This document shows positions 1 through 64,000 of a DNA stretch of 64,000 nt, piece after piece (the first letter of the stretch is position 1; every line of letters begins with the position of its first letter). Source of the stretch: Dehalococcoidia bacterium. GTDB taxonomy: Bacteria; Chloroflexota; Dehalococcoidia; CAUJGQ01. Under the pieces are notes generated by a model. It was not told the origin of the DNA, ran no database searches, and was given only the letters and a program-made list of their open reading frames with translations. Location of the stretch: contig DATGEL010000041.1 of assembly GCA_035310145.1 (NCBI GenBank), positions 1-64,000 of the forward strand, written 5' to 3'. The translations under genes were made by a program, and so were the position numbers.

Positions 1-122
1 CGGAGACCTTCGCCGCCTTCGCCAGCGTGACGCGCACCATTCGCCAACGTGGCGGTGCGCTGCTCGACGACCTGCTGACCACCTTCCGCACCGGCCGCGT
101 GCCCGCACCGCTCCCGCCGTAG
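1..122 (+). CDS. 3' end of an unidentified protein, possibly a transposase (partial)
   Basis: The open frame enters from the left window edge and stops at TAG 120-122, giving about 39 residues that end in VPAPLPP. The basic helical run (VTRTIRQRG, then LLDDLLTTFRTG) followed by a proline-rich tail resembles the C-termini of IS66-like transposases. The adjacent resolvase remnant also suggests mobile DNA. This is resemblance from memory on a very short piece, so the family is a guess. Confidence 0.35.
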   Translation, partial: ETFAAFASVTRTIRQRGGALLDDLLTTFRTGRVPAPLPP

Positions 123-128
123 CGCCGC

Positions 129-293
129 TATTCAATTACCCGCGTCTCCACCGGTGAGCAAACGCTGGACCTGCAGCTCGATGCGCTCACGGCAGCCGGC
201 TGCGACCGCGTGTTCCGGGACACCGCCTCCGGCGCCAAGGTGGAACGGCCGGGGCTCGGTAAGGCCGTGTATTTGCTCCGGCCCGGTGCGCGT
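129..293 (+). pseudogene. N-terminal remnant of a Tn3-type serine resolvase/invertase
   Basis: The frame starting at 129 reads YSITRVSTGEQTLDLQLDAL and then a DTASGAKVERPGL segment. This is the classic N-terminus of small serine recombinases: the R-V-S-T motif with the nucleophilic serine, followed by the SGAK(x)ERPGL block. There is no start codon upstream and similarity ends near 293, where a different ORF takes over in another frame. The rest of the catalytic domain and the DNA-binding domain are missing. It is a truncated relic, probably left by a transposon or an integrated element. Confidence 0.7.
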
Positions 294-570
294 GCCCTAC
301 GAGCCGCTCCTGGCCGCCTGGCGAGGCTACCACGACCGCGTCCGCGAGTTGATGCGTCGGTACGATCCGCACTTCATCTCGCTGAAGACGATCGGCGAGT
401 ACAACACAGGCGCTCTATCGGAGTTCTACGACCACGAGGAGGCGCGCAACTGGGCCGCCTGGCAGCGCTGGCTCGCCGGCGAAGACCCGCCTTGGGAGCA
501 AGCCGACGAGGGGCTCGGGCGCATTGAACGGCGCCTGCGGGAGGGCGCGGAGGTCGTGAATCTCTGCTGA
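292..570 (+). CDS. Small hypothetical protein at the resolvase scar
   Basis: From a GTG at 292 the frame gives 92 residues beginning VPYEPLLAAWRGYHDRV and ending EGAEVVNLC. It is rich in Trp, Arg and Glu and predicted helical, with no signal peptide or membrane segment. I do not recognise it. The same frame is open upstream into the resolvase remnant, so the true start may lie elsewhere or the ORF may itself be a fragment. Directly after its TGA, still in the same frame, the acyl-CoA dehydrogenase fragment begins. This supports a patchwork of broken genes rather than a functional unit. Confidence 0.4.
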   Translation: MPYEPLLAAWRGYHDRVRELMRRYDPHFISLKTIGEYNTGALSEFYDHEEARNWAAWQRWLAGEDPPWEQADEGLGRIERRLREGAEVVNLC

Positions 571-876
571 GATCTGCTGATCGAGTACGGCGAGTTGCTG
601 CTGGCCGGCGGCCTCAGCAGCCTGGCCGGGGCGGTGGGCATCATCTTCACGATGGCGAAGATGTTCAGCTCGGAGTTGAACCAGCGCTTCTGTGAGGCGG
701 CGATCAATCTGCTCGGCCCCGGCGGCCAGCTCGAGCCGGCCCCGAAGTGGGCGCCGCTGCAAGGGCGCATCGAGCGCGCCTACGAAGCCGCCCTCTCGTA
801 CACGATCGCCGGCGGCACCAGCGAGATCCAAAGCACCGTGATCGCCACCCGAGGCCTCGGCCTGCCGCGCGGTTAA
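571..876 (+). pseudogene. C-terminal fragment of an acyl-CoA dehydrogenase
   Basis: The last ~70 codons (MAKMFSSELNQRF, then KWAPLQGRIERAYEAALS, then IAGGTSEIQ and ATRGLGLPRG) are the typical C-terminal helical domain of FadE-like acyl-CoA dehydrogenases, including the TSEI catalytic-region motif. Intact homologues in this window are about 390 residues. Here only ~100 codons follow an in-frame TGA at 568-570, and the first ~25 residues (LLLAGGLSSLAGAVGII) do not fit the family. The FAD-binding N-terminal and middle domains are absent. It could be translated from TTG 595, but it cannot be an active dehydrogenase. Confidence 0.75.
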
Positions 877-1166
877 CCGATGCGAGTTGCGACGCCGGCT
901 TGCAATCAGGATTCCGGGTATGAGCTCAGCGGCGCTGGCTCGCGGATCGCTCTGAAACCGCGGAGCTTGCGCATCGTGTGCTTCATGGCCGCCCATGCAG
1001 GCACCCGCCGCGGTGCGCGGCTGCGCATCGCGGCGGGTGTCATACGCTGAGCGTTTCACGAAGCCAGGCGGAGAGAAGGAGTGCCCGCGCGGCCGTAGGC
1101 GTCCGCCTGCCGCGCCAGCAGGCGGGCCGTGCTCCTGGGAAGAGGCCGGTCTCCGTAACGATGCCG

Positions 1167-1204
1167 GGCATCTGCGCCGCGAGCCGGCGTCGCGCGCAGA
1201 TGCC
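1167..1204. repeat. Inverted repeat, 11-bp stem
   Basis: GGCATCTGCGC (1167-1177) is mirrored exactly by GCGCAGATGCC (1194-1204) across a 16-base loop. It lies in the gap between the dehydrogenase fragment (+) and the convergent dehydrogenase gene (-), 16 bases before a second hairpin. Confidence 0.55.
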
Positions 1205-1220
1205 GGCCGGGCCAACGCCC

Positions 1221-1250
1221 GCACCGCTCACGAGCTTTCGTGAGCGGTGC
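1221..1250. terminator. Perfect 13-bp hairpin between convergent genes
   Basis: GCACCGCTCACGA pairs perfectly with TCGTGAGCGGTGC across a four-base GCTT loop. It sits 45 bases past the stop of the minus-strand dehydrogenase and follows the plus-strand fragment, so it could end transcription from both sides. No T-run follows on either strand, so rho-independent function is uncertain. The rest of 877-1294 shows no gene. Confidence 0.45.
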
Positions 1251-1294
1251 GAGCGGCGGGTGGCGGGGCCATGCAGGTACCGGGTCGGGGCGGC

Positions 1295-2473
1295 TTAGCC
1301 CCAGCGCGGCGCCTCATCGGGATTGATCCCGAGGCTCAGCTTGCCGACCAACTCGTGCGTCAGGGCAGAGTTGGCGGGGTGCAGACGGCCGAGGCGGGCA
1401 TCGCGCCAGAGGCGCTCGTAGCCGGCCTGCTTGAAGATGCCGAAACCGCCCAGCAGGTCGAGGCCGCGGTCGACGACGCGCCAGCCGCTTTCGACCGCGT
1501 GATGTTTCGCCGCGACGATCTTGATCACCCAGCCGTGACCGTACTCGACGCCGTTGCTCCAGTCCTCCGCGACGCGGTCGAGGTGCGGGCCGATGCCCTC
1601 GAGTGCGAGCGCCATCTCCGCGATCTCGTGCTGCACTTCGGGGTGGTAGTGCATCGGCCGTGTTACCGCCACGGACGTCTTGTTCTTGACCAGTTCCACA
1701 ACCGTGTCCATGGCACGCTGCGCCAGGCCGAAGTAGACGTTGCCGAAGCCGATCAGCGCCCAGGCGAAGATGCCGAGCACGAAACCGTCGGCGCCGCCAG
1801 CACCGGGCGCCACGATGCGCGCGATGTGGTCGTCGGGCACAAAGACGCCGTCGAGAACCGTGTCGTCGCTCTGCGTGGCGCGCATGCCGAGCACGTCCCA
1901 GACCGCATTCGTGCGCAGGCCGGGCGTGTTGCGCGGCGTGAAGGCATGCACGATCTTCGGTGCGCCCGGGTCGCTCGTGTCGATGCCGTGCAGGCCGAGC
2001 ATGGTCCACGCCGGCCCCAGGCTGCCGAACGACTTCTTACCCGTGAATTTGTAGCCGCCGGTTACCCGCTCGGCCCGAGTCGTGGAAAGCATGACGGGAA
2101 TGTCGTTGCCGGACTCGGCGTGCCCGGCGGCGAAGACCTCGCCGGCGGCTGCTTCCCGCAGGTACCGCTCGACGGAGGTGTCGCCGGCGCGCCAGAGATC
2201 GGCGAAGACGCCGGTCCAGTAGAAGTGCATATTGACGGCCAGCGCCGTCGGCGCGGCATGATACGCCAGCTTGCGCTGCAGCTTGCCGATCTCGGCAAGG
2301 CTGAGGCCCGGACCGCCAAACTCGGGCGGCAGGGCGACGTTCAGATACCCCGCCGCCTTCAGCTCATCGAAGTCCTCCTGAAAGAAGCGATTCTCCCGAT
2401 CGTAGATCGGCGCGCGCTGCGAAAACCGTGCAAGCATCTCGTCGGTCAGGGGTGACGTTGCACTGGCGACCAT
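1295..2473 (-). CDS. Acyl-CoA dehydrogenase family protein
   Basis: The 392-residue protein has full family length. The N-terminal helical domain carries LPPEFGGPGLSLAE, the middle beta domain follows, and the C-terminal helices end with GGFGIFKQ, RLWRDARLGRLHPAN and THELVGK. These flavoproteins oxidise acyl thioesters or related substrates using FAD. The C-terminal signature (HPAN...THE) differs from the TSEI/GLGLPR type seen in the other dehydrogenases here, so it belongs to a different subgroup and its substrate is unknown. ATG 2473 was chosen because an AGGAGAGAGG-like ribosome site precedes it; the frame is open further upstream. It may be co-transcribed after the regulator at 2662-5670. 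Confidence 0.85.
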   Translation of the reverse strand: MVASATSPLTDEMLARFSQRAPIYDRENRFFQEDFDELKAAGYLNVALPPEFGGPGLSLAEIGKLQRKLAYHAAPTALAVNMHFYWTGVFADLWRAGDTSVERYLREAAAGEVFAAGHAESGNDIPVMLSTTRAERVTGGYKFTGKKSFGSLGPAWTMLGLHGIDTSDPGAPKIVHAFTPRNTPGLRTNAVWDVLGMRATQSDDTVLDGVFVPDDHIARIVAPGAGGADGFVLGIFAWALIGFGNVYFGLAQRAMDTVVELVKNKTSVAVTRPMHYHPEVQHEIAEMALALEGIGPHLDRVAEDWSNGVEYGHGWVIKIVAAKHHAVESGWRVVDRGLDLLGGFGIFKQAGYERLWRDARLGRLHPANSALTHELVGKLSLGINPDEAPRWG

Positions 2474-2661
2474 CGTTCCCTCTCTCCTGGCTCTGCGGTC
2501 CTTCGAAATCGGGGATGCGGACCGTCCCGCCGTAGCCAGTGTCCTGGAGGGCACGAAGGCGCACATCGCGAATCCACGCCATTTTTGATCGGACGTCTGA
2601 GGCAGAAGAGAAGGACAGCCGATGGCGATGATGCGCTATCGCGCACGGCCGGGCCGCAGGG

Positions 2662-5600
2662 CTAGCCGTTCGAGGTGGCTAAACCTCGCTGGAAGGCATA
2701 GGAGGCTGCCTCCGTGCGGTTGGCCGCGCTGGTCTTGGCAAGAATGTTCCCAACGTGATGGCCGGCGGTGTGCAGGCTGATATCCAGGTCCGCCGCGATC
2801 TGCTGGTTGCTCTTGCCCTGCGCCAGCAAGCGCAGCACCTCCACCTCTCGCTCGGTGAGCCCATCCGGGTAACGCGCCGCACGTCGTTGTCCACGCAGGC
2901 GGGTCGCACGCTCGACCCAGGGTTTCATGCCCATCGCCGAAAGTTCGCCCAGCGCACGATCGAGGTGGCTCGCGGCGCGAGCCGCCTCGTGTGGGTAGTG
3001 CTTCACCAGTAGCTCAGCCAGCACCAGGTGCAGAATGGCCGTTTCGGGGCGAAAGCCGATCCGCTCGCACACCGCCAGCGCTGCCTCGTAGTGGGCGCGT
3101 GCCGCGGCCGGTCGCCCCAGCAGCAGGGCGGCATCGCCCAGGGCACGCCCAACCGCCGCCTGCGTACCGCCATGCACCTTCACCAGCAGGGGGACACCCT
3201 CGAGGCGGCGGTAGAGAATCGCTGCCCGCTCAGCGTCGCGCAGCAGCGCCGCCGTCTCCAGCAAGGGGATCAAGTCGGTGGTGGCGACGTTGCCGTCATC
3301 ATCCGCGCCGATCTCCCGCTCGACCACGAGGTGCGCGAGCGTAGTCGCCGCCTCCGGTTCCCGTCCCACTGCGGCAAGCGCCAGCGCGCGTCGCGGCGCG
3401 TTCACTGCTGGCTCCTGGCCGAGCCCGGCTGCTCGCCAGCCCCAGTCCAGGATCTCAAGCGCCTCTTCGGGCCGGCCCAGGTGCAGGAGCGCGCGAAAGG
3501 CGATGTTCCCAGCGTTCAGGCGCCCGAAGACGGGCGAGCCGATCTCGTCGCTGAGGCGCACGATCTCGTGCGCCAGCGCCACCGCGTCCTCGAGGCGTCC
3601 TTGCAGGGCCGCGGCCGCGCCGTCGGCAAAGATGGCGTACTCCATGACCCACGGATCCCGGAAGCTCGTGGGTAACTGTTTCAGCCGATCGAGGGCGGCC
3701 AGCGCCGGCTCGCGTTCGCCCCAGTCCCAGAAGGCCCACGCCGAGTAGAGATAGAAGATCGCGAGCGTCCTGGCGCTTGCGCCTTCGGTGCTCCAGGCGG
3801 CCGCCTCCCGGGCGATGGCGTAACGCTGCGCTTCTCGCTGGGGCGATTGCGTGTAGTACATCGTGAACCCGGCGGCCAGCAACAGCTCATCGGGGGCGTT
3901 CAGCGCTTTTGCAAGCTGGAAGGCGGCGACTCTCCGGCTCCATGCCTCGTATTCCCGGCCGCTCATGTGGAACGCTTCTGCGCAGTCCAGGTCCAGCCGA
4001 ACGCGGTCGATCGACCCGGCGCGCGCATACCGCTCGTAGGCCTCCGCCCAGCGTTGCCAGCGCGGCGTCAACGTCAGCATGCGGGCGCCGGCCCGATGAA
4101 ACGCTTCCATCGCCAGGCGGCAGGCCGCGGCGGCCCGGCTCGCGTCGCCGATCCCTTCCGCGATCGCCAATGCCTCCGGTGCCACGGACTCGATCACCCG
4201 CTGCGTTTCGCCGGGCGGCATGAGCGTCCAGCCGAGCGCCAGCAGGAAGTCGCAGCGCCTCGCCTGCTCGGCGGGTACGAGCTCGAGCGCCTGCAGCACC
4301 CCTTCGTAGTGGGCCACCGCTTCTTCCCAGGCGAACACCGCCGTCGCCGCCTCGGCAGCGCGGACCGAGTAGCCGATGGCCTTCTCCGGGTCCGCGACCG
4401 CGCCGGCGTTGCGGTAGTGCGTCGCCAGCGCGGCGATCCGCTCCGTGGTGTGCTGCTGGGCGTGGATGAGCTCGATTGCCTGGGCCGCGCGCATGTGGAG
4501 GCGCTGGCGCCTGGGCAGGTTAAGCTCCTCGTACAGCGTTTGCCGCACCAGCGAATGGCTGAATGAGTATCTGGGCTGATGCCGCGGCGCCTGCTCCAGG
4601 ATCAGGCGCGAGCGCAGCGCCTCATCCAACGCGTTCAGCACGCTCTCGTCGCTGAGGTCGGCAAGCTGCTGCACGACGCTCAGTTCGAACTCCTGGCCCA
4701 GAACCGACGCCGCCGTCAGCAGTTGGTTTGTCGTTGGGGCGAGGCGGGAGAGCCTGCGGCCGATCACTTCGCGCAGGCCGTCGGGGATTCCAAAGTCGCC
4801 CGCGACCGTTTCCTGCGTCCACGGCAACACGTCTGCTGCAGCGGGTGTCTCGAGCAGGTGTTCAAGCACCTCCTCGACAAAGAAGGGATTGCCCTCCGTC
4901 TCCATAGACAGCGCCGTCACGAAGCCGGCCGCGGGTTTCGTCCCTACCCAGGCTTCGACAAGGTCGGCAAGCTCGTGCGCGGCGAGGCCGGCCAGCGCGA
5001 TGCGATGAAAGGCGCGCTCGCGTCGCAGGTCGGCCAGCAGGTTCGCCAGCGGATTGCCACGGCGCAGGTCGGTGTCGCGGTAGGTGCCCACCAGCAGCAG
5101 CCGGGCCGTGCGCGGCGAGCGAATGATGTGCTTTAGCAGGAGGAGGCTGGCCCGATCCGCCCACTGCAGGTCGTCAAGGATCACCAGCGTGGGCCGCTCG
5201 TACGAAACGGCGGCCAGGAAGGAGGTGACGGCTTCGAACAGCCGGTAGCGCTCAGCTTCGGGATCCCCTTCGGATCTCGTTTCGAGCAGCCGTTTGCGCG
5301 TGTTGAGCTCGGGCAACAGCCGCGCCAGGTCCGAGACGAGCGCGCTCGACTCGCCAGCAGAGAAGTCTCGCGGCGACTGAGCAAAGTGCCCACGCAGCGC
5401 TTCGATGAACGGCTGATAAACGATCAGCGCGTCCTCGTCGCAGCGGCCGATCAGCACGGCGCCGTCTGCCGCGCGGACCTGGTCTGCCAGCTCAGCGGCA
5501 AGACGCGTCTTGCCGATGCCGGGCTCCCCGCTGAGCAACACCACCTGGCGCTCACCGCTTCTGGCTCTGACCCAGGAATCGCTCAGGCTGCGGAGTTCCG

Positions 5601-5670
5601 CCAGGCGCCCGACGAACGGTGAACGCTCCGAGGCGTCGCGGGGCGGCGGCGTGTGGGCTGAACGCGTCAT
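2662..5670 (-). CDS. LuxR-family transcriptional regulator with AAA ATPase and TPR-like domains (MalT/LAL type)
   Basis: The protein has 1002 residues. The N-terminus holds an AAA_16 ATPase: FVGRLAEL at ~19, Walker A GEPGIGKT at 48-55, and Walker B LVILDDLQWAD near 165. The middle ~550 residues are Ala/Leu/Glu-rich helical repeats of TPR type. The last ~65 residues are a LuxR HTH: LTEREVEVLRLLAQGKSNQQIA, then LDISLHTAGHHVGNILAKTSA. Such large ATP-dependent activators sense a ligand or protein through the repeats and bind DNA through the HTH. The target is not evident. The neighbouring dehydrogenase downstream and the EamA transporter (divergent, 600 bases away) are possible targets. Length is normal for the LAL class. 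Confidence 0.88.
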   Translation of the reverse strand: MTRSAHTPPPRDASERSPFVGRLAELRSLSDSWVRARSGERQVVLLSGEPGIGKTRLAAELADQVRAADGAVLIGRCDEDALIVYQPFIEALRGHFAQSPRDFSAGESSALVSDLARLLPELNTRKRLLETRSEGDPEAERYRLFEAVTSFLAAVSYERPTLVILDDLQWADRASLLLLKHIIRSPRTARLLLVGTYRDTDLRRGNPLANLLADLRRERAFHRIALAGLAAHELADLVEAWVGTKPAAGFVTALSMETEGNPFFVEEVLEHLLETPAAADVLPWTQETVAGDFGIPDGLREVIGRRLSRLAPTTNQLLTAASVLGQEFELSVVQQLADLSDESVLNALDEALRSRLILEQAPRHQPRYSFSHSLVRQTLYEELNLPRRQRLHMRAAQAIELIHAQQHTTERIAALATHYRNAGAVADPEKAIGYSVRAAEAATAVFAWEEAVAHYEGVLQALELVPAEQARRCDFLLALGWTLMPPGETQRVIESVAPEALAIAEGIGDASRAAAACRLAMEAFHRAGARMLTLTPRWQRWAEAYERYARAGSIDRVRLDLDCAEAFHMSGREYEAWSRRVAAFQLAKALNAPDELLLAAGFTMYYTQSPQREAQRYAIAREAAAWSTEGASARTLAIFYLYSAWAFWDWGEREPALAALDRLKQLPTSFRDPWVMEYAIFADGAAAALQGRLEDAVALAHEIVRLSDEIGSPVFGRLNAGNIAFRALLHLGRPEEALEILDWGWRAAGLGQEPAVNAPRRALALAAVGREPEAATTLAHLVVEREIGADDDGNVATTDLIPLLETAALLRDAERAAILYRRLEGVPLLVKVHGGTQAAVGRALGDAALLLGRPAAARAHYEAALAVCERIGFRPETAILHLVLAELLVKHYPHEAARAASHLDRALGELSAMGMKPWVERATRLRGQRRAARYPDGLTEREVEVLRLLAQGKSNQQIAADLDISLHTAGHHVGNILAKTSAANRTEAASYAFQRGLATSNG

Positions 5671-6288
5671 CGACGTAATGGTCCGCCGACAGGCTTCGGC
5701 CCGTCAACGCTTCGTCCTACCGAGGCAGTGGATTCCGCCGGCTGGCGAAGCTGGACTGCCGGCGCTCGCCGCGGCTCCGGCGTAGCTCCAAGCCCGGCGC
5801 ATGAGCGGCGATCGGGTCGCGAACGCGGCGAATCGCTTGCCGGCTCACCTGGCACGTAGGCCGGCGCCGGTGTGGCAGTCACCGTGCAACGGTTGGGCGC
5901 GGCAGCGTATGCTGATCCCGGCACGCTGTGGGCGCCGCGGGGTGCCGCGCCGAGCTTGCCACGACCTCCTCAACGCACATATGCCGTTGCGTGTGACGCG
6001 CCGTATGCTGGCCATCTCGCTGCACTCCTGGGGATCGGTCCCGCGGGGAACCACTAAAGCAACGACGGTGGCGTGCCGAAGGGAGTGACCGTCATGACGC
6101 CAGTCCTGGAACCCAGTGGGTTCTTCCTTCTCGACGGCCCGCGTTCCTCGAACCAGCGCCGGTAGCTGGTACCGCGCTGCCGCCGCATGAGCGAGCGAGC
6201 GGCGTCTTCGGCGTGACCTGTCTGCCTCTTTTCCGACACGGACGCGGACTGTCTGCGGTCTTCCCGTGCCTGGAAAACGGCGTCGTCC
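5671..6288. other. Divergent intergenic region with no gene recognised
   Basis: These 618 bases separate the LuxR-type regulator (-) from the EamA transporter (+). Short open frames exist on both strands, but none has a convincing ribosome site, composition or family motif. It presumably contains the two divergent promoters; no clear -35/-10 pair stands out. Confidence 0.5.
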
Positions 6289-7194
6289 ATGGCCAGAGCG
6301 GTGGACGTGACGACCACGACGAAGGAGCTTGTGCTCGTGGCGTGGCTACCCCTGATACTCCTTGCGATCCTCATCGCCTCGTCCAACGCGCTCTTGCACC
6401 GCGTGCTGCTGCGCGAGGAGCAGTCCGACCCCTACGCTCAGTCCCTGACCTTCTTCGGCATCGGTGGCACCATCGCGTTGCTGTTTGCCACGCTGCACCC
6501 CGGTGGCTTCCAGTACCGCCTCAGCGCCGCCCAACTGCTGCTCTTCCTGCCGCTCACCGCCTGCGCCACCATCGGCCCTGTGCTGTACTTCACCGCCCTG
6601 CAGCGGGTCGAGGCGTCCGAGACGACGATTGTCTACCAGGCTGGCCACAAGTTCTGGACCGTGCTCGGGGCGTTTGTCTTCCTAGGTGAGGCGTTCACCG
6701 TCAACAAGGTGCTCGGCGCGGGCGCCGTTGTGCTCGGGATCGCTATCGCCCTCTCGGGCCGACACACGTTCCGGCTCAGTCGAGGCGTCCTGCTCATCGT
6801 CGCGGCCACCGTGTTCTATTCCGCGATGGACCTGCTCTCGTTCTTCCTGGACCGCAGCATCGACCCCATCTCCCTCATCGTGTACGTGTGCTACTTGCCC
6901 GTGCTGGCACTGCTGGTGACCCGTCCCAAGACGCTGCGCCAGCTGCGCTTCTACGGCACCAGACGCCGTGCGGCCTGCATCACCGTGCTGGGGATGAACG
7001 ACACCCTCGGCACCCTGTGCGTCTTCTATGCCTACCGCATTGGCCGGAACGCCGCACAGATCGACCCGCTGCTGGGGATGACGACCATCCTGTCGGTCGT
7101 CCTGGCGATCGTGCTCCTGCGGGAGCGGCGGCACCTGCGCGGGAAGCTGCTTGGCGCCCTCGTCACGGTAGCCGGCGCCTTGCTTGTCCTGTAG
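6289..7194 (+). CDS. EamA/DMT-superfamily transporter
   Basis: The 301-residue protein is almost entirely hydrophobic, with about ten membrane segments arranged as two repeated five-helix halves. The second half ends in LLGMTTILSVVLAIVLLRERRHLRGKLLGALVTVAG, which is the typical end of an EamA repeat. The first half contains the matching ETTIVYQAGHKFWTVLGAFVFLGE block. Members export amino acids, metabolites or drugs across the inner membrane; the substrate cannot be read from sequence. ATG 6289 lacks a strong ribosome site, and GTG 6301 or 6307 are alternatives. It stands alone between a divergent and a convergent gene. Confidence 0.85.
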   Translation: MARAVDVTTTTKELVLVAWLPLILLAILIASSNALLHRVLLREEQSDPYAQSLTFFGIGGTIALLFATLHPGGFQYRLSAAQLLLFLPLTACATIGPVLYFTALQRVEASETTIVYQAGHKFWTVLGAFVFLGEAFTVNKVLGAGAVVLGIAIALSGRHTFRLSRGVLLIVAATVFYSAMDLLSFFLDRSIDPISLIVYVCYLPVLALLVTRPKTLRQLRFYGTRRRAACITVLGMNDTLGTLCVFYAYRIGRNAAQIDPLLGMTTILSVVLAIVLLRERRHLRGKLLGALVTVAGALLVL

Positions 7195-7240
7195 TGCCGG
7201 TCCTCAGGTCGAGGACGTGACGACTCGCCCCACAACCGGG

Positions 7241-9010
7241 TCAATGGCCAGAGTGCGCCGCGGCCGTCGCGGCGACGTTTGCCGCCGACGGCCGGGACTG
7301 CGCGCCGCGCATCAGCCTGCCCGGCAGCTCGCCGGTGGACTCGCCGTTCTCGAACGTCACCGCGCCCGATTTGATCGTGCAGCGGTAGCCGTCGGCCTTC
7401 TGCAAAAGCCGCCGGCCGCCCGCCGGCAGGTCGTGCGCGATCGTGGGCGGATGCAGTTGCAGGCGGTCGAAGTCGATCACGTTCAGGTCCGCACGGTAGC
7501 CGGGCGCGATGACACCGCGGTCGTGCCAACCGACGTGGCGCGCGGTGTCAGCGCTTTGGCCCTTGACCATGAACTCCAGCGGCAGCCCCTCACCACGCTT
7601 CCGGTCGCGGCACCAGAGGGTGAGGTTGGAGGTGGGGAAGCTCGCATCGCAGATCGTGCCGACGTGGGCGCCGCCGTCGGAGAGGCCGAAGAGCGTGCGC
7701 TCGGAAAGCACCATCTCCCGTGCGTCGTCGAGGTTGAAGTGCGCGTAGTTGGAGTTCGTGTAGTAGAGCAGGGCGCGGCCCTCGTCCTCCAGCATCAGGT
7801 CGTAGACCAGGTCCGCCGGCGCCCGCCCGAACTGCGCGGCCCGCGCGGCGATGCTGTCTGAGGGCTCCGGCTCGTAGTTCGGCGGATCGTTCAGCGGGAA
7901 GAGGCGCGTGAGGTCGAGGTCCCGCAGGCGCATGCCCGAGCGCGCCTTGCCGCCCTTCTCCGCGTATTCCGCCAGGATCTGCCGGCGCAGGTTTGGCTCG
8001 CGCATGCGAGTCACCCGTTCAGCCAGCGGCATTTCGGCAATCGCCTCGTAGCTCGGCATCAGCATGAACGGGTTGAGGCTGGCCTGCAGGCCGATCAGCA
8101 GGCCCACCGGCCGGGCGCAGACCTGCGCCTTCAGATCGACGCCTTCGGCCGCGGCCTGCTCGATCCGCGCCAGGATCGTGCGCCACTTCTCCGGGTGTTC
8201 GTTGCGCTGCAGCAGCGTCAGCGAGAGCGGCCGCCCGCACTCGGCGGCGAGCCGGCGGATCAGGCCGAATTCGTAGTCCAGGTCTGCGAAGTCCGAGATA
8301 CACTGGAAGACGCCGCGCCCCGTCTGTTTCAGCGCCTGGCCGATGCCGAGCAGCTCCTCGGTGGAGGCGGTGAGGCTGCCGATCCTGGCGCCGGTGCGGC
8401 TGCGGTGGTTGACCGTGCGCGAGGTGGCGAAGCCCAGGGCGCCGGCCAGCAGCGCCTCGGCGGTGAGGGCCGCCATGCGCCGGATCTCGTCCTCGGTCGG
8501 GTCGATCTCGTGGTCGCCGCCGCGCTCGCCCATCACGTACGCGCGCAGGGCGGCGTGCGGCACCTGCACGCCCAGGTCGATCGTGTGCGGCCGGCGGTCG
8601 AGCGCATCCAAATACTCGGGCAGCGATTCCCAGTCCCAGGTTAGCCCCTCGGCCAGCGCGGCGCCGGGGATGTCCTCCACTCCCTCCATCAGCGAGATCA
8701 GGAAATCGTGCTTATCAGGCGCGGCGGGCGCGAAGCCCACGCCGCAGTTGCCCATCACGATCGAGGTGACGCCGTGCCACGATGAGGGCGCGATCTCGGA
8801 GTCCCAGGTCGCCTGGCCGTCGTAGTGGGTGTGGATGTCGACGAAGCCGGGCGTGACGAGCAACCCCGCGGCGTCGATCTCACGCCGGCCGCGCTCGCTC
8901 AGGCGGCCGACATCTGTGATCGTCGCGCCGTCCACGGCCACATCGCCGCCGAAGCGCGGCCTGCCGGTGCCGTCGACGATGGTGCCGTTGCGGATGACCA
9001 GGTCGTGCAT
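7241..9010 (-). CDS. N-acyl-D-amino-acid deacylase family amidohydrolase (paralogue A)
   Basis: The protein has 589 residues. It opens with an amidohydrolase beta-sandwich ([18 protein letters not shown]), then the metal-binding HTHYD at 60-64, then the family block [20 protein letters not shown], and near the C-terminus [14 protein letters not shown] with the catalytic Asp region. D-aminoacylases remove the acyl group from N-acyl-D-amino acids with one or two zinc ions in the cytoplasm, though many relatives act on other amides. It is closely similar to the next upstream gene (9184-10920), so this is a tandem pair. It lies at the end of a minus-strand run that starts with a peptide-binding protein and permeases. 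A TATACT box lies 53 bases upstream. Confidence 0.85.
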
Positions 9011-9062
9011 GTCGCCCTCCCTGCAGCGTCAAACGCCGTCGCGCTGTCTGCGCCTGCGCAGC

Positions 9063-9068
9063 AGTATA
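9063..9068 (-). promoter_or_regulatory. Putative -10 box (TATACT) for the deacylase gene at 7241-9010
   Basis: On the minus strand the sequence reads GCTATACTGC, 53 bases before the start codon. It matches the TAYRCT hexamer that recurs before many genes in this window. No clear -35 element is seen. Confidence 0.4.
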
Positions 9069-9183
9069 GCGCCTCCGGCACGCGGATTGGCGGTCAGAAC
9101 GCGAGCGCGGGAGGCGCCAAGTCGCGCCTCCCGCCCGCCAGTCGACGCCGGTCTGACAGCCGCGATACGGGCAGTTCCGCCGC

Positions 9184-10920
9184 TTACCCGGCCCGGCCGT
9201 GCCGCAGCAGCTTGCCGGGCGTGGCGCCGGTGCTGCGGCCGTCTTCGAACGTGACTTCGCCGTTGACCATGATCCAGCGGTAGCCCGCCGCCCGCTGCAC
9301 GCGCCGCCATTCGCCGGCCGGGAAGTCGTGCGTGACCTCGCCCACCCACTCGGGCAGGCACTTCAACTGCGCCAGGTCGTAGACGACGAGATCCGCCGGG
9401 GCGCCCTCGCGCAGGAAGCCGCGGTCCTTGAAGCCCGCCGCGTGCGCCGGCAGGTAGCTGAGGCGATAGTGCGCCTCCTCGAGACTCAGCAGATTTGTGT
9501 CGCGCGCCATCCAGGTGAGGAAGTCGGTGGTGTAGGAACCGCCGGTGAAGAACTTGGTATGCGCCCCGCCGTCGGAGACCCCGGGGATCACGTACGGCGA
9601 CTGCACCATCTCCGCCGTCCACTCGGGGTTGTTGCCGCGGTCCGGCGTTACGAACTCGACCTTGAGATCGGCGGCGAGCGAGAGGTCGAGCATGGCGTCG
9701 ACCGGGTCCTTCTCCTGCGCCTTCGCGATGTCGCCGACGCTCAGGCCAACGTACTGCTCCAGCTCTGGGCGCTGGTCCACCCACTGCACGATCAACTCTT
9801 CAACCGGGCCGCCGATCGCCTGGGTCTGGCGCAGCTTCTCCGCCGCCTCCGCATGCTCGCGCTTGATCGCCTCGCGGATCTCCGGGTCGGCCATCTTGCG
9901 CATCTTCTCTTCGACCGTGCCCGTCGTCGCCGTGTTCCACGCCGGGCTGGAGTCGTACAGGTTCCAGTTCTCGAGCGTGAAGGCAAAGCCGGTGCGCGCC
10001 GTGAAGCCCTGGCCGATCAGGCGGTTGCCGCGCTCGTTCGCCTCCTGCAGCCACTTCATGCGCTTGCGGTGGTTGTCGGGATCGGTATTACTCACCGTGA
10101 TGATGTTGTGCAGCACCGGCCGGCCGCTGACTTCGGCCAACCGCTCCTGGAACATCAGGTCGGCCTTGATGTTGCCGGTGAACTGCGTGATCTGGATGAA
10201 GCCCTCGTCGCGCTCGCGCAGCACCTCCGCCAGCGCGAGGCAGTCCTCGTCGCTCATCGTGTCGGTGACCATCGGCGTGCCGTCGTAGTCCGCCTGCACC
10301 GAATGCTGCCCGAGCCGCTGGGTGGAGAAGCCGCAGGCGCCGGCGTCCATCGCCTCGTGAAGCAGGCGCTGCATCTCCTTGCGCTCCGCGGGTGTGGCCG
10401 GCCGGCTCTTGGCCGCTTCAAGGCCCATCGTCCAGATCATCAGCGGCGCCACGGGCACGTAGCTGAGGCAGTTGACGCCCTTGGGGATGCGCTCGAGCGA
10501 GTCCAGCCATTCCGGGAAGGTGACCCAGTCCCAGAGCATGCCGGCCTGCATCGACTCGAAGGGGATCGCCTCCGTGCGCGACATGGTGAGCATGGCGCGG
10601 TCGCGTTCGTCCGGCCGCACGGGGGCGAAGCCGAAGCCGCAGTTGCCCAGGACGACCGAGGTGACGCCGTGCCAGCCGGAGATCGTGCAGTACGGATCCC
10701 ACTGGATTTGCGCGTCGTAGTGGGTGTGCAGATCGACGAAGCCCGGCGCGACGATCAGCCCCGCGGCGTCCAGCACCTCGCGGGCGCCGCCGTTGCCGGG
10801 CCGGATGCCGCCGATCTGGGCGATGCGGCCGTCCTTGATGCCGACATCGGCCCGGTAGCGCGGCACGCGCGTGCCGTCCACCACCGTCCCGCCGCGGATG
10901 AGGATGTCGAACTCCGCCAT
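9184..10920 (-). CDS. N-acyl-D-amino-acid deacylase family amidohydrolase (paralogue B)
   Basis: The 578-residue protein parallels paralogue A: FDILIRGGTVVDGTRVPRYR at the N-terminus, HTHYD at 65-69, then SGWHGVTSVVLGNCGFGFAP, and GVSDGGAHTKFF near the C-terminus. The conserved layout indicates a metal-dependent (zinc) cytoplasmic amide hydrolase. Substrates of the two paralogues probably differ, because the central sequences diverge strongly. The start at 10920 is supported by an AAGGAGG ribosome site. It follows the DppC-like permease by 220 bases in the same direction, consistent with hydrolysis of an imported N-acylated amino acid or peptide-like compound. That functional link is inference. 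Confidence 0.85.
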   Translation of the reverse strand: MAEFDILIRGGTVVDGTRVPRYRADVGIKDGRIAQIGGIRPGNGGAREVLDAAGLIVAPGFVDLHTHYDAQIQWDPYCTISGWHGVTSVVLGNCGFGFAPVRPDERDRAMLTMSRTEAIPFESMQAGMLWDWVTFPEWLDSLERIPKGVNCLSYVPVAPLMIWTMGLEAAKSRPATPAERKEMQRLLHEAMDAGACGFSTQRLGQHSVQADYDGTPMVTDTMSDEDCLALAEVLRERDEGFIQITQFTGNIKADLMFQERLAEVSGRPVLHNIITVSNTDPDNHRKRMKWLQEANERGNRLIGQGFTARTGFAFTLENWNLYDSSPAWNTATTGTVEEKMRKMADPEIREAIKREHAEAAEKLRQTQAIGGPVEELIVQWVDQRPELEQYVGLSVGDIAKAQEKDPVDAMLDLSLAADLKVEFVTPDRGNNPEWTAEMVQSPYVIPGVSDGGAHTKFFTGGSYTTDFLTWMARDTNLLSLEEAHYRLSYLPAHAAGFKDRGFLREGAPADLVVYDLAQLKCLPEWVGEVTHDFPAGEWRRVQRAAGYRWIMVNGEVTFEDGRSTGATPGKLLRHGRAG

Positions 10921-11140
10921 GGGAACCCTCCTTGCTGGCCGGGGCTCATTGCGTCCCGACGACTCTTTGCGCCCGCCGCTGAAGGCTGGGCGCCCCGCTC
11001 TTCCTCCTCGACCGGCAGCCGGCCGAGCAGTATGTCGCTCCTCTCACCGATCGCTCCGCTGCGCGATTCCCCTGCATGGCCTGGGCCGATCACGTCGTGG
11101 AGGCCCGCGAGCCGCAGTTCGCTCCCCGCTTCGCTCCGGC

Positions 11141-12058
11141 TCAGCGACCGCCGCGCAGGCGCGGATCGAGAATGTCGCGCAGAGCATCGCCGAGCAAGTT
11201 GAAGCCGAGCACCACCAGGCTGAGCGCAGCGCCGGGAAAGATCGCCATCCACGGCGCATGGGTGAAATAACGCTGCGCCTGGCCGCTCAGGTCGGCGCCC
11301 CACGACGGGGTGGGCGGTGGCGTGCCCAGGCCGAGGAAGCTCAGGCTCGCCTCGATCAGGATCGCGCCCGCCAGCAGCGAGGTCGCGATCACGATCAGCG
11401 GCGCCAGCAAGTTCGGCAGGATATGTCGGAAGATGATGCGCTCGGGGCGCGCCCCCAGGGTGCGCGCCGCCTCGACATACATGTTCTCCTTTTCGCTCAG
11501 CACGATGCCGCGCACGATGCGTCCGATGCCGGGGATGATCGCCACGCCGACTATCGCCATCAGGTTGCGGATCGACGGCCCGACCACGGCGATCATGATC
11601 AGCGCCAGGATCAGGATGGGGAACGCCATCATCGCGTCCATCACCCGCTGGATCGCCATATCACTCCAGCCGCCGAAGTAGCCGGAGACCAGGCCGATGA
11701 AGGTGCCGCCGATCACGCCGACCGCCGTGGCGATGATCCCGACTTCCAGCGAGGTGCGGCTGCCGTAGATCACGCGGCTGAAGATGTCCCGGCCCTTGTC
11801 GTCGGTGCCGAATAGGTTGGTGGCGTTGGGGCGGAGCAGGTTGTGAAATTGGATGCTCGTCGGGTCGTAGGGCGCGATCTGCGGCGCCAGGATCGCGACG
11901 AGGATTAACGCCAGGATCACCAGCAGGCCGAAGACGCCGAGCGGCTGACTGCGCAGCAGCCGCCGGATTCGTGCCGCGCGCCCGCTGCCGGGCAGGGCGA
12001 CGGCGATCTCGCCCGGCGCGGCGACGGGTGCAGCGACCTCGCTCGATACAACACTCAT
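11141..12058 (-). CDS. ABC transporter permease, DppC/OppC type
   Basis: The protein has 305 residues: a cytoplasmic N-terminal tail, the OppC-type N-terminal membrane helix (PLGVFGLLVILALILVAIL), and then a binding-protein-dependent permease domain with five more helices. The ATPase-contact EAA loop reads EAARTLGARPERIIFRHILPN. It ends LVVLGFNLLGDALRDILDPR, characteristic of DppC/OppC. With the DppB-like partner it forms the membrane channel of a peptide/nickel-type importer. Its ATG overlaps the TGA of the dppB-like gene by four bases, indicating translational coupling. No ATPase gene (DppD/DppF) is adjacent. Confidence 0.9.
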   Translation of the reverse strand: MSVVSSEVAAPVAAPGEIAVALPGSGRAARIRRLLRSQPLGVFGLLVILALILVAILAPQIAPYDPTSIQFHNLLRPNATNLFGTDDKGRDIFSRVIYGSRTSLEVGIIATAVGVIGGTFIGLVSGYFGGWSDMAIQRVMDAMMAFPILILALIMIAVVGPSIRNLMAIVGVAIIPGIGRIVRGIVLSEKENMYVEAARTLGARPERIIFRHILPNLLAPLIVIATSLLAGAILIEASLSFLGLGTPPPTPSWGADLSGQAQRYFTHAPWMAIFPGAALSLVVLGFNLLGDALRDILDPRLRGGR

Positions 12059-12999
12059 GTATACCGAATCCTTGGGTCGAGCCAGGCGTAGGAGAGATCG
12101 ACCACGAGATTGGCGAGCAGCAAGATTACGGCCAGGAAGAACGTCAGCCCCTGGATCACCGGATAATCGCGCACGTAGATGGAGTCGATGAAGAGCAGCC
12201 CGACGCCAGGCAGGTTGAAGATCGTCTCCAGGATGACCGCGCCTCCGAAGAGCGCGGCGATTTGCAGTCCGATTACCGTCACCACGGGAATGAGCGAATT
12301 CTTGAGCACATGGCCCACAATCACCCGCCGTTCTGCCAGCCCTTTCGCATACGCGGTCCGCACGTAGTCGTTGCGCAACACCTCCAGCACCGTAGAACGC
12401 TCCAGCCGCATGATCCCGGCCGAGCCGCCGATCGCCAGCACCAATGCCGGCAAATAGTACTGCTGCAAATTGCGCGCCGGATTGTCGAACAGCGACACCT
12501 TGCCGATCGGCGGCAGATAGTTCCACCAGATCGCAGGCAGGATGAGCAGCAGCGTGCCCAGCCAAAAGCCAGGTACGGACTGGCCGCCGATGCTGAACAC
12601 GCGGATCGCATAGTCCCAGGCCGAATTCCGCTTCACCGCCGAAAGCACACCCAGGGGGATGCCGAGGATGACCGTGAACAGGGTGCCAAGCACGACAAGC
12701 TCAAGTGTGCTCGGCAGCCGCGAGCGCAGCTCCGCGCTCACGGTCGTACGATGCACGACCGATCGCCCGAGGTCGCCGTGCAGCACGTCGCTCCACCAGC
12801 GCAGGTACTGGACGGGCAAGGAATCGTCCAGGTGATAGGCGTGACGGAACGCCTGCCGGTCTTTCGCCGACGCGGCCTGGCCGAGCGCCAGCGTCGCCGG
12901 ATCGCCGGGAACGAGCCGCATCATCGACGCCACGGCGACCGTGATCAGCAGCAGGACCGGGATCATCAGCAGCAGGCGGCGCAGAATGTAACGTCGCAT
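12055..12999 (-). CDS. ABC transporter permease, DppB/OppB type
   Basis: The protein has 314 residues and starts MRRYILRRLLLMIPVLLLI, the standard DppB N-terminus. The VPGDPATLALG segment follows, then the periplasmic region (YLRWWSDVLHGDLGRS), then six membrane helices with the EAA-type loop YVRTAYAKGLAERRVIVGHVLKN. It ends DLSYAWLDPRIRYT, the typical end of the family. ATG 12999 was chosen over upstream frame extension because it matches the family start. It pairs with the downstream DppC-like subunit and the binding protein at 14286-16046 for import of a peptide-like solute. Confidence 0.9.
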   Translation of the reverse strand: MRRYILRRLLLMIPVLLLITVAVASMMRLVPGDPATLALGQAASAKDRQAFRHAYHLDDSLPVQYLRWWSDVLHGDLGRSVVHRTTVSAELRSRLPSTLELVVLGTLFTVILGIPLGVLSAVKRNSAWDYAIRVFSIGGQSVPGFWLGTLLLILPAIWWNYLPPIGKVSLFDNPARNLQQYYLPALVLAIGGSAGIMRLERSTVLEVLRNDYVRTAYAKGLAERRVIVGHVLKNSLIPVVTVIGLQIAALFGGAVILETIFNLPGVGLLFIDSIYVRDYPVIQGLTFFLAVILLLANLVVDLSYAWLDPRIRYT

Positions 13000-13052
13000 C
13001 GAGTCGCTTCTCCGCGGGCGGCCGGCACCCACGCGTAACGGCACGCCCCGGC

Positions 13053-14201
13053 TCAGTTCAGGTTGTAGATCTCCAGCGTGTTCCGACCAAGGACGCGGGC
13101 ACGCGTCGCCGTGCTCAACGGCTCGACCAGCGCCACGAGATCGTGCACCCAGGATCCCGTATGGTCCGGATGCGGGTAGTCGCTGGCCCACATGAACTTG
13201 TCGGCGCCAACGTACTCCATGATGTGGGCAGCCGACTTCTCATCCGGGTCGCCGGAGATGAAGCACTGGCGCTTGAAATAATAGCTGGGCGGGTGCTTGA
13301 GCGGCACGGCCCGGCCGGCAGCCGTCTCGAACACCGCGTCCATGCGGTCCAGCAGCGAGCCGATCCAGCCGGCGCCGACCTCCAGTACACCGAGCTTCAA
13401 GCGAGGGAAGCGCTCCAGCGTCCCCAGCGCAAACATGCTGAGCAGCGCCTGCTGCGATCCATGCCGGCCCAGCACGTTGTAGTACCAGCCGGCCTCTGGG
13501 CCGAAGCCTTCGAAGGCCGCCGGCAGGAACTCGCGCGGGGCGAAGGTCGGATGGATGGCGATTGGCACGTCCAGTTCCTGCGCCTTGGCCCACAGCGGGT
13601 CGTGGTCGGCGTGGCCGTGCGGCTTGCGCGAGTGGGTGAACGGAGCGACGAAGCCGCCCTTGCAGCCGTCTTTCACTGCTCGCTCCAGTTCGGCCGCGGC
13701 CTGCTGCGGGTCCAGCAGCGAAAGTTGCGCTATCGGCACCAGGCGGCCGCCACTCCCGCGGCAGAAGTCGGCGATCCAGCGGTTGTAGGCGCGCTGGTAG
13801 GCGGCGGTGATCTCCGCGTCCGCGACTTCGCACTCCCAGAGCAGGCCGATCGTCGGATAGAGCAGCGCACGCTCCAGGTTCTCCTTGTCCAGCAGATCAA
13901 GGCGCTCGGCGGCGTTGCTGGCCCCGTAGGGAATGTGGTCCATATAGAGGCGATCGGGGCTCGGGCGTGCCGTGTTATCGCCCATCGCCCCCATCAGGCC
14001 CAGGGACCCGCGCACGGTGCGTTTGGAGGGTGTCCCGTTTAGTTCAAGGTACTCGAAGCCATCCTCGTCGCGCTTGATGCGAATCGCCCGATCGCGATAC
14101 TGCGCCTCCAGGTACTCTTCCCACAGATCGGCCGGCTCGAGAATGTGTCCATCGGCATCCACGGCTCCCGCGTACGGGAACCGCACGACCTCATACGCCA
14201 T
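13053..14201 (-). CDS. Amidohydrolase_2 family protein (ACMSD-like)
   Basis: The protein has 382 residues. It opens with VDADGHILEPADLWEEYL, the D-x-D-x-H metal site of the ACMSD/amidohydrolase_2 family. The central part has PIAIHP (metal-binding His) and the C-terminal part has WASDYPHPDHTGSW with the conserved Asp. These TIM-barrel metalloenzymes decarboxylate or hydrolyse ring-fission products and related acids in the cytoplasm. The gene lies 84 bases after the peptide-binding protein and 53 bases before the DppB-like permease, on the same strand, so it probably acts on the compound this transporter takes up. The exact reaction is unknown. Confidence 0.85.
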   Translation of the reverse strand: MAYEVVRFPYAGAVDADGHILEPADLWEEYLEAQYRDRAIRIKRDEDGFEYLELNGTPSKRTVRGSLGLMGAMGDNTARPSPDRLYMDHIPYGASNAAERLDLLDKENLERALLYPTIGLLWECEVADAEITAAYQRAYNRWIADFCRGSGGRLVPIAQLSLLDPQQAAAELERAVKDGCKGGFVAPFTHSRKPHGHADHDPLWAKAQELDVPIAIHPTFAPREFLPAAFEGFGPEAGWYYNVLGRHGSQQALLSMFALGTLERFPRLKLGVLEVGAGWIGSLLDRMDAVFETAAGRAVPLKHPPSYYFKRQCFISGDPDEKSAAHIMEYVGADKFMWASDYPHPDHTGSWVHDLVALVEPLSTATRARVLGRNTLEIYNLN

Positions 14202-14285
14202 TCTTCAACTCCTTCGACCGCGAATGCCGCGTGCGCTCGACGACCGCAACACGGGGTGCGCGGCGGCTGCCGCCGGCGCCCCCGA

Positions 14286-16046
14286 TCACGCATTGGGCTT
14301 GAGGAATTCGCTGTAGCGGAAGTTTTGCCAGCCGCGCTGCGTCACGTCGTAGCCGCCGACGCGCTTGTTGTACGAGTCGTAGGACACGGGCGAGATAAAG
14401 TTGATCAGCGGCGCCGCGTCGTCCAGCAGCGCCTTCTGCACGTCCTTCACCATCTGCAGTCGCTTATTCAGGTCCAGCTCCTGCACCTCGGCGTCGATCT
14501 GCTTGGAGATGTCCTCGTTGTCGTAGTGCCACCAGCTCCCGCTGCCGAGGCCGTTTTTGTAGTAGAAGCCGATCGGGATCTTCGGCGTTTCGTACGGGTT
14601 GTGGGTGAAGACGGTGGCGTTGAAGTTGCCCTTGAACAGCTTGTCGCTGAGATACGACGGCAGATCGCTGAGGTTGAGCTTGGCGTTGATGCCGAGCTTC
14701 TTCAGCTCGGAGACGAGGATGTCGGCGTAGTCGATGTAGATCTGCAGGCTGCCCGAGGTCTCGATCGTCATGTCGAAGCCGTTGGGGAAGCCGGCGGCCG
14801 CCAGCAGCGCCTTCGCCTTGGCCACGTCGGGCGTCAGATACGGCTTGAGCTCGGCCTGCGAGAGCACCCAGAACGAGAGGCCGTTGCTGAGAATGCCCTG
14901 GAGCACGCCGTCGCCCTGGCCGATCTTGTCGATGAACTGCTGGCGGTCGATGCCCATCCACAGCGCCTGGCGCACGCGCTTGTCCGAATACGGCGCAACC
15001 GAGGCGTTCACGCCCAATGAGCCGTAGTACAACGCGGGATACGCTGTGTTCACCAGCTTGTCGTTCTTTTTCAGGTCTTCGAAGTCGAGCTTGGTCAAGA
15101 TCGCACCATTGATGTCGAGTTGATCGCTCTTGTACGCTTGAATCAGTGTGTTCGTATCCAGGATCGTGATCGTACTCATCACGTCGAGGTACGGTACGTC
15201 CTTGTTGAAGTAATCCGGGTTGCGTTTCAGGACGGTCTTCTCGCCCTTGCTGTACTGGTCGAGGATGTATGGACCGGCGCCGATCGCGTTAGTTGAGAGA
15301 TCCTTGAACTTCTCCACGGCCTCATGCGGCACGATCGCCGTCTGGATGCCGCCGAGCTCGCTCAACGACTCCGCGTAGGGGAACTTGGTCGTCACCTTGT
15401 AGGTGTACTTGTCGATCACGTCGAGTTTATCGACGACACCTTTGAAGAAGTCGTTGTTCTGCGCCTGCGGCAGGTCACGAAAGCGCTCGTGGCTGTACTT
15501 GACGTCATCGGCAATCTGCTCGCGGCCGTTGACCGGGTCGAGGTTGTGGAACTTCACACCCTGCTTCAGCTTGAAGGTAAACTCGGTGGGGCTGGGTTGC
15601 TCGATCGAGTCGGCGAAGATCGGGTTGAACTTCTGGGTGACGTTTGCGAAGCCGCCGAGATAGCTGTACATCTTCGCGTCCCACACGAGGCCGATGGAGA
15701 CCTCAATGTGGGGATCGATGCCCAGCACGCTCAAGAAGGTGCCGAGACGCAGCGTGCCGCCGCGCACCGGCTGCTCGGCGGCGGGCGTGGCGGCGCGCGT
15801 CGTGATCGGCCCGGCCGGCGCCTGGGGCGCGTTGGTCGGCCGCGGCGAGGCGGGCGCCGCCGGTGCGGCGACAGTGGCGGCGGCGCTGGTCGGATTGCTG
15901 CTCTTGTTGCCGCTCTTGTTGTTATTCGAGCCGCTGCACGCGGCCAGAAACGCGCCGCCGAGCCCGGTCGCGAATACGCCCAGCGCCTGCCGGCGCGTGG
16001 TCGTGTGTCGTGTGCGAATCCTGGTCCAGTACGATTCCTCGGCCAT
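14286..16046 (-). CDS. ABC transporter solute-binding lipoprotein, peptide/nickel type (SBP_bac_5)
   Basis: The protein has 586 residues. The N-terminus TRRQALGVFATGLGGAFLAAC combines a twin-arginine-like start with a lipobox (LAAC), predicting export and lipid anchoring. A low-complexity Ser/Asn/Lys linker and a Pro/Ala-rich linker follow. The mature domain shows the family pattern: RGGTLRLG, then SPTEFTFKLKQGVKFH, then IGAGPYILDQYSKGE, then KRVRQALWMGIDRQQFI. ATG 16046 was selected; the frame stays open upstream but without family similarity. It is first in a minus-strand run with the amidohydrolase and both permeases, so it delivers ligand to that channel. The ligand is unknown. Confidence 0.9.
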   Translation of the reverse strand: MAEESYWTRIRTRHTTTRRQALGVFATGLGGAFLAACSGSNNNKSGNKSSNPTSAAATVAAPAAPASPRPTNAPQAPAGPITTRAATPAAEQPVRGGTLRLGTFLSVLGIDPHIEVSIGLVWDAKMYSYLGGFANVTQKFNPIFADSIEQPSPTEFTFKLKQGVKFHNLDPVNGREQIADDVKYSHERFRDLPQAQNNDFFKGVVDKLDVIDKYTYKVTTKFPYAESLSELGGIQTAIVPHEAVEKFKDLSTNAIGAGPYILDQYSKGEKTVLKRNPDYFNKDVPYLDVMSTITILDTNTLIQAYKSDQLDINGAILTKLDFEDLKKNDKLVNTAYPALYYGSLGVNASVAPYSDKRVRQALWMGIDRQQFIDKIGQGDGVLQGILSNGLSFWVLSQAELKPYLTPDVAKAKALLAAAGFPNGFDMTIETSGSLQIYIDYADILVSELKKLGINAKLNLSDLPSYLSDKLFKGNFNATVFTHNPYETPKIPIGFYYKNGLGSGSWWHYDNEDISKQIDAEVQELDLNKRLQMVKDVQKALLDDAAPLINFISPVSYDSYNKRVGGYDVTQRGWQNFRYSEFLKPNA

Positions 16047-16385
16047 CGTGCGCCTCCGTTGCGTCTGCCGCAGCCGTTTACCGTCAAGCTCGACGATGGT
16101 GGGGCTCCTCGCATCGTGATCCATCGCTACGCATGCTCTGCTGCTCGATAGCCCTGCCTCCCTGGCTCTTCTCGAATGCCTGCCCGGTGCCGCGCCGCCT
16201 CCCGCATGCCTGGCCGGCCCAGACGGAGTATCTGGACATGGTGTATGATCTGGCATGTGGAGTACACCGCGCACGGTAGAATGTCAAGTGACAGTTTTGG
16301 TGCTGAGCAGCGCTGTTCGCCGGGTGCAAGCGGCCAGCACGGCAGCACAACGCGTCGTGGCAGTCGCGATACGGAGTGTTATCGC
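16047..16385. promoter_or_regulatory. Divergent control region between the binding protein and TetR genes
   Basis: These 339 bases separate the transporter run (-) from the tetR-type gene (+), the usual place for a TetR operator. An imperfect dyad, GGTGTA at 16240-16245 and TACACC at 16263-16268 with a 17-base spacer, overlaps a TATGAT hexamer (16244-16249). It is a candidate operator or promoter site. No other gene is seen here. Confidence 0.35.
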
Positions 16386-17117
16386 ATGCAGCAGGAGCCG
16401 GCCACGGGTGGGGCGGCGATGCCCCCAGCCCGTGCCGATCGGTCGCCGCGCCGGGCGATGGGCAGCAACGGCGATAGCCTGAGCCTGGAACAGGTGGTGC
16501 GCGCGGGCCGTCGCCTGTTCGGCCAGCGCAGCTACTACCGCGTGACGGTGGATGAGATCTGCCGCGAGGCGGGCCTCTCGCGCGCAACGTTTTATTTCTA
16601 CTTCAGGGACAAGCGCCACCTGCTCCTGCACCTGATCGGCGATGACCTGTTCGCCGGCACGGACCTGGCGCGCCGGCAGTACCCGGGGAACGACGCGTTC
16701 TCGCGCATCGTGGCCACCAATGCCGCCTATCTGTACGGCATGTCCCGCGAGGCGATGGTGCTTGCGCAGGTGCTGTCGTTGGCGCTCGTAGACGACGAGA
16801 TTCGACAGCTCTACGAGACGGGGCGCCGGCAGCTTGAGGCGCGCATCGAGCGTTCCATCATCCGGCTGCTCGATCGCGGCGAGATCCCGGACACCGATCC
16901 GACCCTGCTGGCCTCCGCCCTGATCGGCATGGTGGAGTCGTTCGCCGTGCGCTTCTTCGTCGTCGACAGCCCGGCCAGCGTGCGCCACGCCCGCTTTGTG
17001 GACGCGCTGAAGGTGCTGTCCGAAACGTGGTATCGAGCCGTCTACGGCCGCCCGGCGCCGGAAAACTTCGCATACGAAGAGTACGCCACGCCTGCGCTCG
17101 CTGAGACAGCGACCTGA
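16386..17117 (+). CDS. TetR/AcrR-family transcriptional regulator
   Basis: The protein has 243 residues. After a disordered N-terminal ~35 residues comes the TetR DNA-binding domain: LEQVVRAGRRLFGQRSYYRVTVDEI, then REAGLSRATFYFYFRDKRHLL with the helix-turn-helix. The C-terminal ~150 residues form a helical ligand-binding and dimerisation domain. It is divergent from the peptide-binding transporter genes and upstream of a convergent acyl-CoA ligase, so it most likely represses the uptake and hydrolysis run. ATG 16386 is taken as start; ATG 16419 or 16458 would also leave the HTH intact. Confidence 0.88.
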   Translation: MQQEPATGGAAMPPARADRSPRRAMGSNGDSLSLEQVVRAGRRLFGQRSYYRVTVDEICREAGLSRATFYFYFRDKRHLLLHLIGDDLFAGTDLARRQYPGNDAFSRIVATNAAYLYGMSREAMVLAQVLSLALVDDEIRQLYETGRRQLEARIERSIIRLLDRGEIPDTDPTLLASALIGMVESFAVRFFVVDSPASVRHARFVDALKVLSETWYRAVYGRPAPENFAYEEYATPALAETAT

Positions 17118-17266
17118 GGCGTGCCGGCGGACGGCGTCGAGCGTCGGCGCGGTGGCAGCGGGCAGATCGACTTGTGTAGTGGGCAGGTCGAGACGGGCGC
17201 GGCTATCGGCCGCCATTCCGGAACTCAAAGAGCGCCGAAGCGGCGGCCGAGTGTTGCAAACGGTGG

Positions 17267-18937
17267 CTACGAGGCGTCTCTGGCAGCCGCCGCGCGCTCC
17301 AGCAGCAGCTCGCGCAGGCGGTACTTCTGGATTTTGCCGCTGGGCGTCATCGGGAATTCGTCCACCAGCTCCAGCCGCTCCGGCCAGAACTGCCGCGTCA
17401 CCTCCTGCTCGGTGAGGAAGACGCGCAGATCATCCAGCGTCAGCGATGTGCCGGGCTCGGGGAGCACGCAGGCGCAGCCGATCTCCCCAAGCCGTTCATC
17501 GGGCGCGGCGATCAGCGCCACATTACGCACCTGCGGATGGCGCAGCAGCACATCCTCGATCTCCTTGACCGGCACATTCTCGCCGCCGCGGATGATGATG
17601 TCCTTCGTACGGCCGCTGATGCGGATGTAGCCATCGGTATCCATCACCGCGCGGTCGCCGGTGTCGAACCAGCCGTCGGCGGTGAAGTACTGCTCGGTGA
17701 AGCGCCGGCCCTGCACATAGCCCGCGAAGGTGAAGGCGCCGCGGGCGAAGAGCCTGCCCTCGCTGCCGGGCGGCACGGCTTCGCCCTGCTCATCGAAGAC
17801 GGCGACTTCCATGCCGGGGTAGGGCCGTCCGTCCGAGGTGACGATCTTTTCCGGCGGCTCATCGGGGAAGGTCGCGGTTACGGCGCCGTTCTCACTCATG
17901 CCCCAGACGGGGAAGAGGCGGCACGGCAGGCGGCGCCCGGCCTCCTCGGCCAGCGGCTGGGGAATCGGCGCGCCGCCGCAGCAGAAGAGCCGAAACGAGC
18001 TGATGTCGTGCGCGGTGAGGTTCGGGGCGCGCAGTGTGTCGGCCAGAAACGGTGTCGCACCCATGCTCAAGCTGATCCGCTCGCGCTCGATCAGGCGCAC
18101 GAACTCCGTCGCGTCCCACAGATCCTGGTAGACGCCGCGGGCGCCAAGATGGATCGGCAGCCGCACGCCGTAGAGGAAGCCGGTCTGGTGGCCGAAGGTC
18201 GAGGCCATGTGAATCACGTCTTCGGCGTCGAGCCGCTGCCCCGTCACCGCGGCGTCGACCGCGCCGGCCAGCGTGTTGGCCGTGTGCAGCACGCCCTTCG
18301 GCTCGCCCGTGGTGCCGGAGGTGAAGATCAGCTCCGTGACATCGTCCGGTGAAGGGCGCAGCCAGCCCAGGGCGATGCGGTGTTGGCGCAGCGCCGCGCC
18401 CTGGTCGAGCACGTCTTGCCAGCCGATCAGTTCGCCGTCGCCGTCGCCGCCGCGCACGCTGCCGTCGCCGCTCACCACGATCAGCGAGCGCAACGAGGGA
18501 ACCTCGTTGCGCAACTCGGCGTACATCGCCGGGTAGTCGAAGCCGCGGAAGGCGGCGGCCGTGACGATGGCGACGGGCCGCGCCAGCCGCAGCATCGTGC
18601 GCAGCTCGCGCTGGCGGAAGATCGGCGCGACGGGGTTGATCACGGCGCCGATTCGCTCCAGCGCCAGCGTCAGCACCACGAACTCGTTCCAGTTCGGGAG
18701 CTGCACGGTTACGGCGTCCCCACGGCGCACACCGAGGTCGAGCAAGCCCAGGGCGCAGCGGTCGGCCTGCTCACGCAATCCGCGAAAGCTGATGCTGCCG
18801 CGCACATCTCGCACCGCGGTCTTGTTGGGGTCGCGCGCCACAGCGGCGTCGAGATCGTCGTTCAGCAGCCGGTCCGGCCACCAGCCGGCCGCGCGGTAGC
18901 GCTCCGCTTGCTCGCGCGTGAACAGCGTTTCGTACAC
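17267..18937 (-). CDS. AMP-dependent acyl-CoA synthetase/ligase
   Basis: The 556-residue protein shows the ANL superfamily core: P-loop LIFTSGTTGEPKGV, the central FCCGGAPI and PVWGMSENGA motifs, hinge motif GRTKDIIIRGGENVPVKEIE, and the C-terminal catalytic lysine in MTPSGKIQKYRLRE. It activates a carboxylic acid with ATP to an acyl-AMP and then to the CoA thioester. The WPDRLLNDDLDAAVARDP start resembles cyclohexanecarboxylate/medium-chain ligases. It probably feeds CoA esters to the acyl-CoA dehydrogenases in the window. The substrate remains open. Confidence 0.9.
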   Translation of the reverse strand: MYETLFTREQAERYRAAGWWPDRLLNDDLDAAVARDPNKTAVRDVRGSISFRGLREQADRCALGLLDLGVRRGDAVTVQLPNWNEFVVLTLALERIGAVINPVAPIFRQRELRTMLRLARPVAIVTAAAFRGFDYPAMYAELRNEVPSLRSLIVVSGDGSVRGGDGDGELIGWQDVLDQGAALRQHRIALGWLRPSPDDVTELIFTSGTTGEPKGVLHTANTLAGAVDAAVTGQRLDAEDVIHMASTFGHQTGFLYGVRLPIHLGARGVYQDLWDATEFVRLIERERISLSMGATPFLADTLRAPNLTAHDISSFRLFCCGGAPIPQPLAEEAGRRLPCRLFPVWGMSENGAVTATFPDEPPEKIVTSDGRPYPGMEVAVFDEQGEAVPPGSEGRLFARGAFTFAGYVQGRRFTEQYFTADGWFDTGDRAVMDTDGYIRISGRTKDIIIRGGENVPVKEIEDVLLRHPQVRNVALIAAPDERLGEIGCACVLPEPGTSLTLDDLRVFLTEQEVTRQFWPERLELVDEFPMTPSGKIQKYRLRELLLERAAAARDAS

Positions 18938-19005
18938 GGCAGCAACCCTCCGCTACGAATGCGAGCGGATGTGCTCGGCCCTCGGACCGGCTCAGGCCGC
19001 CCCCG

Positions 19006-20121
19006 CTACCGCGCTCCAGCGCCAGCCAGCACGCGGCCCTCGACCAGCGGCGGCGTTTGCCAGCGCTGCAGCTCCGGCAGCACCTCCGCTGTGAACAGGC
19101 GCATGTTGCGCTCGGCCTCGTCGTACGGCATGCCGGCGAAGGAGAAGTGGCACATCATGCCGTTCATGTCGATCACGGCGCGAATTTGCTCCAGCTTGCG
19201 CAGCACCTGGTCGGGCGTGCCCCAGGGCATCAGGTTGGCGAAGCTTTCACCCGCGCCGGCGTTGCCGTGGCGATTGATGTACTTCGTCGCGTTATTGTAG
19301 AACTCGTAGCCCTTGATCGCGGCGAAGTGGCCGGCGGTCATCTCGTAGTGCTTGATCACCGTCTGGTAGTAGCCGCCGATGTAGCGCATCGCCAGCTCGC
19401 GGGCGCGGCCGGCGTTGGCGTCGACGAAGTAGAAGCCGCCCATCAGCGGGCGCGGCGCCGGCTCGTCGCCGTTCACCTCGCGCCAAACGTGGTGGTAGAT
19501 CTCGAAGTCCTTCGCCACGTCTTCCCACGGTTTCTGCGGAATCACCAGCAGCCCGACGCCTAAACGTGCCATCAACGGCATCGAATCGGGCGAGACGGCT
19601 GCGGCGTAGGTGCGGCCCTTGAACGAGCGGAAGGGCGCGGGGCGGATGTCGCGCCGCGGCTGCTTCAGATACTCGCCGTCGTATTCGACATAGCCGCGTT
19701 CGAGGCCGGTGATGATCGCATCGGCATACTCGATGAAGCGCTGGCGCGACTCGTTCATGTCGGCCCGGAAGCCGCCGTACTCCACGCGCCCGAGGCCGCG
19801 CCCGACGCCGAAGATCACGCGGCCGTTGGAGAGGTTGTCGAGCATGGCGATCTCTTCGGCCACGCGGATCGGGTCGTGCCAGGGCAGCACCACGACCATC
19901 GAGCCGAGCTTGACGCGGCTGGTCTTGCCCGCCATGTAGGCGAGGAACTGCGTGACGTCGGGGCACATCGTGTAGTCGGTGAAGTGGTGCTCGACCGACC
20001 AGACCGAATCGAAGCCGAGCGGTTCGGCCAGCTCGGCCAGGCGCAGCTCCTGCTGGTAGACCTCCAGGTCCGGGAGACGGTTCTCCGGGTTCTGGAACAG
20101 CGGCGCGTAGCCGACGTGCAT
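19006..20121 (-). CDS. LLM-class flavin-dependent oxidoreductase
   Basis: The 371-residue protein has the bacterial luciferase-like TIM barrel: FDSVWSVEHHFTDY near 40, then KLGSMVVVLPWHDPIRVAEEIAMLDNLSNGRVIFGVGRGLG, the hallmark of the LLM family. These enzymes use FMN or F420 for monooxygenation or hydride transfer. The EHHF motif is typical of luciferase-like monooxygenases. It lies 40 bases downstream of the HicB-like gene on the same strand and next to an acyl-CoA ligase and a Rieske oxygenase, suggesting a role in degrading a cyclic compound. Cofactor and substrate cannot be decided here. Confidence 0.87.
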   Translation of the reverse strand: MHVGYAPLFQNPENRLPDLEVYQQELRLAELAEPLGFDSVWSVEHHFTDYTMCPDVTQFLAYMAGKTSRVKLGSMVVVLPWHDPIRVAEEIAMLDNLSNGRVIFGVGRGLGRVEYGGFRADMNESRQRFIEYADAIITGLERGYVEYDGEYLKQPRRDIRPAPFRSFKGRTYAAAVSPDSMPLMARLGVGLLVIPQKPWEDVAKDFEIYHHVWREVNGDEPAPRPLMGGFYFVDANAGRARELAMRYIGGYYQTVIKHYEMTAGHFAAIKGYEFYNNATKYINRHGNAGAGESFANLMPWGTPDQVLRKLEQIRAVIDMNGMMCHFSFAGMPYDEAERNMRLFTAEVLPELQRWQTPPLVEGRVLAGAGAR

Positions 20122-20160
20122 CGTGACTCCTCCTATGCCGAATCCGGGGCGAGAAAGCAG

Positions 20161-20472
20161 CTATTCGTCGCTCAGCTTGCCTTCCTGCACCAGCCAGCGG
20201 GCGAAGCCGAGCTTGTCGGTGTCCAGTGCGTCGAGCAGCGCCTGCAGCGGCGGCCGCGGCACGGGGATCGGCTCGCCGCGATCGATGCGCTCCTGGAAGT
20301 ACCGCACGCGCTCCGCTTCGAGCTTCGCCATCGCCTCCACCGCGGAGTGCGCCTCCGCCGCGCAGCCGGGCAGCTCCGGATACTCGGCGCGGCGCACCCA
20401 TTCGCCGTCTGGGCGCTCCACAGATTCGATCGCCAGCACGTAGGGCACCGCCAGATACTCGCGCAACTCCAT
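20161..20472 (-). CDS. HicB-like protein without a HicA partner
   Basis: The protein has 103 residues. The core (RRAEYPELPGCAAEAHSAVEA, then a helix and GEPIPVPRP) is the HicB antitoxin-type partial RNase H-like fold: a beta strand ending in PELPGC, a helix and the closing P-x-P strand. A ~30-residue C-terminal extension (LLDALDTDKLGFARWLVQEGKL) replaces the usual DNA-binding domain. No HicA-like toxin (short, with a catalytic His) lies on either side. It precedes the LLM oxidoreductase by 40 bases, so it may be a domesticated or regulatory HicB relative rather than an active antitoxin. Confidence 0.75.
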   Translation of the reverse strand: MELREYLAVPYVLAIESVERPDGEWVRRAEYPELPGCAAEAHSAVEAMAKLEAERVRYFQERIDRGEPIPVPRPPLQALLDALDTDKLGFARWLVQEGKLSDE

Positions 20473-20566
20473 CGCCTTGCCTCCGCCTGGAACAGCCGGC
20501 CGCGGGCTGCTGCCCGCAGCGTACGTCATCGGTGGACGATTGATCATGCCATCATACCGGGCGGCG

Positions 20567-20595
20567 TTGTCAGCGATCCCCTGCAGGGGTACAGT
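20567..20595 (+). promoter_or_regulatory. Promoter with palindrome in the spacer, upstream of the Rieske oxygenase
   Basis: TTGTCA (20567-20572) and TACAGT (20590-20595) are separated by exactly 17 bases, a good sigma-70-type pair. The spacer's last 12 bases (20578-20589) form the perfect palindrome CCCCTGCAGGGG, touching the -10 box. This placement is typical of an operator. The start codon is about 100 bases downstream. Confidence 0.55.
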
Positions 20596-20695
20596 GGCGG
20601 CGAGTGTCGCGCCCCCAAGGGCGCGGGGAGTCGGGCGCGGTGACCGCGGCGGGTGCGGGCCTGCCGGGCGGCGCGCGACGAGCGGAGACGGATCG

Positions 20696-22003
20696 ATGCT
20701 GTCCAAAGAAGACAACGAGCTGCTGTGCCGTGTCGGGCCGGGCACGCCGATGGGCGAGCTGCTGCGCCAGTACTGGATGCCCTTCCTGCCGTCCAGCCAG
20801 CTTTCGGCGCCCGACAGCCCGCCGAAGCGCGTGCGCCTGCTGGGCGAGAACCTCGTCGCCTTCCGCGACACCAACGGCGCTGTCGGCCTGATGCGCGAGA
20901 ACTGCCCGCACCGCGGCGCCTCGCTCTTCTTCGGCCGCAACGAGGAGTGTGGCCTGCGCTGCCCCTATCACGGCTGGAAGTGGGACGTGGCGGGCCGCTG
21001 CGTGGACATGCCCAACGAGCCGGAGGAGAGCGATTTCAAGGCCAAGGTTCGCGCCGTCGCCTATCCCTGCCGCGACGTGAACGGCACGCTTTGGACCTAT
21101 ATGGGACCGCGCGAGGTTGCACCGCCGCTGCCCAACTTCGAGGTCAACACGCTGCCCGCGGAGCAGGTCGCCTCGCCGCTGCTGATGCTGGAAGAGTGCA
21201 ACTGGGTGCAGGCGCTGGAAGGCGACATCGACTCGTCGCACATCGATTTCGTGCACGCGCGGCTGCACGAAGAGAGCAAGACGCGCGGTACCTTCCACAA
21301 GGACAAGCGACCGCGGCTGGAGGTGCTGCCCACGGCGTACGGCGCCTGCTACACCGGCCGGCGCCGCTGGCGCGACGGCGAGCAGTTCTGGCACCGGATT
21401 ACGCAGTTCATCATGCCGTTCTTCACCATGATCGCCGCCAGCGATCCGAACACGGTCTCCTGCCGGGCTTGGGTGCCGTTGGACGACGACCACACCATGC
21501 AGTTCGGGATCAGCGGCCGCCTGGATCGCCCCTTCACCGACGAAGAGCGGAAGCGGTTTACCAATCCCTTCGGCGGCTGGGGCGGCTACGTCGAGGAGAC
21601 GAGCGACCCGTTCAGCCGCTACTACACGAAGGCCAACCTGCATAACGACTTCAACCTCGACTACGAGATGCAGAAGAACGAGCTGGTGATCGGCATCCCC
21701 TTTCTCGGCAACCTGCAGGACCGGGCGATGACCGAGACGATGGGCACGATCTACGACCGCACGCAGGAGCACCTGGGCACGACCGACGCGATGGTGATCT
21801 TCGTGCGACGGCAGCTGATCAACGCGGCGCGTGCGCTGCGCGAGCAGGGCTCCCTGCCCGAGAACGTGGACGATCCCAACCTGTGCCGGGTGCGGTCGGC
21901 CTCCGTGCTGCTGCAGGAGGGCGAGAGCTGGGTAGCGGCCACAGAAGAGGCGCGCCGGTCGGACGCCGGCGTGCCGATCTCGTGGGTGCCGTTCCTGCAG
22001 TAG
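20696..22003 (+). CDS. Rieske non-heme iron aromatic ring-hydroxylating oxygenase, large subunit
   Basis: The protein has 435 residues. The Rieske [2Fe-2S] ligands are visible as C70-x-H72 (ENCPHRG) and C89-x2-H92 (RCPYHGW). The catalytic domain has the mononuclear iron region NWVQALEGDIDSSHIDFVH, with Asp and His ligands as in phthalate 4,5-dioxygenase and related oxygenases. It hydroxylates an aromatic or alicyclic substrate with O2 and electrons from a reductase. No ferredoxin or reductase gene is adjacent, so electrons must come from elsewhere. ATG 20696 is used; upstream frame extension has no family similarity. A promoter with an embedded palindrome lies upstream. Confidence 0.9.
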   Translation: MLSKEDNELLCRVGPGTPMGELLRQYWMPFLPSSQLSAPDSPPKRVRLLGENLVAFRDTNGAVGLMRENCPHRGASLFFGRNEECGLRCPYHGWKWDVAGRCVDMPNEPEESDFKAKVRAVAYPCRDVNGTLWTYMGPREVAPPLPNFEVNTLPAEQVASPLLMLEECNWVQALEGDIDSSHIDFVHARLHEESKTRGTFHKDKRPRLEVLPTAYGACYTGRRRWRDGEQFWHRITQFIMPFFTMIAASDPNTVSCRAWVPLDDDHTMQFGISGRLDRPFTDEERKRFTNPFGGWGGYVEETSDPFSRYYTKANLHNDFNLDYEMQKNELVIGIPFLGNLQDRAMTETMGTIYDRTQEHLGTTDAMVIFVRRQLINAARALREQGSLPENVDDPNLCRVRSASVLLQEGESWVAATEEARRSDAGVPISWVPFLQ

Positions 22004-22038
22004 CGGGCCGGACCGGAAGCGGGTTAGCGCGGATTGGC

Positions 22039-22947
22039 TCAGCCGACCTCTTTGCGCAGGCGGCCGTGCAGCGTGGACAATGCTTCGCCAAGCTGCTCGC
22101 CACGGCGGGCTCCTGCACGGAAGAGGACGGTGGCGTTGACCGTGGCCCAGTCGAAACCGTCGGCTACGGCCCTGCCCGCGGCCGCGACGATGCCGTCGAA
22201 CAGGGCTTCGAGGCCGCTGGCGGCGGCTTCGCCCTGGCGTGGCGGGGCGCTGAGCTGCGCTTGAAAACCGAGCGCATCCGGGTCGCGCCCGGCCTGCTCT
22301 GCGGCCTGCTTGACCGCTCTGAGCTGGGCAGCGCCGGCTCCGGCGTTGGCCAGCCAGCCATCGCCCAGCCGCCCCGCACGGCGCAGCGCGACTGGCGAGG
22401 TGCCGCCGAGCCAGATCGGCGGGCCGCCGGGCCGCGGCGGCTTCGGCTCCATCGCCATCGCCTCGACCCGGTACTGCGCGCCGTCGAAGCTCACCTCGCG
22501 TTGCTGCCAACAGGCCCGCAGCAGCGCCACGGCCTCGTCCATCGCCTTGCCGCGGCGGCGGAAGTCCGCGCCCAGCGCCTCATACTCCGATTCCTGCCAG
22601 CCGCTGCCCACGCCCAGGCGCACGCGGCCGCCGGAGAGCGTGTCCAGCGTGCTTACCTGCTTCGCCACCAGCACCGGCTGCCGTTGCGGCAGCACCAGCA
22701 CTTCGGTGCCCAGCCCAATCTGCTCTGTCGCGGCGGCGACGAAGGAGAGCGCCATCAGCGCCTCGAGGATCGGCATGTCTGCCGGGTAGCGCAGGCCGGG
22801 CCGGCTCTCGCTCGGCCAGGGCATGATGACGTGATCGAACATGTCCAGCTGGTTATAGCCGGCACGCTCGATCGCCTGCGCCAGCCCCGTGACGCCTTTC
22901 GCTCCTTCGCGGTAGATCACGCTGGGAAACTCAACCGCCAGCTTCAT
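22039..22947 (-). CDS. LLM-class F420-dependent oxidoreductase
   Basis: The protein has 302 residues. The N-terminus has LAQAIERAGYNQLDMFDHV, then IGLGTEVLVLPQRQPVLVAKQVSTLDTLSGGRVRLGVGSGW, and later PPRPGGPPIWLGGTSPVALRRAGRLGDGWL. These last motifs (PIW.GG, A.RRAGRLGDGW) mark the F420-dependent branch of the luciferase-like family. It catalyses a reduction, oxidation or monooxygenation of an unknown substrate. It is convergent with the Rieske oxygenase (36 bases apart) and divergent from the SDR, consistent with a catabolic neighbourhood. Confidence 0.87.
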   Translation of the reverse strand: MKLAVEFPSVIYREGAKGVTGLAQAIERAGYNQLDMFDHVIMPWPSESRPGLRYPADMPILEALMALSFVAAATEQIGLGTEVLVLPQRQPVLVAKQVSTLDTLSGGRVRLGVGSGWQESEYEALGADFRRRGKAMDEAVALLRACWQQREVSFDGAQYRVEAMAMEPKPPRPGGPPIWLGGTSPVALRRAGRLGDGWLANAGAGAAQLRAVKQAAEQAGRDPDALGFQAQLSAPPRQGEAAASGLEALFDGIVAAAGRAVADGFDWATVNATVLFRAGARRGEQLGEALSTLHGRLRKEVG

Positions 22948-23127
22948 GCCTCGGCTCCTGCGCTGTCTGCTGTCTGCATGGTCATGCTACCTGCTCGTGC
23001 GGCTTCGTGCTGAACGACTCGTCCGCGCGGTAGCCTTTCACCGGGTTGTTGCGTATTGTCAGGGCTGCAAGGTCAGAGACGCAGGCGGTTCGCACAGAAC
23101 GCCGCGCGGGCCGATTTGGAGGCGGTG

Positions 23128-23928
23128 ATGGCAGCAACACCACTGGAAGGCAAAACAGCGGTGATCGTGGGCGGCAGCCGCGGCATCGGCCGCGACGTGG
23201 CCGTGGCGCTGGCCGAGGCGGGCGCGAACGTGGTCGTCTCCGCTCGCACCGAGACGGTGACCGATCCCCGCCTGCCCGGCACCATTTACACCGTGGCGAA
23301 GGAGATCGAGGCGCGCGGCCGCCGCGCGCTGCCCGTCAAGGCGGACGTGACCAAGGACGATGAGCTCGAGGCGCTGATGCAGCGCACGATGGACACCTTC
23401 GGCCGGCTCGATATCCTTTTCAATAACGCCGCGATCTTGATTCCGGGAACGATTCGCAGCGTGCAGCCGCGCCACCTCGACCTGATGTGGCGCGTGGACC
23501 TGCGCGGCCTGCTGATGGCGATCCGCTTCGCGTTGGATCCGATGGCCAAGTCCGGCGGCGGTCACATCATCAACGTCTCGTCGCGGGCGGGCGTCTTCCC
23601 GGGTCCCGGTCCCTATAACGCCGAGCAGCGCGCCCGCCGTGGCGGCTCGTTCTACGGCATGGTCAAGGCCGGGCTGGAGCGGTTCTCGCAGTCGCTGGCC
23701 ATGGAGGTCGCGGACGAAAACATCGCCGTCAACGTGCTCTCGCCGACTGGCCGCATCCGCACGCCGGGCAACATCTTCGCGCAGAACGACAAGGAGAACC
23801 CCAACCTGGACTTCGAAGAGGCCGTGGCGATGGGCAAGGCGACGGTCTGGATCGCGCAGCAAGACCCGCAGAAGTTCACAGGCAACCTGCTCTTTGACAA
23901 CGACGTGTGCAAGGAGCACGGACTGTAG
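23128..23928 (+). CDS. Short-chain dehydrogenase/reductase (SDR)
   Basis: The 266-residue protein has the Rossmann motif GGSRGIGR, the structural FNNAAIL, the catalytic Ser in INVSSRAG, and an active-site Tyr/Lys in FYGMVKAG (YxxxK). It is a classical NAD(P)-dependent alcohol/ketone oxidoreductase. An extra stretch around residues 38-52 (TVTDPRLPGTIY) lengthens the loop after beta-2. ATG 23128 is preceded by TTGGAGGCGG. The likely role is oxidising a hydroxy intermediate in the neighbouring degradation genes, which is inference. Confidence 0.88.
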   Translation: MAATPLEGKTAVIVGGSRGIGRDVAVALAEAGANVVVSARTETVTDPRLPGTIYTVAKEIEARGRRALPVKADVTKDDELEALMQRTMDTFGRLDILFNNAAILIPGTIRSVQPRHLDLMWRVDLRGLLMAIRFALDPMAKSGGGHIINVSSRAGVFPGPGPYNAEQRARRGGSFYGMVKAGLERFSQSLAMEVADENIAVNVLSPTGRIRTPGNIFAQNDKENPNLDFEEAVAMGKATVWIAQQDPQKFTGNLLFDNDVCKEHGL

Positions 23929-23949
23929 GGCGTGGGCCTCATCCCCCAG

Positions 23950-23977
23950 CCCCTTCCCCCAGTATTGGGGGAAGGGG
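23950..23977. repeat. G/C-run hairpin, REP-like, between convergent genes
   Basis: CCCCTTCCCCCA pairs perfectly with TGGGGGAAGGGG across GTAT (12-bp stem). The flanking text (CCTCATCCCCCAG) has the look of interspersed repeats known from several Chloroflexota genomes. It sits 20 bases after the SDR stop and before the convergent kinase gene, so it may also end transcription. Confidence 0.55.
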
Positions 23978-24078
23978 AGATCGCTGTACGAAGCGGTCGA
24001 GGCTCAAGGCGGGGTTCCCAAGTCGGCGCTCGGCGGCGCATGGCGTGCGCCCTGAGCGTCAGCGCGTGCCCATCAGCT

Positions 24079-25953
24079 TCACGGGCGGCGCAGGCCGGGG
24101 GTGGGACGCCGCGGTCGCCGGCGGCTGCTGGAGAAAAGCGCGTATAGCGGCACAAACACCACGCCGCAGCCGACGGCACAGGCGACGACGACCAGCGATC
24201 CGATGCAGACCGTGCCAAGCACGACGCCCCGCGAGCCGAGCTGCAATGAGCGGCGCAGCGCCCGGCGTGAGATTCGTTGCGGCGTCCCCCGCGAGGTGAT
24301 CGTCGCCAGCGCCAGCAACGGCGATGCGAAGACCAGGGTGAGCAGCGAAACGGCGAGCACGACCGCGGCGCCCGGCGTCGCCACCGCGTAGAGCGCCAGC
24401 TCGCGGGCATTCTGCGGCAGCGGGCGCGGCAGGCGCCGGCGCGGCGGAGTCTGCGGCAACGGCGCGGCTGAGACTGCCACAGCCGGCGCCGCAAGATCCC
24501 GAGCTTCCTGCGGCGCCGGCGCGGCAGTCACCCGGCGCTGCTCGCGCTCGGCCTGGCGGGCCTGCTGCCGCGCCTGGCGCCAGTCGTGCTTCGCCTGCTT
24601 CCACTCGGCTCTTGTTGGCGCCGTGGCCGGGGACTGGTCCGCACTGGCCGGCGCAGCCTGCTGGCTGGAAGCGGACGCCTTCCCCGATGGCGCAGCTGCT
24701 TGCGGCGGAGCGGAGGCGGCGGCCGGCGATCGCGCGCCCGAGCCGCTGCCCCCGGCGTCCGCGGGCGTGCGCGCGGCGCGCAGCTCGGCCGCGAACGCCG
24801 CCATCGTCTGCGGCCGTTCGTCCATGCGCACGGCGAGCGCATGCACCACCGCATCGCTGAGCGCCGGCGAGACATCGGGATTCAGCGCATGCGGCGCTGC
24901 CAGCGTGTCGTTCACCGCCCGGTCCGCGGCCGAAAGCGGCATCTGGCCGCAGAGCAGGTGATAAAGCGTCGCGGCAAGCGCGTAGATGTCCGATGCGGGT
25001 CCGAAGCGGCCGGCGCTGCCCCATTGCTCCAGCGGCGCGTAGCCCGGCGTGCCGATCGCCGTCATCATGCTGGTGCGCTGATGGCGGTCAAAGCTGCGCG
25101 CGGCGCCGAAGTCGATCAGCACCGCCTCGTCTTTGGCCGTGATCATGATGTTGCCGGGTTTCACGTCGCGGTGCAGGAGCTGCTTCTCGTGCACCGCCGC
25201 CAGTGCGTCGGCGCAGGCGAGCACGTACCGCAGCGCCTGCGCCGGCGGCAACGGCCCGCCGCGCTCGCGCAGGACATCCACCAGCGTGCGGCCGGCGAGG
25301 TACTCCATCACCATGTAGGCCGTGTCGTGCTCGGCGAAGACCTCGTGCACGGCGACGATGCCCGGCCGCTGGAACTGGGCCAGGATGCGCGCCTCGCGCA
25401 TGAAGTGGCCGCGCTCTTGCTCGAAGCCGTCGCGGCCGAGCGAGGGCGGCGGCAGGATCGTCCGCCCGTGCCGCACGGAGCCTTCGGGAAAGAACTCCTT
25501 GATGGCGACGATGCGGCCGAGCCGCTGATCGACGGCGCGGTAGGTCGTGCCGAAACAGCCGCGGCCGAGCATCGGCCCAAGATAGTAGCGGCCAGACGAA
25601 AGCATCGTGCCTTCGGCCAGAACCTGCGACGTTGGCGTCAACGCCGCCTCAGCAGTCTGGGCCGCTGCCGCCGGGGAGAGAGGCGCGGGCGGCGTCGCCA
25701 GGTAGCCCTGCACCGCCTGCTGAGTCTTCGTGGCAAGGTAGTTGACGAGAGCCGCCGCCGCGGCCGAGCGCAGTCCGGCGCTGGCGCGCCCCGTCGGTGG
25801 CGTGCCCGGCGTGGGTGCCGCGCGCCCTGGCGTTTGCGGGGTGTTGGGTGCCTCGGTCGCTCCGCCGGCTCCCCGTGACACGAAGACCGTGCCGCAGGCG
25901 GGGCAGCGGGAGGCTCCCGGCGGTGTGAAACGGCGGCACGAGGGACAGTTCAT
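24079..25953 (-). CDS. Zinc-ribbon Ser/Thr protein kinase with C-terminal membrane helices
   Basis: The protein has 624 residues. The N-terminal zinc ribbon has cysteines at 3, 6, 17 and 20 (CPSC, CPAC). A Pro/Ala linker and a Hanks-type kinase domain (~120-395) follow: LGRGCFGTTYRA glycine loop, VAIKEFFPE with the ATP lysine, LLHRDVKPGNIMI catalytic loop, DFGAA, and GTPGYAPLEQW. A charged coiled coil (EWKQAKHDWRQARQQARQAEREQRR) comes next. The last ~110 residues contain two hydrophobic segments, so the kinase would be membrane-anchored near its C-terminus. All catalytic residues are present. No phosphatase or substrate gene is adjacent. Confidence 0.9.
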   Translation of the reverse strand: MNCPSCRRFTPPGASRCPACGTVFVSRGAGGATEAPNTPQTPGRAAPTPGTPPTGRASAGLRSAAAAALVNYLATKTQQAVQGYLATPPAPLSPAAAAQTAEAALTPTSQVLAEGTMLSSGRYYLGPMLGRGCFGTTYRAVDQRLGRIVAIKEFFPEGSVRHGRTILPPPSLGRDGFEQERGHFMREARILAQFQRPGIVAVHEVFAEHDTAYMVMEYLAGRTLVDVLRERGGPLPPAQALRYVLACADALAAVHEKQLLHRDVKPGNIMITAKDEAVLIDFGAARSFDRHQRTSMMTAIGTPGYAPLEQWGSAGRFGPASDIYALAATLYHLLCGQMPLSAADRAVNDTLAAPHALNPDVSPALSDAVVHALAVRMDERPQTMAAFAAELRAARTPADAGGSGSGARSPAAASAPPQAAAPSGKASASSQQAAPASADQSPATAPTRAEWKQAKHDWRQARQQARQAEREQRRVTAAPAPQEARDLAAPAVAVSAAPLPQTPPRRRLPRPLPQNARELALYAVATPGAAVVLAVSLLTLVFASPLLALATITSRGTPQRISRRALRRSLQLGSRGVVLGTVCIGSLVVVACAVGCGVVFVPLYALFSSSRRRPRRPTPGLRRP

Positions 25954-26010
25954 GGATCAATTGTACCGTGGATCGGGCCGCGGCAGAGAGCCCATTCGGC
26001 GGAGCGCGGC

Positions 26011-26565
26011 TCAGGCGAAAAATTCGGCAACGGCGCAGGAGAAGCCGGGCAGCACCGGCTCCGCATCGATTGTCTCCTCCTCCGTATAGACGCGGGGGTG
26101 CGCCAATTCTCGATAGGCGACGACATGCCGCGACAGTGGGTAGACGACCCAGACGAGGCGCACGCCCGCCGCCAGCCATTGCGCCACCTTCTGCTGGATC
26201 CGACCCGCCCGATCACCGGGCGAAACAACTTCAACGACCAGGTCCGGGGCTATCTCCGGGTACCCAGGGATCGATCGATCAGGCGGAAGACGTGCGCTGC
26301 TGATAAAGGCGACATCGGGGCCACGCACGGTGTCCGGATCGCGCTTGAGGATGATGCCGGGATCCCCGACCGCGACCTGTCCCAGTCGGTTGGCTCGAAC
26401 GTACACGGCGATCAGGAGACCAACAGTAGATGTGGTATGGCCGTGCTCCCAGCCAGGCGGGGGTGTCATCTCCTGCAGCTCTCCCTCGATTAGCTCAACG
26501 TAGGCATCACAATCGTCCATCTCGAAAAGTTCTTCGGCCGTTATCGGCTTCTTTGTCGTGGCCAT
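26011..26565 (-). CDS. Uma2 family (DUF820) PD-(D/E)XK nuclease-like protein
   Basis: The 184-residue protein starts ITAEELFEMDDCDAYVELIEGEL and has GPDVAFIS, then DLVVEVVSPGDRAGRIQQKVAQWLAAGVRLVWVVYP. The Asp, Glu and Lys of these blocks form the restriction-endonuclease-like active site of the Uma2 family. Members are widely duplicated in cyanobacteria and Chloroflexota and their role is still unclear. A TACACT box lies 30 bases upstream on the minus strand. It is divergent from the dehydrogenase at 26706. Confidence 0.88.
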   Translation of the reverse strand: MATTKKPITAEELFEMDDCDAYVELIEGELQEMTPPPGWEHGHTTSTVGLLIAVYVRANRLGQVAVGDPGIILKRDPDTVRGPDVAFISSARLPPDRSIPGYPEIAPDLVVEVVSPGDRAGRIQQKVAQWLAAGVRLVWVVYPLSRHVVAYRELAHPRVYTEEETIDAEPVLPGFSCAVAEFFA

Positions 26566-26594
26566 CGGGCTGCCGCTCCCTCTCTGGTCCGTTC

Positions 26595-26600
26595 AGTGTA
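26595..26600 (-). promoter_or_regulatory. Putative -10 box (TACACT) for the Uma2 gene
   Basis: The minus strand reads ACTACACTGAAC, 30 bases before the start codon. It matches the recurrent TAYRCT hexamer; no -35 is recognised. Confidence 0.35.
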
Positions 26601-26642
26601 GTCGAAAGGCGCGCGGCTCTGTGCCGCTCCGCGCTCCGCGGC

Positions 26643-26648
26643 TACACT
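26643..26648 (+). promoter_or_regulatory. Putative -10 box (TACACT) for the dehydrogenase at 26706
   Basis: GCTACACT at 26641-26648 precedes the start by about 58 bases. It matches the recurring GCTAYRCT pattern and is divergent from the Uma2 box. Confidence 0.35.
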
Positions 26649-26705
26649 GTTGTTTGCGTACCGTCAAACTTTCGCCCGCGCTGCCGGGGCAGGAGAACGA
26701 GCATC

Positions 26706-27878
26706 ATGGAGTTCACCTTCACGCCGCAGGAGCTGGCCTTCCGCGGTGAGGTTCGCGCCTTTCTCGACCACGAGTTGCCCGCCGACTGGGAGGGCACCGG
26801 CGACTTCGAGGAGGAATTCGGCGTTGACGAGGCGGAGGCGCTGGTCGCGGCCCTTCAGAGGAAGCTGGCCGATCGCAAGTGGCTGGCGATGGCCTGGCCG
26901 GCTGAGTACGGCGGGCGCGACGCCAGCATCATGCAGCAGGTGATCTACAACGAGGAGATGGCCTACCGCCGGGCGCCGGTGAACTTCAGCATGGGCGTCG
27001 CCTGGGTCGGGCCGGCGCTGATGATCTACGGCACCGACGAGCAGAAGCGCCGCTACCTGCCGCCAATCACCCGCGCCGAAGAGGTCTGGTGCACGCTCTA
27101 CTCCGAGCCGGGCGCCGGCTCCGACCTGGCGGCGATGCAGACGCGCGCCACCCGCGACGGCGACGAGTACGTGATCAACGGTCAGAAGATCTGGACGACC
27201 GGCGCCCACCGCTCGGATCTGGGCTGGCTGGCGGCGCGCACTGACCCGGACGCGCCCAAGCACAAGGGCATCAGCATGTTCCTGCTGGACATGAAGACGC
27301 CCGGTGTCACCGTGCGGCCGCTGATCAACATGGCGAACAGCCACGGCTTCAACGAAGTCTTCTTCGACAACGTGCGCGTGCCGGCCGCCAACCTCGTGGG
27401 GACGGAGAACCGCGGCTGGTACCAGCTCGCCGTCTCGCTCGACTTCGAGCGCAGCAGCATCGCCGGCGCGGCCGGGGCGCAGCGCACGCTGGAAGACCTG
27501 CTGGCCTACGCTCGCGAACCGCGCGCCGCCGCTTCGGCCGCACTGCGCCACCGCCTGGCGGAGATGCAGATCGAGATCGAGGTCTGCCGCAACCTCTCCT
27601 ATCGCGTGGCCGGCATGCAGGCGAAGGGCATGGTGCCCAACTACGAGGCCTCGCTGGTCAAGATCTTCAGCACGGAGATGAGCCAGCGGCTGGCGCGCAC
27701 CGGCATCGATCTGCTCGGCCTATACGGCCAGGTCGAGCGCGGCTCGAAGGGCGCGCGGCTGAAGGGCCGCATGGAGCGCGCCTACCTTCAGGCGGTTTCG
27801 GCCACGATCGCCGGCGGCACCAGCGAGGTGAACCGTTCGGTGGTCGCGACGCGCGGGCTGGGTCTGCCGCGCGGATAG
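26706..27878 (+). CDS. Acyl-CoA dehydrogenase (FadE type)
   Basis: The 390-residue protein starts MEFTFTPQELAFRGEVRAFL. It carries WPAEYGGRDAS, the FAD/substrate motif YSEPGAGSDLA, NGQKIWTTGAH, and the C-terminal IAGGTSEVNRSVVATRGLGLPRG. It would oxidise an acyl-CoA to an enoyl-CoA with FAD. The usual TSEIQR is TSEVNR here, a small departure at the region carrying the catalytic base; the Glu itself is kept. ATG 26706 has an AGGAG site about ten bases upstream. It is convergent with the alpha/beta hydrolase. Confidence 0.9.
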   Translation: MEFTFTPQELAFRGEVRAFLDHELPADWEGTGDFEEEFGVDEAEALVAALQRKLADRKWLAMAWPAEYGGRDASIMQQVIYNEEMAYRRAPVNFSMGVAWVGPALMIYGTDEQKRRYLPPITRAEEVWCTLYSEPGAGSDLAAMQTRATRDGDEYVINGQKIWTTGAHRSDLGWLAARTDPDAPKHKGISMFLLDMKTPGVTVRPLINMANSHGFNEVFFDNVRVPAANLVGTENRGWYQLAVSLDFERSSIAGAAGAQRTLEDLLAYAREPRAAASAALRHRLAEMQIEIEVCRNLSYRVAGMQAKGMVPNYEASLVKIFSTEMSQRLARTGIDLLGLYGQVERGSKGARLKGRMERAYLQAVSATIAGGTSEVNRSVVATRGLGLPRG

Positions 27879-27891
27879 CGAGTGAGGATCC

Positions 27892-28752
27892 TCAGCCGGC
27901 GACTTCGCGCACGAGCCGCTCGAACAGCGCGGGTTGCTCCATCGGCCCGGTGTGCGTGGCGTTCGCCAGCACGCGCAGCTCGCAGCGCGGGAACATCGTG
28001 CGCAGGGCGGCGCCGGGGTCGCGGCCGTCGCTCTGTCGCCCACTCCGGTCGCCGTAGACGGCCAGCAGGGGCAGAGCAGGGGCGGACACCCCGCGCCAGG
28101 CGTCGAAGCCGAAGGTTGCCTCGAACAGCCGCGACACGGCGAGCGGCGGCACACAGGGGCCGGCGGAGCCGTCCTCCCGCGTCTGCGTGCCGTAGGTGAG
28201 AAACGCCGCGAAGTAGTCTTCGCGCCAGTCTTTAAACGCGCTCTGCGCGCGGTAGTGCGCGGCCAGCGCCGTGCGGCTGGGAAAGGACTCGCGACGGCGC
28301 AGCGCCCGCGCCGCCATCTCGGCCATGCGCGGCGGCTCGGGTACCGCGGCGGGCTTGCCATCCGCGCCTGCGCTCACCGGCATCGTCGGCTCGTAGACGA
28401 GGGCCGCGTGGCAGCGCTCGCCCGATGCGGCCGCGGCGAGCAGCGAGACGCCGCCGCCGCGTGAGTGGCCGACGAAGACGATGTCTTGCAGCTCAAGCGC
28501 GTCCACCAGGCCGAGCAGGTCGTCGCGCAGGCTGCCCCAGTCGTAGCCGCGTTCCGGCTGCTCCGACCAGCCGTGGCCGGGGAGATCCCAGGCGACAACG
28601 GTGAACCGCGCACCGGACAGCGAGGCGATCAGGGGCGCCCAAACGCCGCCGCAGTGGCTGTTGCCGTGCGTGAGCACGATCGCCCGCGGGCCAGCGCCGG
28701 CACGCAGGTAGTGCAGGCGCACGCCGTTGACGTGCACGAAGTCGCTCTTCAT
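27892..28752 (-). CDS. Alpha/beta hydrolase
   Basis: The protein has 286 residues. The oxyanion HG dipeptide is in VLTHGNSHCGGVW, WDLPGHGWSEQP follows, the nucleophile elbow is GHSRGGG, the acid is in the LAVYGDRSG region, and the catalytic His is in LANATHTGPMEQP near the C-terminus. All triad elements are present, so it should be an active esterase, lactonase or related hydrolase. ATG 28752 starts MKSDFVHVNGVRLHYLRAG, the family's usual N-terminus. A TACGCT box lies 42 bases upstream. It follows the LLM gene on the same strand after 86 bases. Confidence 0.88.
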   Translation of the reverse strand: MKSDFVHVNGVRLHYLRAGAGPRAIVLTHGNSHCGGVWAPLIASLSGARFTVVAWDLPGHGWSEQPERGYDWGSLRDDLLGLVDALELQDIVFVGHSRGGGVSLLAAAASGERCHAALVYEPTMPVSAGADGKPAAVPEPPRMAEMAARALRRRESFPSRTALAAHYRAQSAFKDWREDYFAAFLTYGTQTREDGSAGPCVPPLAVSRLFEATFGFDAWRGVSAPALPLLAVYGDRSGRQSDGRDPGAALRTMFPRCELRVLANATHTGPMEQPALFERLVREVAG

Positions 28753-28793
28753 CTCGCTCACGTTCGCCCCGGGGGCACAGCCGCCCGCAGCGC

Positions 28794-28799
28794 AGCGTA
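28794..28799 (-). promoter_or_regulatory. Putative -10 box (TACGCT) for the alpha/beta hydrolase
   Basis: The minus strand reads GCTACGCTGCG, 42 bases before the start codon. It matches the recurring TAYRCT hexamer; the -35 is not evident. Confidence 0.35.
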
Positions 28800-28838
28800 G
28801 CGCGAACGGTTCCCCGGTGTCGCGCTCGGCGAGCCGGC

Positions 28839-29747
28839 TCAAGCGAAGGCGGCGAACAGCTCTTCGAACGCCTTCATCTGGCCGCCCTGCGTGGAGGACG
28901 GTACCAGGATCGGCGTGTTGACGCCGGCGGCGTACCACGTTTCGAGTCCCTCGCGCACTTCGGCCGTGCTGCCGAACAGCGTCACGTCGCGCAGCCAGCG
29001 CTCGCTCATCAGTCCCGGCAACTTTTCGCGCTCGCCCGCGGTGATCGCCCGGCGAATCGCCTTCATCTCGTCGGCGTATCCCGCTTCGATCCAGTAGTTC
29101 TGGTAGTTAGGCAGCGAGACATACAACGTCAGCGTGCGGCGCATCAGGCGCGCCGCCGCCTCGCGGTCTTCGGAGACGCAGGTCGGGATCATGTTGCCGA
29201 TCATGAACTCCGGGTCGGCGCGCTTCTCCGTCGGCAGGTGCTGCAGCGAGGCGGCCATGTGCGAGCGGGCGGCGTTGGCCCAGACGGCGCCCTGGCCGAT
29301 CTCGCCCGCCAGCTCGACCATCCGTTGCCGCAGCGTGGCCAGCACCAGCGGCGGCAGCGGACCGCTCTGCGGCTCGCCCTCGCGCAGCTTCGCTGCGAAG
29401 GCACGGATATCCGAAAGCGGCTTGCCAGTGCTCACGCCGAGGTGCTCGTTGGTGGGGCCGTGGCTCACGCCGATGCCGAAGCGGAAGCGACCGCCGCTGA
29501 GCTCGTGGATCAGCGCCACGCTGCCGGCGTAGTCATACGGATGACGGGCGTAGATGTTGGCGATCGCCGTGCCGAAGCTGATGCGCCGGGTGCACAGCGC
29601 GAGCGCCTCGCAGAGGCCGACGCCGTCGGAGAGGCTGGGCGCGTAAATCCCGCTGAAGCCGCGTGCTTCGATCTCCTGCGCGAGTTCCAGCGTGCGGGCG
29701 CGGCGGCCGGCCACGGCCACCACGCTGAGGGCGGGCATTTGCGGCAT
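28839..29747 (-). CDS. LLM-class flavin/F420-dependent oxidoreductase
   Basis: The 302-residue protein has the luciferase-like barrel: LAQEIEARGFSGIYAPS, then RISFGTAIANIYARHPYDYAGSVALIHELSGGRFRFGIGVSHG, and a C-terminal half with STAEVREGLETWYAAGVNTPIL. These are hallmarks of F420-dependent LLM enzymes. Start ATG 29747 follows AGGAG by about nine bases; an upstream ATG at 29771 is possible. Its substrate is unknown. Together with the downstream alpha/beta hydrolase it may form a two-gene unit. Confidence 0.86.
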   Translation of the reverse strand: MPQMPALSVVAVAGRRARTLELAQEIEARGFSGIYAPSLSDGVGLCEALALCTRRISFGTAIANIYARHPYDYAGSVALIHELSGGRFRFGIGVSHGPTNEHLGVSTGKPLSDIRAFAAKLREGEPQSGPLPPLVLATLRQRMVELAGEIGQGAVWANAARSHMAASLQHLPTEKRADPEFMIGNMIPTCVSEDREAAARLMRRTLTLYVSLPNYQNYWIEAGYADEMKAIRRAITAGEREKLPGLMSERWLRDVTLFGSTAEVREGLETWYAAGVNTPILVPSSTQGGQMKAFEELFAAFA

Positions 29748-29858
29748 GGACAGGGTGCTCCTGCGGGACATGGTTGCACGACTGGCGATTGACTGGTGAA
29801 CGTTGATGCAGCCGGCCAACAGGTGAGAAGGCGCCAGCCTCGACAGCGTAGCCGGTCG

Positions 29859-30185
29859 TTAGGCGTCGCTGAAGAGGGAGGCGTGCGCGGAGTCTACGGG
29901 GCTGCCGCAGATCGTGCAGGGCGCATTAGAGGGCGAGCCTTTGCAGTCCTTGCACTCGATCCAGCCGCACAGCCGGCAGACTACGCCGAGATAGATGGGT
30001 TGCAGCATGCTGCCCGGCGGCGGCCGGCGCAGCTCAAGCATGCGGCTGCAGGCGCCGCACCGCGGGCTGGGTGGATCGGCGGGCCCGCCTTCGGCGCAGT
30101 TGGGAGATGAGCGCGCCCGATCGGCGGCGCCGAGGCGCCGGCGCAGCCGTTGCCAGAGCGACGAGCTAGCGCCGCCGCTGCGCAA
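29859..30185 (-). CDS. Small cysteine-rich zinc-ribbon-like protein
   Basis: The 108-residue frame has three CxxC pairs: CGAC, CRLCGWIECKDC and CTIC. This pattern suggests zinc-binding ribbons or knuckles in the last ~65 residues, after a basic N-terminus. There is no ATG at the long start (TTG 30185). Translation could instead begin at an internal ATG such as MLELRRPP, which would lose the first CxxC. It overlaps the end of the upstream 64-residue gene by 20 bases, suggesting coupling. I do not know the family. Confidence 0.6.
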   Translation of the reverse strand: MRSGGASSSLWQRLRRRLGAADRARSSPNCAEGGPADPPSPRCGACSRMLELRRPPPGSMLQPIYLGVVCRLCGWIECKDCKGSPSNAPCTICGSPVDSAHASLFSDA

Positions 30186-30360
30186 CGGGTTGCGTCAGCG
30201 CAATCGGCTGGCGATCTTCATCGAGCAGGAGATTGGTTTCCGCCGGGAAGGCCCGCTGCCAGGCCCGAAGCAAGGTGACTGCGTCCTGAGGCGAGTTGAC
30301 TTCGACTTCGGCGCTCGGGAAGACAGGAGACTCCCGATAGCGCACCACGGTCAAACTCAT
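30166..30360 (-). CDS. Small hypothetical protein (64 residues)
   Basis: ATG 30360 follows a GGGAGG ribosome site at good distance and gives MSLTVVRYRESPVFPSAEVEV, then a helix (PQDAVTLLRAWQRAF) and a basic end (QRRR). The beta-beta-helix-like layout has no membrane segment. No family is recognised. The stop overlaps the start of the cysteine-rich ORF downstream, so the two may be translated together. Confidence 0.55.
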   Translation of the reverse strand: MSLTVVRYRESPVFPSAEVEVNSPQDAVTLLRAWQRAFPAETNLLLDEDRQPIALTQPVAQRRR

Positions 30361-30521
30361 CGAGGAACGCCTCCCGCGGTTTGTGAACTTCGGCACTACG
30401 CTACTGAGCGAACGGCAAGCCCGCAAGGCGGCAGCATCGCGGTTCTCTGCAAAGGCGTTGTTATTCAATCGCTTAGCGACGGTTTCACTACTCGTTCTGG
30501 CAATGGTCTTGCAAGATCGGC

Positions 30522-31460
30522 TCAGGCGGCTGCCATCGTGCGGTCGAAGCGCGGCGCGACTTCGCGTGCTAAACGCTCAAGTTGATCGAGGAGATGTTCG
30601 GGCGGGCAGACGGGGCGCAGCACGAACTTGCTCGCGCCGGCCTCCAGGTAGGCGGCAATGCGGCGGGCACAGTCCTCTGGCGTGCCGAAGGCGCTGACCT
30701 GTTCTGCCGATGCGTCGGGGCGGACGCGGCGTAGGAACGGCGCGGCCAGCTCGTTCGCTGCTTCACGGCTGCGGGCCACGCAGGTGGATAGGAGTACGCC
30801 GTAGTGGTCCTCGTCGATTGCGCGATTGGCGGCGGCGGCCTGGCGGCGAATTGCCGCGGCGCCCTCGGCGAATTCGTCGGTGGTGATGAACGAGGCGAGC
30901 CAGCCGTCGCCGCTGCGGCCGACGCGGCGGAAGGCGGCCTCGCTGCGCCCGCCGAACCAGATCGGCAGCGACTTCTGCACCGGCCGCGGCGTGATCGTTA
31001 CGTCGCTGGCGTGGTAGTAACGGCCGTGGTGCGTGACGTGCTCTTCGCTCCAGAGGCGGCGCATCAGCCCCACGGCCTCGTCGGTGCGGCCGGCGCGCTC
31101 CTCCCTGGCGACGCCGGCCGCTTCGTACTCGCGCACGTCCTCCGTGCCGATGCCGAAGGCCGGCAGCATACGGCCGTTGGAGAGGAAGTCGATCGTGGCG
31201 ATCTCTTTGGCCAGGACCACGGGGTTGCGCAACGGCAGCACCACCACGCTCATGCCGAACTTCATGTTGCGCGTGCGGCCCGCCACGGCCGCCAGGCCGG
31301 TGATCGGCTCCAGGATCGGCGCCGTCGAGACGAGCCGGTCGCTCAACCAGAGCGAATCAAAGCCGAGCGCCTCGGCGCGATCGATGAACTCCCAGAAGCG
31401 GCTGCTCTCGGCCTCACCGAACGGCCAGCCGCCGACTGCAAGGCCTACGCGCACGCTCAT
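30522..31460 (-). CDS. LLM-class F420-dependent oxidoreductase
   Basis: The 312-residue protein starts MSVRVGLAVGGWPFGEAE. It contains ALGFDSLWLSDRL, then KFGMSVVVLPLRNPVVLAKEIATIDFLSNGRMLPAFGIG, and SLPIWFGGRSEAAFRRVGRSGDGWLAS. The PIWFGG and RRVGR.GDGW motifs place it in the F420-dependent luciferase-like group. The C-terminal AFGTPEDCARRIAAYLEAGASKFVLRP closes the barrel as in the family. It is the fourth such enzyme in this window. Substrate unknown. Confidence 0.87.
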   Translation of the reverse strand: MSVRVGLAVGGWPFGEAESSRFWEFIDRAEALGFDSLWLSDRLVSTAPILEPITGLAAVAGRTRNMKFGMSVVVLPLRNPVVLAKEIATIDFLSNGRMLPAFGIGTEDVREYEAAGVAREERAGRTDEAVGLMRRLWSEEHVTHHGRYYHASDVTITPRPVQKSLPIWFGGRSEAAFRRVGRSGDGWLASFITTDEFAEGAAAIRRQAAAANRAIDEDHYGVLLSTCVARSREAANELAAPFLRRVRPDASAEQVSAFGTPEDCARRIAAYLEAGASKFVLRPVCPPEHLLDQLERLAREVAPRFDRTMAAA

Positions 31461-31528
31461 GGATCCTCCCGCTGGCGCCGTCGCGCCCGTGATCTGAACT
31501 GAGACCACCGTGGCGTGATTGTACCCGT

Positions 31529-32251
31529 TCAGGGCTCGGAGTCGGCACGGGTGCGACGGCGTTCCAGCGCCAGGCGACGGTTGGCCTCGGCCAGCAGGTC
31601 TTCGACCCGGCCGCAGTCCGGGGTGTAGCCCGCGACGCCGCCCGCCAGAACCCAGCTCGTGTCGCCCGCGGGCCAGTGACTCAGCGCGACGGCACGCAGG
31701 CGCTCGCGCACATGCTGTGCGTTCTCGACTTCCGTGTCGGAGAGGATGACGCCGAACATCGTCTCGCTCAGCCGGGCGGTGAAGTCGGCGTCGCGCAGGT
31801 TGGCGCTGAGCACGGCGCCGATGAAGCGCAGCAGACGCTCCTGCGCCGCGACGCGGTCGCCGCCGTGCGTCTCGCCCGCCACGTTCACTTCGATGAGCAG
31901 CACGGAGAGGGGATGGCCGTAGCGCTGCGTACGCGCGACACAGAAGCGCAGCAGCGCCTCGAACAGCCGGTAGTTGCCGAGGCCGGTGAGCGGATCGCGC
32001 AGGGCAGCGGCCGTTGCGGCGTCGCGTGCACGGGTAAGGTCGCGCTCGGCCTCCCGCATGCGGCCGTGGGCGCGCAGGGCGGCCAGCCAGCCGCCGGCAG
32101 CGAAGGTGGCAAGCGCCGCGACCAGCAGCGTGGCCACCGCCGCACTCATACCAACAAACGTCTCGGCGGCAAACGTTGCCGCGGCGATCGCCAGGCCGGC
32201 GCAGGCGCCGCCGGCCAGGATGAGCAGCCGAAGCCTGAAGACGCGAGCCAT
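31529..32251 (-). CDS. Membrane-anchored GGDEF-domain protein with a degenerate active site
   Basis: The protein has 240 residues. Two N-terminal membrane helices (LRLLILAGGACAGLAIAAATF and VATLLVAALATFAAGGWLAAL) lead through a short coiled linker into a diguanylate cyclase fold starting DPLTGLGNYRLFEALL. The signature loop, normally RxGGDEF, reads RLSETMF, and the metal-binding DxD strand reads LIEVNV. It therefore very probably cannot make cyclic di-GMP and may act as a nucleotide-binding or regulatory domain. No EAL domain is present. ATG 32251 is taken as start; the frame is open upstream. Confidence 0.8.
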   Translation of the reverse strand: MARVFRLRLLILAGGACAGLAIAAATFAAETFVGMSAAVATLLVAALATFAAGGWLAALRAHGRMREAERDLTRARDAATAAALRDPLTGLGNYRLFEALLRFCVARTQRYGHPLSVLLIEVNVAGETHGGDRVAAQERLLRFIGAVLSANLRDADFTARLSETMFGVILSDTEVENAQHVRERLRAVALSHWPAGDTSWVLAGGVAGYTPDCGRVEDLLAEANRRLALERRRTRADSEP

Positions 32252-32499
32252 GCGATTCACCGGGCTGGGATCGAGCTGGGATCGGAGCGCACGGCGGGGC
32301 TCCACGAAGCCAGCTAGGCTTCTTGACGTAGTGTACACCCGCCGCGCGCTCTTCCGCATGACGCGCTTGGGACGATTCCAGCGCGGACGCCGTCTGCACA
32401 GGCGATCGGCGTGTGCCGACACCACGGCCGGCTGAGCCGTCGGCCGGCACGGAACGCTTACGGTTGCTCCGCGCCGCTGGCTTGCGCGCCAATGAGCAG

Positions 32500-34830
32500 G
32501 TGAGGCCATGCCCGCGGGTCCGCCTGAGCGCCGGCGCGCGCGGCGCCGCGCTACTTCTATCGCTTGTGCTGCTCGCGTCGAGTGCCGCGGGCGCGGGCAG
32601 GGCAAACGCGCACGCCGTGCTCCTGCGCTCGTCGCCCGCGCAGAACGCCCACCTGCAAAGCGCACCGACGTCGGTTCAGCTCTTCTTCAGCGAGGCGCTC
32701 GACCGCCACGGCAGCAGCATTCGCCTGCTGGGCAACACCGGTGCGCCGGTGGCCGGCGGCGCCGGCTTTGCGAGCGATCCAAGCGAGATGGACCTCTCGC
32801 TGCCGGCGCTGCAGCCGGGCTTCTTCGTCGTCGCCTGGACCACCGTCTCCGCCGTCGACGGGCACCGGCTGCAAGGCTCGTTCCCCTTCGTGCTGCTGAA
32901 CCCCGATGGCAGCACACCGAGCGGCGCCATCGCTGCTTTGAGCGCGCCTGCGCTCGATCCGGGGCCGCCGCCGTTCGATAGCGCCCTGCGCGCCCTGCTG
33001 CTGCTGGCATTGATGGGAATGACGGGCGGGGGCGCGCTGGCGCTGTTTGCGCTCCTGCCGGCGGCGAACGATGCGGCAGGCAGCGATCGGCCCGGAGAGG
33101 GCGCTGAAGCGCCTGCCCTGCGCCGGGCGGCCCGCCTCAGCCTCTGGAGCGGCGCGCTGGTGGCGCTGGCGAGCGCGGCGGCGCTGCTGCGCCAGGCCAC
33201 CCAGCTCGGCGGCCTGGCGCGGTTCGGGGACGCGGTGCAGTCGCGTGTGGGCTGGCTGGCGCTGTTGCGCATCGTCGCGGCGCTGGTTGTTCTGCTCGTC
33301 GCGCGATCATTGCTCCTTCGTCCTCGCTCCGTACCGCGCCCTCGCCTGCGCTGGTGGCTTGTCTGGCTGCCGGCGCTGGCGGCGCAGCTGACGATGTCAC
33401 TGGCCAGCCACGGCGCGGCGCGTGACGGCGCCGGTTGGGCGGCGCCGGCCGACTTCGTGCATCTGCTGGCGGCCTCGCTGTGGATCGGCTCGCTCGTGCA
33501 GCTTCCCTGGCTGCTGCACGACCTGCGGCGCAACTCCGCTCCGGCAACGCGAGCGTTCATGGCGGCGGCGCTCGATCGCTTCTCTTCGCTGGCCGCGCTC
33601 AGCGTCGGCGCGCTGATTCTCACCGGCCTGTTCAACGCCACGGTCGAGGTCGCCTCACCGCGCAACCTCGGTAGCACGAGCTACGGCAACACGTTGATCA
33701 TCAAGTTGGTGCTGGCGGCGCTGCTTTTTGCCGTGGCGCTCGTGAACGCCGCCTGGCTGGCGCCGCGCCTGCGCCAAACGCTCGGCGGCGGCAAATCCGG
33801 CGCTGCCGCCCGGACATTGCGCCGGACCGCGGCGCTGGAAGCCGCGCTCGGCGTGGCGGTCGTCTGCGTCACCGCTGCCCTGGTTTGGCTGGTGCCCGCG
33901 CGCGACGCTGCGGCGGGTAAGCTCGCGCGGCTCCAGCCCGGAGCGAGCGCCAGCTCGGTCTACCGCAACACTGCGCCCGCGGGTGACCTCACCGCGGCGC
34001 TGTCCGTATCGCCGAACCGCCCGGGAGAGAACGCGTTGCGGGTACAGTTGACCGGCCCGGATGTGGCCGGCATCAGCCGGGTGCAGTTTCGCTTCCAGCC
34101 GCCCGACACGCAGCTTGGACCTTCGTCTGCCTACGCGCAAGCGCAGGGCGGCGGTGTGTACTCGGCGTCCGTCGCGAACCTGAGCACGTTCGGCCGCTGG
34201 CAAATTACCGTGAACGTGCGGCGCGGCGGCCACGACGACGTGAACGGCGCCTTCACGGTGGAAGTGCCGAACGTTGCGGGCCTCGCGCTCGCGTCGCCGG
34301 CCGGCAACCGCGATCTCTGGACCTTTCCCGGCCGCGGCATCAGCGCCGACCAGGCACTCGGCTTCGTTCTCGTGTTTGCTGGTGTCGTGCTTTACCGCGC
34401 GCGGCGCTCGCTGGCACGGTACGGCAGGGGAATCGGCCTGGCGGGTACGTCGCTCGCCGCGCTGTCGTTCGTGGGCGGCGCGATGCTCTTCTTCGCGGTG
34501 CATAGCCACGGCACAACCGGCACGGCGCCGGTTTTGACCAACCCGGTCCCGGGCGACGAGCGCTCGCTGCGTTCGGGCGCCGCGCTCTATGCCGCAAACT
34601 GCGCCGTCTGTCACGGCGTCAGCGGCCACGGCGACGGGCCCCAGGCGGCGTCGCTGAACCCGAAGCCTTTCGACCTGACTGTGCACGCGGGCCTGCATCC
34701 GGATTACCAGCTCTTCGATTGGATCAGCAACGGCATCGCCGGCACCGCAATGCCGGCGTGGAAAAGCCAGCTCGACAAGCGGCAGCGCTGGGACCTGGTG
34801 AACTACCTGCGCACGCTGTCCACCAACTGA
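32500..34830 (+). CDS. CopC-CopD copper protein fused to a C-terminal cytochrome c domain
   Basis: The protein has 776 residues from GTG 32500 (GTG 32413 is an alternative). A signal peptide ends ...GRANA, so the mature protein would begin HAVLLRSSP. The mature N-terminal His and the later VDGH match the CopC Cu(II) histidine-brace site. Residues ~38-135 are CopC, followed by a CopD-type multi-helix membrane domain, an extracytoplasmic beta domain, more helices (YcnJ-like layout), and then a cytochrome c domain with heme motif CAVCH at 701-705 and a likely axial Met in GTAMPAW (~751). It probably handles copper outside the membrane and carries electrons. The three-part fusion in one chain is uncommon. 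Confidence 0.88.
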   Translation: MRPCPRVRLSAGARGAALLLSLVLLASSAAGAGRANAHAVLLRSSPAQNAHLQSAPTSVQLFFSEALDRHGSSIRLLGNTGAPVAGGAGFASDPSEMDLSLPALQPGFFVVAWTTVSAVDGHRLQGSFPFVLLNPDGSTPSGAIAALSAPALDPGPPPFDSALRALLLLALMGMTGGGALALFALLPAANDAAGSDRPGEGAEAPALRRAARLSLWSGALVALASAAALLRQATQLGGLARFGDAVQSRVGWLALLRIVAALVVLLVARSLLLRPRSVPRPRLRWWLVWLPALAAQLTMSLASHGAARDGAGWAAPADFVHLLAASLWIGSLVQLPWLLHDLRRNSAPATRAFMAAALDRFSSLAALSVGALILTGLFNATVEVASPRNLGSTSYGNTLIIKLVLAALLFAVALVNAAWLAPRLRQTLGGGKSGAAARTLRRTAALEAALGVAVVCVTAALVWLVPARDAAAGKLARLQPGASASSVYRNTAPAGDLTAALSVSPNRPGENALRVQLTGPDVAGISRVQFRFQPPDTQLGPSSAYAQAQGGGVYSASVANLSTFGRWQITVNVRRGGHDDVNGAFTVEVPNVAGLALASPAGNRDLWTFPGRGISADQALGFVLVFAGVVLYRARRSLARYGRGIGLAGTSLAALSFVGGAMLFFAVHSHGTTGTAPVLTNPVPGDERSLRSGAALYAANCAVCHGVSGHGDGPQAASLNPKPFDLTVHAGLHPDYQLFDWISNGIAGTAMPAWKSQLDKRQRWDLVNYLRTLSTN

Positions 34831-34877
34831 GCCGCGACGGAAGGTACCGCTCGCGCTGCCGAACGCCTGAACGCCGA

Positions 34878-34911
34878 ACGGGTCCGGCTTCCCGCGGGAA
34901 GCCGGACCCGT
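34878..34911. terminator. 34-bp perfect palindrome between convergent genes
   Basis: The 17-base arms (ACGGGTCCGGCTTCCCG and its exact complement) adjoin without spacer and would fold to a very stable hairpin. It lies 47 bases after the CopC/CopD stop and 26 bases past the end of the convergent LysM gene, so it can serve both. It shares the GGCTTCCCGC/GCGGGAAGCC core with hairpins at 47245 and 60187. Confidence 0.65.
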
Positions 34912-34937
34912 CGTGCACGAGAGGTGACCGTTCGCGA

Positions 34938-35255
34938 CTACGTGGGGATGTTCAGGTACTGGCCGGCGTAGATCAGGTTCGGGTTGGGGTTCGTGCCTGC
35001 ATTGGCCAGCCACAGCAGCGGCCAGAGGTTGCCGTCGCCGTAATAGCGCTGCGCCAAACCCCACAGCGTGTCGCCCGGCTTCACGTAGTAGTAACCGGAG
35101 ACCTCCTCGCTGGAGGCGCTCTGCGACCTGGCCCAGTTCACCAGCTCTTGCAGCCGGCTCTGGCTGACCTCGTGCCCGCTGAGCTGCGTCTCCGTCAGCT
35201 CGTAGACTTTGCCGTCGCTGGACATGACAAGTTGGCCCTGCACACCATCCGCCAC
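34938..35255 (-). CDS. LysM-domain protein
   Basis: The protein has 105 residues. The C-terminal half is a single LysM domain: YYVKPGDTLWGLAQRYYGD, then WPLLWLANAGTNPNPNLIYAGQYLNIP, with the family's typical spacing. The N-terminal 50 residues (MADGVQGQLVMSSDGKVYEL) have no signal peptide and no membrane helix, so export is not explained. It resembles small BON/LysM-type peptidoglycan or cytoplasmic scaffold proteins. GTG 35255 follows AAGGAGCGAC at good distance. Confidence 0.87.
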   Translation of the reverse strand: MADGVQGQLVMSSDGKVYELTETQLSGHEVSQSRLQELVNWARSQSASSEEVSGYYYVKPGDTLWGLAQRYYGDGNLWPLLWLANAGTNPNPNLIYAGQYLNIPT

Positions 35256-35479
35256 GATGTCGCTCCTTCTCGCGTTGTCATTGCGCTTGTGTTGCGAAGA
35301 TCATCATACAGGCCGAAGTCAAGCGTGTGCGCGCTTTCTTGGGCGCGAACAACGGCAGTTCATGGCGTCGGTTGTGACCGCGATTCATACCTGAACGGAT
35401 GCAGCAGTCGGCTATCGCCACCTGACACGCCGGCCGCGATCGCCGCTGGGTAACCGAACCGATGGCGAGGCCGGTTCGC

Positions 35480-36637
35480 TCAGCGCGGCAGGCCGAGGCC
35501 GCGCGTGGCGATGATGTTGCGCTGGATCTCGTTGGAACCGCTGTAGATCGTCGGCGCCACGTTCCAGAGGTAGCCCTGCTCGACGCGGCCCAGCAGCGGC
35601 GCCCATTTCGACTCGGGTGCGAGCTGGCCATAGCCGCGCAGCAGGTTCAGGGCGACATTGTAGAGGCGCTGCATCATCTCCGTCGCGTAGACCTTGACCA
35701 TGCTCGCCTCGTAGCTGGGATGCAGCCCGCTCTGCTGCATCCAGGCAACACGGTAGCTCATCAGGCGCGCGACCTCGATTTCGATCACCAGTTCGGCCAG
35801 CCTGTGGCGCGTGATCGCTTCGACGACCCCCTGCGCCCGCGCGAACGCGGTCAGGTCCTCGATCGTGCGCCGGCCCGAGGCGGAAACGCCGACCGACGAG
35901 CGCTCGAAGTCGAGCAGCGTCATCGCCACGTACCAGCCGTTGTTCTCCTCGCCGACCAGGTTGCGGCGCGGAATGCGCACGTCCTCGAAGTAGACCTCGT
36001 TGAACTCGTGCTTGCCGGGCAGATTGATCAGTGGGCGCACGGTGATGCCGGGCGTCTTCATGTCGGCCAGCAGGAAGCTGATGCCCTTATGCTTGGGCGC
36101 CTCCGGATCGGTGCGGGCGACCAGAAAGATCCAGTCGGAGACGTGGGCGCCGCTGGTCCAGATCTTCTGGCCGTTGACGACATAGTCATCGCCGTCGCGC
36201 ACGGCGCGCGTCTGCAAGGCGGCGAGATCCGAGCCGGCGCCGGGCTCCGAGTAGCCCTGGCACCAGCAGACCTCGCCGCTGGTGATGCCGCGCAGGTGTT
36301 CGCGCTTCTGCTCCTCGCTGCCGTGCACGATCAGCGTCGGGCCGATCATGCCGACGCCGAAGACGCGCTGGCCGTTGGGCGCCCGGTGATAGGCCAGCTC
36401 GTCGGAGAAGATCATCTGCTCGATGTGGCTGGCGCCGAGACCGCCGTACGCCTTCGGCCAGGCCGGCGCAATCCAGCCCTTCTGTGCGAGTTGCTTGTTA
36501 AAGGCGCGCTGCCGATCGAAGTGCTCGGTGGAGATGTCGCTTGCCTCGCCCGTCCAGTCCGGCCCCAGCGCCTGCGGCAGCCAGGCGCGCAACTCGGCAC
36601 GCAGCGCCTCTTCCTTGTCGGTGAAAGTGAAGTCCAT
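35480..36637 (-). CDS. Acyl-CoA dehydrogenase (FadE type)
   Basis: The 385-residue protein starts MDFTFTDKEEALRAELRAWL and has WPKAYGGLGAS, the YSEPGAGSDLA motif, NGQKIWTSGAHVSDW, and the C-terminal YSGSNEIQRNIIATRGLGLPR with the catalytic-region Glu. It would catalyse FAD-dependent alpha,beta-desaturation of an acyl-CoA. The usual GGTSEIQ is SGSNEIQ here. A second, similar dehydrogenase lies upstream (37216-38388), separated by a four-helix-bundle gene with flanking repeats. The two may have been adjacent before that insertion and could form a heteromeric enzyme, which is inference. Confidence 0.9.
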   Translation of the reverse strand: MDFTFTDKEEALRAELRAWLPQALGPDWTGEASDISTEHFDRQRAFNKQLAQKGWIAPAWPKAYGGLGASHIEQMIFSDELAYHRAPNGQRVFGVGMIGPTLIVHGSEEQKREHLRGITSGEVCWCQGYSEPGAGSDLAALQTRAVRDGDDYVVNGQKIWTSGAHVSDWIFLVARTDPEAPKHKGISFLLADMKTPGITVRPLINLPGKHEFNEVYFEDVRIPRRNLVGEENNGWYVAMTLLDFERSSVGVSASGRRTIEDLTAFARAQGVVEAITRHRLAELVIEIEVARLMSYRVAWMQQSGLHPSYEASMVKVYATEMMQRLYNVALNLLRGYGQLAPESKWAPLLGRVEQGYLWNVAPTIYSGSNEIQRNIIATRGLGLPR

Positions 36638-36655
36638 CGGGACGCTCCCTTCACG

Positions 36656-36688
36656 CTAGGGTCCAGGGTGTAGGGTTTAGGGTCTAGA
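36656..36688. repeat. Telomere-like TAGGGTTTAGGG repeat, left copy
   Basis: The block reads CTAGGGTCCAGGGTGTAGGG and continues TTTAGGGTCTAGAT. It is degenerate tandem GGGT(T)TAG units lying 19 bases upstream of a dehydrogenase start. The copy at 37178-37223 is the same kind of sequence in the opposite orientation, so the pair brackets the four-helix-bundle gene. Confidence 0.7.
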
Positions 36689-36719
36689 TCGGCACACCAA
36701 CGGCTGCGAGGCGGCGAAC

Positions 36720-37130
36720 CTATCGAGCCGGCGTGCTGATCGGCGCGAGGCGGAGGTGAAGGGCGGTGAGCATCCTGCCAACCTCGGCGGACTGGTTCAG
36801 GATCAAGTCGGATTGCGCCTGGGTGAAGTAGCCGAGCCGCAGGCCCAGCAAGACAAACGTTTCTGCCTCAGAGAGTGAGCCTCGGGCGATCGAGACTTGA
36901 TGCGCGAACTCTCGTTTGCCTGCACGTGAGTGGCCCTCCGCAACATTCGCGGGCACCGAGGCAATCGCACGCGTAAGTTGAGCACGGAGTCTATACGTCT
37001 CTTCCGGCGGCAATTCACGAGCGAGACGATGTACCGCCGCCGCCAGGTCCATACGCTTTTGCCACACCTGAAGATCCTGGTAGCTTTTGATCAGCGGCAC
37101 CCGATGATCGGCGGGGTCATCGACAGGCAT
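36720..37130 (-). CDS. Four-helix-bundle protein (S23/IVP family)
   Basis: The 136-residue protein has IKSYQDLQVWQKRMDLAAAVHRLA, the hallmark start of the four helix bundle family first seen in 23S rRNA intervening sequences. It then has YRLRAQLTRAIASVPANVAEGHSR, GKREFAHQVSIARGSLSEAETFVLLGLRLGY and a last helix. Function is unknown; relatives form pentameric helical bundles and occur singly as mobile-looking cassettes. The gene is bracketed by inverted telomere-like repeats between two acyl-CoA dehydrogenase genes, supporting insertion as a unit. ATG 37130 gives MPVDDPADHRVPL; a start nearer the conserved core is possible. Confidence 0.85.
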   Translation of the reverse strand: MPVDDPADHRVPLIKSYQDLQVWQKRMDLAAAVHRLARELPPEETYRLRAQLTRAIASVPANVAEGHSRAGKREFAHQVSIARGSLSEAETFVLLGLRLGYFTQAQSDLILNQSAEVGRMLTALHLRLAPISTPAR

Positions 37131-37177
37131 CTCGGCTCCCTTTGTTCACGGCCCATAGCCCACCACCGTATCCCTTC

Positions 37178-37223
37178 TACCCCAACCCTAAACCCTAGAC
37201 CCCAAACCCTTAACCCTAATCCC
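37178..37223. repeat. Telomere-like CCCTAAACCC repeat, right copy
   Basis: TACCCCAACCCTAAACCCTA continues GACCCCAAACCC and TTAACCCTAATCCC. This is the inverted partner of the repeat at 36656-36688. The TAG stop of the dehydrogenase at 37216-38388 falls within this block, so the repeat abuts the coding end directly. Confidence 0.7.
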
Positions 37224-38388
37224 GCGGCAAGCCCAGGCCGCGCGTGGCGATGATGTTGCGTTGAATCTCGCTGGTGCCGCCTTCGATCGTGTTGGCGACG
37301 GAGCGCAGGTACATGTACTTCACGCGTCCGCGCATCGCCGCGTGTGCCGACTTCGAGTCGAGCTGGCTGTAGAGGCCGAGCATCTTCGCCGCCGTGCGGT
37401 AGATGCGCTGGTTCAACTCGGTCGAGAAGAGCTTGGCGACCGAAGCCTCGTGGCCGGGCGGCACGCCTTCCTTCGCCTGCAAGGAGACGATCTTGTACGA
37501 GAGGTTGCGGGCGACTTCGCACTCGATCAGCCGCTCGCAGAGCTCTGTGCTCACCGCGTTGTTGCGGCCCAGTGTGCTGGTGCCGCCCTTATGCTCGATC
37601 GCGTACTTCACCAGGTCTTCAACCGTCTGCTTCTGGCCGATCGCCGAGCCGATGTTCGATCGCTCGAAGGAAAGCGTGGTCTGGGCCAGGTACCAGCCGC
37701 GGTTCTCATCGCCGATCATGTTCTCGCGCGGCACACGCACGTTGTCGAAGAAGACCTCGTTGAACTCGTGGCTGCCGGCCATGTTGACCAGCGGCCGCAC
37801 CTGTACGCCCGGCGCCTTCATATCGACGATGAAGTAGGTGATGCCACGGTGCTTGGGCGCGTCGGGATCGGTGCGCGTCAGCAGGATCATCCACTTCGAG
37901 ACGTGGGCGCCGCTGGTCCAGATCTTCTGGCCGTTGACGACATAGTCATCGCCGTCGCGCACCGCGCGCGTCTGCAGCGACGCAAGATCCGAGCCAGCGC
38001 CGGGCTCCGAGTAGCCCTGGCACCAGACGACCTCGCCCGAGAGGATCTCGGGCAGGTACTTCTGCTTCTGCTGCTCGGTGCCGTGTACGATCAGCGTCGG
38101 TCCAGCGAAGCCAACGGCGATGCCGAACGGCCGCGGCGCGCGCGCTTCGGCGATCTCCTCGTTGAAGATGAACTGCTCCATCACGGTCATGCCGGCGCCG
38201 CCGTATTCCTTCGGCCAGGCAGGCGCGATCCACCTGTTGGCGGCCAGCCGCTTCATCCACTCGCGCACGCCGCCGCCGGGCGCGAACGGGTCCGTCACCC
38301 GCTGCGTGCTTTCCGGCAGATTGTCCTTGATGAACTGCCGCACCTCCTGGCGGAAAGCCGCCTCGTCGGTGCTGTCCTTGAAATCCAC
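37216..38388 (-). CDS. Acyl-CoA dehydrogenase (FadE type)
   Basis: The 390-residue protein starts at GTG 38388 (VDFKDSTDEAAFRQEVRQFI), nine bases after AGGGAGG. It has WPKEYGGAGM, YSEPGAGSDLA, NGQKIWTSGAHVSKW, FDNVRVPRENMIGDEN, and the C-terminal EGGTSEIQRNIIATRGLGLPRD. It is an FAD-dependent acyl-CoA desaturase with the catalytic-region Glu present. Its stop codon TAG is contributed by the telomere-like repeat; replacement of original terminal codons is possible, although the GLGLPR tail is complete. A TATACT box lies about 70 bases upstream. Confidence 0.9.
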   Translation of the reverse strand: MDFKDSTDEAAFRQEVRQFIKDNLPESTQRVTDPFAPGGGVREWMKRLAANRWIAPAWPKEYGGAGMTVMEQFIFNEEIAEARAPRPFGIAVGFAGPTLIVHGTEQQKQKYLPEILSGEVVWCQGYSEPGAGSDLASLQTRAVRDGDDYVVNGQKIWTSGAHVSKWMILLTRTDPDAPKHRGITYFIVDMKAPGVQVRPLVNMAGSHEFNEVFFDNVRVPRENMIGDENRGWYLAQTTLSFERSNIGSAIGQKQTVEDLVKYAIEHKGGTSTLGRNNAVSTELCERLIECEVARNLSYKIVSLQAKEGVPPGHEASVAKLFSTELNQRIYRTAAKMLGLYSQLDSKSAHAAMRGRVKYMYLRSVANTIEGGTSEIQRNIIATRGLGLPRD

Positions 38389-38455
38389 GGGGCGCTGCCT
38401 CCCTCTGTCGAGCCCGCCGAACGCGCTCGCTTGAACTCGCAATGAAACTGCATAA

Positions 38456-38461
38456 AGTATA
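38456..38461 (-). promoter_or_regulatory. Putative -10 box (TATACT) for the dehydrogenase at 37216-38388
   Basis: The minus strand reads GGGTATACTTTATG, about 70 bases before the GTG start. It fits the recurrent TAYRCT element; the -35 is unclear. Confidence 0.35.
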
Positions 38462-38553
38462 CCCACGCCGATCGGGCCGGCGCACGATTCCATCGGGTGA
38501 AAGTGCGAATTTCGTTCGATCTCGGCCGCCGCGGGCTGTCGCCTGCTCCGTGC

Positions 38554-38559
38554 TACGCT
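38554..38559 (+). promoter_or_regulatory. Putative -10 box (TACGCT) for the gene at 38587
   Basis: GCTACGCT at 38552-38559 lies 27 bases before the ATG, a position expected of a short leader. It matches the recurring pattern. Confidence 0.35.
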
Positions 38560-38586
38560 GAAGGGTGATTGGTACGATGAGATACC

Positions 38587-39189
38587 ATGAGAAATAGAGC
38601 GGGTATGCCCAGTTCGCCGGACGCCGCGCCGCTGACCTTGCGCAACGCCATGTCGCGGTACGGCATCGTGCCGGCCGACCTGGTAGGCGTGCTGGCCGAT
38701 ACAGCCGATGCCGGAGAAGAGCGCGACGACGAGCCGCAACTCGCCGAGGGCCACCGCATTGTCCGCGTCGATGTAGAGGAGCCGTTTGCCACGGTCTATC
38801 TCTCACTGGACGACGGCCGCTACCTGGTCTACGCCGCGCGCCTGGACGAAGAGGGTGCGATTCTGCTCGACAGCCTGCGGCCGCCGGCGCCGTCGTACGA
38901 AGAACGCTGGATCTTCGACGATCTGGAAGGCGAGAGCGGGCCGCCGCCGGCCGGCACGCCGGTCGATGCGGCGCTGTGGCACGGCGCCGCGGGGCGCACG
39001 CTGGCGCACATCGGCTGGTACGAAGAGGGCATGCAGGTGTTTTTGCACTTCGAAGAGGGTGGCTACCTGACGCTTGCCGCGCGCGCCGCCGGTGGGATCG
39101 CCTACCTGCTGGGCGCCTTCGTGCCCGACGATCCCGCCGGCGACGAGGAGTACCTCGTCTTCGAACTGCCAGCGGATTCGGACGAGTGA
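38587..39189 (+). CDS. Acidic hypothetical protein
   Basis: The 200-residue protein is strongly acidic, with many Asp/Glu and few Lys. It has no signal peptide or membrane helix. Repeating beta-rich stretches (ATVYLSLDDGRYLVYAARLD, then MQVFLHFEEGGYLTLAARAA) look like two related beta-sheet modules with a Y-L-x-x-A-A-R pattern. No known domain was recognised. Its TGA overlaps the GTG of the next gene by four bases, so it is co-translated with the kinase-like ATPase. Confidence 0.65.
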   Translation: MRNRAGMPSSPDAAPLTLRNAMSRYGIVPADLVGVLADTADAGEERDDEPQLAEGHRIVRVDVEEPFATVYLSLDDGRYLVYAARLDEEGAILLDSLRPPAPSYEERWIFDDLEGESGPPPAGTPVDAALWHGAAGRTLAHIGWYEEGMQVFLHFEEGGYLTLAARAAGGIAYLLGAFVPDDPAGDEEYLVFELPADSDE

Positions 39190-40295
39190 ACCCAGGCTCG
39201 ACGAACGGCACGGTGGCGCCGGCTTCGCCTGAGACTTCCCCGCCGACGTACACGGCGCTGGTCAACGCGGCCGGTGAGCTGCTGCGCCACGCCGCCGAAA
39301 TCGGTCGGAGCGGCCCGTCCGAGCCCGTCGCGCAGGAGTGGCAGGGCGCCTTCGCCGCGGCGCGGCTGGCGATTGGGGCTCGGCCCGAGCAGGCAGCTGC
39401 CATCGCCGCCTTCGGCCTGAACTACCTGGCGCGGGGCGACGTGCTCAAGCTGCCCGCCCCGGCCGCGGCCGTTGCCCGCACACTGGCGGCCGCGACTGTC
39501 GAGCTGCGTGCCGCCGGCCAGAGCGGCGCGGCCGCCGCGCTCTCGTCGCTCACGCTGGAGATGGCGGGCGAGCCACAACCGACCGCGGTGCTGCCCTTCT
39601 TCGTCTGCCAGGCAGCGCTGATTCGTGCGCGGCTGGCTCACGATGTCGACGGCCATAGCGCACTCACTCCCTCGGCCTACTGGCAAATCGCGCGGCGTGA
39701 GGCGGAGGCGGCAGCGGGGCCCGGCCTTGTGCTCTGCGGCGGCCTCTCCGGCTCCGGCAAGTCGTTCGTGGGCACGGGAGTAGCCGCCACGCTCGGCGCC
39801 GCGATCGTCAGCTCGGATCGCGTGCGCAAGCACCTGGCCGGCATCGAGCCGCGCGCGCGCACGCCGGCAGAACGCAGTCAGCAGGTCTACAGCACACGCA
39901 TGACCGACCGTGTCTACCGCCGGCTCGCGCAGGCGGCGGCGGAGCAGCTACGGGAGGGATTGCCCGTGGTGCTGGACGCGACGTATCTCACACCGGCGCG
40001 CCGCGAGCTGCCGCTCCTGATCGCCAGGGAAGTCGGCGCATCGGCAGCGATCGTTTGGTGCGAGCTTTCGCAAGCGGAGGCGGCCGCGCGGCTGCGCCGC
40101 CGCGCCGGGCACGGCTGGGCCGTCTCCGAAGCAGACGCGCGCATCCGCGACCTGCAACGCAAGGGCGCCCGCCCGCCGCGGGGCGATGAGTGCGACGCCC
40201 GCCTGCTGCGTGTCGACGCCGGGGCCGAGCCCGCGGTCCTGTTCGATCGGCTGATGCCGCGCCTGCGCCGCGTGTTACGGAGCGTGCAACCCTGA
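39186..40295 (+). CDS. P-loop kinase-like ATPase with degenerate APH-type N-terminus
   Basis: The protein has 369 residues. The C-terminal half is an AAA_33-type P-loop domain: LCGGLSGSGKSFVGTGVA (Walker A), SSDRVRKHLAG, YSTRMTDRVYRRL, and VVLDATYL (Walker B region). The N-terminal ~180 residues keep only the end of an aminoglycoside-phosphotransferase-like domain (VLPFFVCQAALIRARLAH). The usual APH catalytic HxD...D motifs are not seen. It resembles the APH/ATP-binding bifunctional proteins but with the first half eroded. The GTG start overlaps the upstream acidic gene. Substrate unknown. Confidence 0.75.
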   Translation: MNPGSTNGTVAPASPETSPPTYTALVNAAGELLRHAAEIGRSGPSEPVAQEWQGAFAAARLAIGARPEQAAAIAAFGLNYLARGDVLKLPAPAAAVARTLAAATVELRAAGQSGAAAALSSLTLEMAGEPQPTAVLPFFVCQAALIRARLAHDVDGHSALTPSAYWQIARREAEAAAGPGLVLCGGLSGSGKSFVGTGVAATLGAAIVSSDRVRKHLAGIEPRARTPAERSQQVYSTRMTDRVYRRLAQAAAEQLREGLPVVLDATYLTPARRELPLLIAREVGASAAIVWCELSQAEAAARLRRRAGHGWAVSEADARIRDLQRKGARPPRGDECDARLLRVDAGAEPAVLFDRLMPRLRRVLRSVQP

Positions 40296-40311
40296 GCCGT
40301 GCGGCCGCGCC

Positions 40312-40830
40312 TCAGGCGCGTGCATCCGCCTCGATCAGCGCCCGCAGCTCACGATCGTCGGCTGCGCGCGTGTGATGGCGGCGAATCAGGTCCGCCACGC
40401 GGGCGCTCGCACCGGTTTCGGCCGCCAGCCGCGCGCCGGTCTCCGCGTGGCGGGCGGAGCGCCACAACGCGGCGCGCCAGTGCGGTCCATGCTCGGCAGA
40501 CAGGCGCCACAGCAGACGCGGCCAGAGCGCCAGCAGCACGAACAACACGCGTTCGTGCAGGCGCACGTAGCCCTTGCCGGCGTCGTGCAGCAGGGCGGCC
40601 AGCGCCAGGTCGGGGCTGGGCGCTCCCTCCATGCCGATCAGGCGCAAGGTCTCGATCGCGTGCTGCTGGTCGCGCGGAGCCATCTGCCGGAAGAGGCGCC
40701 AGTGCGGCTCGCTGAGCAACGACCGCGCCTGCGCGAGGTCGGCATGCCCCGGACGCGCGCCGAGCGCCCGGATAAACTGCTGCATCCGGTAGCGGGCCGC
40801 GGCTACCGTCGCCTGCTCAGAAGCCGACAT
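40312..40830 (-). CDS. HD-domain protein
   Basis: The 172-residue all-helical protein has LLHDAGKGYVR (HD metal motif) and HAETGARLAAE followed by LIRRHH, typical of HD/PDEase-type phosphohydrolases. The N-terminal helix set (LLSEPHWRLFRQMAPRDQQHAIETLRLI) is common in Chloroflexota versions. ATG 40830 overlaps the end of the site-2 protease gene by 14 bases, so the two are likely one transcript. Activity is probably nucleotide or phosphoester hydrolysis; the substrate is unknown. Confidence 0.8.
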   Translation of the reverse strand: MSASEQATVAAARYRMQQFIRALGARPGHADLAQARSLLSEPHWRLFRQMAPRDQQHAIETLRLIGMEGAPSPDLALAALLHDAGKGYVRLHERVLFVLLALWPRLLWRLSAEHGPHWRAALWRSARHAETGARLAAETGASARVADLIRRHHTRAADDRELRALIEADARA

Positions 40831-41560
40831 CGAAGCCGACCAGGGCACGCGTGATGTGCCCCAGCAGCGGTCTGATCGTCCGGTTGAGGAGGTCGAGCTG
40901 AGGACTGACCACCGGGATGATCAGGATCAGCATCAGGATGCCGATGCCGTACGGCTCCAGCTTGCGCAGGCGATCGCCAAGCTCGGCGGGCAGCAGGCCG
41001 ATCGCCACCTTCTCGCCGTCGAGCGGGAAGATCGGCAGCAGGTTGAACAGCCCCAGGCTGACGTTGAAGATCACGACGAAGAACAGCACCGTGGCGACGT
41101 AGTTGCCGGTTGTCCAGAAGCCGATAAAGCGTGGATCGATCGTGTAGACCTTCTCGCCGCCGCGGAAGACGACGGCGAAGGGCCGCACCCAGTTGAGCAG
41201 CAACGGCAGCGCGAACACGGCGGCCATGATGAAGTTCGAGATCGGGCCGGCTGCGGCCACCACGGCGGCGCCGACACGCGGTCCCCAGCGCAGCTTGAAC
41301 GGGTTGAACGGCGTGGGCTTGCCCCAGCCGAAGAAGCCGGAGATCAGAAACAGCGTCGTGCCGATCGGGTCCATGTGGGCGATCGGGTTCAGCGTGAGCC
41401 GCCCCTGGCGCTCGGCCGTGTTGTCGCCCTGGGCGTAGGCCGCCAGCGCATGGCTGAACTCGTGTCCGGCGATGCCCACAATCCAGGCGATGCCGATCCC
41501 GATCAGGGCGACGATCAGCAGCCGGCCGCTGCTGCCGTAGGTACTGAAAGCGTTGATCAT
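40817..41560 (-). CDS. Site-2 protease family (M50) membrane metalloprotease
   Basis: The protein has 247 residues and about six membrane helices. The zinc site HEFSH is at 33-37 in the first helices, and the second motif NLLPIFPLDGEK supplies the third ligand (Asp) near residue 170. This is the compact class of M50 peptidases without a PDZ domain. It cleaves substrates within the membrane, often to release regulators; no obvious anti-sigma partner is nearby. A GCTACACT element lies 28 bases upstream. The HD-domain gene follows with overlap. Confidence 0.88.
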   Translation of the reverse strand: MINAFSTYGSSGRLLIVALIGIGIAWIVGIAGHEFSHALAAYAQGDNTAERQGRLTLNPIAHMDPIGTTLFLISGFFGWGKPTPFNPFKLRWGPRVGAAVVAAAGPISNFIMAAVFALPLLLNWVRPFAVVFRGGEKVYTIDPRFIGFWTTGNYVATVLFFVVIFNVSLGLFNLLPIFPLDGEKVAIGLLPAELGDRLRKLEPYGIGILMLILIIPVVSPQLDLLNRTIRPLLGHITRALVGFDVGF

Positions 41561-41587
41561 GTATCCACCGCGAGCGTGTCTGTCCTC

Positions 41588-41593
41588 AGTGTA
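41588..41593 (-). promoter_or_regulatory. Putative -10 box (TACACT) for the M50 protease
   Basis: The minus strand reads GATGCTACACTGAGG, 28 bases before the ATG. It matches the window-wide GCTAYRCT pattern. Confidence 0.4.
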
Positions 41594-41718
41594 GCATCGG
41601 CGCGGCGCCGGGCCGGCGCTTTCGTGCCCTCTGTCACAAGCATTGGCTCGCTCGCCGCCTGCCCGGCGCGGGAAGACGCCGCGCGGCGCGTTGACCCGCC
41701 AAAACGGCGGTTGCTAAG

Positions 41719-42450
41719 GTGAACGCGGCGCCCGCAGCGCCGGGCTCGCGTTCGCGCGAGGGGGAGCCGCGCCTGAGCCAGCACCTCGAGCAGTCGATCC
41801 TCGACTTCGTGCGCAACGTCTACAGCGCCATCGGCTGGCCCGGCGTGGTGCTGCTCATGGCCGTCGAGAGCGCCGGCATCCCCGTGCCCAGCGAAGTGAT
41901 CATGCCGCTCGCCGGCTGGTTCCTGGTGCAGGACCGGGGCCACGGGCTGTGGTTCGTGCTGATCGCCGGTCTGCTCGGCGGCCTCGGCAACACGATCGGC
42001 TCGATCGTCGCCTACTGGATCGGCGACTACGGCGGGCGGCCGCTGCTGCTGCGCTGGGGCCGCTACGTGCTGATCTCCGGCCACGATCTCGACCGCGCCG
42101 ACGAGTTCTTCGCTCGCCGTGGCGGCCCGGCGGTGTTCGTCTCGCGCGTGCTGCCGGTGGTGCGTACGTTCATCAGCTTCCCCGCGGGCATTGCGCGCAT
42201 GCGCTTCGATGCGTTTGTGCTGTTCACGTTTGCCGGATCGTTCCTCTGGTCCCTGGCGCTCGCCTGGGCGGGCTATCTGCTCGGCGCCAACTACCACCGC
42301 GTGCGCGACGTGCTGCGGCCCTTCGACTATCCGATCGCGGCGCTGATCGTGCTGGCGATCGGCTGGTTCGTCTGGCGGCACATCCGTCGTGCCCGGCGCG
42401 AGGTCGGCGTGCCCGACGGTGCGGACCAGGCGCCTTCTCGCCAGCCGTGA
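41719..42450 (+). CDS. DedA family membrane protein
   Basis: The protein has 243 residues. The DedA/VTT domain is recognised by PVPSEVIMPLAGW, GNTIGSIVAYWIGDYGGRPLL, FARRGGPAVFVSRVLPVVRTFISFPAGIARM, and three to four C-terminal membrane helices. DedA proteins act as lipid scramblases or flippases, for example for undecaprenyl phosphate, and support membrane homeostasis. The start is GTG 41719. Its stop overlaps the GTG of the next lipoprotein by four bases, indicating an operon. Confidence 0.9.
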   Translation: MNAAPAAPGSRSREGEPRLSQHLEQSILDFVRNVYSAIGWPGVVLLMAVESAGIPVPSEVIMPLAGWFLVQDRGHGLWFVLIAGLLGGLGNTIGSIVAYWIGDYGGRPLLLRWGRYVLISGHDLDRADEFFARRGGPAVFVSRVLPVVRTFISFPAGIARMRFDAFVLFTFAGSFLWSLALAWAGYLLGANYHRVRDVLRPFDYPIAALIVLAIGWFVWRHIRRARREVGVPDGADQAPSRQP

Positions 42451-43538
42451 AGGTCCGCCCGCTGCCGCCCCGCTTCGCCGCCGATGGTTTGCTCGGCTGG
42501 CTGCTGATCGCGATCGGGCTGGCCGCTGGCTGCAGCGGCCACACCGCCAATCGGCCGGCGGCCACGGCTGGCGGGCCGCTGCTCGTGGCGGTGGCCGAGG
42601 CGAATGACGTCTCGCAGATCCGGCTCTTCGACCCGCGCAGCGGCCAGGCCGTGCGCACGGTGGCCAGCGTGCAGCACCGTCCCGGCTGGGGACTGACCGC
42701 GAGCGTCGGTCCCAGCGGCGAACAGCTTGCCTATGTGGTACTGCCGGTGGGCGCCGTCGATCCGGACACGCAGGGCGAGTTGTGGCTGCTGCCGCTCGCC
42801 GGGCGCAGCGCACGACGCCTTGCAACCGGTGTCGACCTGCGCAGCGATCTTACCTGGTCGCCCGACGGGAGCTGGGTGAGCTATGCGAAGGTAAATGCGC
42901 CGAGCATTGATCTGCGCCGGGTCAACGTCAGTGGCGCGGGCGACCAATCGTTGGCCGTGTCGGGCGCGGCCGACCGCTGGTATCAGTTCGGCTACGCCGC
43001 GGATGATCGCTCGCTGGAGCTGGCGCACGTGACGAACTCGGGCACCACCTTTGCGCGGGCGACGCCTGGCGCCTCGCCGGCGACCGAGGCGCCGATTACG
43101 CCCGGATCATCGCGCGATTTCACGCTTGCGCCGGACGGCCGTGCGGCGCTGCTGGCGCTCGTCACGGAGAACGGCAAACCGGTCTACCGCGCCCTGGTGC
43201 GCCGGCTAGACGGCTCGTTCGCTCGCCTGACGGCCGGCGGCGAGGAAGACACGGGCATCGCCTGGAATCCGCGCAGCGGCGAGGCCACGGTTGGCGTGGT
43301 GCCGGAAGCCGCGGGACAGCCGGTGCCGGCGACGGCTGGCGCACAGACGCTGGTGCCCGCAAGCGGCTTCGACGTGCCGGTCGCCTGGTCGCGGGACGGC
43401 GCGCTGCTGGCCGTGCGACACTTCAGCGGCGCCTCGACCGACACTCCCGGAGAGGAGACGGTGCTAGTGGTGCGCGGCACGCAGCGCCTGCCGCTGCAAA
43501 GCGCCGTGCCGCTGACGATCGCCGGTTGGACCCCGTAA
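42447..43538 (+). CDS. Beta-propeller lipoprotein (TolB-like)
   Basis: The protein has 363 residues. The N-terminal signal ends IGLAAGC, a lipobox, so it is a lipoprotein. The rest is repeated beta modules with TolB/WD40-like phrases: QIRLFDPRSGQ, DLTWSPDGSWVSYAK, DFTLAPDGRAALLALV and DTGIAWNPRSGEATV. It presumably folds to a propeller on the outer face of the membrane and binds a partner. The start GTG overlaps the DedA stop, so a shared role at the envelope is plausible. No enzyme motif is seen. Confidence 0.75.
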   Translation: MKVRPLPPRFAADGLLGWLLIAIGLAAGCSGHTANRPAATAGGPLLVAVAEANDVSQIRLFDPRSGQAVRTVASVQHRPGWGLTASVGPSGEQLAYVVLPVGAVDPDTQGELWLLPLAGRSARRLATGVDLRSDLTWSPDGSWVSYAKVNAPSIDLRRVNVSGAGDQSLAVSGAADRWYQFGYAADDRSLELAHVTNSGTTFARATPGASPATEAPITPGSSRDFTLAPDGRAALLALVTENGKPVYRALVRRLDGSFARLTAGGEEDTGIAWNPRSGEATVGVVPEAAGQPVPATAGAQTLVPASGFDVPVAWSRDGALLAVRHFSGASTDTPGEETVLVVRGTQRLPLQSAVPLTIAGWTP

Positions 43539-43659
43539 TCGGCATCGCCTGGACAGCAGAGCAACGACAGAAACGAATGATAGGATAAACGCGTTCTGAA
43601 AGTGTGGTTCGATCATCGGGCGATGACCCGCCATCTCTCCGGAGGCGACCCGCGCACAA

Positions 43660-45174
43660 ATGACTGGCCGGCCGAAGCTCTCACTCCGCCATGCATGCGG
43701 GCGCATCGGCCTGTTCGTCGCGGCCTGCGTACTTGCAGCGTCGATGGTACCGTCCCCCCGAGCGCGGGCGCAGAGCGCTCAGGTGGTGCTGGTGCCGGGC
43801 TGGAACAACTTCGCCTACGTCGGCCCGGCCCAACCCGTGCTCGCGGCGCTCGCCTCGATCGACGGTAACTATGACGCGATCTGGACCTTCGACGCACTCA
43901 GCCAATCCTGGAAGTCGTTCAACCCGCAGTCGCCGGACACCAGCGACTTTGCGGACTTCGCCCAGGGCACGGCCTACTGGATACACATGACCGCCGGCGC
44001 CACCCTGACCATCGGCCTCGCGGGTGTCGTGCCCAACCAGCAACGCCGCCTGCTGAATGGTTGGAACAACGTCGCCCAGACCGGTCCCACGGCCCCGGTG
44101 GCGGATGCGCTGGCGCCCTACGACGCGAGCTACTCCGTGATCTGGCACTGGAACGCGGCCCTGCAGAAGTGGGAGCTGTTTGATCCGGCCGCGCCCGCCG
44201 CCAGCGACTTCTCCCAGCTCACCCAGGGCCAGGCCTATTTCGTGTCCGTGACTTCGGCCTCGCCGAACCCGGCGGCGCCCACGGCGCAGAGCTGCTACGG
44301 CTTCCAGTCCTACCAGCCTCAGTCGGCCGAGGTCGCCGATGCGCTGAACCGCGCGGCACAAAACGCGTTGGCCGACGATCCCTCGTTCCGCTTGCCCGAC
44401 CTGCACACGGCGCTTGACGGCGGCCCCGCGACGGTGCCGGCCTCGATCCCGCCCAGCGTGCTGCGCTCGATCGCCTGGATCGAGTCGGGCTGGCGGCAGG
44501 CAACGTTTTCGGTGCCGCGCGGCTCGCACGGCAGCACAATCACCTCACGCACCTGCGCCTACGGCCTGATGCAGGTGCTGTCCGGCATGCAGGTCTCGGG
44601 TCAGCCAACGCCGCGTCAGACACAGATCGGCACCGACTACCTGCACAACATCGACGCCGGCGCCCAGATCCTGGTCGGCAAGTGGAATATGGCGCCGGCG
44701 CAACTGCCGATTTACGGCCGGCGCGATCCGCGCATCATCGAGGACTGGTACTTCGCACTATGGGCGTATCACTGCTTCGGCGATGTCTGCGCGAAGTACA
44801 ACGTGCACAACAACCCCGACGATCCGGCGCTGAAGTGGCCTCGGCCGGCGTACGGCTCGCCCGACCAGCAGAACTCGCGCGGCGCCTTCACCGCCTCCGA
44901 CTACCCATACCAGGAGATTATTTTCGGTCAGATCGCCTATCCGCCCAACAGCGGCGGCACGCCCATGTGGCAGGCGATCCCGGTGCAGTTGCCGCCCCAC
45001 GGCACGATCGGCTTCCCCGTGCCAAAGACGACGATCGAGGCCTCGGCCCACCTGGACAGCGGCCAGGCGCTGGCCGTGCCGACGCCAGCGCCTTCCCCAG
45101 CCCCGCCTGCTGTCTCGCCCACGCCAGCGCCGCGCCAGTTCGACGGTGAATACTTTCCGCCGATCGGCCAGTGA
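43660..45174 (+). CDS. Secreted lytic transglycosylase-like protein with duplicated N-terminal module
   Basis: The protein has 504 residues. A signal peptide (GLFVAACVLAASMVPSPRARAQ) precedes two tandem ~75-residue modules sharing GWNN...GP..PV..AL...D..Y..IW...(12)...F.P..P..SDF..L.QG.AY. Residues ~225-400 form an SLT-type domain: LRSIAWIESGWRQATF with the putative catalytic Glu, followed by CAYGLMQVLSGM. A Pro/Ala-rich C-terminus follows. It probably cleaves peptidoglycan outside the cell, with the duplicated modules binding the wall or another surface. The upstream start context is weak. It is not closely linked to neighbours. Confidence 0.82.
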   Translation: MTGRPKLSLRHACGRIGLFVAACVLAASMVPSPRARAQSAQVVLVPGWNNFAYVGPAQPVLAALASIDGNYDAIWTFDALSQSWKSFNPQSPDTSDFADFAQGTAYWIHMTAGATLTIGLAGVVPNQQRRLLNGWNNVAQTGPTAPVADALAPYDASYSVIWHWNAALQKWELFDPAAPAASDFSQLTQGQAYFVSVTSASPNPAAPTAQSCYGFQSYQPQSAEVADALNRAAQNALADDPSFRLPDLHTALDGGPATVPASIPPSVLRSIAWIESGWRQATFSVPRGSHGSTITSRTCAYGLMQVLSGMQVSGQPTPRQTQIGTDYLHNIDAGAQILVGKWNMAPAQLPIYGRRDPRIIEDWYFALWAYHCFGDVCAKYNVHNNPDDPALKWPRPAYGSPDQQNSRGAFTASDYPYQEIIFGQIAYPPNSGGTPMWQAIPVQLPPHGTIGFPVPKTTIEASAHLDSGQALAVPTPAPSPAPPAVSPTPAPRQFDGEYFPPIGQ

Positions 45175-45205
45175 GGCGCGGAGCGCCCGCGAACGCCGCA
45201 CCTCG

Positions 45206-45769
45206 TTACGGGCAGAGCACGAGCGCCGGCGTGCCGAGCGGCGCGATCGCTACGGGCACCGTGCCGGAAAAGCCCGGTGGACAGACCTGCGGCGCCACGC
45301 TGGAGGGCAGCACCGTCGCGCCCAGCGGCTGGCTGAGCGCGCCGAGAAACGAGCCGTTCGGCCCCGTTACGGCGTCGAACGCATCGGTCGGGTCGAGCAC
45401 ATTTTGCAGCAGCACAGCATCCACGCCGCCGATCTTCGGCAGCATCGCCAGGCCGTTGATCGTGCCGGAAGCATCGGAATAGACATAGCCCTGCTGGCCG
45501 AAGTTGTAGCAGGCGGTGCTCCCCAGGGCCGTGTTGCTCTGGCAGGCCGAGACTTCGTACGCGGCGTTCGGCCTTCCGTAGATCAGGTAGACGCTGGCGG
45601 TGGCGTCGACGAAACCCAGAGAGACGGTGCCGGTGCCCGTGGACCCGCCAAGCGGTGTGAGCGGCGCCGAGATGCCGGACTGGGCGCGCCCCACGCCGCC
45701 TGCCGCCAACGTGCCGAGCAGCGCCGCCGCCAGCGCGAACGTCACGATGCCCCGCAGTCTGCCTTGCAT
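45206..45769 (-). CDS. Small secreted hypothetical protein
   Basis: The protein has 187 residues. A clear signal peptide (GIVTFALAAALLGTLAAGGVGRAQ) leads to a mature ~160-residue domain with four cysteines (SACQ, TACYNF, QVCPPG and the C-terminal LCP), probably forming two disulfides. No known family was recognised. ATG 45769 follows GGAGGTGAGG. It is convergent with the transglycosylase (31-base gap) and downstream of an SDR gene on the same strand. Confidence 0.7.
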   Translation of the reverse strand: MQGRLRGIVTFALAAALLGTLAAGGVGRAQSGISAPLTPLGGSTGTGTVSLGFVDATASVYLIYGRPNAAYEVSACQSNTALGSTACYNFGQQGYVYSDASGTINGLAMLPKIGGVDAVLLQNVLDPTDAFDAVTGPNGSFLGALSQPLGATVLPSSVAPQVCPPGFSGTVPVAIAPLGTPALVLCP

Positions 45770-45960
45770 CCGCACGGTCCTCACCTCCCGGTCACGCTTT
45801 GCCCCGGCGCAATTGCTCGCCGTCGAACGGTTCAACGCGACCAAACGTACCACGAATCGCGGTGCGATGCGGTTGCGCGTTGGCACCAGGCAGCAGAATT
45901 CTCCCACGCCGCCCCTGCCGGGCGTCGGCCGGACTCGCTTGAAGGCGCTCGGGCCGATCG

Positions 45961-46902
45961 CTACGGCTTCGGCGTCTGCGGCGGCCACTGGTTGCGCACG
46001 CCGGCGCCCACCGTCTGTTTGAAGTGGGTCATCAGCTCGTCCAGTGTCCAGAAGCCGTTGGGATTGATGATCGTGCGGATCGGCTCGGGCTCGCTGAGCA
46101 AGCTGATCAGGTCTCCGCCCACCACAAAATTACGCCCGTTGACGTAGGCTGCTTCATCCGTGGCCAGATAGGCCACCAGCGGCGCCACGTGCTCGGGGAG
46201 CATCGCCGCGATGCTGCCGGGCCCGCCGCCGTCGGGCACGCCGGCCGAGACTCCGGTTTGCTGCGAACGGGCGGCGGCCGCGCGCATCTCGTCGGAGATC
46301 GTCAGACGGCTGGCGGCGCGCGGCCGGATCGCGTTGGCCGTGACGCCGTAGCGGCCGAGGTCGCGCGCCAGCGTACGCGTGAGGCCGACAATGCCCTCTT
46401 TAGCCGCACTGTAGTTGGCCTGACCCATGTTGCCCAGGCCCGATTCCGAGGAGGTGCTGATGATGCGGCCGGAGCGCTGCTGGCGGAAGATGATGCTTGC
46501 GGCCCGGGTCACGGTGAAGTGCCCCTTGAGATGCACCGCGATCACCGCGTCCCACTCTTCCTCGGACATGTTGAAGATCATACGGTCGCGCAGGATGCCG
46601 GCGTTGTTGACGAGGATATCCAGCCGGCCGAAGCCGTCGAGCGCGGCCTTGACCATGTTCTCGCCGGCCCGCATCTCGGCGACGTTGTCGTAATTAGCCA
46701 CAGCGCGGCCGCCGGCGGCCTTGATCTCGGCGACCACCTCGTCTGCCGGCGACGGTGAGGCGCCCTCGCCGTGGCTGCTGCCGCCCATGTCGTTTACCAC
46801 GACGGCAGCGCCCTCCGCCGCCAGGAGCAAGGCCTCGGCGCGGCCGATGCCGCGCCCGCCGCCCGTGACGATGGCAACCTTGCCCGCAAGCCTGTTCGCC
46901 AT
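45961..46902 (-). CDS. Short-chain dehydrogenase/reductase (3-oxoacyl reductase / hydroxyacyl-CoA dehydrogenase-like)
   Basis: The 313-residue protein has the NAD(P) motif GGGRGIGR, NNAGILRD, the catalytic Ser in ISTSSESGLGNMGQANYSAAKEG with YSAAK, and a C-terminal extension after ~255 (RNFVVGGDLISLLSEPEPIRT). The DMGGSSHGEG insertion after beta-2 is typical of the hydroxyacyl-CoA dehydrogenase subgroup (MFE-2-like). With the window's acyl-CoA dehydrogenases it could serve beta-oxidation, which is inference. The 5' region up to the tRNA carries a TACGCT at 47013-47018 (minus). Confidence 0.88.
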   Translation of the reverse strand: MANRLAGKVAIVTGGGRGIGRAEALLLAAEGAAVVVNDMGGSSHGEGASPSPADEVVAEIKAAGGRAVANYDNVAEMRAGENMVKAALDGFGRLDILVNNAGILRDRMIFNMSEEEWDAVIAVHLKGHFTVTRAASIIFRQQRSGRIISTSSESGLGNMGQANYSAAKEGIVGLTRTLARDLGRYGVTANAIRPRAASRLTISDEMRAAAARSQQTGVSAGVPDGGGPGSIAAMLPEHVAPLVAYLATDEAAYVNGRNFVVGGDLISLLSEPEPIRTIINPNGFWTLDELMTHFKQTVGAGVRNQWPPQTPKP

Positions 46903-47071
46903 GAATATCGCCTCTCCCACCTGGACTGTTCGCGAAGGCGGCACCGGCGCATGCGGCCGCCGGAAGTGATGGCCTTAGCTGCCGAGCCGGCTGCGCCGAT
47001 CGCGCACGGCGCAGCGTAGCACGGAGGAGGCGAAGGCTCCACGTGCGGGCCGTCGCGGAAGTGGCCTGTGC

Positions 47072-47077
47072 TATACT
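47072..47077 (+). promoter_or_regulatory. Putative -10 box (TATACT) for the tRNA-Ser genes
   Basis: GCTATACT at 47070-47077 lies 19 bases before the first tRNA base, consistent with a short leader. The -35 is not conserved. Confidence 0.45.
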
Positions 47078-47096
47078 CGGCCTTGCCGGCCAGTTC

Positions 47097-47180
47097 GGAG
47101 AGGTGTCCGAGTGGTTGATGGTGCCGCTCTCGAAAAGCGGTAGGTGATGAGCCTCGTGGGTTCGAATCCCACCCTCTCCG
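47097..47180 (+). tRNA. tRNA-Ser (anticodon CGA)
   Basis: The 84-base cloverleaf has acceptor GGAGAGG/CCTCTCC, an anticodon stem CCGCT/AGCGG with loop CTCGAAA (anticodon CGA, reads UCG), a long variable arm typical of serine tRNAs, the T arm GTGGGTTCGAATCCCAC and discriminator G. CCA is not encoded. Confidence 0.93.
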
Positions 47181-47244
47181 CCGGTGGCCGGCGGCACGGC
47201 GATGCAGGGGCCGTCCAGCGGACCGGCAGATATGGCGCAGGGTG

Positions 47245-47272
47245 AAGCGGGAAGCCGGCCGGCTTCCCGCTT
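47245..47272 (+). terminator. 28-bp perfect palindrome after the first tRNA-Ser
   Basis: AAGCGGGAAGCCGG and its exact complement adjoin, followed by TTT (overlapping the arm's last bases) and GGCAG. It lies between the two tRNA genes and could attenuate or process the transcript. It shares its core with the hairpins at 34878 and 60187. Confidence 0.6.
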
Positions 47273-47311
47273 TGGCAGTCCGGGCGTGGCCGCGCACGGC
47301 GGCGCGTCCCT

Positions 47312-47395
47312 GGAGAGGTGCTGGAGTGGCCGATCAGGCACGACTGGAAATCGTGTAGGCGATGAGCCTCGTGGGTTCGAATCCCACCCTCTCCG
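47312..47395 (+). tRNA. tRNA-Ser (anticodon GGA)
   Basis: The 84-base cloverleaf has the acceptor GGAGAGG/CCTCTCC and an anticodon stem CACGA/TCGTG with loop CTGGAAA (anticodon GGA, reads UCC/UCU). The variable arm, T arm and acceptor are identical to the first tRNA from GATGAGCC onward. CCA is not encoded. Confidence 0.93.
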
Positions 47396-47442
47396 CCCGA
47401 GCAATTGCGGCGTATTCCGGCTTGCCAGTGAAATAGGCTGTT

Positions 47443-47485
47443 GCAGGCGCGAGGTCAGGCATTCGTAGCCTGACCTCGCGCCTGC
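47443..47485. terminator. 18-bp stem hairpin after the tRNA pair
   Basis: GCAGGCGCGAGGTCAGGC pairs perfectly with GCCTGACCTCGCGCCTGC across a seven-base loop (ATTCGTA). It lies 48 bases after the second tRNA and 20 bases past the end of the convergent gene at 47505, so it is a likely bidirectional terminator. There is no strong T-run. Confidence 0.65.
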
Positions 47486-47504
47486 TCTCGTGCGTGCTGT
47501 CGTC

Positions 47505-48086
47505 CTACGCGTCGTCCTGATCGCCGGCGGCGCGCGGCGGCAGCAGGCCGCGGTGCTGCGCATGCAGTCGGGCATCGTGCCGGACGCGCCGCTCGTATTC
47601 CGCGCGAATCTCCGTCTCGCGCTCCCGCGCCGCCAGCTTGCCCTCGCGTACCGCATCGCGCCAACGTTCGCGCAGCACCGCCAGCGGCGAATGGGCGCCG
47701 TTGCGGCCGGGCTCGGGCGCTCGCTGCACCGGCGGCGGCAACGGCGGCGACACGGCTGAGCCGTCGGGCCGGTGGTCCGGCCGCTTGACGGGCTTCAATC
47801 GCGCAAGCGTGTTCTGCTTCAGCCTCCGGACCGACGTCGTGAGCTGCGCCGGCGACCATTTCGCCGCGGCGTCGGCTGCCGCCGTGGCCGGCGCGTGGCG
47901 CCCGCGGGCGCGTGCGACCGTGTCGCGTAGGAACGTGCGGGCGCTCTCAGCATCGGCCTTCGCGCGGCGACGGGCGCGGCGCAGTCGCGCGCCGGAGAGG
48001 CCCAGCGGGCCAAGTTCGATCCCGCCGTCGCGCCGCTGCGGCAAGGCGGCGACGGCCCAGGAGCGAGCCCGCGGCTCGTCGCTCAC
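47505..48086 (-). CDS. Charged hypothetical protein
   Basis: The 193-residue protein is very rich in Arg and Ala, with a predicted long helix (RRARRRAKADAESARTFLRDTV), a proline-rich stretch (SPPLPPPVQRAPEPG) and a second charged helix (RERWRDAVREGKLAARERETEI). No signal or membrane segment is seen, and the family is unknown. The GTG start overlaps the stop of the upstream one-helix membrane protein by four bases, so the two are translationally coupled and may work together at the membrane. Confidence 0.6.
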   Translation of the reverse strand: MSDEPRARSWAVAALPQRRDGGIELGPLGLSGARLRRARRRAKADAESARTFLRDTVARARGRHAPATAAADAAAKWSPAQLTTSVRRLKQNTLARLKPVKRPDHRPDGSAVSPPLPPPVQRAPEPGRNGAHSPLAVLRERWRDAVREGKLAARERETEIRAEYERRVRHDARLHAQHRGLLPPRAAGDQDDA

Positions 48087-48415
48087 GACGATTTCCTGCC
48101 GCGGCCGCGCAGCTTGCCACTGACGCCGGTGAAGACGCCGACGCCGCGCCGCACACCGGCGGCGATGCTGATCACCCGAATCACGGGCGAGACGACGGTA
48201 TCGCCAAGAAACTGCGTTGTGCCGGTGACGTTGACGACCGATTGCTGCGTGGTGTCGATCATTGGGCGCACGCTGGTGTTGACCAGCTCGTTCACCGTGG
48301 AGACGAGCCGTTTGATCGAGAGGCCGATGAACAGCGCGATGCCCAGCACCACCAGCAGGGTGAGAATGCTGAGGACGCCCCAGATGATGATGACGATGTC
48401 GCGTGCCGTGTCCAT
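48083..48415 (-). CDS. Single-helix membrane protein (DUF948-like)
   Basis: The 110-residue protein has one N-terminal membrane helix (IVIIIWGVLSILTLLVVLGIALFIGLS) and then an amphipathic region (LVSTVNELVNTSVRPMIDTTQQSV). It ends in a basic tail (RGRGRKSS). The arrangement resembles DUF948/YtxH-type small membrane proteins. A TACAAT hexamer lies ~30 bases upstream on the minus strand. It overlaps the next gene by four bases. Function unknown. Confidence 0.65.
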   Translation of the reverse strand: MDTARDIVIIIWGVLSILTLLVVLGIALFIGLSIKRLVSTVNELVNTSVRPMIDTTQQSVVNVTGTTQFLGDTVVSPVIRVISIAAGVRRGVGVFTGVSGKLRGRGRKSS

Positions 48416-48525
48416 GCACCACTCCCGGCCGCGGTTCGGCGGAATTGTATCATGCGTCATCCAGGGCTCAATCCACGCATTGGAGTAGGAGCAAGAGATT
48501 GCAGCCGCCGCGGGCGGCGGCGCCG

Positions 48526-49149
48526 CTACGCGGGCGGCGTGCGCGCGAGACGGATCAGCCGCCAGAGCACCGTCGCGTGTGAGAGCACGGCCACCAGCGC
48601 CAGCGCCGGCCACACCTGACCAAGGACGCAGCCCAGCGCCGCCAGCAGCAGCCGCACGTCGCGTGAGCCGAGGCCCAGCAACTCGCCCGCCGTCTTCAGC
48701 CCGGCGCTGGCCTCGATGCGGGCGCGGGAGTAGCTGACGGCGAAGGCGCCGGTGAGCGCCACGAGGCCGAGCAGCAGCGCCGCGGGGAATCCCTCGTGCC
48801 GGTACGCCCACCAGGCCATGCCGCCGAAGATCGCCGCATCGGCGTAGCGGTCGAGCACCGCGTCGAGCACCGCGCCGAAGCGACTGCTGCGCCCGCTGAG
48901 CCGCGCGAGATCGCCGTCCACGCCATCGACCACAGACGAGATGTGGATGGCAATTCCGCCCCAGACGTTGTGCCCTGCCGCCAGCAGCAACCCGGCCACG
49001 CCGGCGATCAGTGCGCTCAAGAGCGTGATCTGGTTGGGCGTGACGGAGGTATGCGCCAGCAGCCGCGCCGTGGGACGCGACAGCGGCCGGTTGAGCCAGC
49101 GCGAGACAAGCCCGTCGAGCGATGCGGGTTTGGCAGGAGCGGCCATCAT
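48526..49149 (-). CDS. CDP-alcohol phosphatidyltransferase family protein
   Basis: The 207-residue protein has several membrane helices and the complete family motif D-G-x2-A-R-x8-G-x3-D-x3-D, read as DGDLARLSGRSSRFGAVLDAVLD. It transfers a phosphoryl-alcohol group from a CDP-linked donor in the membrane, for example in phosphatidylinositol- or glycerophosphate-type lipid synthesis. The acceptor cannot be told from sequence. Two ATGs in tandem (49149, 49146) can start it. It follows mnmA by 19 bases on the same strand and is probably co-transcribed. Confidence 0.88.
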   Translation of the reverse strand: MMAAPAKPASLDGLVSRWLNRPLSRPTARLLAHTSVTPNQITLLSALIAGVAGLLLAAGHNVWGGIAIHISSVVDGVDGDLARLSGRSSRFGAVLDAVLDRYADAAIFGGMAWWAYRHEGFPAALLLGLVALTGAFAVSYSRARIEASAGLKTAGELLGLGSRDVRLLLAALGCVLGQVWPALALVAVLSHATVLWRLIRLARTPPA

Positions 49150-49168
49150 CGCGATCGTAGCTCCGTGG

Positions 49169-50248
49169 TCAAGCGAGGGGCGGCGCCGCGCAGATCGTGC
49201 CGCCGCCCAGGACTTCGTCGCCACGGTAGAACACGGCCGACTGGCCCGGCGTGACGGCCCGCTGCGGCTCGGCGAAGCTGACCTCGGCGCGGTCGCCGTC
49301 AATGCGGAGGCGCGCCGGCAGTGGACGGCTGCGGTAGCGGATCTTCACATCCACGCACTCGTCCGGATCGGGCGGCGCACCCTGCGTCCAGCGCAAATCG
49401 GTAGCGTGCAGCGTGCGCGACAGCAGCGCCTCCTGCGGTCCGATCACTACCACGTTGTCGGCCGGTCGGATCTCGGTGACGAAGCGGCGGTCGCCGAAAG
49501 CGCCGAGTCCCTTACGCTGGCCCACGGTGAAGTTGGCGATCCCCCGGTGTTCGCCTACCACGACGCCGTGCTCGTCGAGGATCGCCCCGGCCCGCTGCGG
49601 CACCCGCGCCGAGACGAAGGCGCGGTAGTCGTTGCCGGGGATGAAGCAGATCTCCACGCTGTCGGGCTTCTGCGCCACGCCCAGGCCGAGTTCGGCGGCA
49701 ATGGCGCGGACCTGCGGCTTGTTCAGCTCACCCAGCGGAAACAGCACGCGCCGCAGCTCCTGCTGCCCCAGGGTGTAGAGCACGTAGGACTGGTCCTTGT
49801 CGGGATCGGCCGCGCGCAGCAGGTGAAAGCGGCCACCGTGCTCGCTGCGCCTGGCGTAGTGGCCGGTGGCGAGAAAGTCGGCATCGAGGGCGACCGCGCG
49901 TTCCAGCAACGCCTTGAACTTGATGTGCTCGTTGCAGGCGAGGCAAGGATTGGGTGTGCGCCCGCGCGCGTACTCGCCCACGAAGTAGTCGACGACGCGG
50001 TCGTTGAACTGCCGCTCCAGATTCAGCGTGTAGTGCCGGATGCCGAGCTTCTGCGCGACCCGGCGGGCATCGTCCACGTCCTCGATCGAGCAGCACTGCT
50101 TGCGGCCGCTGAAGCCCTCCGGATCGGGCTGCGTCCAGAGGCGCATCGTCACGCCGACCACGTCGTACCCCTGCTGCTGCAGCAAGGCGGCCGCGACCGA
50201 GGAATCGACCCCGCCGCTCATGCCGACGATCACCCGCGGACCCGGCAC
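49169..50248 (-). CDS. mnmA: tRNA-specific 2-thiouridylase MnmA
   Basis: The protein has 359 residues, normal for the family. The PP-loop GMSGGVDSS (9-17) binds ATP. CCSIEDVDDARRVA and NPCLACNEHIKF follow, the latter with the first catalytic Cys; KPDSVEICFIPGNDY has the second. The central and C-terminal barrels have NFTVGQRKGLG and GQSAVFYRGDEVLGGG. It thiolates U34 of Lys, Glu and Gln tRNAs in the cytoplasm. The start is GTG 50248. The divergent rsfS gene shares the upstream region, and a CDP-alcohol phosphatidyltransferase gene follows closely. Confidence 0.95.
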   Translation of the reverse strand: MPGPRVIVGMSGGVDSSVAAALLQQQGYDVVGVTMRLWTQPDPEGFSGRKQCCSIEDVDDARRVAQKLGIRHYTLNLERQFNDRVVDYFVGEYARGRTPNPCLACNEHIKFKALLERAVALDADFLATGHYARRSEHGGRFHLLRAADPDKDQSYVLYTLGQQELRRVLFPLGELNKPQVRAIAAELGLGVAQKPDSVEICFIPGNDYRAFVSARVPQRAGAILDEHGVVVGEHRGIANFTVGQRKGLGAFGDRRFVTEIRPADNVVVIGPQEALLSRTLHATDLRWTQGAPPDPDECVDVKIRYRSRPLPARLRIDGDRAEVSFAEPQRAVTPGQSAVFYRGDEVLGGGTICAAPPLA

Positions 50249-50294
50249 AAAACCCCCCTGCCCGGCGCTGCCGCCGCGGCGCGCCGGAAGATGC

Positions 50295-50300
50295 TACACT
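50295..50300 (+). promoter_or_regulatory. Putative -10 box (TACACT) for rsfS
   Basis: GCTACACT at 50293-50300 lies ~70 bases before the apparent CTG start of rsfS and reads in its direction. It matches the window-wide TAYRCT pattern. Confidence 0.35.
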
Positions 50301-50369
50301 TCGTAGTATACGTTTTGGCGGTGGTTTGACCGCCCGACGAACAGCCGCGAACGCTGCAGGAGGAGCAGT

Positions 50370-50714
50370 CTGGACTCAGCCGAGATCGCCCAGAACCTCG
50401 TCGATATCCTCTCGGATCGCCAGGCCGAGGATATCGTCCAGCTCGACATCAGCAAGGTCTCCACGTTCGCGGACTACTTTGTTATCGCCACGGCTAACAA
50501 CGTCCGCCAGCTCAATGCGCTGATCGACACGCTCGAACGCGAGATGAAACCGCGGGGCGTCGATCTCGGCCCGCGGGAGGGCGAGCCGGACTCGGGATGG
50601 GTGCTGCTCGACTTCGGGCCGGTGATTGTGCACCTCTTCTCGCCCGAACAACGCGCCTTCTACAACCTCGAAGGGCTGTGGAGCCGTTCGGCGCCATTGG
50701 TGCGCTTCGGCTGA
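50370..50714 (+). CDS. rsfS: Ribosomal silencing factor RsfS (apparent CTG start)
   Basis: The 114-residue frame reads LDSAEIAQNLVDILSDRQAE, then DIVQLDISKVSTFADYFVIATA, RQLNALIDTLEREM, GWVLLDFGPVIVHLFSPEQRAFYNLEGLW, the complete RsfS/Iojap signature. RsfS binds ribosomal protein uL14 and blocks subunit joining under starvation. There is no ATG, GTG or TTG in frame between the upstream stop (TAG 50304) and the conserved core. The first plausible start is CTG 50370, six bases after a strong AGGAGG. The gene is divergent from mnmA and convergent with ndk. Confidence 0.88.
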   Translation: MDSAEIAQNLVDILSDRQAEDIVQLDISKVSTFADYFVIATANNVRQLNALIDTLEREMKPRGVDLGPREGEPDSGWVLLDFGPVIVHLFSPEQRAFYNLEGLWSRSAPLVRFG

Positions 50715-50738
50715 TCGCCAGCAGCGATCGCCGCCCCG

Positions 50739-51188
50739 CTACTCCTGCAGCCAGGCGTCGAGCGCGCGCTTGTAGCTCTGCAGCTCCCCGGGTTTGAAGA
50801 AGAGCGCCACCTCGCGCGCGGCGGACTCCGGGCCGTCGGAGCCGTGCACCAAATTGCGGCCGGTCTGGATCGCCAGATCGCCGCGGATCGTGCCGGCGTC
50901 GGCGTTGACGGGGTTCGTCTTGCCCATGGTCGCCCGCGCGGCGGCGATCGCGTCCGGGCCTTCGAAGACGGCGGCCACGATCGGCGCCGAGGTGATGTAC
51001 TCGATCAGGCCCGCGTAAAAGCCCTTGCCCTCGTGCTCCCGGTAGTGGTGGCCGGCGAGCTCGGGCGAGACCTGCATCAGCTTGAGGCCGATCAACTTGA
51101 GACCGCGCCGCTCCAGCCGGCCGAGGATCTCGAAGGTCAGACCGCGCTGGACGCCGTCGGGCTTCACCAGGATCAGCGTGCGTTCCAT
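50739..51188 (-). CDS. ndk: Nucleoside diphosphate kinase
   Basis: The 149-residue protein matches the family along its length: ERTLILVKPDGVQRGL at the start, MGKTNPVNADAGTIRGDLA, and NLVHGSDGPESAAREVALFF with the phospho-accepting His115. It transfers the gamma phosphate between nucleoside tri- and diphosphates in the cytoplasm. ATG 51188 follows AAGGAAG. It lies 94 bases downstream of tsaB on the same strand and ends 24 bases from the convergent rsfS. Confidence 0.96.
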   Translation of the reverse strand: MERTLILVKPDGVQRGLTFEILGRLERRGLKLIGLKLMQVSPELAGHHYREHEGKGFYAGLIEYITSAPIVAAVFEGPDAIAAARATMGKTNPVNADAGTIRGDLAIQTGRNLVHGSDGPESAAREVALFFKPGELQSYKRALDAWLQE

Positions 51189-51282
51189 GCTCTTCCTTCT
51201 TCGACGTGCCCGAGGCTCGTTGGCGTGATAGTCGAGCCCAGCACAGGGCCGCCGGGCCGTCCCTGTTCGACGATATCGAATG

Positions 51283-51993
51283 CTAGCGACCGCCCCCGGC
51301 CGCGGCCTTCGACTTTGTGATCGCGGGGTCGCGCAGATAGAGCGGATCGACCGAGAGCGGATTGTCGCGGGCGCCGGCGATGTAGCGCGCCCAGCCCAGC
51401 TCCGACAACCAGGCGGCCCGCCGCTGCGACGCGGCGGGACTGGTCCGCCGGGCAGAGGGAAAGCCGGCGAGCAGTCGCTCTTCCAGCCCGGCCAGCTCTC
51501 CGCAGAACACGCCAACGTCGGGCGCCTGCTCGATCAGGCTGTCGAGGTCCGTGAGCCGGGGCACGGCGAGTTCGCGCAGGTCCGCGCCGCCGCGTTCGTA
51601 AACGGCCCAGGCGAGATCGCCGCGTCCGGCCTGGTGGATCGCGCAGACAGGGCCGGGGAAGGCCGACTGCCCGTACGCGTCCAGCTCCAGCCGCCCGGCG
51701 GCAAGCAGCTCGGCGTCGAGCGCCAGCGCCAGCCCCATCGCCGTGCTGATGCCGACGCGCAGCCCCGCGTAGGCGCCGGGGCCCCGATCGACGAACAGCA
51801 CGCGGATTTGCTCGCGTTCAAGGCCGCACTGTGCCAGCAGCAGCTCGATGGCGGGCAGCAACTCAACCGAGTGATTGCGGTGGCTGCGCCAGGTCAGCTC
51901 CGCGAGCAGCGCGCCCTGCCGCGAGATGGCGACGCTGGCGACGGCGCCGGCCGTATCGATCGCCAGCTCGACGCCGGCAGCGGTCTCAGTCAC
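51283..51993 (-). CDS. tsaB: tRNA threonylcarbamoyladenosine biosynthesis protein TsaB
   Basis: The 236-residue protein starts VELAIDTAGAVASVAI and has SVELLPAIELLLAQ, then the TsaB/TsaD-family GPGAYAGLRVGISTAMGLALAL. It is an inactive HSP70-fold partner of TsaD in t6A37 synthesis. The GTG start (51993) overlaps the tsaE end by eight bases. The C-terminal half with SQRRAAWLSELGWARYI and the PLYLRDPAI ending resembles versions in which a RimI-type gene follows, but none is present here. tsaD is not in the window. Confidence 0.92.
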   Translation of the reverse strand: MTETAAGVELAIDTAGAVASVAISRQGALLAELTWRSHRNHSVELLPAIELLLAQCGLEREQIRVLFVDRGPGAYAGLRVGISTAMGLALALDAELLAAGRLELDAYGQSAFPGPVCAIHQAGRGDLAWAVYERGGADLRELAVPRLTDLDSLIEQAPDVGVFCGELAGLEERLLAGFPSARRTSPAASQRRAAWLSELGWARYIAGARDNPLSVDPLYLRDPAITKSKAAAGGGR

Positions 51994-52459
51994 CGGCGGC
52001 CACCGCCTCGGCGCTCAGCGCCCGTAGCAGGCGCGCTGACCGTTCACCGAACGCCGTGAGCGTCAGCGTGCGTGCGTCTGAACCGTCGTGCTCGATCGCG
52101 ACGTGCAGATGTTCGTCCGGCAAGAGCCCGGCGCCGCGCTCCGGCCACTCCACGATCAGGGCGCCGTCGTCGGTATAGCCGGGCAGGTCGAGCTGTGCGA
52201 TCTCCTCCGTCGCCTCCAGCCGGTAAAGGTCAACGTGGTAGAGCTTGACGCGGCCGCGGTACTCGTTGATCAGCACGAAGGTCGGGCTGTTGACCAGGTC
52301 GCTCGAGCCGGCGCCCCGGCCGACGCCCTGGGTCATCGCCGTCTTGCCCGCGCCCAGCGGCCCCTGCAGCAACACCACGTCGCCCGGCTCAAGCAGCGCG
52401 CCAATGCGCTCGCCCAGGGCACGCGTTTGCTCGACCGACGTCGTCCGGAAGAAGAGCAT
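51986..52459 (-). CDS. tsaE: tRNA threonylcarbamoyladenosine biosynthesis ATPase TsaE
   Basis: The protein has 157 residues. The P-loop is LLQGPLGAGKTAMTQG (33-40 core). NSPTFVLINEY and LYHVDLYRLE are the diagnostic TsaE motifs, followed by IVEWPERG. It is the ATPase that drives the TsaB-TsaD complex. ATG 52459 was chosen. The coding region overlaps tsaB by eight bases. A TATACT box lies 36 bases upstream. Confidence 0.95.
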   Translation of the reverse strand: MLFFRTTSVEQTRALGERIGALLEPGDVVLLQGPLGAGKTAMTQGVGRGAGSSDLVNSPTFVLINEYRGRVKLYHVDLYRLEATEEIAQLDLPGYTDDGALIVEWPERGAGLLPDEHLHVAIEHDGSDARTLTLTAFGERSARLLRALSAEAVAAGD

Positions 52460-52494
52460 TGCAGTCCGCCGTGTCAATTGGCTTTCTCCGTTCA

Positions 52495-52500
52495 AGTATA
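52495..52500 (-). promoter_or_regulatory. Putative -10 box (TATACT) for tsaE
   Basis: The minus strand reads CTCTATACTTG, 36 bases before the tsaE ATG, within the same intergenic region as the plus-strand box at 52564. Confidence 0.4.
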
Positions 52501-52563
52501 GAGAGGTGCGGCTGCGGCGCTCAAACGGCGCGGCGGCGATCGTGCGCTTGCCGCGCCGCGCGC

Positions 52564-52569
52564 TATGCT
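52564..52569 (+). promoter_or_regulatory. Putative -10 box (TATGCT) for the binding protein at 52604
   Basis: GCTATGCT at 52562-52569 lies 35 bases before the ATG. It is divergent from the tsaE box at 52495, leaving about 60 bases between them. Confidence 0.4.
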
Positions 52570-52603
52570 GGGAGGGAAGCAGTGTCGGAGCGAAGCCGGA
52601 CCT

Positions 52604-53593
52604 ATGACCGCACGCCGCCTTCGCTACCTCGCGCCGCTGGCCGTGCTCGCGTTGGCCGCGATCGTTGCGACTTTTCTGATCAGCAGCGGCGGCGAGAAGA
52701 CGAACGGGCCCGGCGCGCCGCAGCAGCCACTCGTGCTGGCTCCGCCTCGGGCGCCGGCCACACCGCTGTTCACGGCCACGGCCGGCGCCACCTATCCACT
52801 GCAGTTGCGACGGGACGACGGTCGGCAGGTGCTGATCGCGGCGCAGCCGCGCCGCATCCTCTCGCTCTCGGCAGGAGCGACAGAGATTCTCTTCCAGATC
52901 GGCGCCGGGCCGCAGGTGGTTGGCGTCAGCTCCGATTCGGACTACCCGCCCGACGCGGCCGCGCTGCCCAAAGTCGCGGCGAGCGCGGGCGTGACGGCGA
53001 TCCAAGCGTTCAATCCCGATCTGATCGTGATCGTTGGAGCCGGCGCCCCGACCGTCACTGCGCTCGACAGCGCCGCCGTGCCGGTGGTGGCACTGAAGGA
53101 GCCGGTGACGGTAGCCGAGCTGGAGCAACAGATCCAGTTCTTTGGCGACGTCACCGGACGCCTGGCCGACGCCCAGCGAGCGGCCGCCGCGCTAGGGCGG
53201 CGCGTCGATGCGGTCAAGCGCCAGCTCGCGGGGGTGCAGCAGGGGCCGCGGGTCTTCGTCGATCTGGGCCCCGCTGGACACGGTGAGCCTTCCGGCACGC
53301 TGCTGAGCGACATGCTGATGCTGTTGAAAGCGCAAAATTTGCAGGTCCCCGCGGATCCCGGCCAGAACGGCCGCGGCCGTGCCGCCGCGGCGAACCCCGA
53401 CGCGGTGCTGCTGGCAGGCGCGACGGATCTGCACGCGGCCGCCGATCTCGCGACGCTGCCCGGCTGGGCCAACGTCGCCGCGGTGCGCGCCGGGCGAGTG
53501 GCGGCGATCGATCCGGCGCTGCTGCGGCCCGGCCCGCGCATCGCGGACGAACTACTGATGCTGGAGCAGTTCCTCTATCCAAATCTGCCCTGA
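52604..53593 (+). CDS. Periplasmic-binding-protein-like, BtuF/FepB type
   Basis: The protein has 329 residues. The N-terminal helix (LAPLAVLALAAIVATFLI) anchors or exports it; there is no lipobox Cys. The family motif RRILSLSAGATEILFQIGAGPQVVGVSSDSDYP is the classic start of class III (BtuF-like) binding proteins. AFNPDLIVIVGAG and the C-terminal TLPGWANVAAVRAGRV follow. It probably binds a corrinoid or iron chelate outside the membrane. A matching permease or ATPase is not present here. It is followed 21 bases later by cobyrinate a,c-diamide synthase, which supports a link to cobalamin. Confidence 0.82.
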   Translation: MTARRLRYLAPLAVLALAAIVATFLISSGGEKTNGPGAPQQPLVLAPPRAPATPLFTATAGATYPLQLRRDDGRQVLIAAQPRRILSLSAGATEILFQIGAGPQVVGVSSDSDYPPDAAALPKVAASAGVTAIQAFNPDLIVIVGAGAPTVTALDSAAVPVVALKEPVTVAELEQQIQFFGDVTGRLADAQRAAAALGRRVDAVKRQLAGVQQGPRVFVDLGPAGHGEPSGTLLSDMLMLLKAQNLQVPADPGQNGRGRAAAANPDAVLLAGATDLHAAADLATLPGWANVAAVRAGRVAAIDPALLRPGPRIADELLMLEQFLYPNLP

Positions 53594-53613
53594 CGGCCAG
53601 CCGGGAGCAGCGC

Positions 53614-55008
53614 ATGGCTCGCACGATCGTGGTGGCGGGAGTCCATTCGGGCGTTGGCAAAACGACGGTCGCCACCGGGCTGATGGCCGCCTTCGCCCGT
53701 CGTGGCCTGCGCGTGCAGGGCTTCAAGGTCGGGCCGGATTACATCGATCCCAGCTATCACACGGCGGTCTCCGGCCGCGCCTCGCGTAACCTCGACACCT
53801 GGATGCTGCCGCACGAGGCCGTGGTCGAATGCTTCCAGCGCGCGTCAGCGGGCGCTGACCTCTGCGTGATCGAAGGCGTAATGGGCCTCTTCGACGGCCG
53901 CACCGGCGGCCGCGGCGCCGGCAGCACGGCGGAGGTGGCGGCATTGCTCGGCGTGCCGGTGCTGCTGGTCGTAGACGGCTGGAAGATCGCACGCAGCGCG
54001 GCGGCGATTGTGCACGGCTACCGCACTTTCGACCCGCGCGTCGACCTGGCCGGTGTCGTGCTCAACCGCATCGCCGGGGAGGGCCACTACCGCGCCGTGG
54101 CGCCGCCAATCGAAGATGAGGCCGGCGTGCCCGTCGTCGGCAGCCTGGGCAGGGATGCGCGGCTCACGCTGCCCGAGCGCTACCTCGGCCTGATTCCGGT
54201 CACCGAAGGCCCGGTCGCTCGCGAGTACTTCCACGCGCTGGCGGAGAGTGTCGCCCGCGGCCTCGATCTTGAGCGTGTCCTACGCATCGCCCGCGAGCCG
54301 CGGCCTGGTCGTCGGATTGCCGAACCGCTGTTCCCGTCGGAGCCGGCAACGCGGAGCGTCCGGCTCGCGCTCGCGCGCGATGCGGCCTTCAGCTTCTACT
54401 ACGAAGATGCGCTGGATCTGGTCCGGGTATACGGCGCCGAGATTGTGCCGTTCAGCCCACTCGATGACGAGGCGCTGCCGCCGGCCACGAATGCGGTCTA
54501 CCTGGGCGGCGGCTTCCCGGAGCTGTTCGCGGCGCGGCTGGCGGCCAATCGGCCGATGCTGGCGGCGCTGCGCGCCGCCGCGGCGAGCGGCGTGCCGATC
54601 TACACGGAGTGCGGCGGCTACATGTACGCCGGCCGCTCGCTCACCGACGCGGAGGGCGTCCGGCACGAGATGCTGAAGCTGTTGCCGCTCGATTCCACGA
54701 TGAGCGACAGCCGCCTGACGCTCGGCTACCGGGAGCTGCGCACGCTGCGCGACGGTCCTACCGGGCCGGCGGGCGCGCGGCTGCGCGGGCACGAGTTCCA
54801 CTGGTCGGTGTCGGAGCCGCCGGCCGACGCAGACGCGGTTTACGCGGCGGCCGTGGACGGCGGTGGTGAGCGAATGGCGGGCGGGGCGCGTGGCTCGGTC
54901 TGGGGAAGCTATATGCACCTGCACTTCGCCAGCGATCGATCGCTGGCGCCGCGGTTCGTGCGCTGGTGCGCCGGCGTAGAGCGCCGGCGTCTGAGCGGCG
55001 AGCGTTGA
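53614..55008 (+). CDS. cbiA: Cobyrinate a,c-diamide synthase
   Basis: The protein has 464 residues. The N-terminal dethiobiotin-synthetase-like ATPase opens VVAGVHSGVGKTTVATGL (P-loop 9-17) with GFKVGPDYIDPSYH. VIEGVMGLFDG follows. The C-terminal glutamine amidotransferase type-1 domain has the Cys in IYTECGGYMYAG and the His in GHEFHWS. It amidates the a and c carboxylates of cobyrinic acid with glutamine and ATP. No other cobalamin synthesis gene is adjacent, but a BtuF-like gene lies immediately upstream. Confidence 0.93.
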   Translation: MARTIVVAGVHSGVGKTTVATGLMAAFARRGLRVQGFKVGPDYIDPSYHTAVSGRASRNLDTWMLPHEAVVECFQRASAGADLCVIEGVMGLFDGRTGGRGAGSTAEVAALLGVPVLLVVDGWKIARSAAAIVHGYRTFDPRVDLAGVVLNRIAGEGHYRAVAPPIEDEAGVPVVGSLGRDARLTLPERYLGLIPVTEGPVAREYFHALAESVARGLDLERVLRIAREPRPGRRIAEPLFPSEPATRSVRLALARDAAFSFYYEDALDLVRVYGAEIVPFSPLDDEALPPATNAVYLGGGFPELFAARLAANRPMLAALRAAAASGVPIYTECGGYMYAGRSLTDAEGVRHEMLKLLPLDSTMSDSRLTLGYRELRTLRDGPTGPAGARLRGHEFHWSVSEPPADADAVYAAAVDGGGERMAGGARGSVWGSYMHLHFASDRSLAPRFVRWCAGVERRRLSGER

Positions 55009-55549
55009 CCGAGGCAGCTACGCGGCCAGCCGCACGCGCACGGCTGAGCCGCCGGCCAGGCTGACAACCGTCCGCAGGGCGGGGCCTTGCGTGGCGAGGC
55101 GCACGGTTACCTGTGTTCCGGCCGCGGGCTTCGCTTCATTACACGGTGAGCACGTTATGCACGTTGAGCACGTTGTGCGCATCTCCCTGCCCCCTTTTCG
55201 CCGGCTGCGCGGCGCGGACGGCGCTCTCATTCCTGGTCGATGCGGCGCGGTCCGCCGTTACAACGAGGCTACCCGCGCAGATGTGATCGCTGATATGGCC
55301 TCGGCCACACAGCCTGTGTGACCTTCCTGGCATAAGCATCGAACCTGCAACTCCGGCGCAACAGTGGCGATCGATACGGCTCCTGCCCAACTTCCGGCCG
55401 CCGTGCCGAGGGCTCGGACGCGCGGGAAAGTCGCCGGGCGAGCCTGTGTTGCCAGCCCGGCCGTCGCTTCGTACGCTGGCCGCGCGGAGCGCCGCGTTCG
55501 AGCGCCTCGCGGCTGGTTCAAACCGAGGAGCCCGCGAAGGAGAGACGCC
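55009..55549. other. Intergenic gap with no convincing gene
   Basis: These 541 bases lie between the cobyrinate synthase and dehydrogenase genes, both on plus. A minus-strand 70-residue frame (55018-55230) starts in the 9-base repeat and has no known similarity, so I do not call it. A short tandem repeat sits at 55142-55177. Confidence 0.5.
55142..55177. repeat. Four-copy 9-base tandem repeat
   Basis: The units CACGGTGAG, CACGTTATG, CACGTTGAG and CACGTTGTG follow each other directly (9-base period, consensus CACGTTGAG). The middle two are the best conserved. The block lies between two plus-strand genes, about 135 bases past the cobyrinate synthase stop. Confidence 0.65.
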
Positions 55550-56449
55550 GTGGATGTCGGCTTCATCGGCCTCGGCAACATGGGCAATCCGATGGCGCGC
55601 AACCTCATCCGCGCCGGGCATCAGCTCGTCGTCTATGACCTGCGCGAGGACGCTGCCGCCAACCTGATCGAGCTGGGCGCCCGCTGGGCCGCCAGCCCCA
55701 GGGCCGTGGCCGAGCAGTGCCGTGTCGCCTTCACCTCGCTGCCGGGGCCGCCCGAGGTGGAGCGCGTGCTGCTGGGTCCGGACGGCGTGCTCGCCGGGGC
55801 GGCGCGCGGCAGCGTCGTCTTCGACCTGAGCAGCAACGCGCCGGCCGTGATTCGCCGCATCGCGGCGCAGGCGGCGGATCAGGGGGTCATCGTGCTCGAC
55901 TCACCGGTGAGCGGCGGCGTCTCCGGCGCCGAGAAAGGCACCCTCGCCGTGATGGTCGGCGGTGAGCGCGCGGCCTTCGACGAGTATCGCGAGCTGCTCG
56001 GCGCGATCGGCGCCAACGTGTTTCATCTCGGCCCGGTGGGCAACGGATCCGTCGTCAAGCTGATGAATAACCTGATCGCGCTGTCGATCGGCCCGCTGCT
56101 GGACGAGGCCGTGGTCGTGGGCGCCAAGGCGGGCATCCCCCCGGCGACGTTGTTCGAAGTGATGAGCGTCAGTTCGGCCGGGCCGCTGGTGCGCGGGCTG
56201 CCGCGGCTCTTCCGCCGTACCTTCGAAGACGCGAGCTTCGCCCTGGCCCTGGCGCGCAAGGATGTGGGCCTGGCCGTGGGAGCCGGCCGCGACCTGGGCG
56301 TGCCCATGCCGGTGGCGGCGGCTGTCGAACAGGTCTACGAGTGGGCGAAGGGGAACGGCCTGGGCGACAAGAACTCGCTGGCGACCCTGCTGCTCTACGA
56401 GCGCGCCGCCGGCGTCGAGATTCACGCCGACGACGTGCCGCCCGCGTAG
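55550..56449 (+). CDS. NAD(P)-dependent 3-hydroxyisobutyrate dehydrogenase-like oxidoreductase
   Basis: The 299-residue protein starts at GTG 55550 after AAGGAG (VDVGFIGLGNMGNPMARNLIRAG, the NAD motif). VLDSPVSGGVSGAEKGTLAVMVGG, and the catalytic Lys in GPVGNGSVVKLMNNLI, follow. It oxidises a beta-hydroxy acid such as 3-hydroxyisobutyrate, tartronate semialdehyde or a related compound; the substrate is unresolved. Its 3' end overlaps the convergent galE gene by 28 bases. Confidence 0.9.
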   Translation: MDVGFIGLGNMGNPMARNLIRAGHQLVVYDLREDAAANLIELGARWAASPRAVAEQCRVAFTSLPGPPEVERVLLGPDGVLAGAARGSVVFDLSSNAPAVIRRIAAQAADQGVIVLDSPVSGGVSGAEKGTLAVMVGGERAAFDEYRELLGAIGANVFHLGPVGNGSVVKLMNNLIALSIGPLLDEAVVVGAKAGIPPATLFEVMSVSSAGPLVRGLPRLFRRTFEDASFALALARKDVGLAVGAGRDLGVPMPVAAAVEQVYEWAKGNGLGDKNSLATLLLYERAAGVEIHADDVPPA

Positions 56450-57411
56450 CCTCCAGGGTGGGCGCGCCGCCAGCGCCAGGCGCTATCCACGATCGCGTCG
56501 AGGTCGTCGAAGCGCGGTCGCCAGCCCAGCTCGCGGCGCGCCAGTTCCGAGGAAGCAACCAGGGCCGGCGGGTCGCCGGCGCGGCGGCGCTGCTGATTGA
56601 CGGCAATCTCGCAGCCGGTGACGCGCTTCGCCGCGGCGATCACCTCGCGGTTGGAGTGGCCCGTACCGCTGCCCAGGTTGAAGCGGCCGGAGCGTGAGGC
56701 CGCGTAGTCCAGGGCGAGCACATGCGCTTGCGCCAGGTCCGCAATGTGCACGTAGTCGCGGATGCAGGTGCCGTCCGGTGTGGGATAGTCGACGCCAAAC
56801 AAGGGCAGGGCGCCGCGCGTGCCCTCGGCAACCTGCAGGACGATCGGGATCAGGTGCGTCTCAGGGTCGTGGTCTTCGCCGCGCTTTTCTGTCGCGCCTG
56901 AGGCGTTGAAGTAGCGTAGCGCGACGGACTTGATGCTGTGGCACTCGTCGTACCAACGCAACATCTGCTCGACAATCAGCTTCGACTCGCCGTACGGATT
57001 CACCGGGCGCAGGGGATGTTGCTCGTCCAGCGGCACGTACTCCGGCTCGCCGAAGACGGCGGCGGTGGAGGAGAACACGTAGCGGCGCACATGGTGCCGC
57101 ACCATGGCATTGAGCAGGGCAATGCCGCCCGCCACGTTGTTGTGGAAGTAGCTTCCGGGGTCGCGCATCGACTCGCCGACGGCGATCAAGGCGGCGAAGT
57201 TGATCACGCCGTCCGGCGGCTCCGCGAAGGCACGTTCCAGCGCCGCTTCGTCGTGCGTGGAGCCGGTGATGAGCACGGCGCGGTCGTCCACGGCGTCGAG
57301 ATGGCCGTGGCTCAGATCGTCGAAGACGGTGACCCTGTGCCCGGCATCGAGCAGCACTTCAACGGTGACGCTGCCGATGTAGCCGGCGCCGCCCACGACG
57401 AGCACGCGCAT
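56422..57411 (-). CDS. galE: UDP-glucose 4-epimerase
   Basis: The 329-residue protein has the NAD motif VLVVGGAGYIGSVT and FDDLSHGHLDAV. The catalytic Ser/Tyr/Lys come from FSSTAAVFGEP and NPYGESKLIVEQ, then RYFNASGA and DGTCIRDYVHIADLAQAH. It interconverts UDP-glucose and UDP-galactose with bound NAD in the cytoplasm. It begins one base into the fabF stop codon (TGATG), so the pair is tightly coupled, and it overlaps the preceding gene at the 3' side by 28 bases. Confidence 0.94.
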   Translation of the reverse strand: MRVLVVGGAGYIGSVTVEVLLDAGHRVTVFDDLSHGHLDAVDDRAVLITGSTHDEAALERAFAEPPDGVINFAALIAVGESMRDPGSYFHNNVAGGIALLNAMVRHHVRRYVFSSTAAVFGEPEYVPLDEQHPLRPVNPYGESKLIVEQMLRWYDECHSIKSVALRYFNASGATEKRGEDHDPETHLIPIVLQVAEGTRGALPLFGVDYPTPDGTCIRDYVHIADLAQAHVLALDYAASRSGRFNLGSGTGHSNREVIAAAKRVTGCEIAVNQQRRRAGDPPALVASSELARRELGWRPRFDDLDAIVDSAWRWRRAHPGGYAGGTSSA

Positions 57412-58691
57412 CAGTGCTGGTCCGCGCCGTCAAACTTCTCGATGACGACGCAGGCGTTCTGGCCGCCGAAGCCGAAGCTGTTCTTTAAGACCACGCGCAC
57501 GTCGGCGCGCCGCGCCGTGTTGGGCACGTAGTCGAGATCGCAGTCCGGGTCGGGCGTCTCGTAGTTGATCGTGGGATGAATGGTGCCGCTGTCGATCGTC
57601 TTGACGCAGGCGACCAGCTCCAGGGCGCCGCTGGCGCCGAAGGCGTGGCCGATCATCGACTTGGTGGAGCTAACCGGCACGGTGTAGGCGTGCTCGCCCA
57701 GCGCCGCTTTGATCGCCTTCGTCTCCGCGGGGTCATTCATCGGCGTCGAGGTGCCGTGCGCGTTGACATAATCCACCTCGGCCGGTGTGCGGCCGGCGTC
57801 GGCAAGGGCCCACTCAATCGCCCGCGCCGCGCCCTCACCGTCGGCGCAGGGCGCGACGATGTGGTAGGCGTCCGAACTGGCGGCGTAGCCCGTTACCTCG
57901 CAGTAGATGCGCGCCCCGCGCGCCTGCGCGCGCTCCAGCGACTCCAGCACGAAAATGCCGGCGCCCTCGGCGGGAATGAAGCCGTCGCGGTCCTTGTCGA
58001 ACGGGCGGCTGGCGCGGGCCGGCTCGTCGCTGCGGCTGCTCATCGCGCGCATCACCGAGAAGGCGGCCAGCCCCAGCTCCCCGATACCGGCCTCCGTGCC
58101 GCCCGAGAGGATCACATCGGCGGCGCCGCGGCGGATCACCTCGGCCGCTTCGCCCACAGCCTGCGTGGCCGCGGCGCAGGCGGTGATCGCCGTTCCGGTG
58201 TAGCCCTTGAGGCCGTACTGCAGGCTGACCTGGGCGGCGGCCATGTTCGGCAGGCTCTTGGGCATGAAGAGGGGGTCGATGCGCATGCCGCCCTTCGCCA
58301 GGATGGTACGCACGGCCTCATCGATGTTCGGATAGCCGCCGTTGCCGTTGCCGAGATAGACGCCGATGCGCGTGCGATCTTCATGGTCGAGGTCGAGGCC
58401 GGCGTCGGCGATCGCCTGGCCGGCCGCGGCGACGGCGAACTGGCTGAACCGCGCCATGCGCCGCGCCTCGCGGCGGTCGATATAGCGCTCCGGTTGCCAC
58501 TCCTTCACTTCCCCCGCCAGCTTGGTCGGGTAGTTCGTCGTGTCGGCCAGCGTCATGTAATCGACGCCGGAGCGCCCGGCCACAAGCGCCGCCCAAAACG
58601 ATTCGACGTCTTCACCGAGCGGCGTGATCGCGCCCATGCCGGTGACGACCACCCGACGGCGACCAGGCGCGCGTCCGTCTGCGACTGCCAT
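57411..58691 (-). CDS. fabF: 3-oxoacyl-ACP synthase II (KAS II)
   Basis: The 426-residue protein has RVVVTGMGAITPLGEDVESF at the start. The active site is C172 in TAITACAAATQAVG, His in NAHGTSTPMNDPAE, and His in SMIGHAFGASGALELVA, a complete Cys-His-His triad. It elongates acyl-ACP with malonyl-ACP in fatty-acid synthesis. ATG 58691 is used with a TACACT box 34 bases upstream. No other fab gene is adjacent; galE follows with a one-base overlap. Confidence 0.95.
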   Translation of the reverse strand: MAVADGRAPGRRRVVVTGMGAITPLGEDVESFWAALVAGRSGVDYMTLADTTNYPTKLAGEVKEWQPERYIDRREARRMARFSQFAVAAAGQAIADAGLDLDHEDRTRIGVYLGNGNGGYPNIDEAVRTILAKGGMRIDPLFMPKSLPNMAAAQVSLQYGLKGYTGTAITACAAATQAVGEAAEVIRRGAADVILSGGTEAGIGELGLAAFSVMRAMSSRSDEPARASRPFDKDRDGFIPAEGAGIFVLESLERAQARGARIYCEVTGYAASSDAYHIVAPCADGEGAARAIEWALADAGRTPAEVDYVNAHGTSTPMNDPAETKAIKAALGEHAYTVPVSSTKSMIGHAFGASGALELVACVKTIDSGTIHPTINYETPDPDCDLDYVPNTARRADVRVVLKNSFGFGGQNACVVIEKFDGADQH

Positions 58692-58724
58692 CTGTCCTGT
58701 TCCTCGCGCTGCGGCGCTGCGCAC

Positions 58725-58730
58725 AGTGTA
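58725..58730 (-). promoter_or_regulatory. Putative -10 box (TACACT) for fabF-galE
   Basis: The minus strand reads CTCTACACTGTG, 34 bases before the fabF start, matching the recurrent TAYRCT hexamer. Confidence 0.4.
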
Positions 58731-58875
58731 GAGGGCGCCGGGGCGAGGGTCCAACCGAAGCGGCAGCGCCGCGCGGCGGCTCCTGCGCCGCCGTGCCCAG
58801 TGTGTAATATGCAAAGATGGCGCCAGCGCCGTCCGGCCTGTCCTACTCTAAGGCCGGCGCGCGGGAGGCAGGGCG

Positions 58876-60120
58876 ATGACCACGGTGATTCATGGCGCGA
58901 CGCTGATCGACGGCACGGGACGCGATCCGGTTCCCGGCGCTTCGCTCGTAATCGAAGAGAACCGCATCGTCGCGGCCGGCGCGAACGTCGAGGCGCCGCG
59001 CGGGGCGACGGCGATCGACGCCTCCGGCATGACGCTGATGCCGGGCATGATCGATTGCCACGTGCACCTGGCCTCGTCCGCCTGGGGCGTGCAGCAGCGG
59101 CTGCTGAATCCCTACAGCTACTCGATCGCCACGGCGCTGGCCAACGCGAAGCTGACGCTCGACTCCGGCTTCACCAGCGTGCGCGACGCCGGCGGCACGC
59201 CGCGCGGCGTGAAGATGGCGATCGAGCAGGGCATGTTCCCCGGACCGCGCCTGCGCATCGCCGTGGGCGCCCTCTCGCAGACGGGGGGCCACGGCGACAG
59301 CGTGATGCCCAGCGGCGCCGACCTGAAGGTGCCCGATCCCGACCACCCCTGGACCGTGGTGGACGGCGTGGACGAGGTGCGCCGAGCCACGCGCCAGTTG
59401 CTGCGCGCCGGCGCCGACCAGATCAAGGTCCACACCTCGGGCGGCGTGATGTCGCCGAACGACGAGCCCGGCGCAACCGGCTTCTCGCCGGAAGAGATCG
59501 CCGTGATCGTGTACGAGGCGCGGGCTTCGGGCAGAACGGTGATGGCCCACGCGCAGGCGGCGCAGGGCATTCGCAACGCGGTGCTGGGCGGGATCGCCTC
59601 GATCGAGCACGGCATTTACCTGGAAGATGACGTGATCGAGGAGATGAAGCGGCGTGGCACCTATCTCGTCGCCACCCTCGTCGCGCCGGTCTGGGTGATT
59701 CGGCGCGCGGAGAAGGATCCGTCGTCGGTGCCGCCCTACGCGCTGCGCAAGGCGTCCGAGGTGAAGGAGGCGCACTTCAACAGCTTCCGCCGCGCTGTGC
59801 AGGCGGGTGTGCCGATCGCGATGGGCACCGACACCGGCGTTGGCCCGCACGGCACCAACGCCGAGGAGCTGGCGCTGATGGTCGAGGGCGGCATGACGCC
59901 GATGCAGGCGATCGTCGCAACGACAAAGACGGCGGCCGAATGCAGCCGCGCCGGCCAGCTCCTGGGCACGCTTGAGCCGGGCAAGCTCGCCGATCTGCTG
60001 GTGGTCGATGGCGATCCGCTGGCGGACATCGCGCTGTTGCAGGACCGGGAGCGCCTTGCACTGATCATGAAGGACGGCCAGATCCACAAGGATCTGCTCA
60101 GCAGCCGCGTGCGCGTGTAG
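58876..60120 (+). CDS. Amidohydrolase, prolidase-like (Xaa-Pro dipeptidase type)
   Basis: The 414-residue protein has the metal-binding HVH in MIDCHVHLASS, the bridging Lys in QIKVHTSGGVMS, His in MAHAQAAQGI, His in IASIEHGIYL, and Asp in MGTDTGVGPHGTNAEEL. The C-terminal LGTLEPGKLADLLVVDGDPLADI is typical of the amidohydrolase superfamily. All ligands of a binuclear site are present. Relatives include imidazolonepropionase- and prolidase-like enzymes; the substrate is unknown. It is divergent from fabF. Confidence 0.86.
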   Translation: MTTVIHGATLIDGTGRDPVPGASLVIEENRIVAAGANVEAPRGATAIDASGMTLMPGMIDCHVHLASSAWGVQQRLLNPYSYSIATALANAKLTLDSGFTSVRDAGGTPRGVKMAIEQGMFPGPRLRIAVGALSQTGGHGDSVMPSGADLKVPDPDHPWTVVDGVDEVRRATRQLLRAGADQIKVHTSGGVMSPNDEPGATGFSPEEIAVIVYEARASGRTVMAHAQAAQGIRNAVLGGIASIEHGIYLEDDVIEEMKRRGTYLVATLVAPVWVIRRAEKDPSSVPPYALRKASEVKEAHFNSFRRAVQAGVPIAMGTDTGVGPHGTNAEELALMVEGGMTPMQAIVATTKTAAECSRAGQLLGTLEPGKLADLLVVDGDPLADIALLQDRERLALIMKDGQIHKDLLSSRVRV

Positions 60121-60186
60121 TCGCCGGTCCTGCCGGGACCGTCTGACGGCGCAGGGTAGATGCCGGCCGGCGGCATCCGGCGGCCA

Positions 60187-60202
60187 GGCTTCCCGCGAAG
60201 CC
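60187..60202. terminator. Short hairpin after the amidohydrolase gene
   Basis: GGCTTC pairs with GAAGCC over a CCGC loop, about 67 bases past the amidohydrolase stop. It shares the GGCTTCCCGC core with hairpins at 34878 and 47245. No T-run follows. Confidence 0.35.
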
Positions 60203-60412
60203 ATCGTGATCGATGGGCCAACCGACCTTGCGCTCTCCGGATGCCGGCTGTGCGCGTACGGTCGCGCCGGAGCTTCGACAAGTCTGGTGCAGTAGCGCGA
60301 GCTTCTGCGGTACGTCGGCTCGGCGGAGCAAAGCGTTGGCGCCGCGGCTGGCGGGCGGGAGCAGCGAAGCGTTGCAGGCATTTACAGCAGTCGCCGCTTC
60401 TGGCAAACTTGT

Positions 60413-60418
60413 TACGCT
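60413..60418 (+). promoter_or_regulatory. Putative -10 box (TACGCT) for the YVTN protein gene
   Basis: TTACGCT lies 28 bases before ATG 60446 and fits the TAYRCT pattern. The -35 is not clear. Confidence 0.35.
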
Positions 60419-60445
60419 CTCATACCGGCACGACAGGATTAGTTG

Positions 60446-62446
60446 ATGCGAAGCGTGGCGCGATGGCCGGTCGGGCGACTGGTGCTGCTGGGCTCGGTAC
60501 TGCTGACCGTGTTGCTGGCGGGTCATGCCTTGCCGCGCGCTGCCCTCGCTGCGTCTGGCGCGGGAGGGAACACCGGTCCCGTTGCTTCCGTCCGCACCGT
60601 GCTCGCCACGCCGCCGACGGCCAACAACGACAGTTACACCACGCCCGAAAACGTGGCGCTCTTCGTACCGGCCCCCGGCGTACTCGCCAACGACAGCTTC
60701 ACCGCCGGCGACGCCATCCAGGTGGTTTTTCGCGCCCTGCCACTGCACGGGTCCGGCAGCGTCGGCTTTGATGGCAGCGTCGCCTACTTTCCCAACGCCG
60801 GCTTCGTCGGCGTCGACACAATGCAGTACAACATCTTCGACGCCACGACCAACAGCAGCTCGGCGTTTGCGACCGTTTCGATCACCGTCACGGCCACGCC
60901 GCTCGTTGCCGTGAACGACAGCGGCAGCGTCACCGCCGGCGGCACACTGAGCGTGGCCGCGCCGGGCGTGCTCGCCAACGATGCTGCCCCCTTCGGCGAT
61001 ACGCTGACCGCCGTGCTTGTCACCGGCCCGGCGCACGGCGCGCTCACCCTGAACGCCGACGGCAGCTATAGCTACACGCCGGCGATCACGTTTCAGGGCG
61101 CCGACGGCTTCAGCTACCGGATCCACGATGCAACGAGCAATCTGGAGTCGAACGTAGCGACGGTGACGCTGACCGTGGCGGCGAATCCGTTGCAGGGCGG
61201 CGTCTCCCAGCCCTCCGCACCGGCGTCTGGACCGTTCGCCTACGTTGCTAACGGCGTCGACAACACGGTCTCCGTGATCGACACCAGCACAAACCGAGTC
61301 GTCGCCACCGTACCGGTCGGGCTGGCGCCGCAGGGCGTGGCGGTGAACCTGGCGGGAACGCGCGTTTATGTCACGAACGCCGGCGACAACACGGTTTCGG
61401 TGATTGATGCGAGCGCGAACAAGGTCGTCGCCACTGTGAACGTCGGGAGGTTGCCACTCGGCATCGCCGTGAACCCGGCGGGGACGCGCGTCTACGTCGC
61501 CAACTTTGCCGACAACACGGTTTCCGTGATCGACGCCGGGACGAACTCGGCTATCGCGACGCTGCCCGTCGGGGCGGCGCCGGTGGGCGTGGTGGTCAAT
61601 CCGGCCGGAACCCGTGTGTACGTAAGCTCGGAGATCGGCAACACCGTCGCCGTAATCGATACCGGTTCGAACCAGGTGATCGCCACTGTGCCGGTCAACA
61701 GCTTCCCCATCGGCGTCGCTATGAGCCCCAGCGGCGCCCGTCTCTATGTAGTCACCGGCCGCAGCAATTCGGTTGCGGTGATCGACACCAGCACGAACGC
61801 CGTGGTCGCCAGCTTGCCGGCGGGACAAGTTCCTGTGGCGGTCGTCGCGAATCCCGCCGGCACCCGTCTCTACGTCACCGACGCCGGCAGCGACCGCGTC
61901 TCCGTGATCGATATCGCCAGCGGCAGCATCCTCGCCAGCGTGCCGGTGGGGCTGACGCCGATCGGCCTGGCCATCACACCCGACGGCGCCTCGGTCTACG
62001 TCGCCAATTCCGACAACAGCAGCGTATCGGTGATCGATACGCGCACAAACACCGTTGCGGCAACGGTCCTGGTCGGCAGCGGCGCCACGGCGTTCGGGCA
62101 GTTCATCCGGCCCGGCGTTCCGGGCGCGCCCTTCGGAGTGGTGCCGCCGCCGCAGCAGCAGCCGGCGCCGGCGCCGCCGGTGATCCCGATTCCTCTCTTC
62201 TCCGTGTCGGTGACGGTGCAGGGCTGCGGCAACGTCACGCCGCCGGGCGGCGGCGGGCCTCACCTGTTCGGCGACACCGTGACGCTGCAGGCCGTGCCCT
62301 GCGCCGGCAGCAGCTTTGTCGGCTGGGCAGGCGGTCCCTGCAGTGGCACGGCGATCAACCCGTGCGCGGTGGTTGTGCCGCCCTCCAACCTGGCGATCAC
62401 CGCGATCTTCCGGCCGCAGCTCAAAAGCCGAGTCCCCGGTCTTTGA
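60446..62446 (+). CDS. Secreted surface protein: two cadherin/VCBS-like domains, seven YVTN propeller repeats and a C-terminal InlB-like domain
   Basis: The protein has 666 residues. The signal peptide ends ...ARAALAAS. Two ~90-residue Ig-like/cadherin-type domains begin [12 protein letters not shown] and [11 protein letters not shown], each with PGVLANDS. Seven ~42-residue beta-propeller repeats follow ([27 protein letters not shown]...NPAGTRV), enough for one closed seven-bladed YVTN propeller. After a Pro-rich linker comes a Cys-containing InlB-type repeat ([13 protein letters not shown]...GWAGGPCSG). It is probably exported and attached to the cell surface or shed, where it binds ligands or surfaces. 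No anchor motif such as LPxTG is seen. Confidence 0.85.
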
Positions 62447-63224
62447 GCGAGACGAAGCGGCCGAGACCGATCACGATGTGGTCGAGCACTTCCACGTCGA
62501 GCAGACGCCCCGCGGCGACCAGCTCGCGCGTCACGCTCACGTCGTCCTTGCTCGGCGTCGGGTCGCCCGAGGGATGGTTGTGCACGACGATGATACTGGG
62601 CGCATTGCTTCGAATCGCGGGGCGAAAGACCTCCGCCGGCCGCACCTGCGACTGGTTGACGGTGCCGCTGGAGATCGTCGGGATCGCCAGCACCTGGTTC
62701 TTCGTGTTGAGCACGAGCACGCGGAGCTGCTCCTGATCGAGCAGTTGCAGCTCGCTCTGCAGCAGGTGCGCCACGTCCTTCGGCTCGCGAATCACCGGGC
62801 GCTCCTCGGGTGTGGCCACGGCAAGGCGGCGGCCCAGCTCCAGCGCGGCGCGGAGCTGCGCCGCCTTCGCTTCGCCCAGCCCGCGCGTGGCGCAGAGCTC
62901 ATCGAAGTTCAGCCGGGCGAGGCCCACGAGGCCGCCGTGCTGGCTGAGCAGGCGGCTGGCCACGTCGAGCACGTTTTCGCCCGCCATGCCGACACGCAGG
63001 ATGATCGCCAGCAGCTCCGCCGTGGCGAGCGCGCCCTCGCCGTAGCTGCGCAGCCGCTCGCGCGGGCGCTCGGCCAACGGCAGCTCGCGGATGGTTGGAC
63101 GGTATTCAGTGCGGCGAGGGCCAGCGCCGGCCGGGACGCCCTCGGCTTCGCCGTCAGGGAGATCCGCTGCAGTCAACACCGACGCGGCTTCATGAACCGC
63201 GCGCTGGGCGGGGAGATCGGCCAT
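62421..63224 (-). CDS. radC: RadC family JAMM-domain protein
   Basis: The protein has 267 residues. The N-terminal helix-hairpin-helix-like part has [14 protein letters not shown] and [19 protein letters not shown]. The C-terminal JAMM metal site is complete: [15 protein letters not shown] with the conserved His-x-His, Ser and Asp. The end [20 protein letters not shown] is typical. RadC-type proteins are widespread; the DNA-repair role is doubtful. Its 3' end overlaps the convergent YVTN gene by 26 bases. Confidence 0.92.
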
Positions 63225-63313
63225 GCGCGGACTCCGGCCGGCGCCTGTCTGGCAGCGAGCCGGCCCGGCTCCACTCTACCTGCCCATGTTGCGGCTGAAA
63301 AGCGCGGCGCCGG

Positions 63314-64000
63314 TCAGCCCGCCAGCGCCGGCAGCGCTTGCAGCGCCTCGTCAGGGCGGCGGAAGCGGTAGCCGAAGTGCGGCACGGAGACGATATGCTC
63401 GGGCTGGCCGCCGTGGGAAGCGATCTTGCGGCGCAGTTTCCAGACGTGCGCGTCGATCGTGCGCTCGACGGCCATGTCGCGTGCCCCCCATACCGCGTCA
63501 AGCAGATCCTCGCGCGTGTAGACCACGCCGGGGTCGCGCATCAGCGCGTGCAGCAGGGCGAACTCCAGCGGCGTCAGGTGTACCGGGCGGCCGCGCACCA
63601 GCGCCTGGTGTGACTCGGGCTCGACGCGGATCTCGCCGATCGCGACCGGCCCCACGCCGTCGCCGGCGGGCGCGCCGACCCGTCGCAACACGGCGCGCAG
63701 GCGGGCGATCAGTACGCGCGGCGGACAGTCGGCTGAGACGACGTCGTCGGCGCCGGCCGCGAAGCAGCCCAGCGCCCGGCGTTCGTCATCACCTCGGATC
63801 ACGACGGTGATCGGCGCGGTGGTGGCTGCCATCAGCCAGTGCGTCGCTTCGAGCGCGTCCAGGCGTGGCGCGGCATCGACGGCGATGATGTGATCCGGCG
63901 GGCGGCGGCGGATCAGGCGCTCGGCCGCGTCGCGCGTGTCCACGCGCAGGGTGACGAAGCCCGCCTGCCTGAGCGCGGGCACGGCCCGCTCACTCCAGCC
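63314..64000 (-). CDS. Winged-helix response regulator (OmpR type), 5' end beyond the window
   Basis: About 229 residues are visible. The C-terminal OmpR-type DNA-binding domain is clear: LTPLEFALLHALMRDPGVVYTREDLLDAVWG, then RTIDAHVWKLRRKI and VPHFGYRFRRP. The receiver part lacks its first strand because the frame is still open at 64000 (GWSERAVPALRQAGF). A possible phospho-accepting Asp sits in HIIAVDAAP, but the following residues are unusual for a receiver, so phosphorylation is uncertain. A GTG at 63982 would give a shortened receiver. The partner kinase is not visible. Confidence 0.83.
   Translation of the reverse strand, partial: GWSERAVPALRQAGFVTLRVDTRDAAERLIRRRPPDHIIAVDAAPRLDALEATHWLMAATTAPITVVIRGDDERRALGCFAAGADDVVSADCPPRVLIARLRAVLRRVGAPAGDGVGPVAIGEIRVEPESHQALVRGRPVHLTPLEFALLHALMRDPGVVYTREDLLDAVWGARDMAVERTIDAHVWKLRRKIASHGGQPEHIVSVPHFGYRFRRPDEALQALPALAG

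Follow-up and report, generated by a model that had tools for sequence, protein, structure and literature searches.

The protein closest to the one described here is YcnJ of Bacillus subtilis, which has the same order of CopC, CopD and YtkA domains (the last only YtkA-like here), a histidine brace in CopC and a membrane-embedded CopD with conserved His, but whose published descriptions stop at CopC-CopD-YtkA and include no cytochrome c (PMC13344008, PMC12362106). YcnJ supplies copper to both heme-copper oxidases of B. subtilis, its YtkA domain contributing in the case of Cta, and the supply to Qox is lost when CopC (H24A) or CopD (H295A) is mutated (PMC13344008). No reductase is known to accompany YcnJ, and the two most recent papers on it name the place and manner of the change of the copper oxidation state in CopD-type importers, and whether copper is reduced en route at all, as an open question (PMC12362106, PMC13344008).

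Further systems resemble our protein in single aspects. Cytochrome c552 (CytC552) of Thioalkalivibrio paradoxus (PDB 7o9u, 9vr0) has the same cytochrome fold, the Met ligand and two His residues (His83 and His87, equivalent to His758 and His762 here), but it is a soluble, separate protein, and its partner is a three-copper enzyme and not a transporter. It takes electrons from this copper-dependent thiocyanate dehydrogenase, with an Em near +160 mV, and a docking model proposes His83 as the electron step from the copper of the dehydrogenase to the heme (PMC9456337); copCD genes are located near the gene of the dehydrogenase (PMC5328954). In the flavocytochrome c-CopC complex of the same organism (5n1t), CopC stands beside a c-type heme as in our protein, but the complex is a sulfide dehydrogenase made of separate chains and has no CopD. 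Cytochrome c is likewise joined to a metal permease in the cytochrome c/FTR1 fusions of Cupriavidus and others, where, however, an iron permease takes the place of CopD, the heme domain lies towards the N-terminus and the His pair is missing; related cytochrome c-FTR1 fusions were seen on proteobacterial plasmids (L136:5620-7548, L137:3608-5548), adjoining metal-resistance genes. CtiP of Corynebacterium glutamicum, finally, joins CopD to CtaG, a module tied to the copper supply of the oxidase (PMC9145763), but contains neither CopC nor heme. No account of the four-domain protein was found in open-licence PMC full texts. Its parts are all known, the first three domains being YcnJ-like.

The window, i.e. 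the whole stretch of 64,000 nucleotides analysed, belongs to a Dehalococcoidia bacterium of the Chloroflexota (assembly GCA_035310145.1, contig DATGEL010000041.1, positions 1 to 64,000). It contains a single open frame along which Pfam recognises CopC, CopD, a YtkA-like domain (slightly under the family's cut-off) and cytochrome c in this order (Table 1). In an AlphaFold2 (AF2) model of the fusion, based on 59 sequences (pLDDT 86.7, pTM 0.81), eight helices correspondingly separate the first beta domain from the second, and a helix pair leads on to the cytochrome fold. The sequence-only reading of this DNA had placed CopC, CopD, a second beta domain and a cytochrome c on one polypeptide, which is borne out, but had overlooked the two helices in front of the cytochrome. 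With ten membrane helices in the model, the CopC domain, the YtkA-like domain and the cytochrome would all be situated on the outer side. The start codon is uncertain, GTG 32500 or one nearby being the likeliest; residues 1-29 of the frame show no conservation among relatives, and the choice has no effect on the mature end.

Table 1. Features of the fusion gene (window positions; residues counted from the first GTG)
Feature	Position	Strand	Basis and details
Whole ORF	32413..34830	+	805 aa from first GTG, 776 aa from GTG 32500; CopC-CopD-YtkA-like-2TM-cytochrome c
Signal peptide (residues 30-66)	32500..32610	+	cleavage between ANA and HAV; hydrophobic core; start codon uncertain
CopC domain (67-160)	32611..32892	+	Pfam; PDB 5icu, 9c14; putative ligands His67 (32611), Asp149 (32857), His151 (32863)
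CopD, 8 transmembrane helices (187-490)	32971..33882	+	Pfam, NCBIfam, AF2; invariant His333, Asp347, His350, Glu476
YtkA-like beta-sandwich (517-618)	33961..34266	+	PF13115, CrdA/FetP fold; no conserved His, Met, Cys
Two transmembrane helices (645-699)	34345..34509	+	AF2 model, hydropathy
Cytochrome c domain (709-803)	34537..34821	+	CAVCH 34600-34614, His758 34684, His762 34696, Met780 34750

The first beta domain is matched by the Pfam CopC model (residues 67-160, E 1e-16), and structure comparison (Foldseek, VIA-align) pairs it with the CopC of PDB 5icu (Z 16.0) and with the CopC domain of YcnJ (9c14, Z 14.3). Cleavage of the signal peptide is predicted after ANA66, where the hydrophobic core ends, which makes His67 the mature N-terminus; small residues in keeping with the -3/-1 rule precede the site, and His is the first mature residue, in 59 of 59 aligned relatives. 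The sequence-only reading would have been refuted by a cleavage site leaving no N-terminal His; the predicted site leaves one. The remaining CopC ligands are supplied by VDGH (residues 148-151), and His67, Asp149 and His151 are identical in all 59 sequences, so that both elements of the copper brace named in the sequence-only reading, the terminal His and the VDGH motif, were recovered, and, as in YcnJ, the brace sits at the predicted mature N-terminus. In PfCopC, whose ligands are the same, Cu(II) resists reduction by ascorbate; the protein shows no redox cycling and is inactive on cellulose (PMC7529816).

The CopD domain is recognised by Pfam in its second half (residues 385-490, E 1e-20, above the cut-off), while the NCBIfam CopD model aligns with residues 191-495 at 116 bits, which is below its equivalog cut-off. 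The four residues His333, Asp347, His350 and Glu476 are identical in 59/59 aligned sequences; Escherichia coli YebZ has H135, H151, H154 and E270 at the four ligand positions, His333 aligning with H135 and His350 with H154, so that most of these ligands are common to both. The protein would thus share with YcnJ a CopD with the conserved His of copper uptake, as judged from the alignment; H295 of YcnJ may correspond to His333 or to His350. The helices of CopD also superimpose on subunit A of cytochrome bd (Z 19.8, rmsd 4.6 over 297 residues), which is a likeness of fold only, and the fold of the eight helices is common to the membrane subunit of alternative complex III as well. A model of CopD alone, made without alignment, reached a pLDDT of 57 and was not used.

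The second beta domain matches PF13115 weakly (residues 522-600, E 1e-4, 23.1 bits against a cut-off of 25.9), and its modelled structure resembles CrdA (Z 12.9) and FetP (Z 11.2). Metal binding by this YtkA-like domain was considered and rejected, conserved His, Met or Cys residues being absent among the aligned relatives. The chain does not end here but continues with a helix pair and a cytochrome c, which makes the protein a variant and not a plain YcnJ.

The C-terminal domain has the predicted heme site and fold of a class I cytochrome c (Pfam, residues 719-803, E 1e-13), with CAVCH at residues 730-734 and Met780 as the likely axial ligand, in agreement with what had been read from the sequence; CxxCH and Met780 are both kept in 52 of the 59 aligned relatives, and the host genome carries genes for cytochrome c assembly. 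The nearest structure is CytC552 of T. paradoxus (9vr0, Z 16.9, rmsd 1.4; 41-43% identity), with whose His83 and His87 the residues His758 and His762 align. This pair is kept in 47-48 of the 59 fusions, and none of five aligned stand-alone cytochromes of the class has it. Seven fusions of an Anaerolineae type (L079, L084, L085, L097, L098, L101, L107) lack CxxCH and the axial Met but retain all copper ligands, and they form one clade in the CopC-CopD tree as well as in the cytochrome tree. Since the heme site was lost in one clade in which every copper ligand was kept, the heme is not essential to the scaffold, which says that it is an addition to the putative copper function and not its core. 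A single Cys of the motif survives in these heme-less proteins, and another conserved Cys has arisen close to where the Met used to be (LPxC or SPC); in five loci a TIR-like gene directly follows a fusion of this type.

A second full-length copy (46% identity) is located on another contig of the same genome, and, together with dozens of relatives, it excludes a chance join or an assembly error. A third paralogue (L122:4867-7755, G000:C137) joins CopC-CopD to a beta propeller similar to virginiamycin B lyase. A phylogenetic profile of the exact fusion had been suggested with the original reading; matches spanning CopC to cytochrome c occur in 31 of the 148 genomes of the class and in at least 60 of 400 genomes sampled across the phylum, the hosts including Tepidiforma flava, Thermalbibacter longus, SAR202 and Anaerolineae. 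These relatives were found by an alignment-based search, a single-sequence scan of genome contigs having found none. In many other genomes of the phylum the match stops before the cytochrome, hence the YcnJ-like core also exists alone. Many of the smaller clades, too, are common to the trees of the CopC-CopD part and of the cytochrome, which joint inheritance would lead one to expect; the two parts appear to have been inherited together.

Genes for copper chaperones and for heme-copper oxidase are associated with the fusion at the level of loci and of genomes, respectively. Sco and PCuAC are chaperones of CuA assembly; one Anaerolineales locus has their genes directly downstream of the fusion, while a Nitrospinota locus has them upstream of a split-off cytochrome with its helices. 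COX1 is present in 31/31 fusion-bearing genomes of the class versus 98/148 overall (hypergeometric p of 7e-7 for 30 genomes and 7e-8 for 34, uncorrected for kinship and genome incompleteness), and in the host genome a Sco gene and a COX1 gene lie some 2-3 kb apart. For the cupric reductase CcoG (ccoG_rdxA_fixG, TIGR02745) not one of the 148 genomes of the class gave a score above the cut-off, and the host, window included, gave no match.

Additional secreted or copper-related proteins are encoded beside many relatives. In 33 loci the fusion is immediately preceded, on its own strand, by a separate gene for CopC, and in one Dehalococcoidia group a WD40-like propeller lipoprotein is inserted between the two (L076:6928-7932 and 18 other loci). 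A small secreted family without Pfam assignment, with HE at the mature N-terminus and a VVGFLNEPA motif, is found in 28 loci (for example, L072:6495-7166, L123:1400-2140), its gene immediately preceding the fusion in those loci whose gene order was inspected; a relationship of this upstream AHE family to CopC or YtkA-like proteins was rejected, profile comparison matching neither. Behind the paralogue in the present genome come genes for a His-containing lipoprotein, for two CopC proteins and for an ABC ATPase. A Rokubacteria chain (L105:1537-3582) consists of CopD, cytochrome c and an AhpC/TSA thioredoxin-like part without CxxC, and a separate CopC gene adjoins it.

Copper handling by the fusion is well supported, given that the ligands of CopC and CopD are invariant in 59/59 and that the scaffold is that of YcnJ. 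The electron transfer coupled to it, which the sequence-only reading had suggested, is plausible, the heme domain belonging to the subfamily of CytC552, which accepts electrons from a copper enzyme; the loss of the heme site in one clade speaks against it. As the fusion adds a heme to the YcnJ scaffold, we propose that it acquires copper for oxidase biogenesis and that heme and copper exchange electrons. A role as a copper-acquisition scaffold is very probable and one in oxidase biogenesis reasonably probable, import and oxidase support both being argued by analogy with B. subtilis; whether the heme exchanges electrons with copper could go either way, and an exchange in the reducing direction is rather doubtful. 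As a whole, this explanation (YcnJ-like acquisition with its own heme, electron exchange and oxidase support) is put forward tentatively and falls somewhat short of an even chance. In its favour are, besides the ligands and the domain order, the COX1 association, the neighbouring CopC, Sco and PCuAC genes, the likeness to CytC552 with its His pair, the apparent joint inheritance of the two parts, the lack of a CcoG match over the cut-off in the class and the cytochrome c assembly genes of the host; against it count the clade that lost the heme site, the isolated position of the window copy and the sub-threshold score of the YtkA-like domain.

The histidine brace of CopC would capture Cu(II) outside the membrane and CopC would hand the ion over to CopD at its outer face (His333/Asp347/His350), from where CopD would move copper inward or onto oxidase assembly factors, to the benefit of the heme-copper oxidases. 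The tethered cytochrome c, fed by the respiratory chain, would swap an electron with the copper when this reaches the entry site of CopD or has passed it, the likeliest outcome being the conversion of Cu(II) to Cu(I). Reduction is favoured because Cu(II) is the form present outside and Cu(I) the form used in the cytosol; since the Em of CytC552, about +160 mV (PMC9456337), is too high for Cu(II) held by CopC, which withstands even ascorbate (PMC7529816), it would have to take place on CopD. If so, the protein would be comparable to CcoG, which is dedicated to copper reduction for oxidase assembly but is an iron-sulfur protein unrelated to the fusion. Carried further, the fusion might be a self-contained redox-coupled importer, in which an electron passes between heme c and copper on its way from CopC to CopD, so that transport and valence change are united in one polypeptide, and the CopD helices, with their fold of cytochrome bd subunit A, might carry electrons too; we consider this possible but on balance unlikely, and if true, it would cover the valence-change step that is unknown for YcnJ. 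A natural fusion of importer and heme c, with a sister clade lacking the heme site only, would allow a direct test in one protein, and offers a testable role for proteins which annotation tends to label copper resistance protein or cytochrome c.

Electrons might also flow in the reverse direction, the heme taking them from Cu(I) while CopC traps the Cu(II) formed and the terminal oxidase receives them, i.e. a cuprous oxidase within an importer, comparable to Fet3/Ftr1 for iron. CopC binds only Cu(II), and very tightly, and PfCopC-Cu(II) resists ascorbate (PMC7529816), so that oxidation of Cu(I) would be downhill at the CopC site; CytC552, too, accepts electrons from copper (PMC9456337), and distant relatives of the cytochrome are joined to FTR1, whose known relatives move oxidised metal. 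These FTR1-fused cytochromes, however, lack the His pair, external copper is mostly Cu(II) under air, and it is Cu(I) that is needed in the cytosol, which makes the reverse direction improbable.

Alternatively, the cytochrome might have no contact with copper and either dock the scaffold to cytochrome oxidase or feed the oxidase with electrons as a membrane-bound cytochrome c, CuA being loaded in place. The presence of COX1 in every fusion-bearing genome of the class, the Sco and PCuAC genes adjoining relatives and the service of the B. subtilis YtkA family in CuA assembly (PMC13344008) would fit; yet the fusion mostly lies outside the oxidase gene cluster, with COX1 nearby in the locus of one relative only, and no reason would be given for the His pair, which recurs in CytC552, an acceptor of electrons from copper. 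We regard such a role as having a low probability.

Copper resistance by sequestration or export, a frequent annotation of CopC and CopD, which were originally described from copper-resistance operons, could be brought into line with the separate CopC genes adjoining the fusion, but is very unlikely in view of the COX1 association, of the uptake function of YcnJ and YebZ (PMC13344008) and of the neighbouring genes, among which Pfam checks revealed neither an efflux ATPase nor a multicopper oxidase. Oxidation of a copper-bound substrate had been the second option of the sequence-only reading. Such an activity would be monooxygenase-like, the heme supplying the electrons, and recalls some LPMO systems in its combination of an N-terminal histidine brace and a heme domain, but is highly unlikely, Asp149 occupying the place of the third ligand as in CopC and PfCopC being devoid of redox cycling and of activity on cellulose (PMC7529816). 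A system of the thiocyanate dehydrogenase type was considered as well, on account of the likeness to CytC552 and the copCD neighbours of its partner, and rejected, Pfam checks of the genes of the window showing nothing of the kind.

The copy in the window is preceded by a gene for a GGDEF protein and followed by one for a LysM protein, each on the opposite strand, with acyl-CoA dehydrogenases beyond; copper or oxidase genes were not seen beside it in Pfam checks of the neighbours. Between positions 26430 and 38754, three acyl-CoA dehydrogenase genes and two genes of luciferase-like monooxygenases are found near the fusion. Further along the window, at 60443-62446, a protein with Ig/cadherin-like repeats, a propeller of the YNCE/lactonase type and an InlB-type repeat is encoded.
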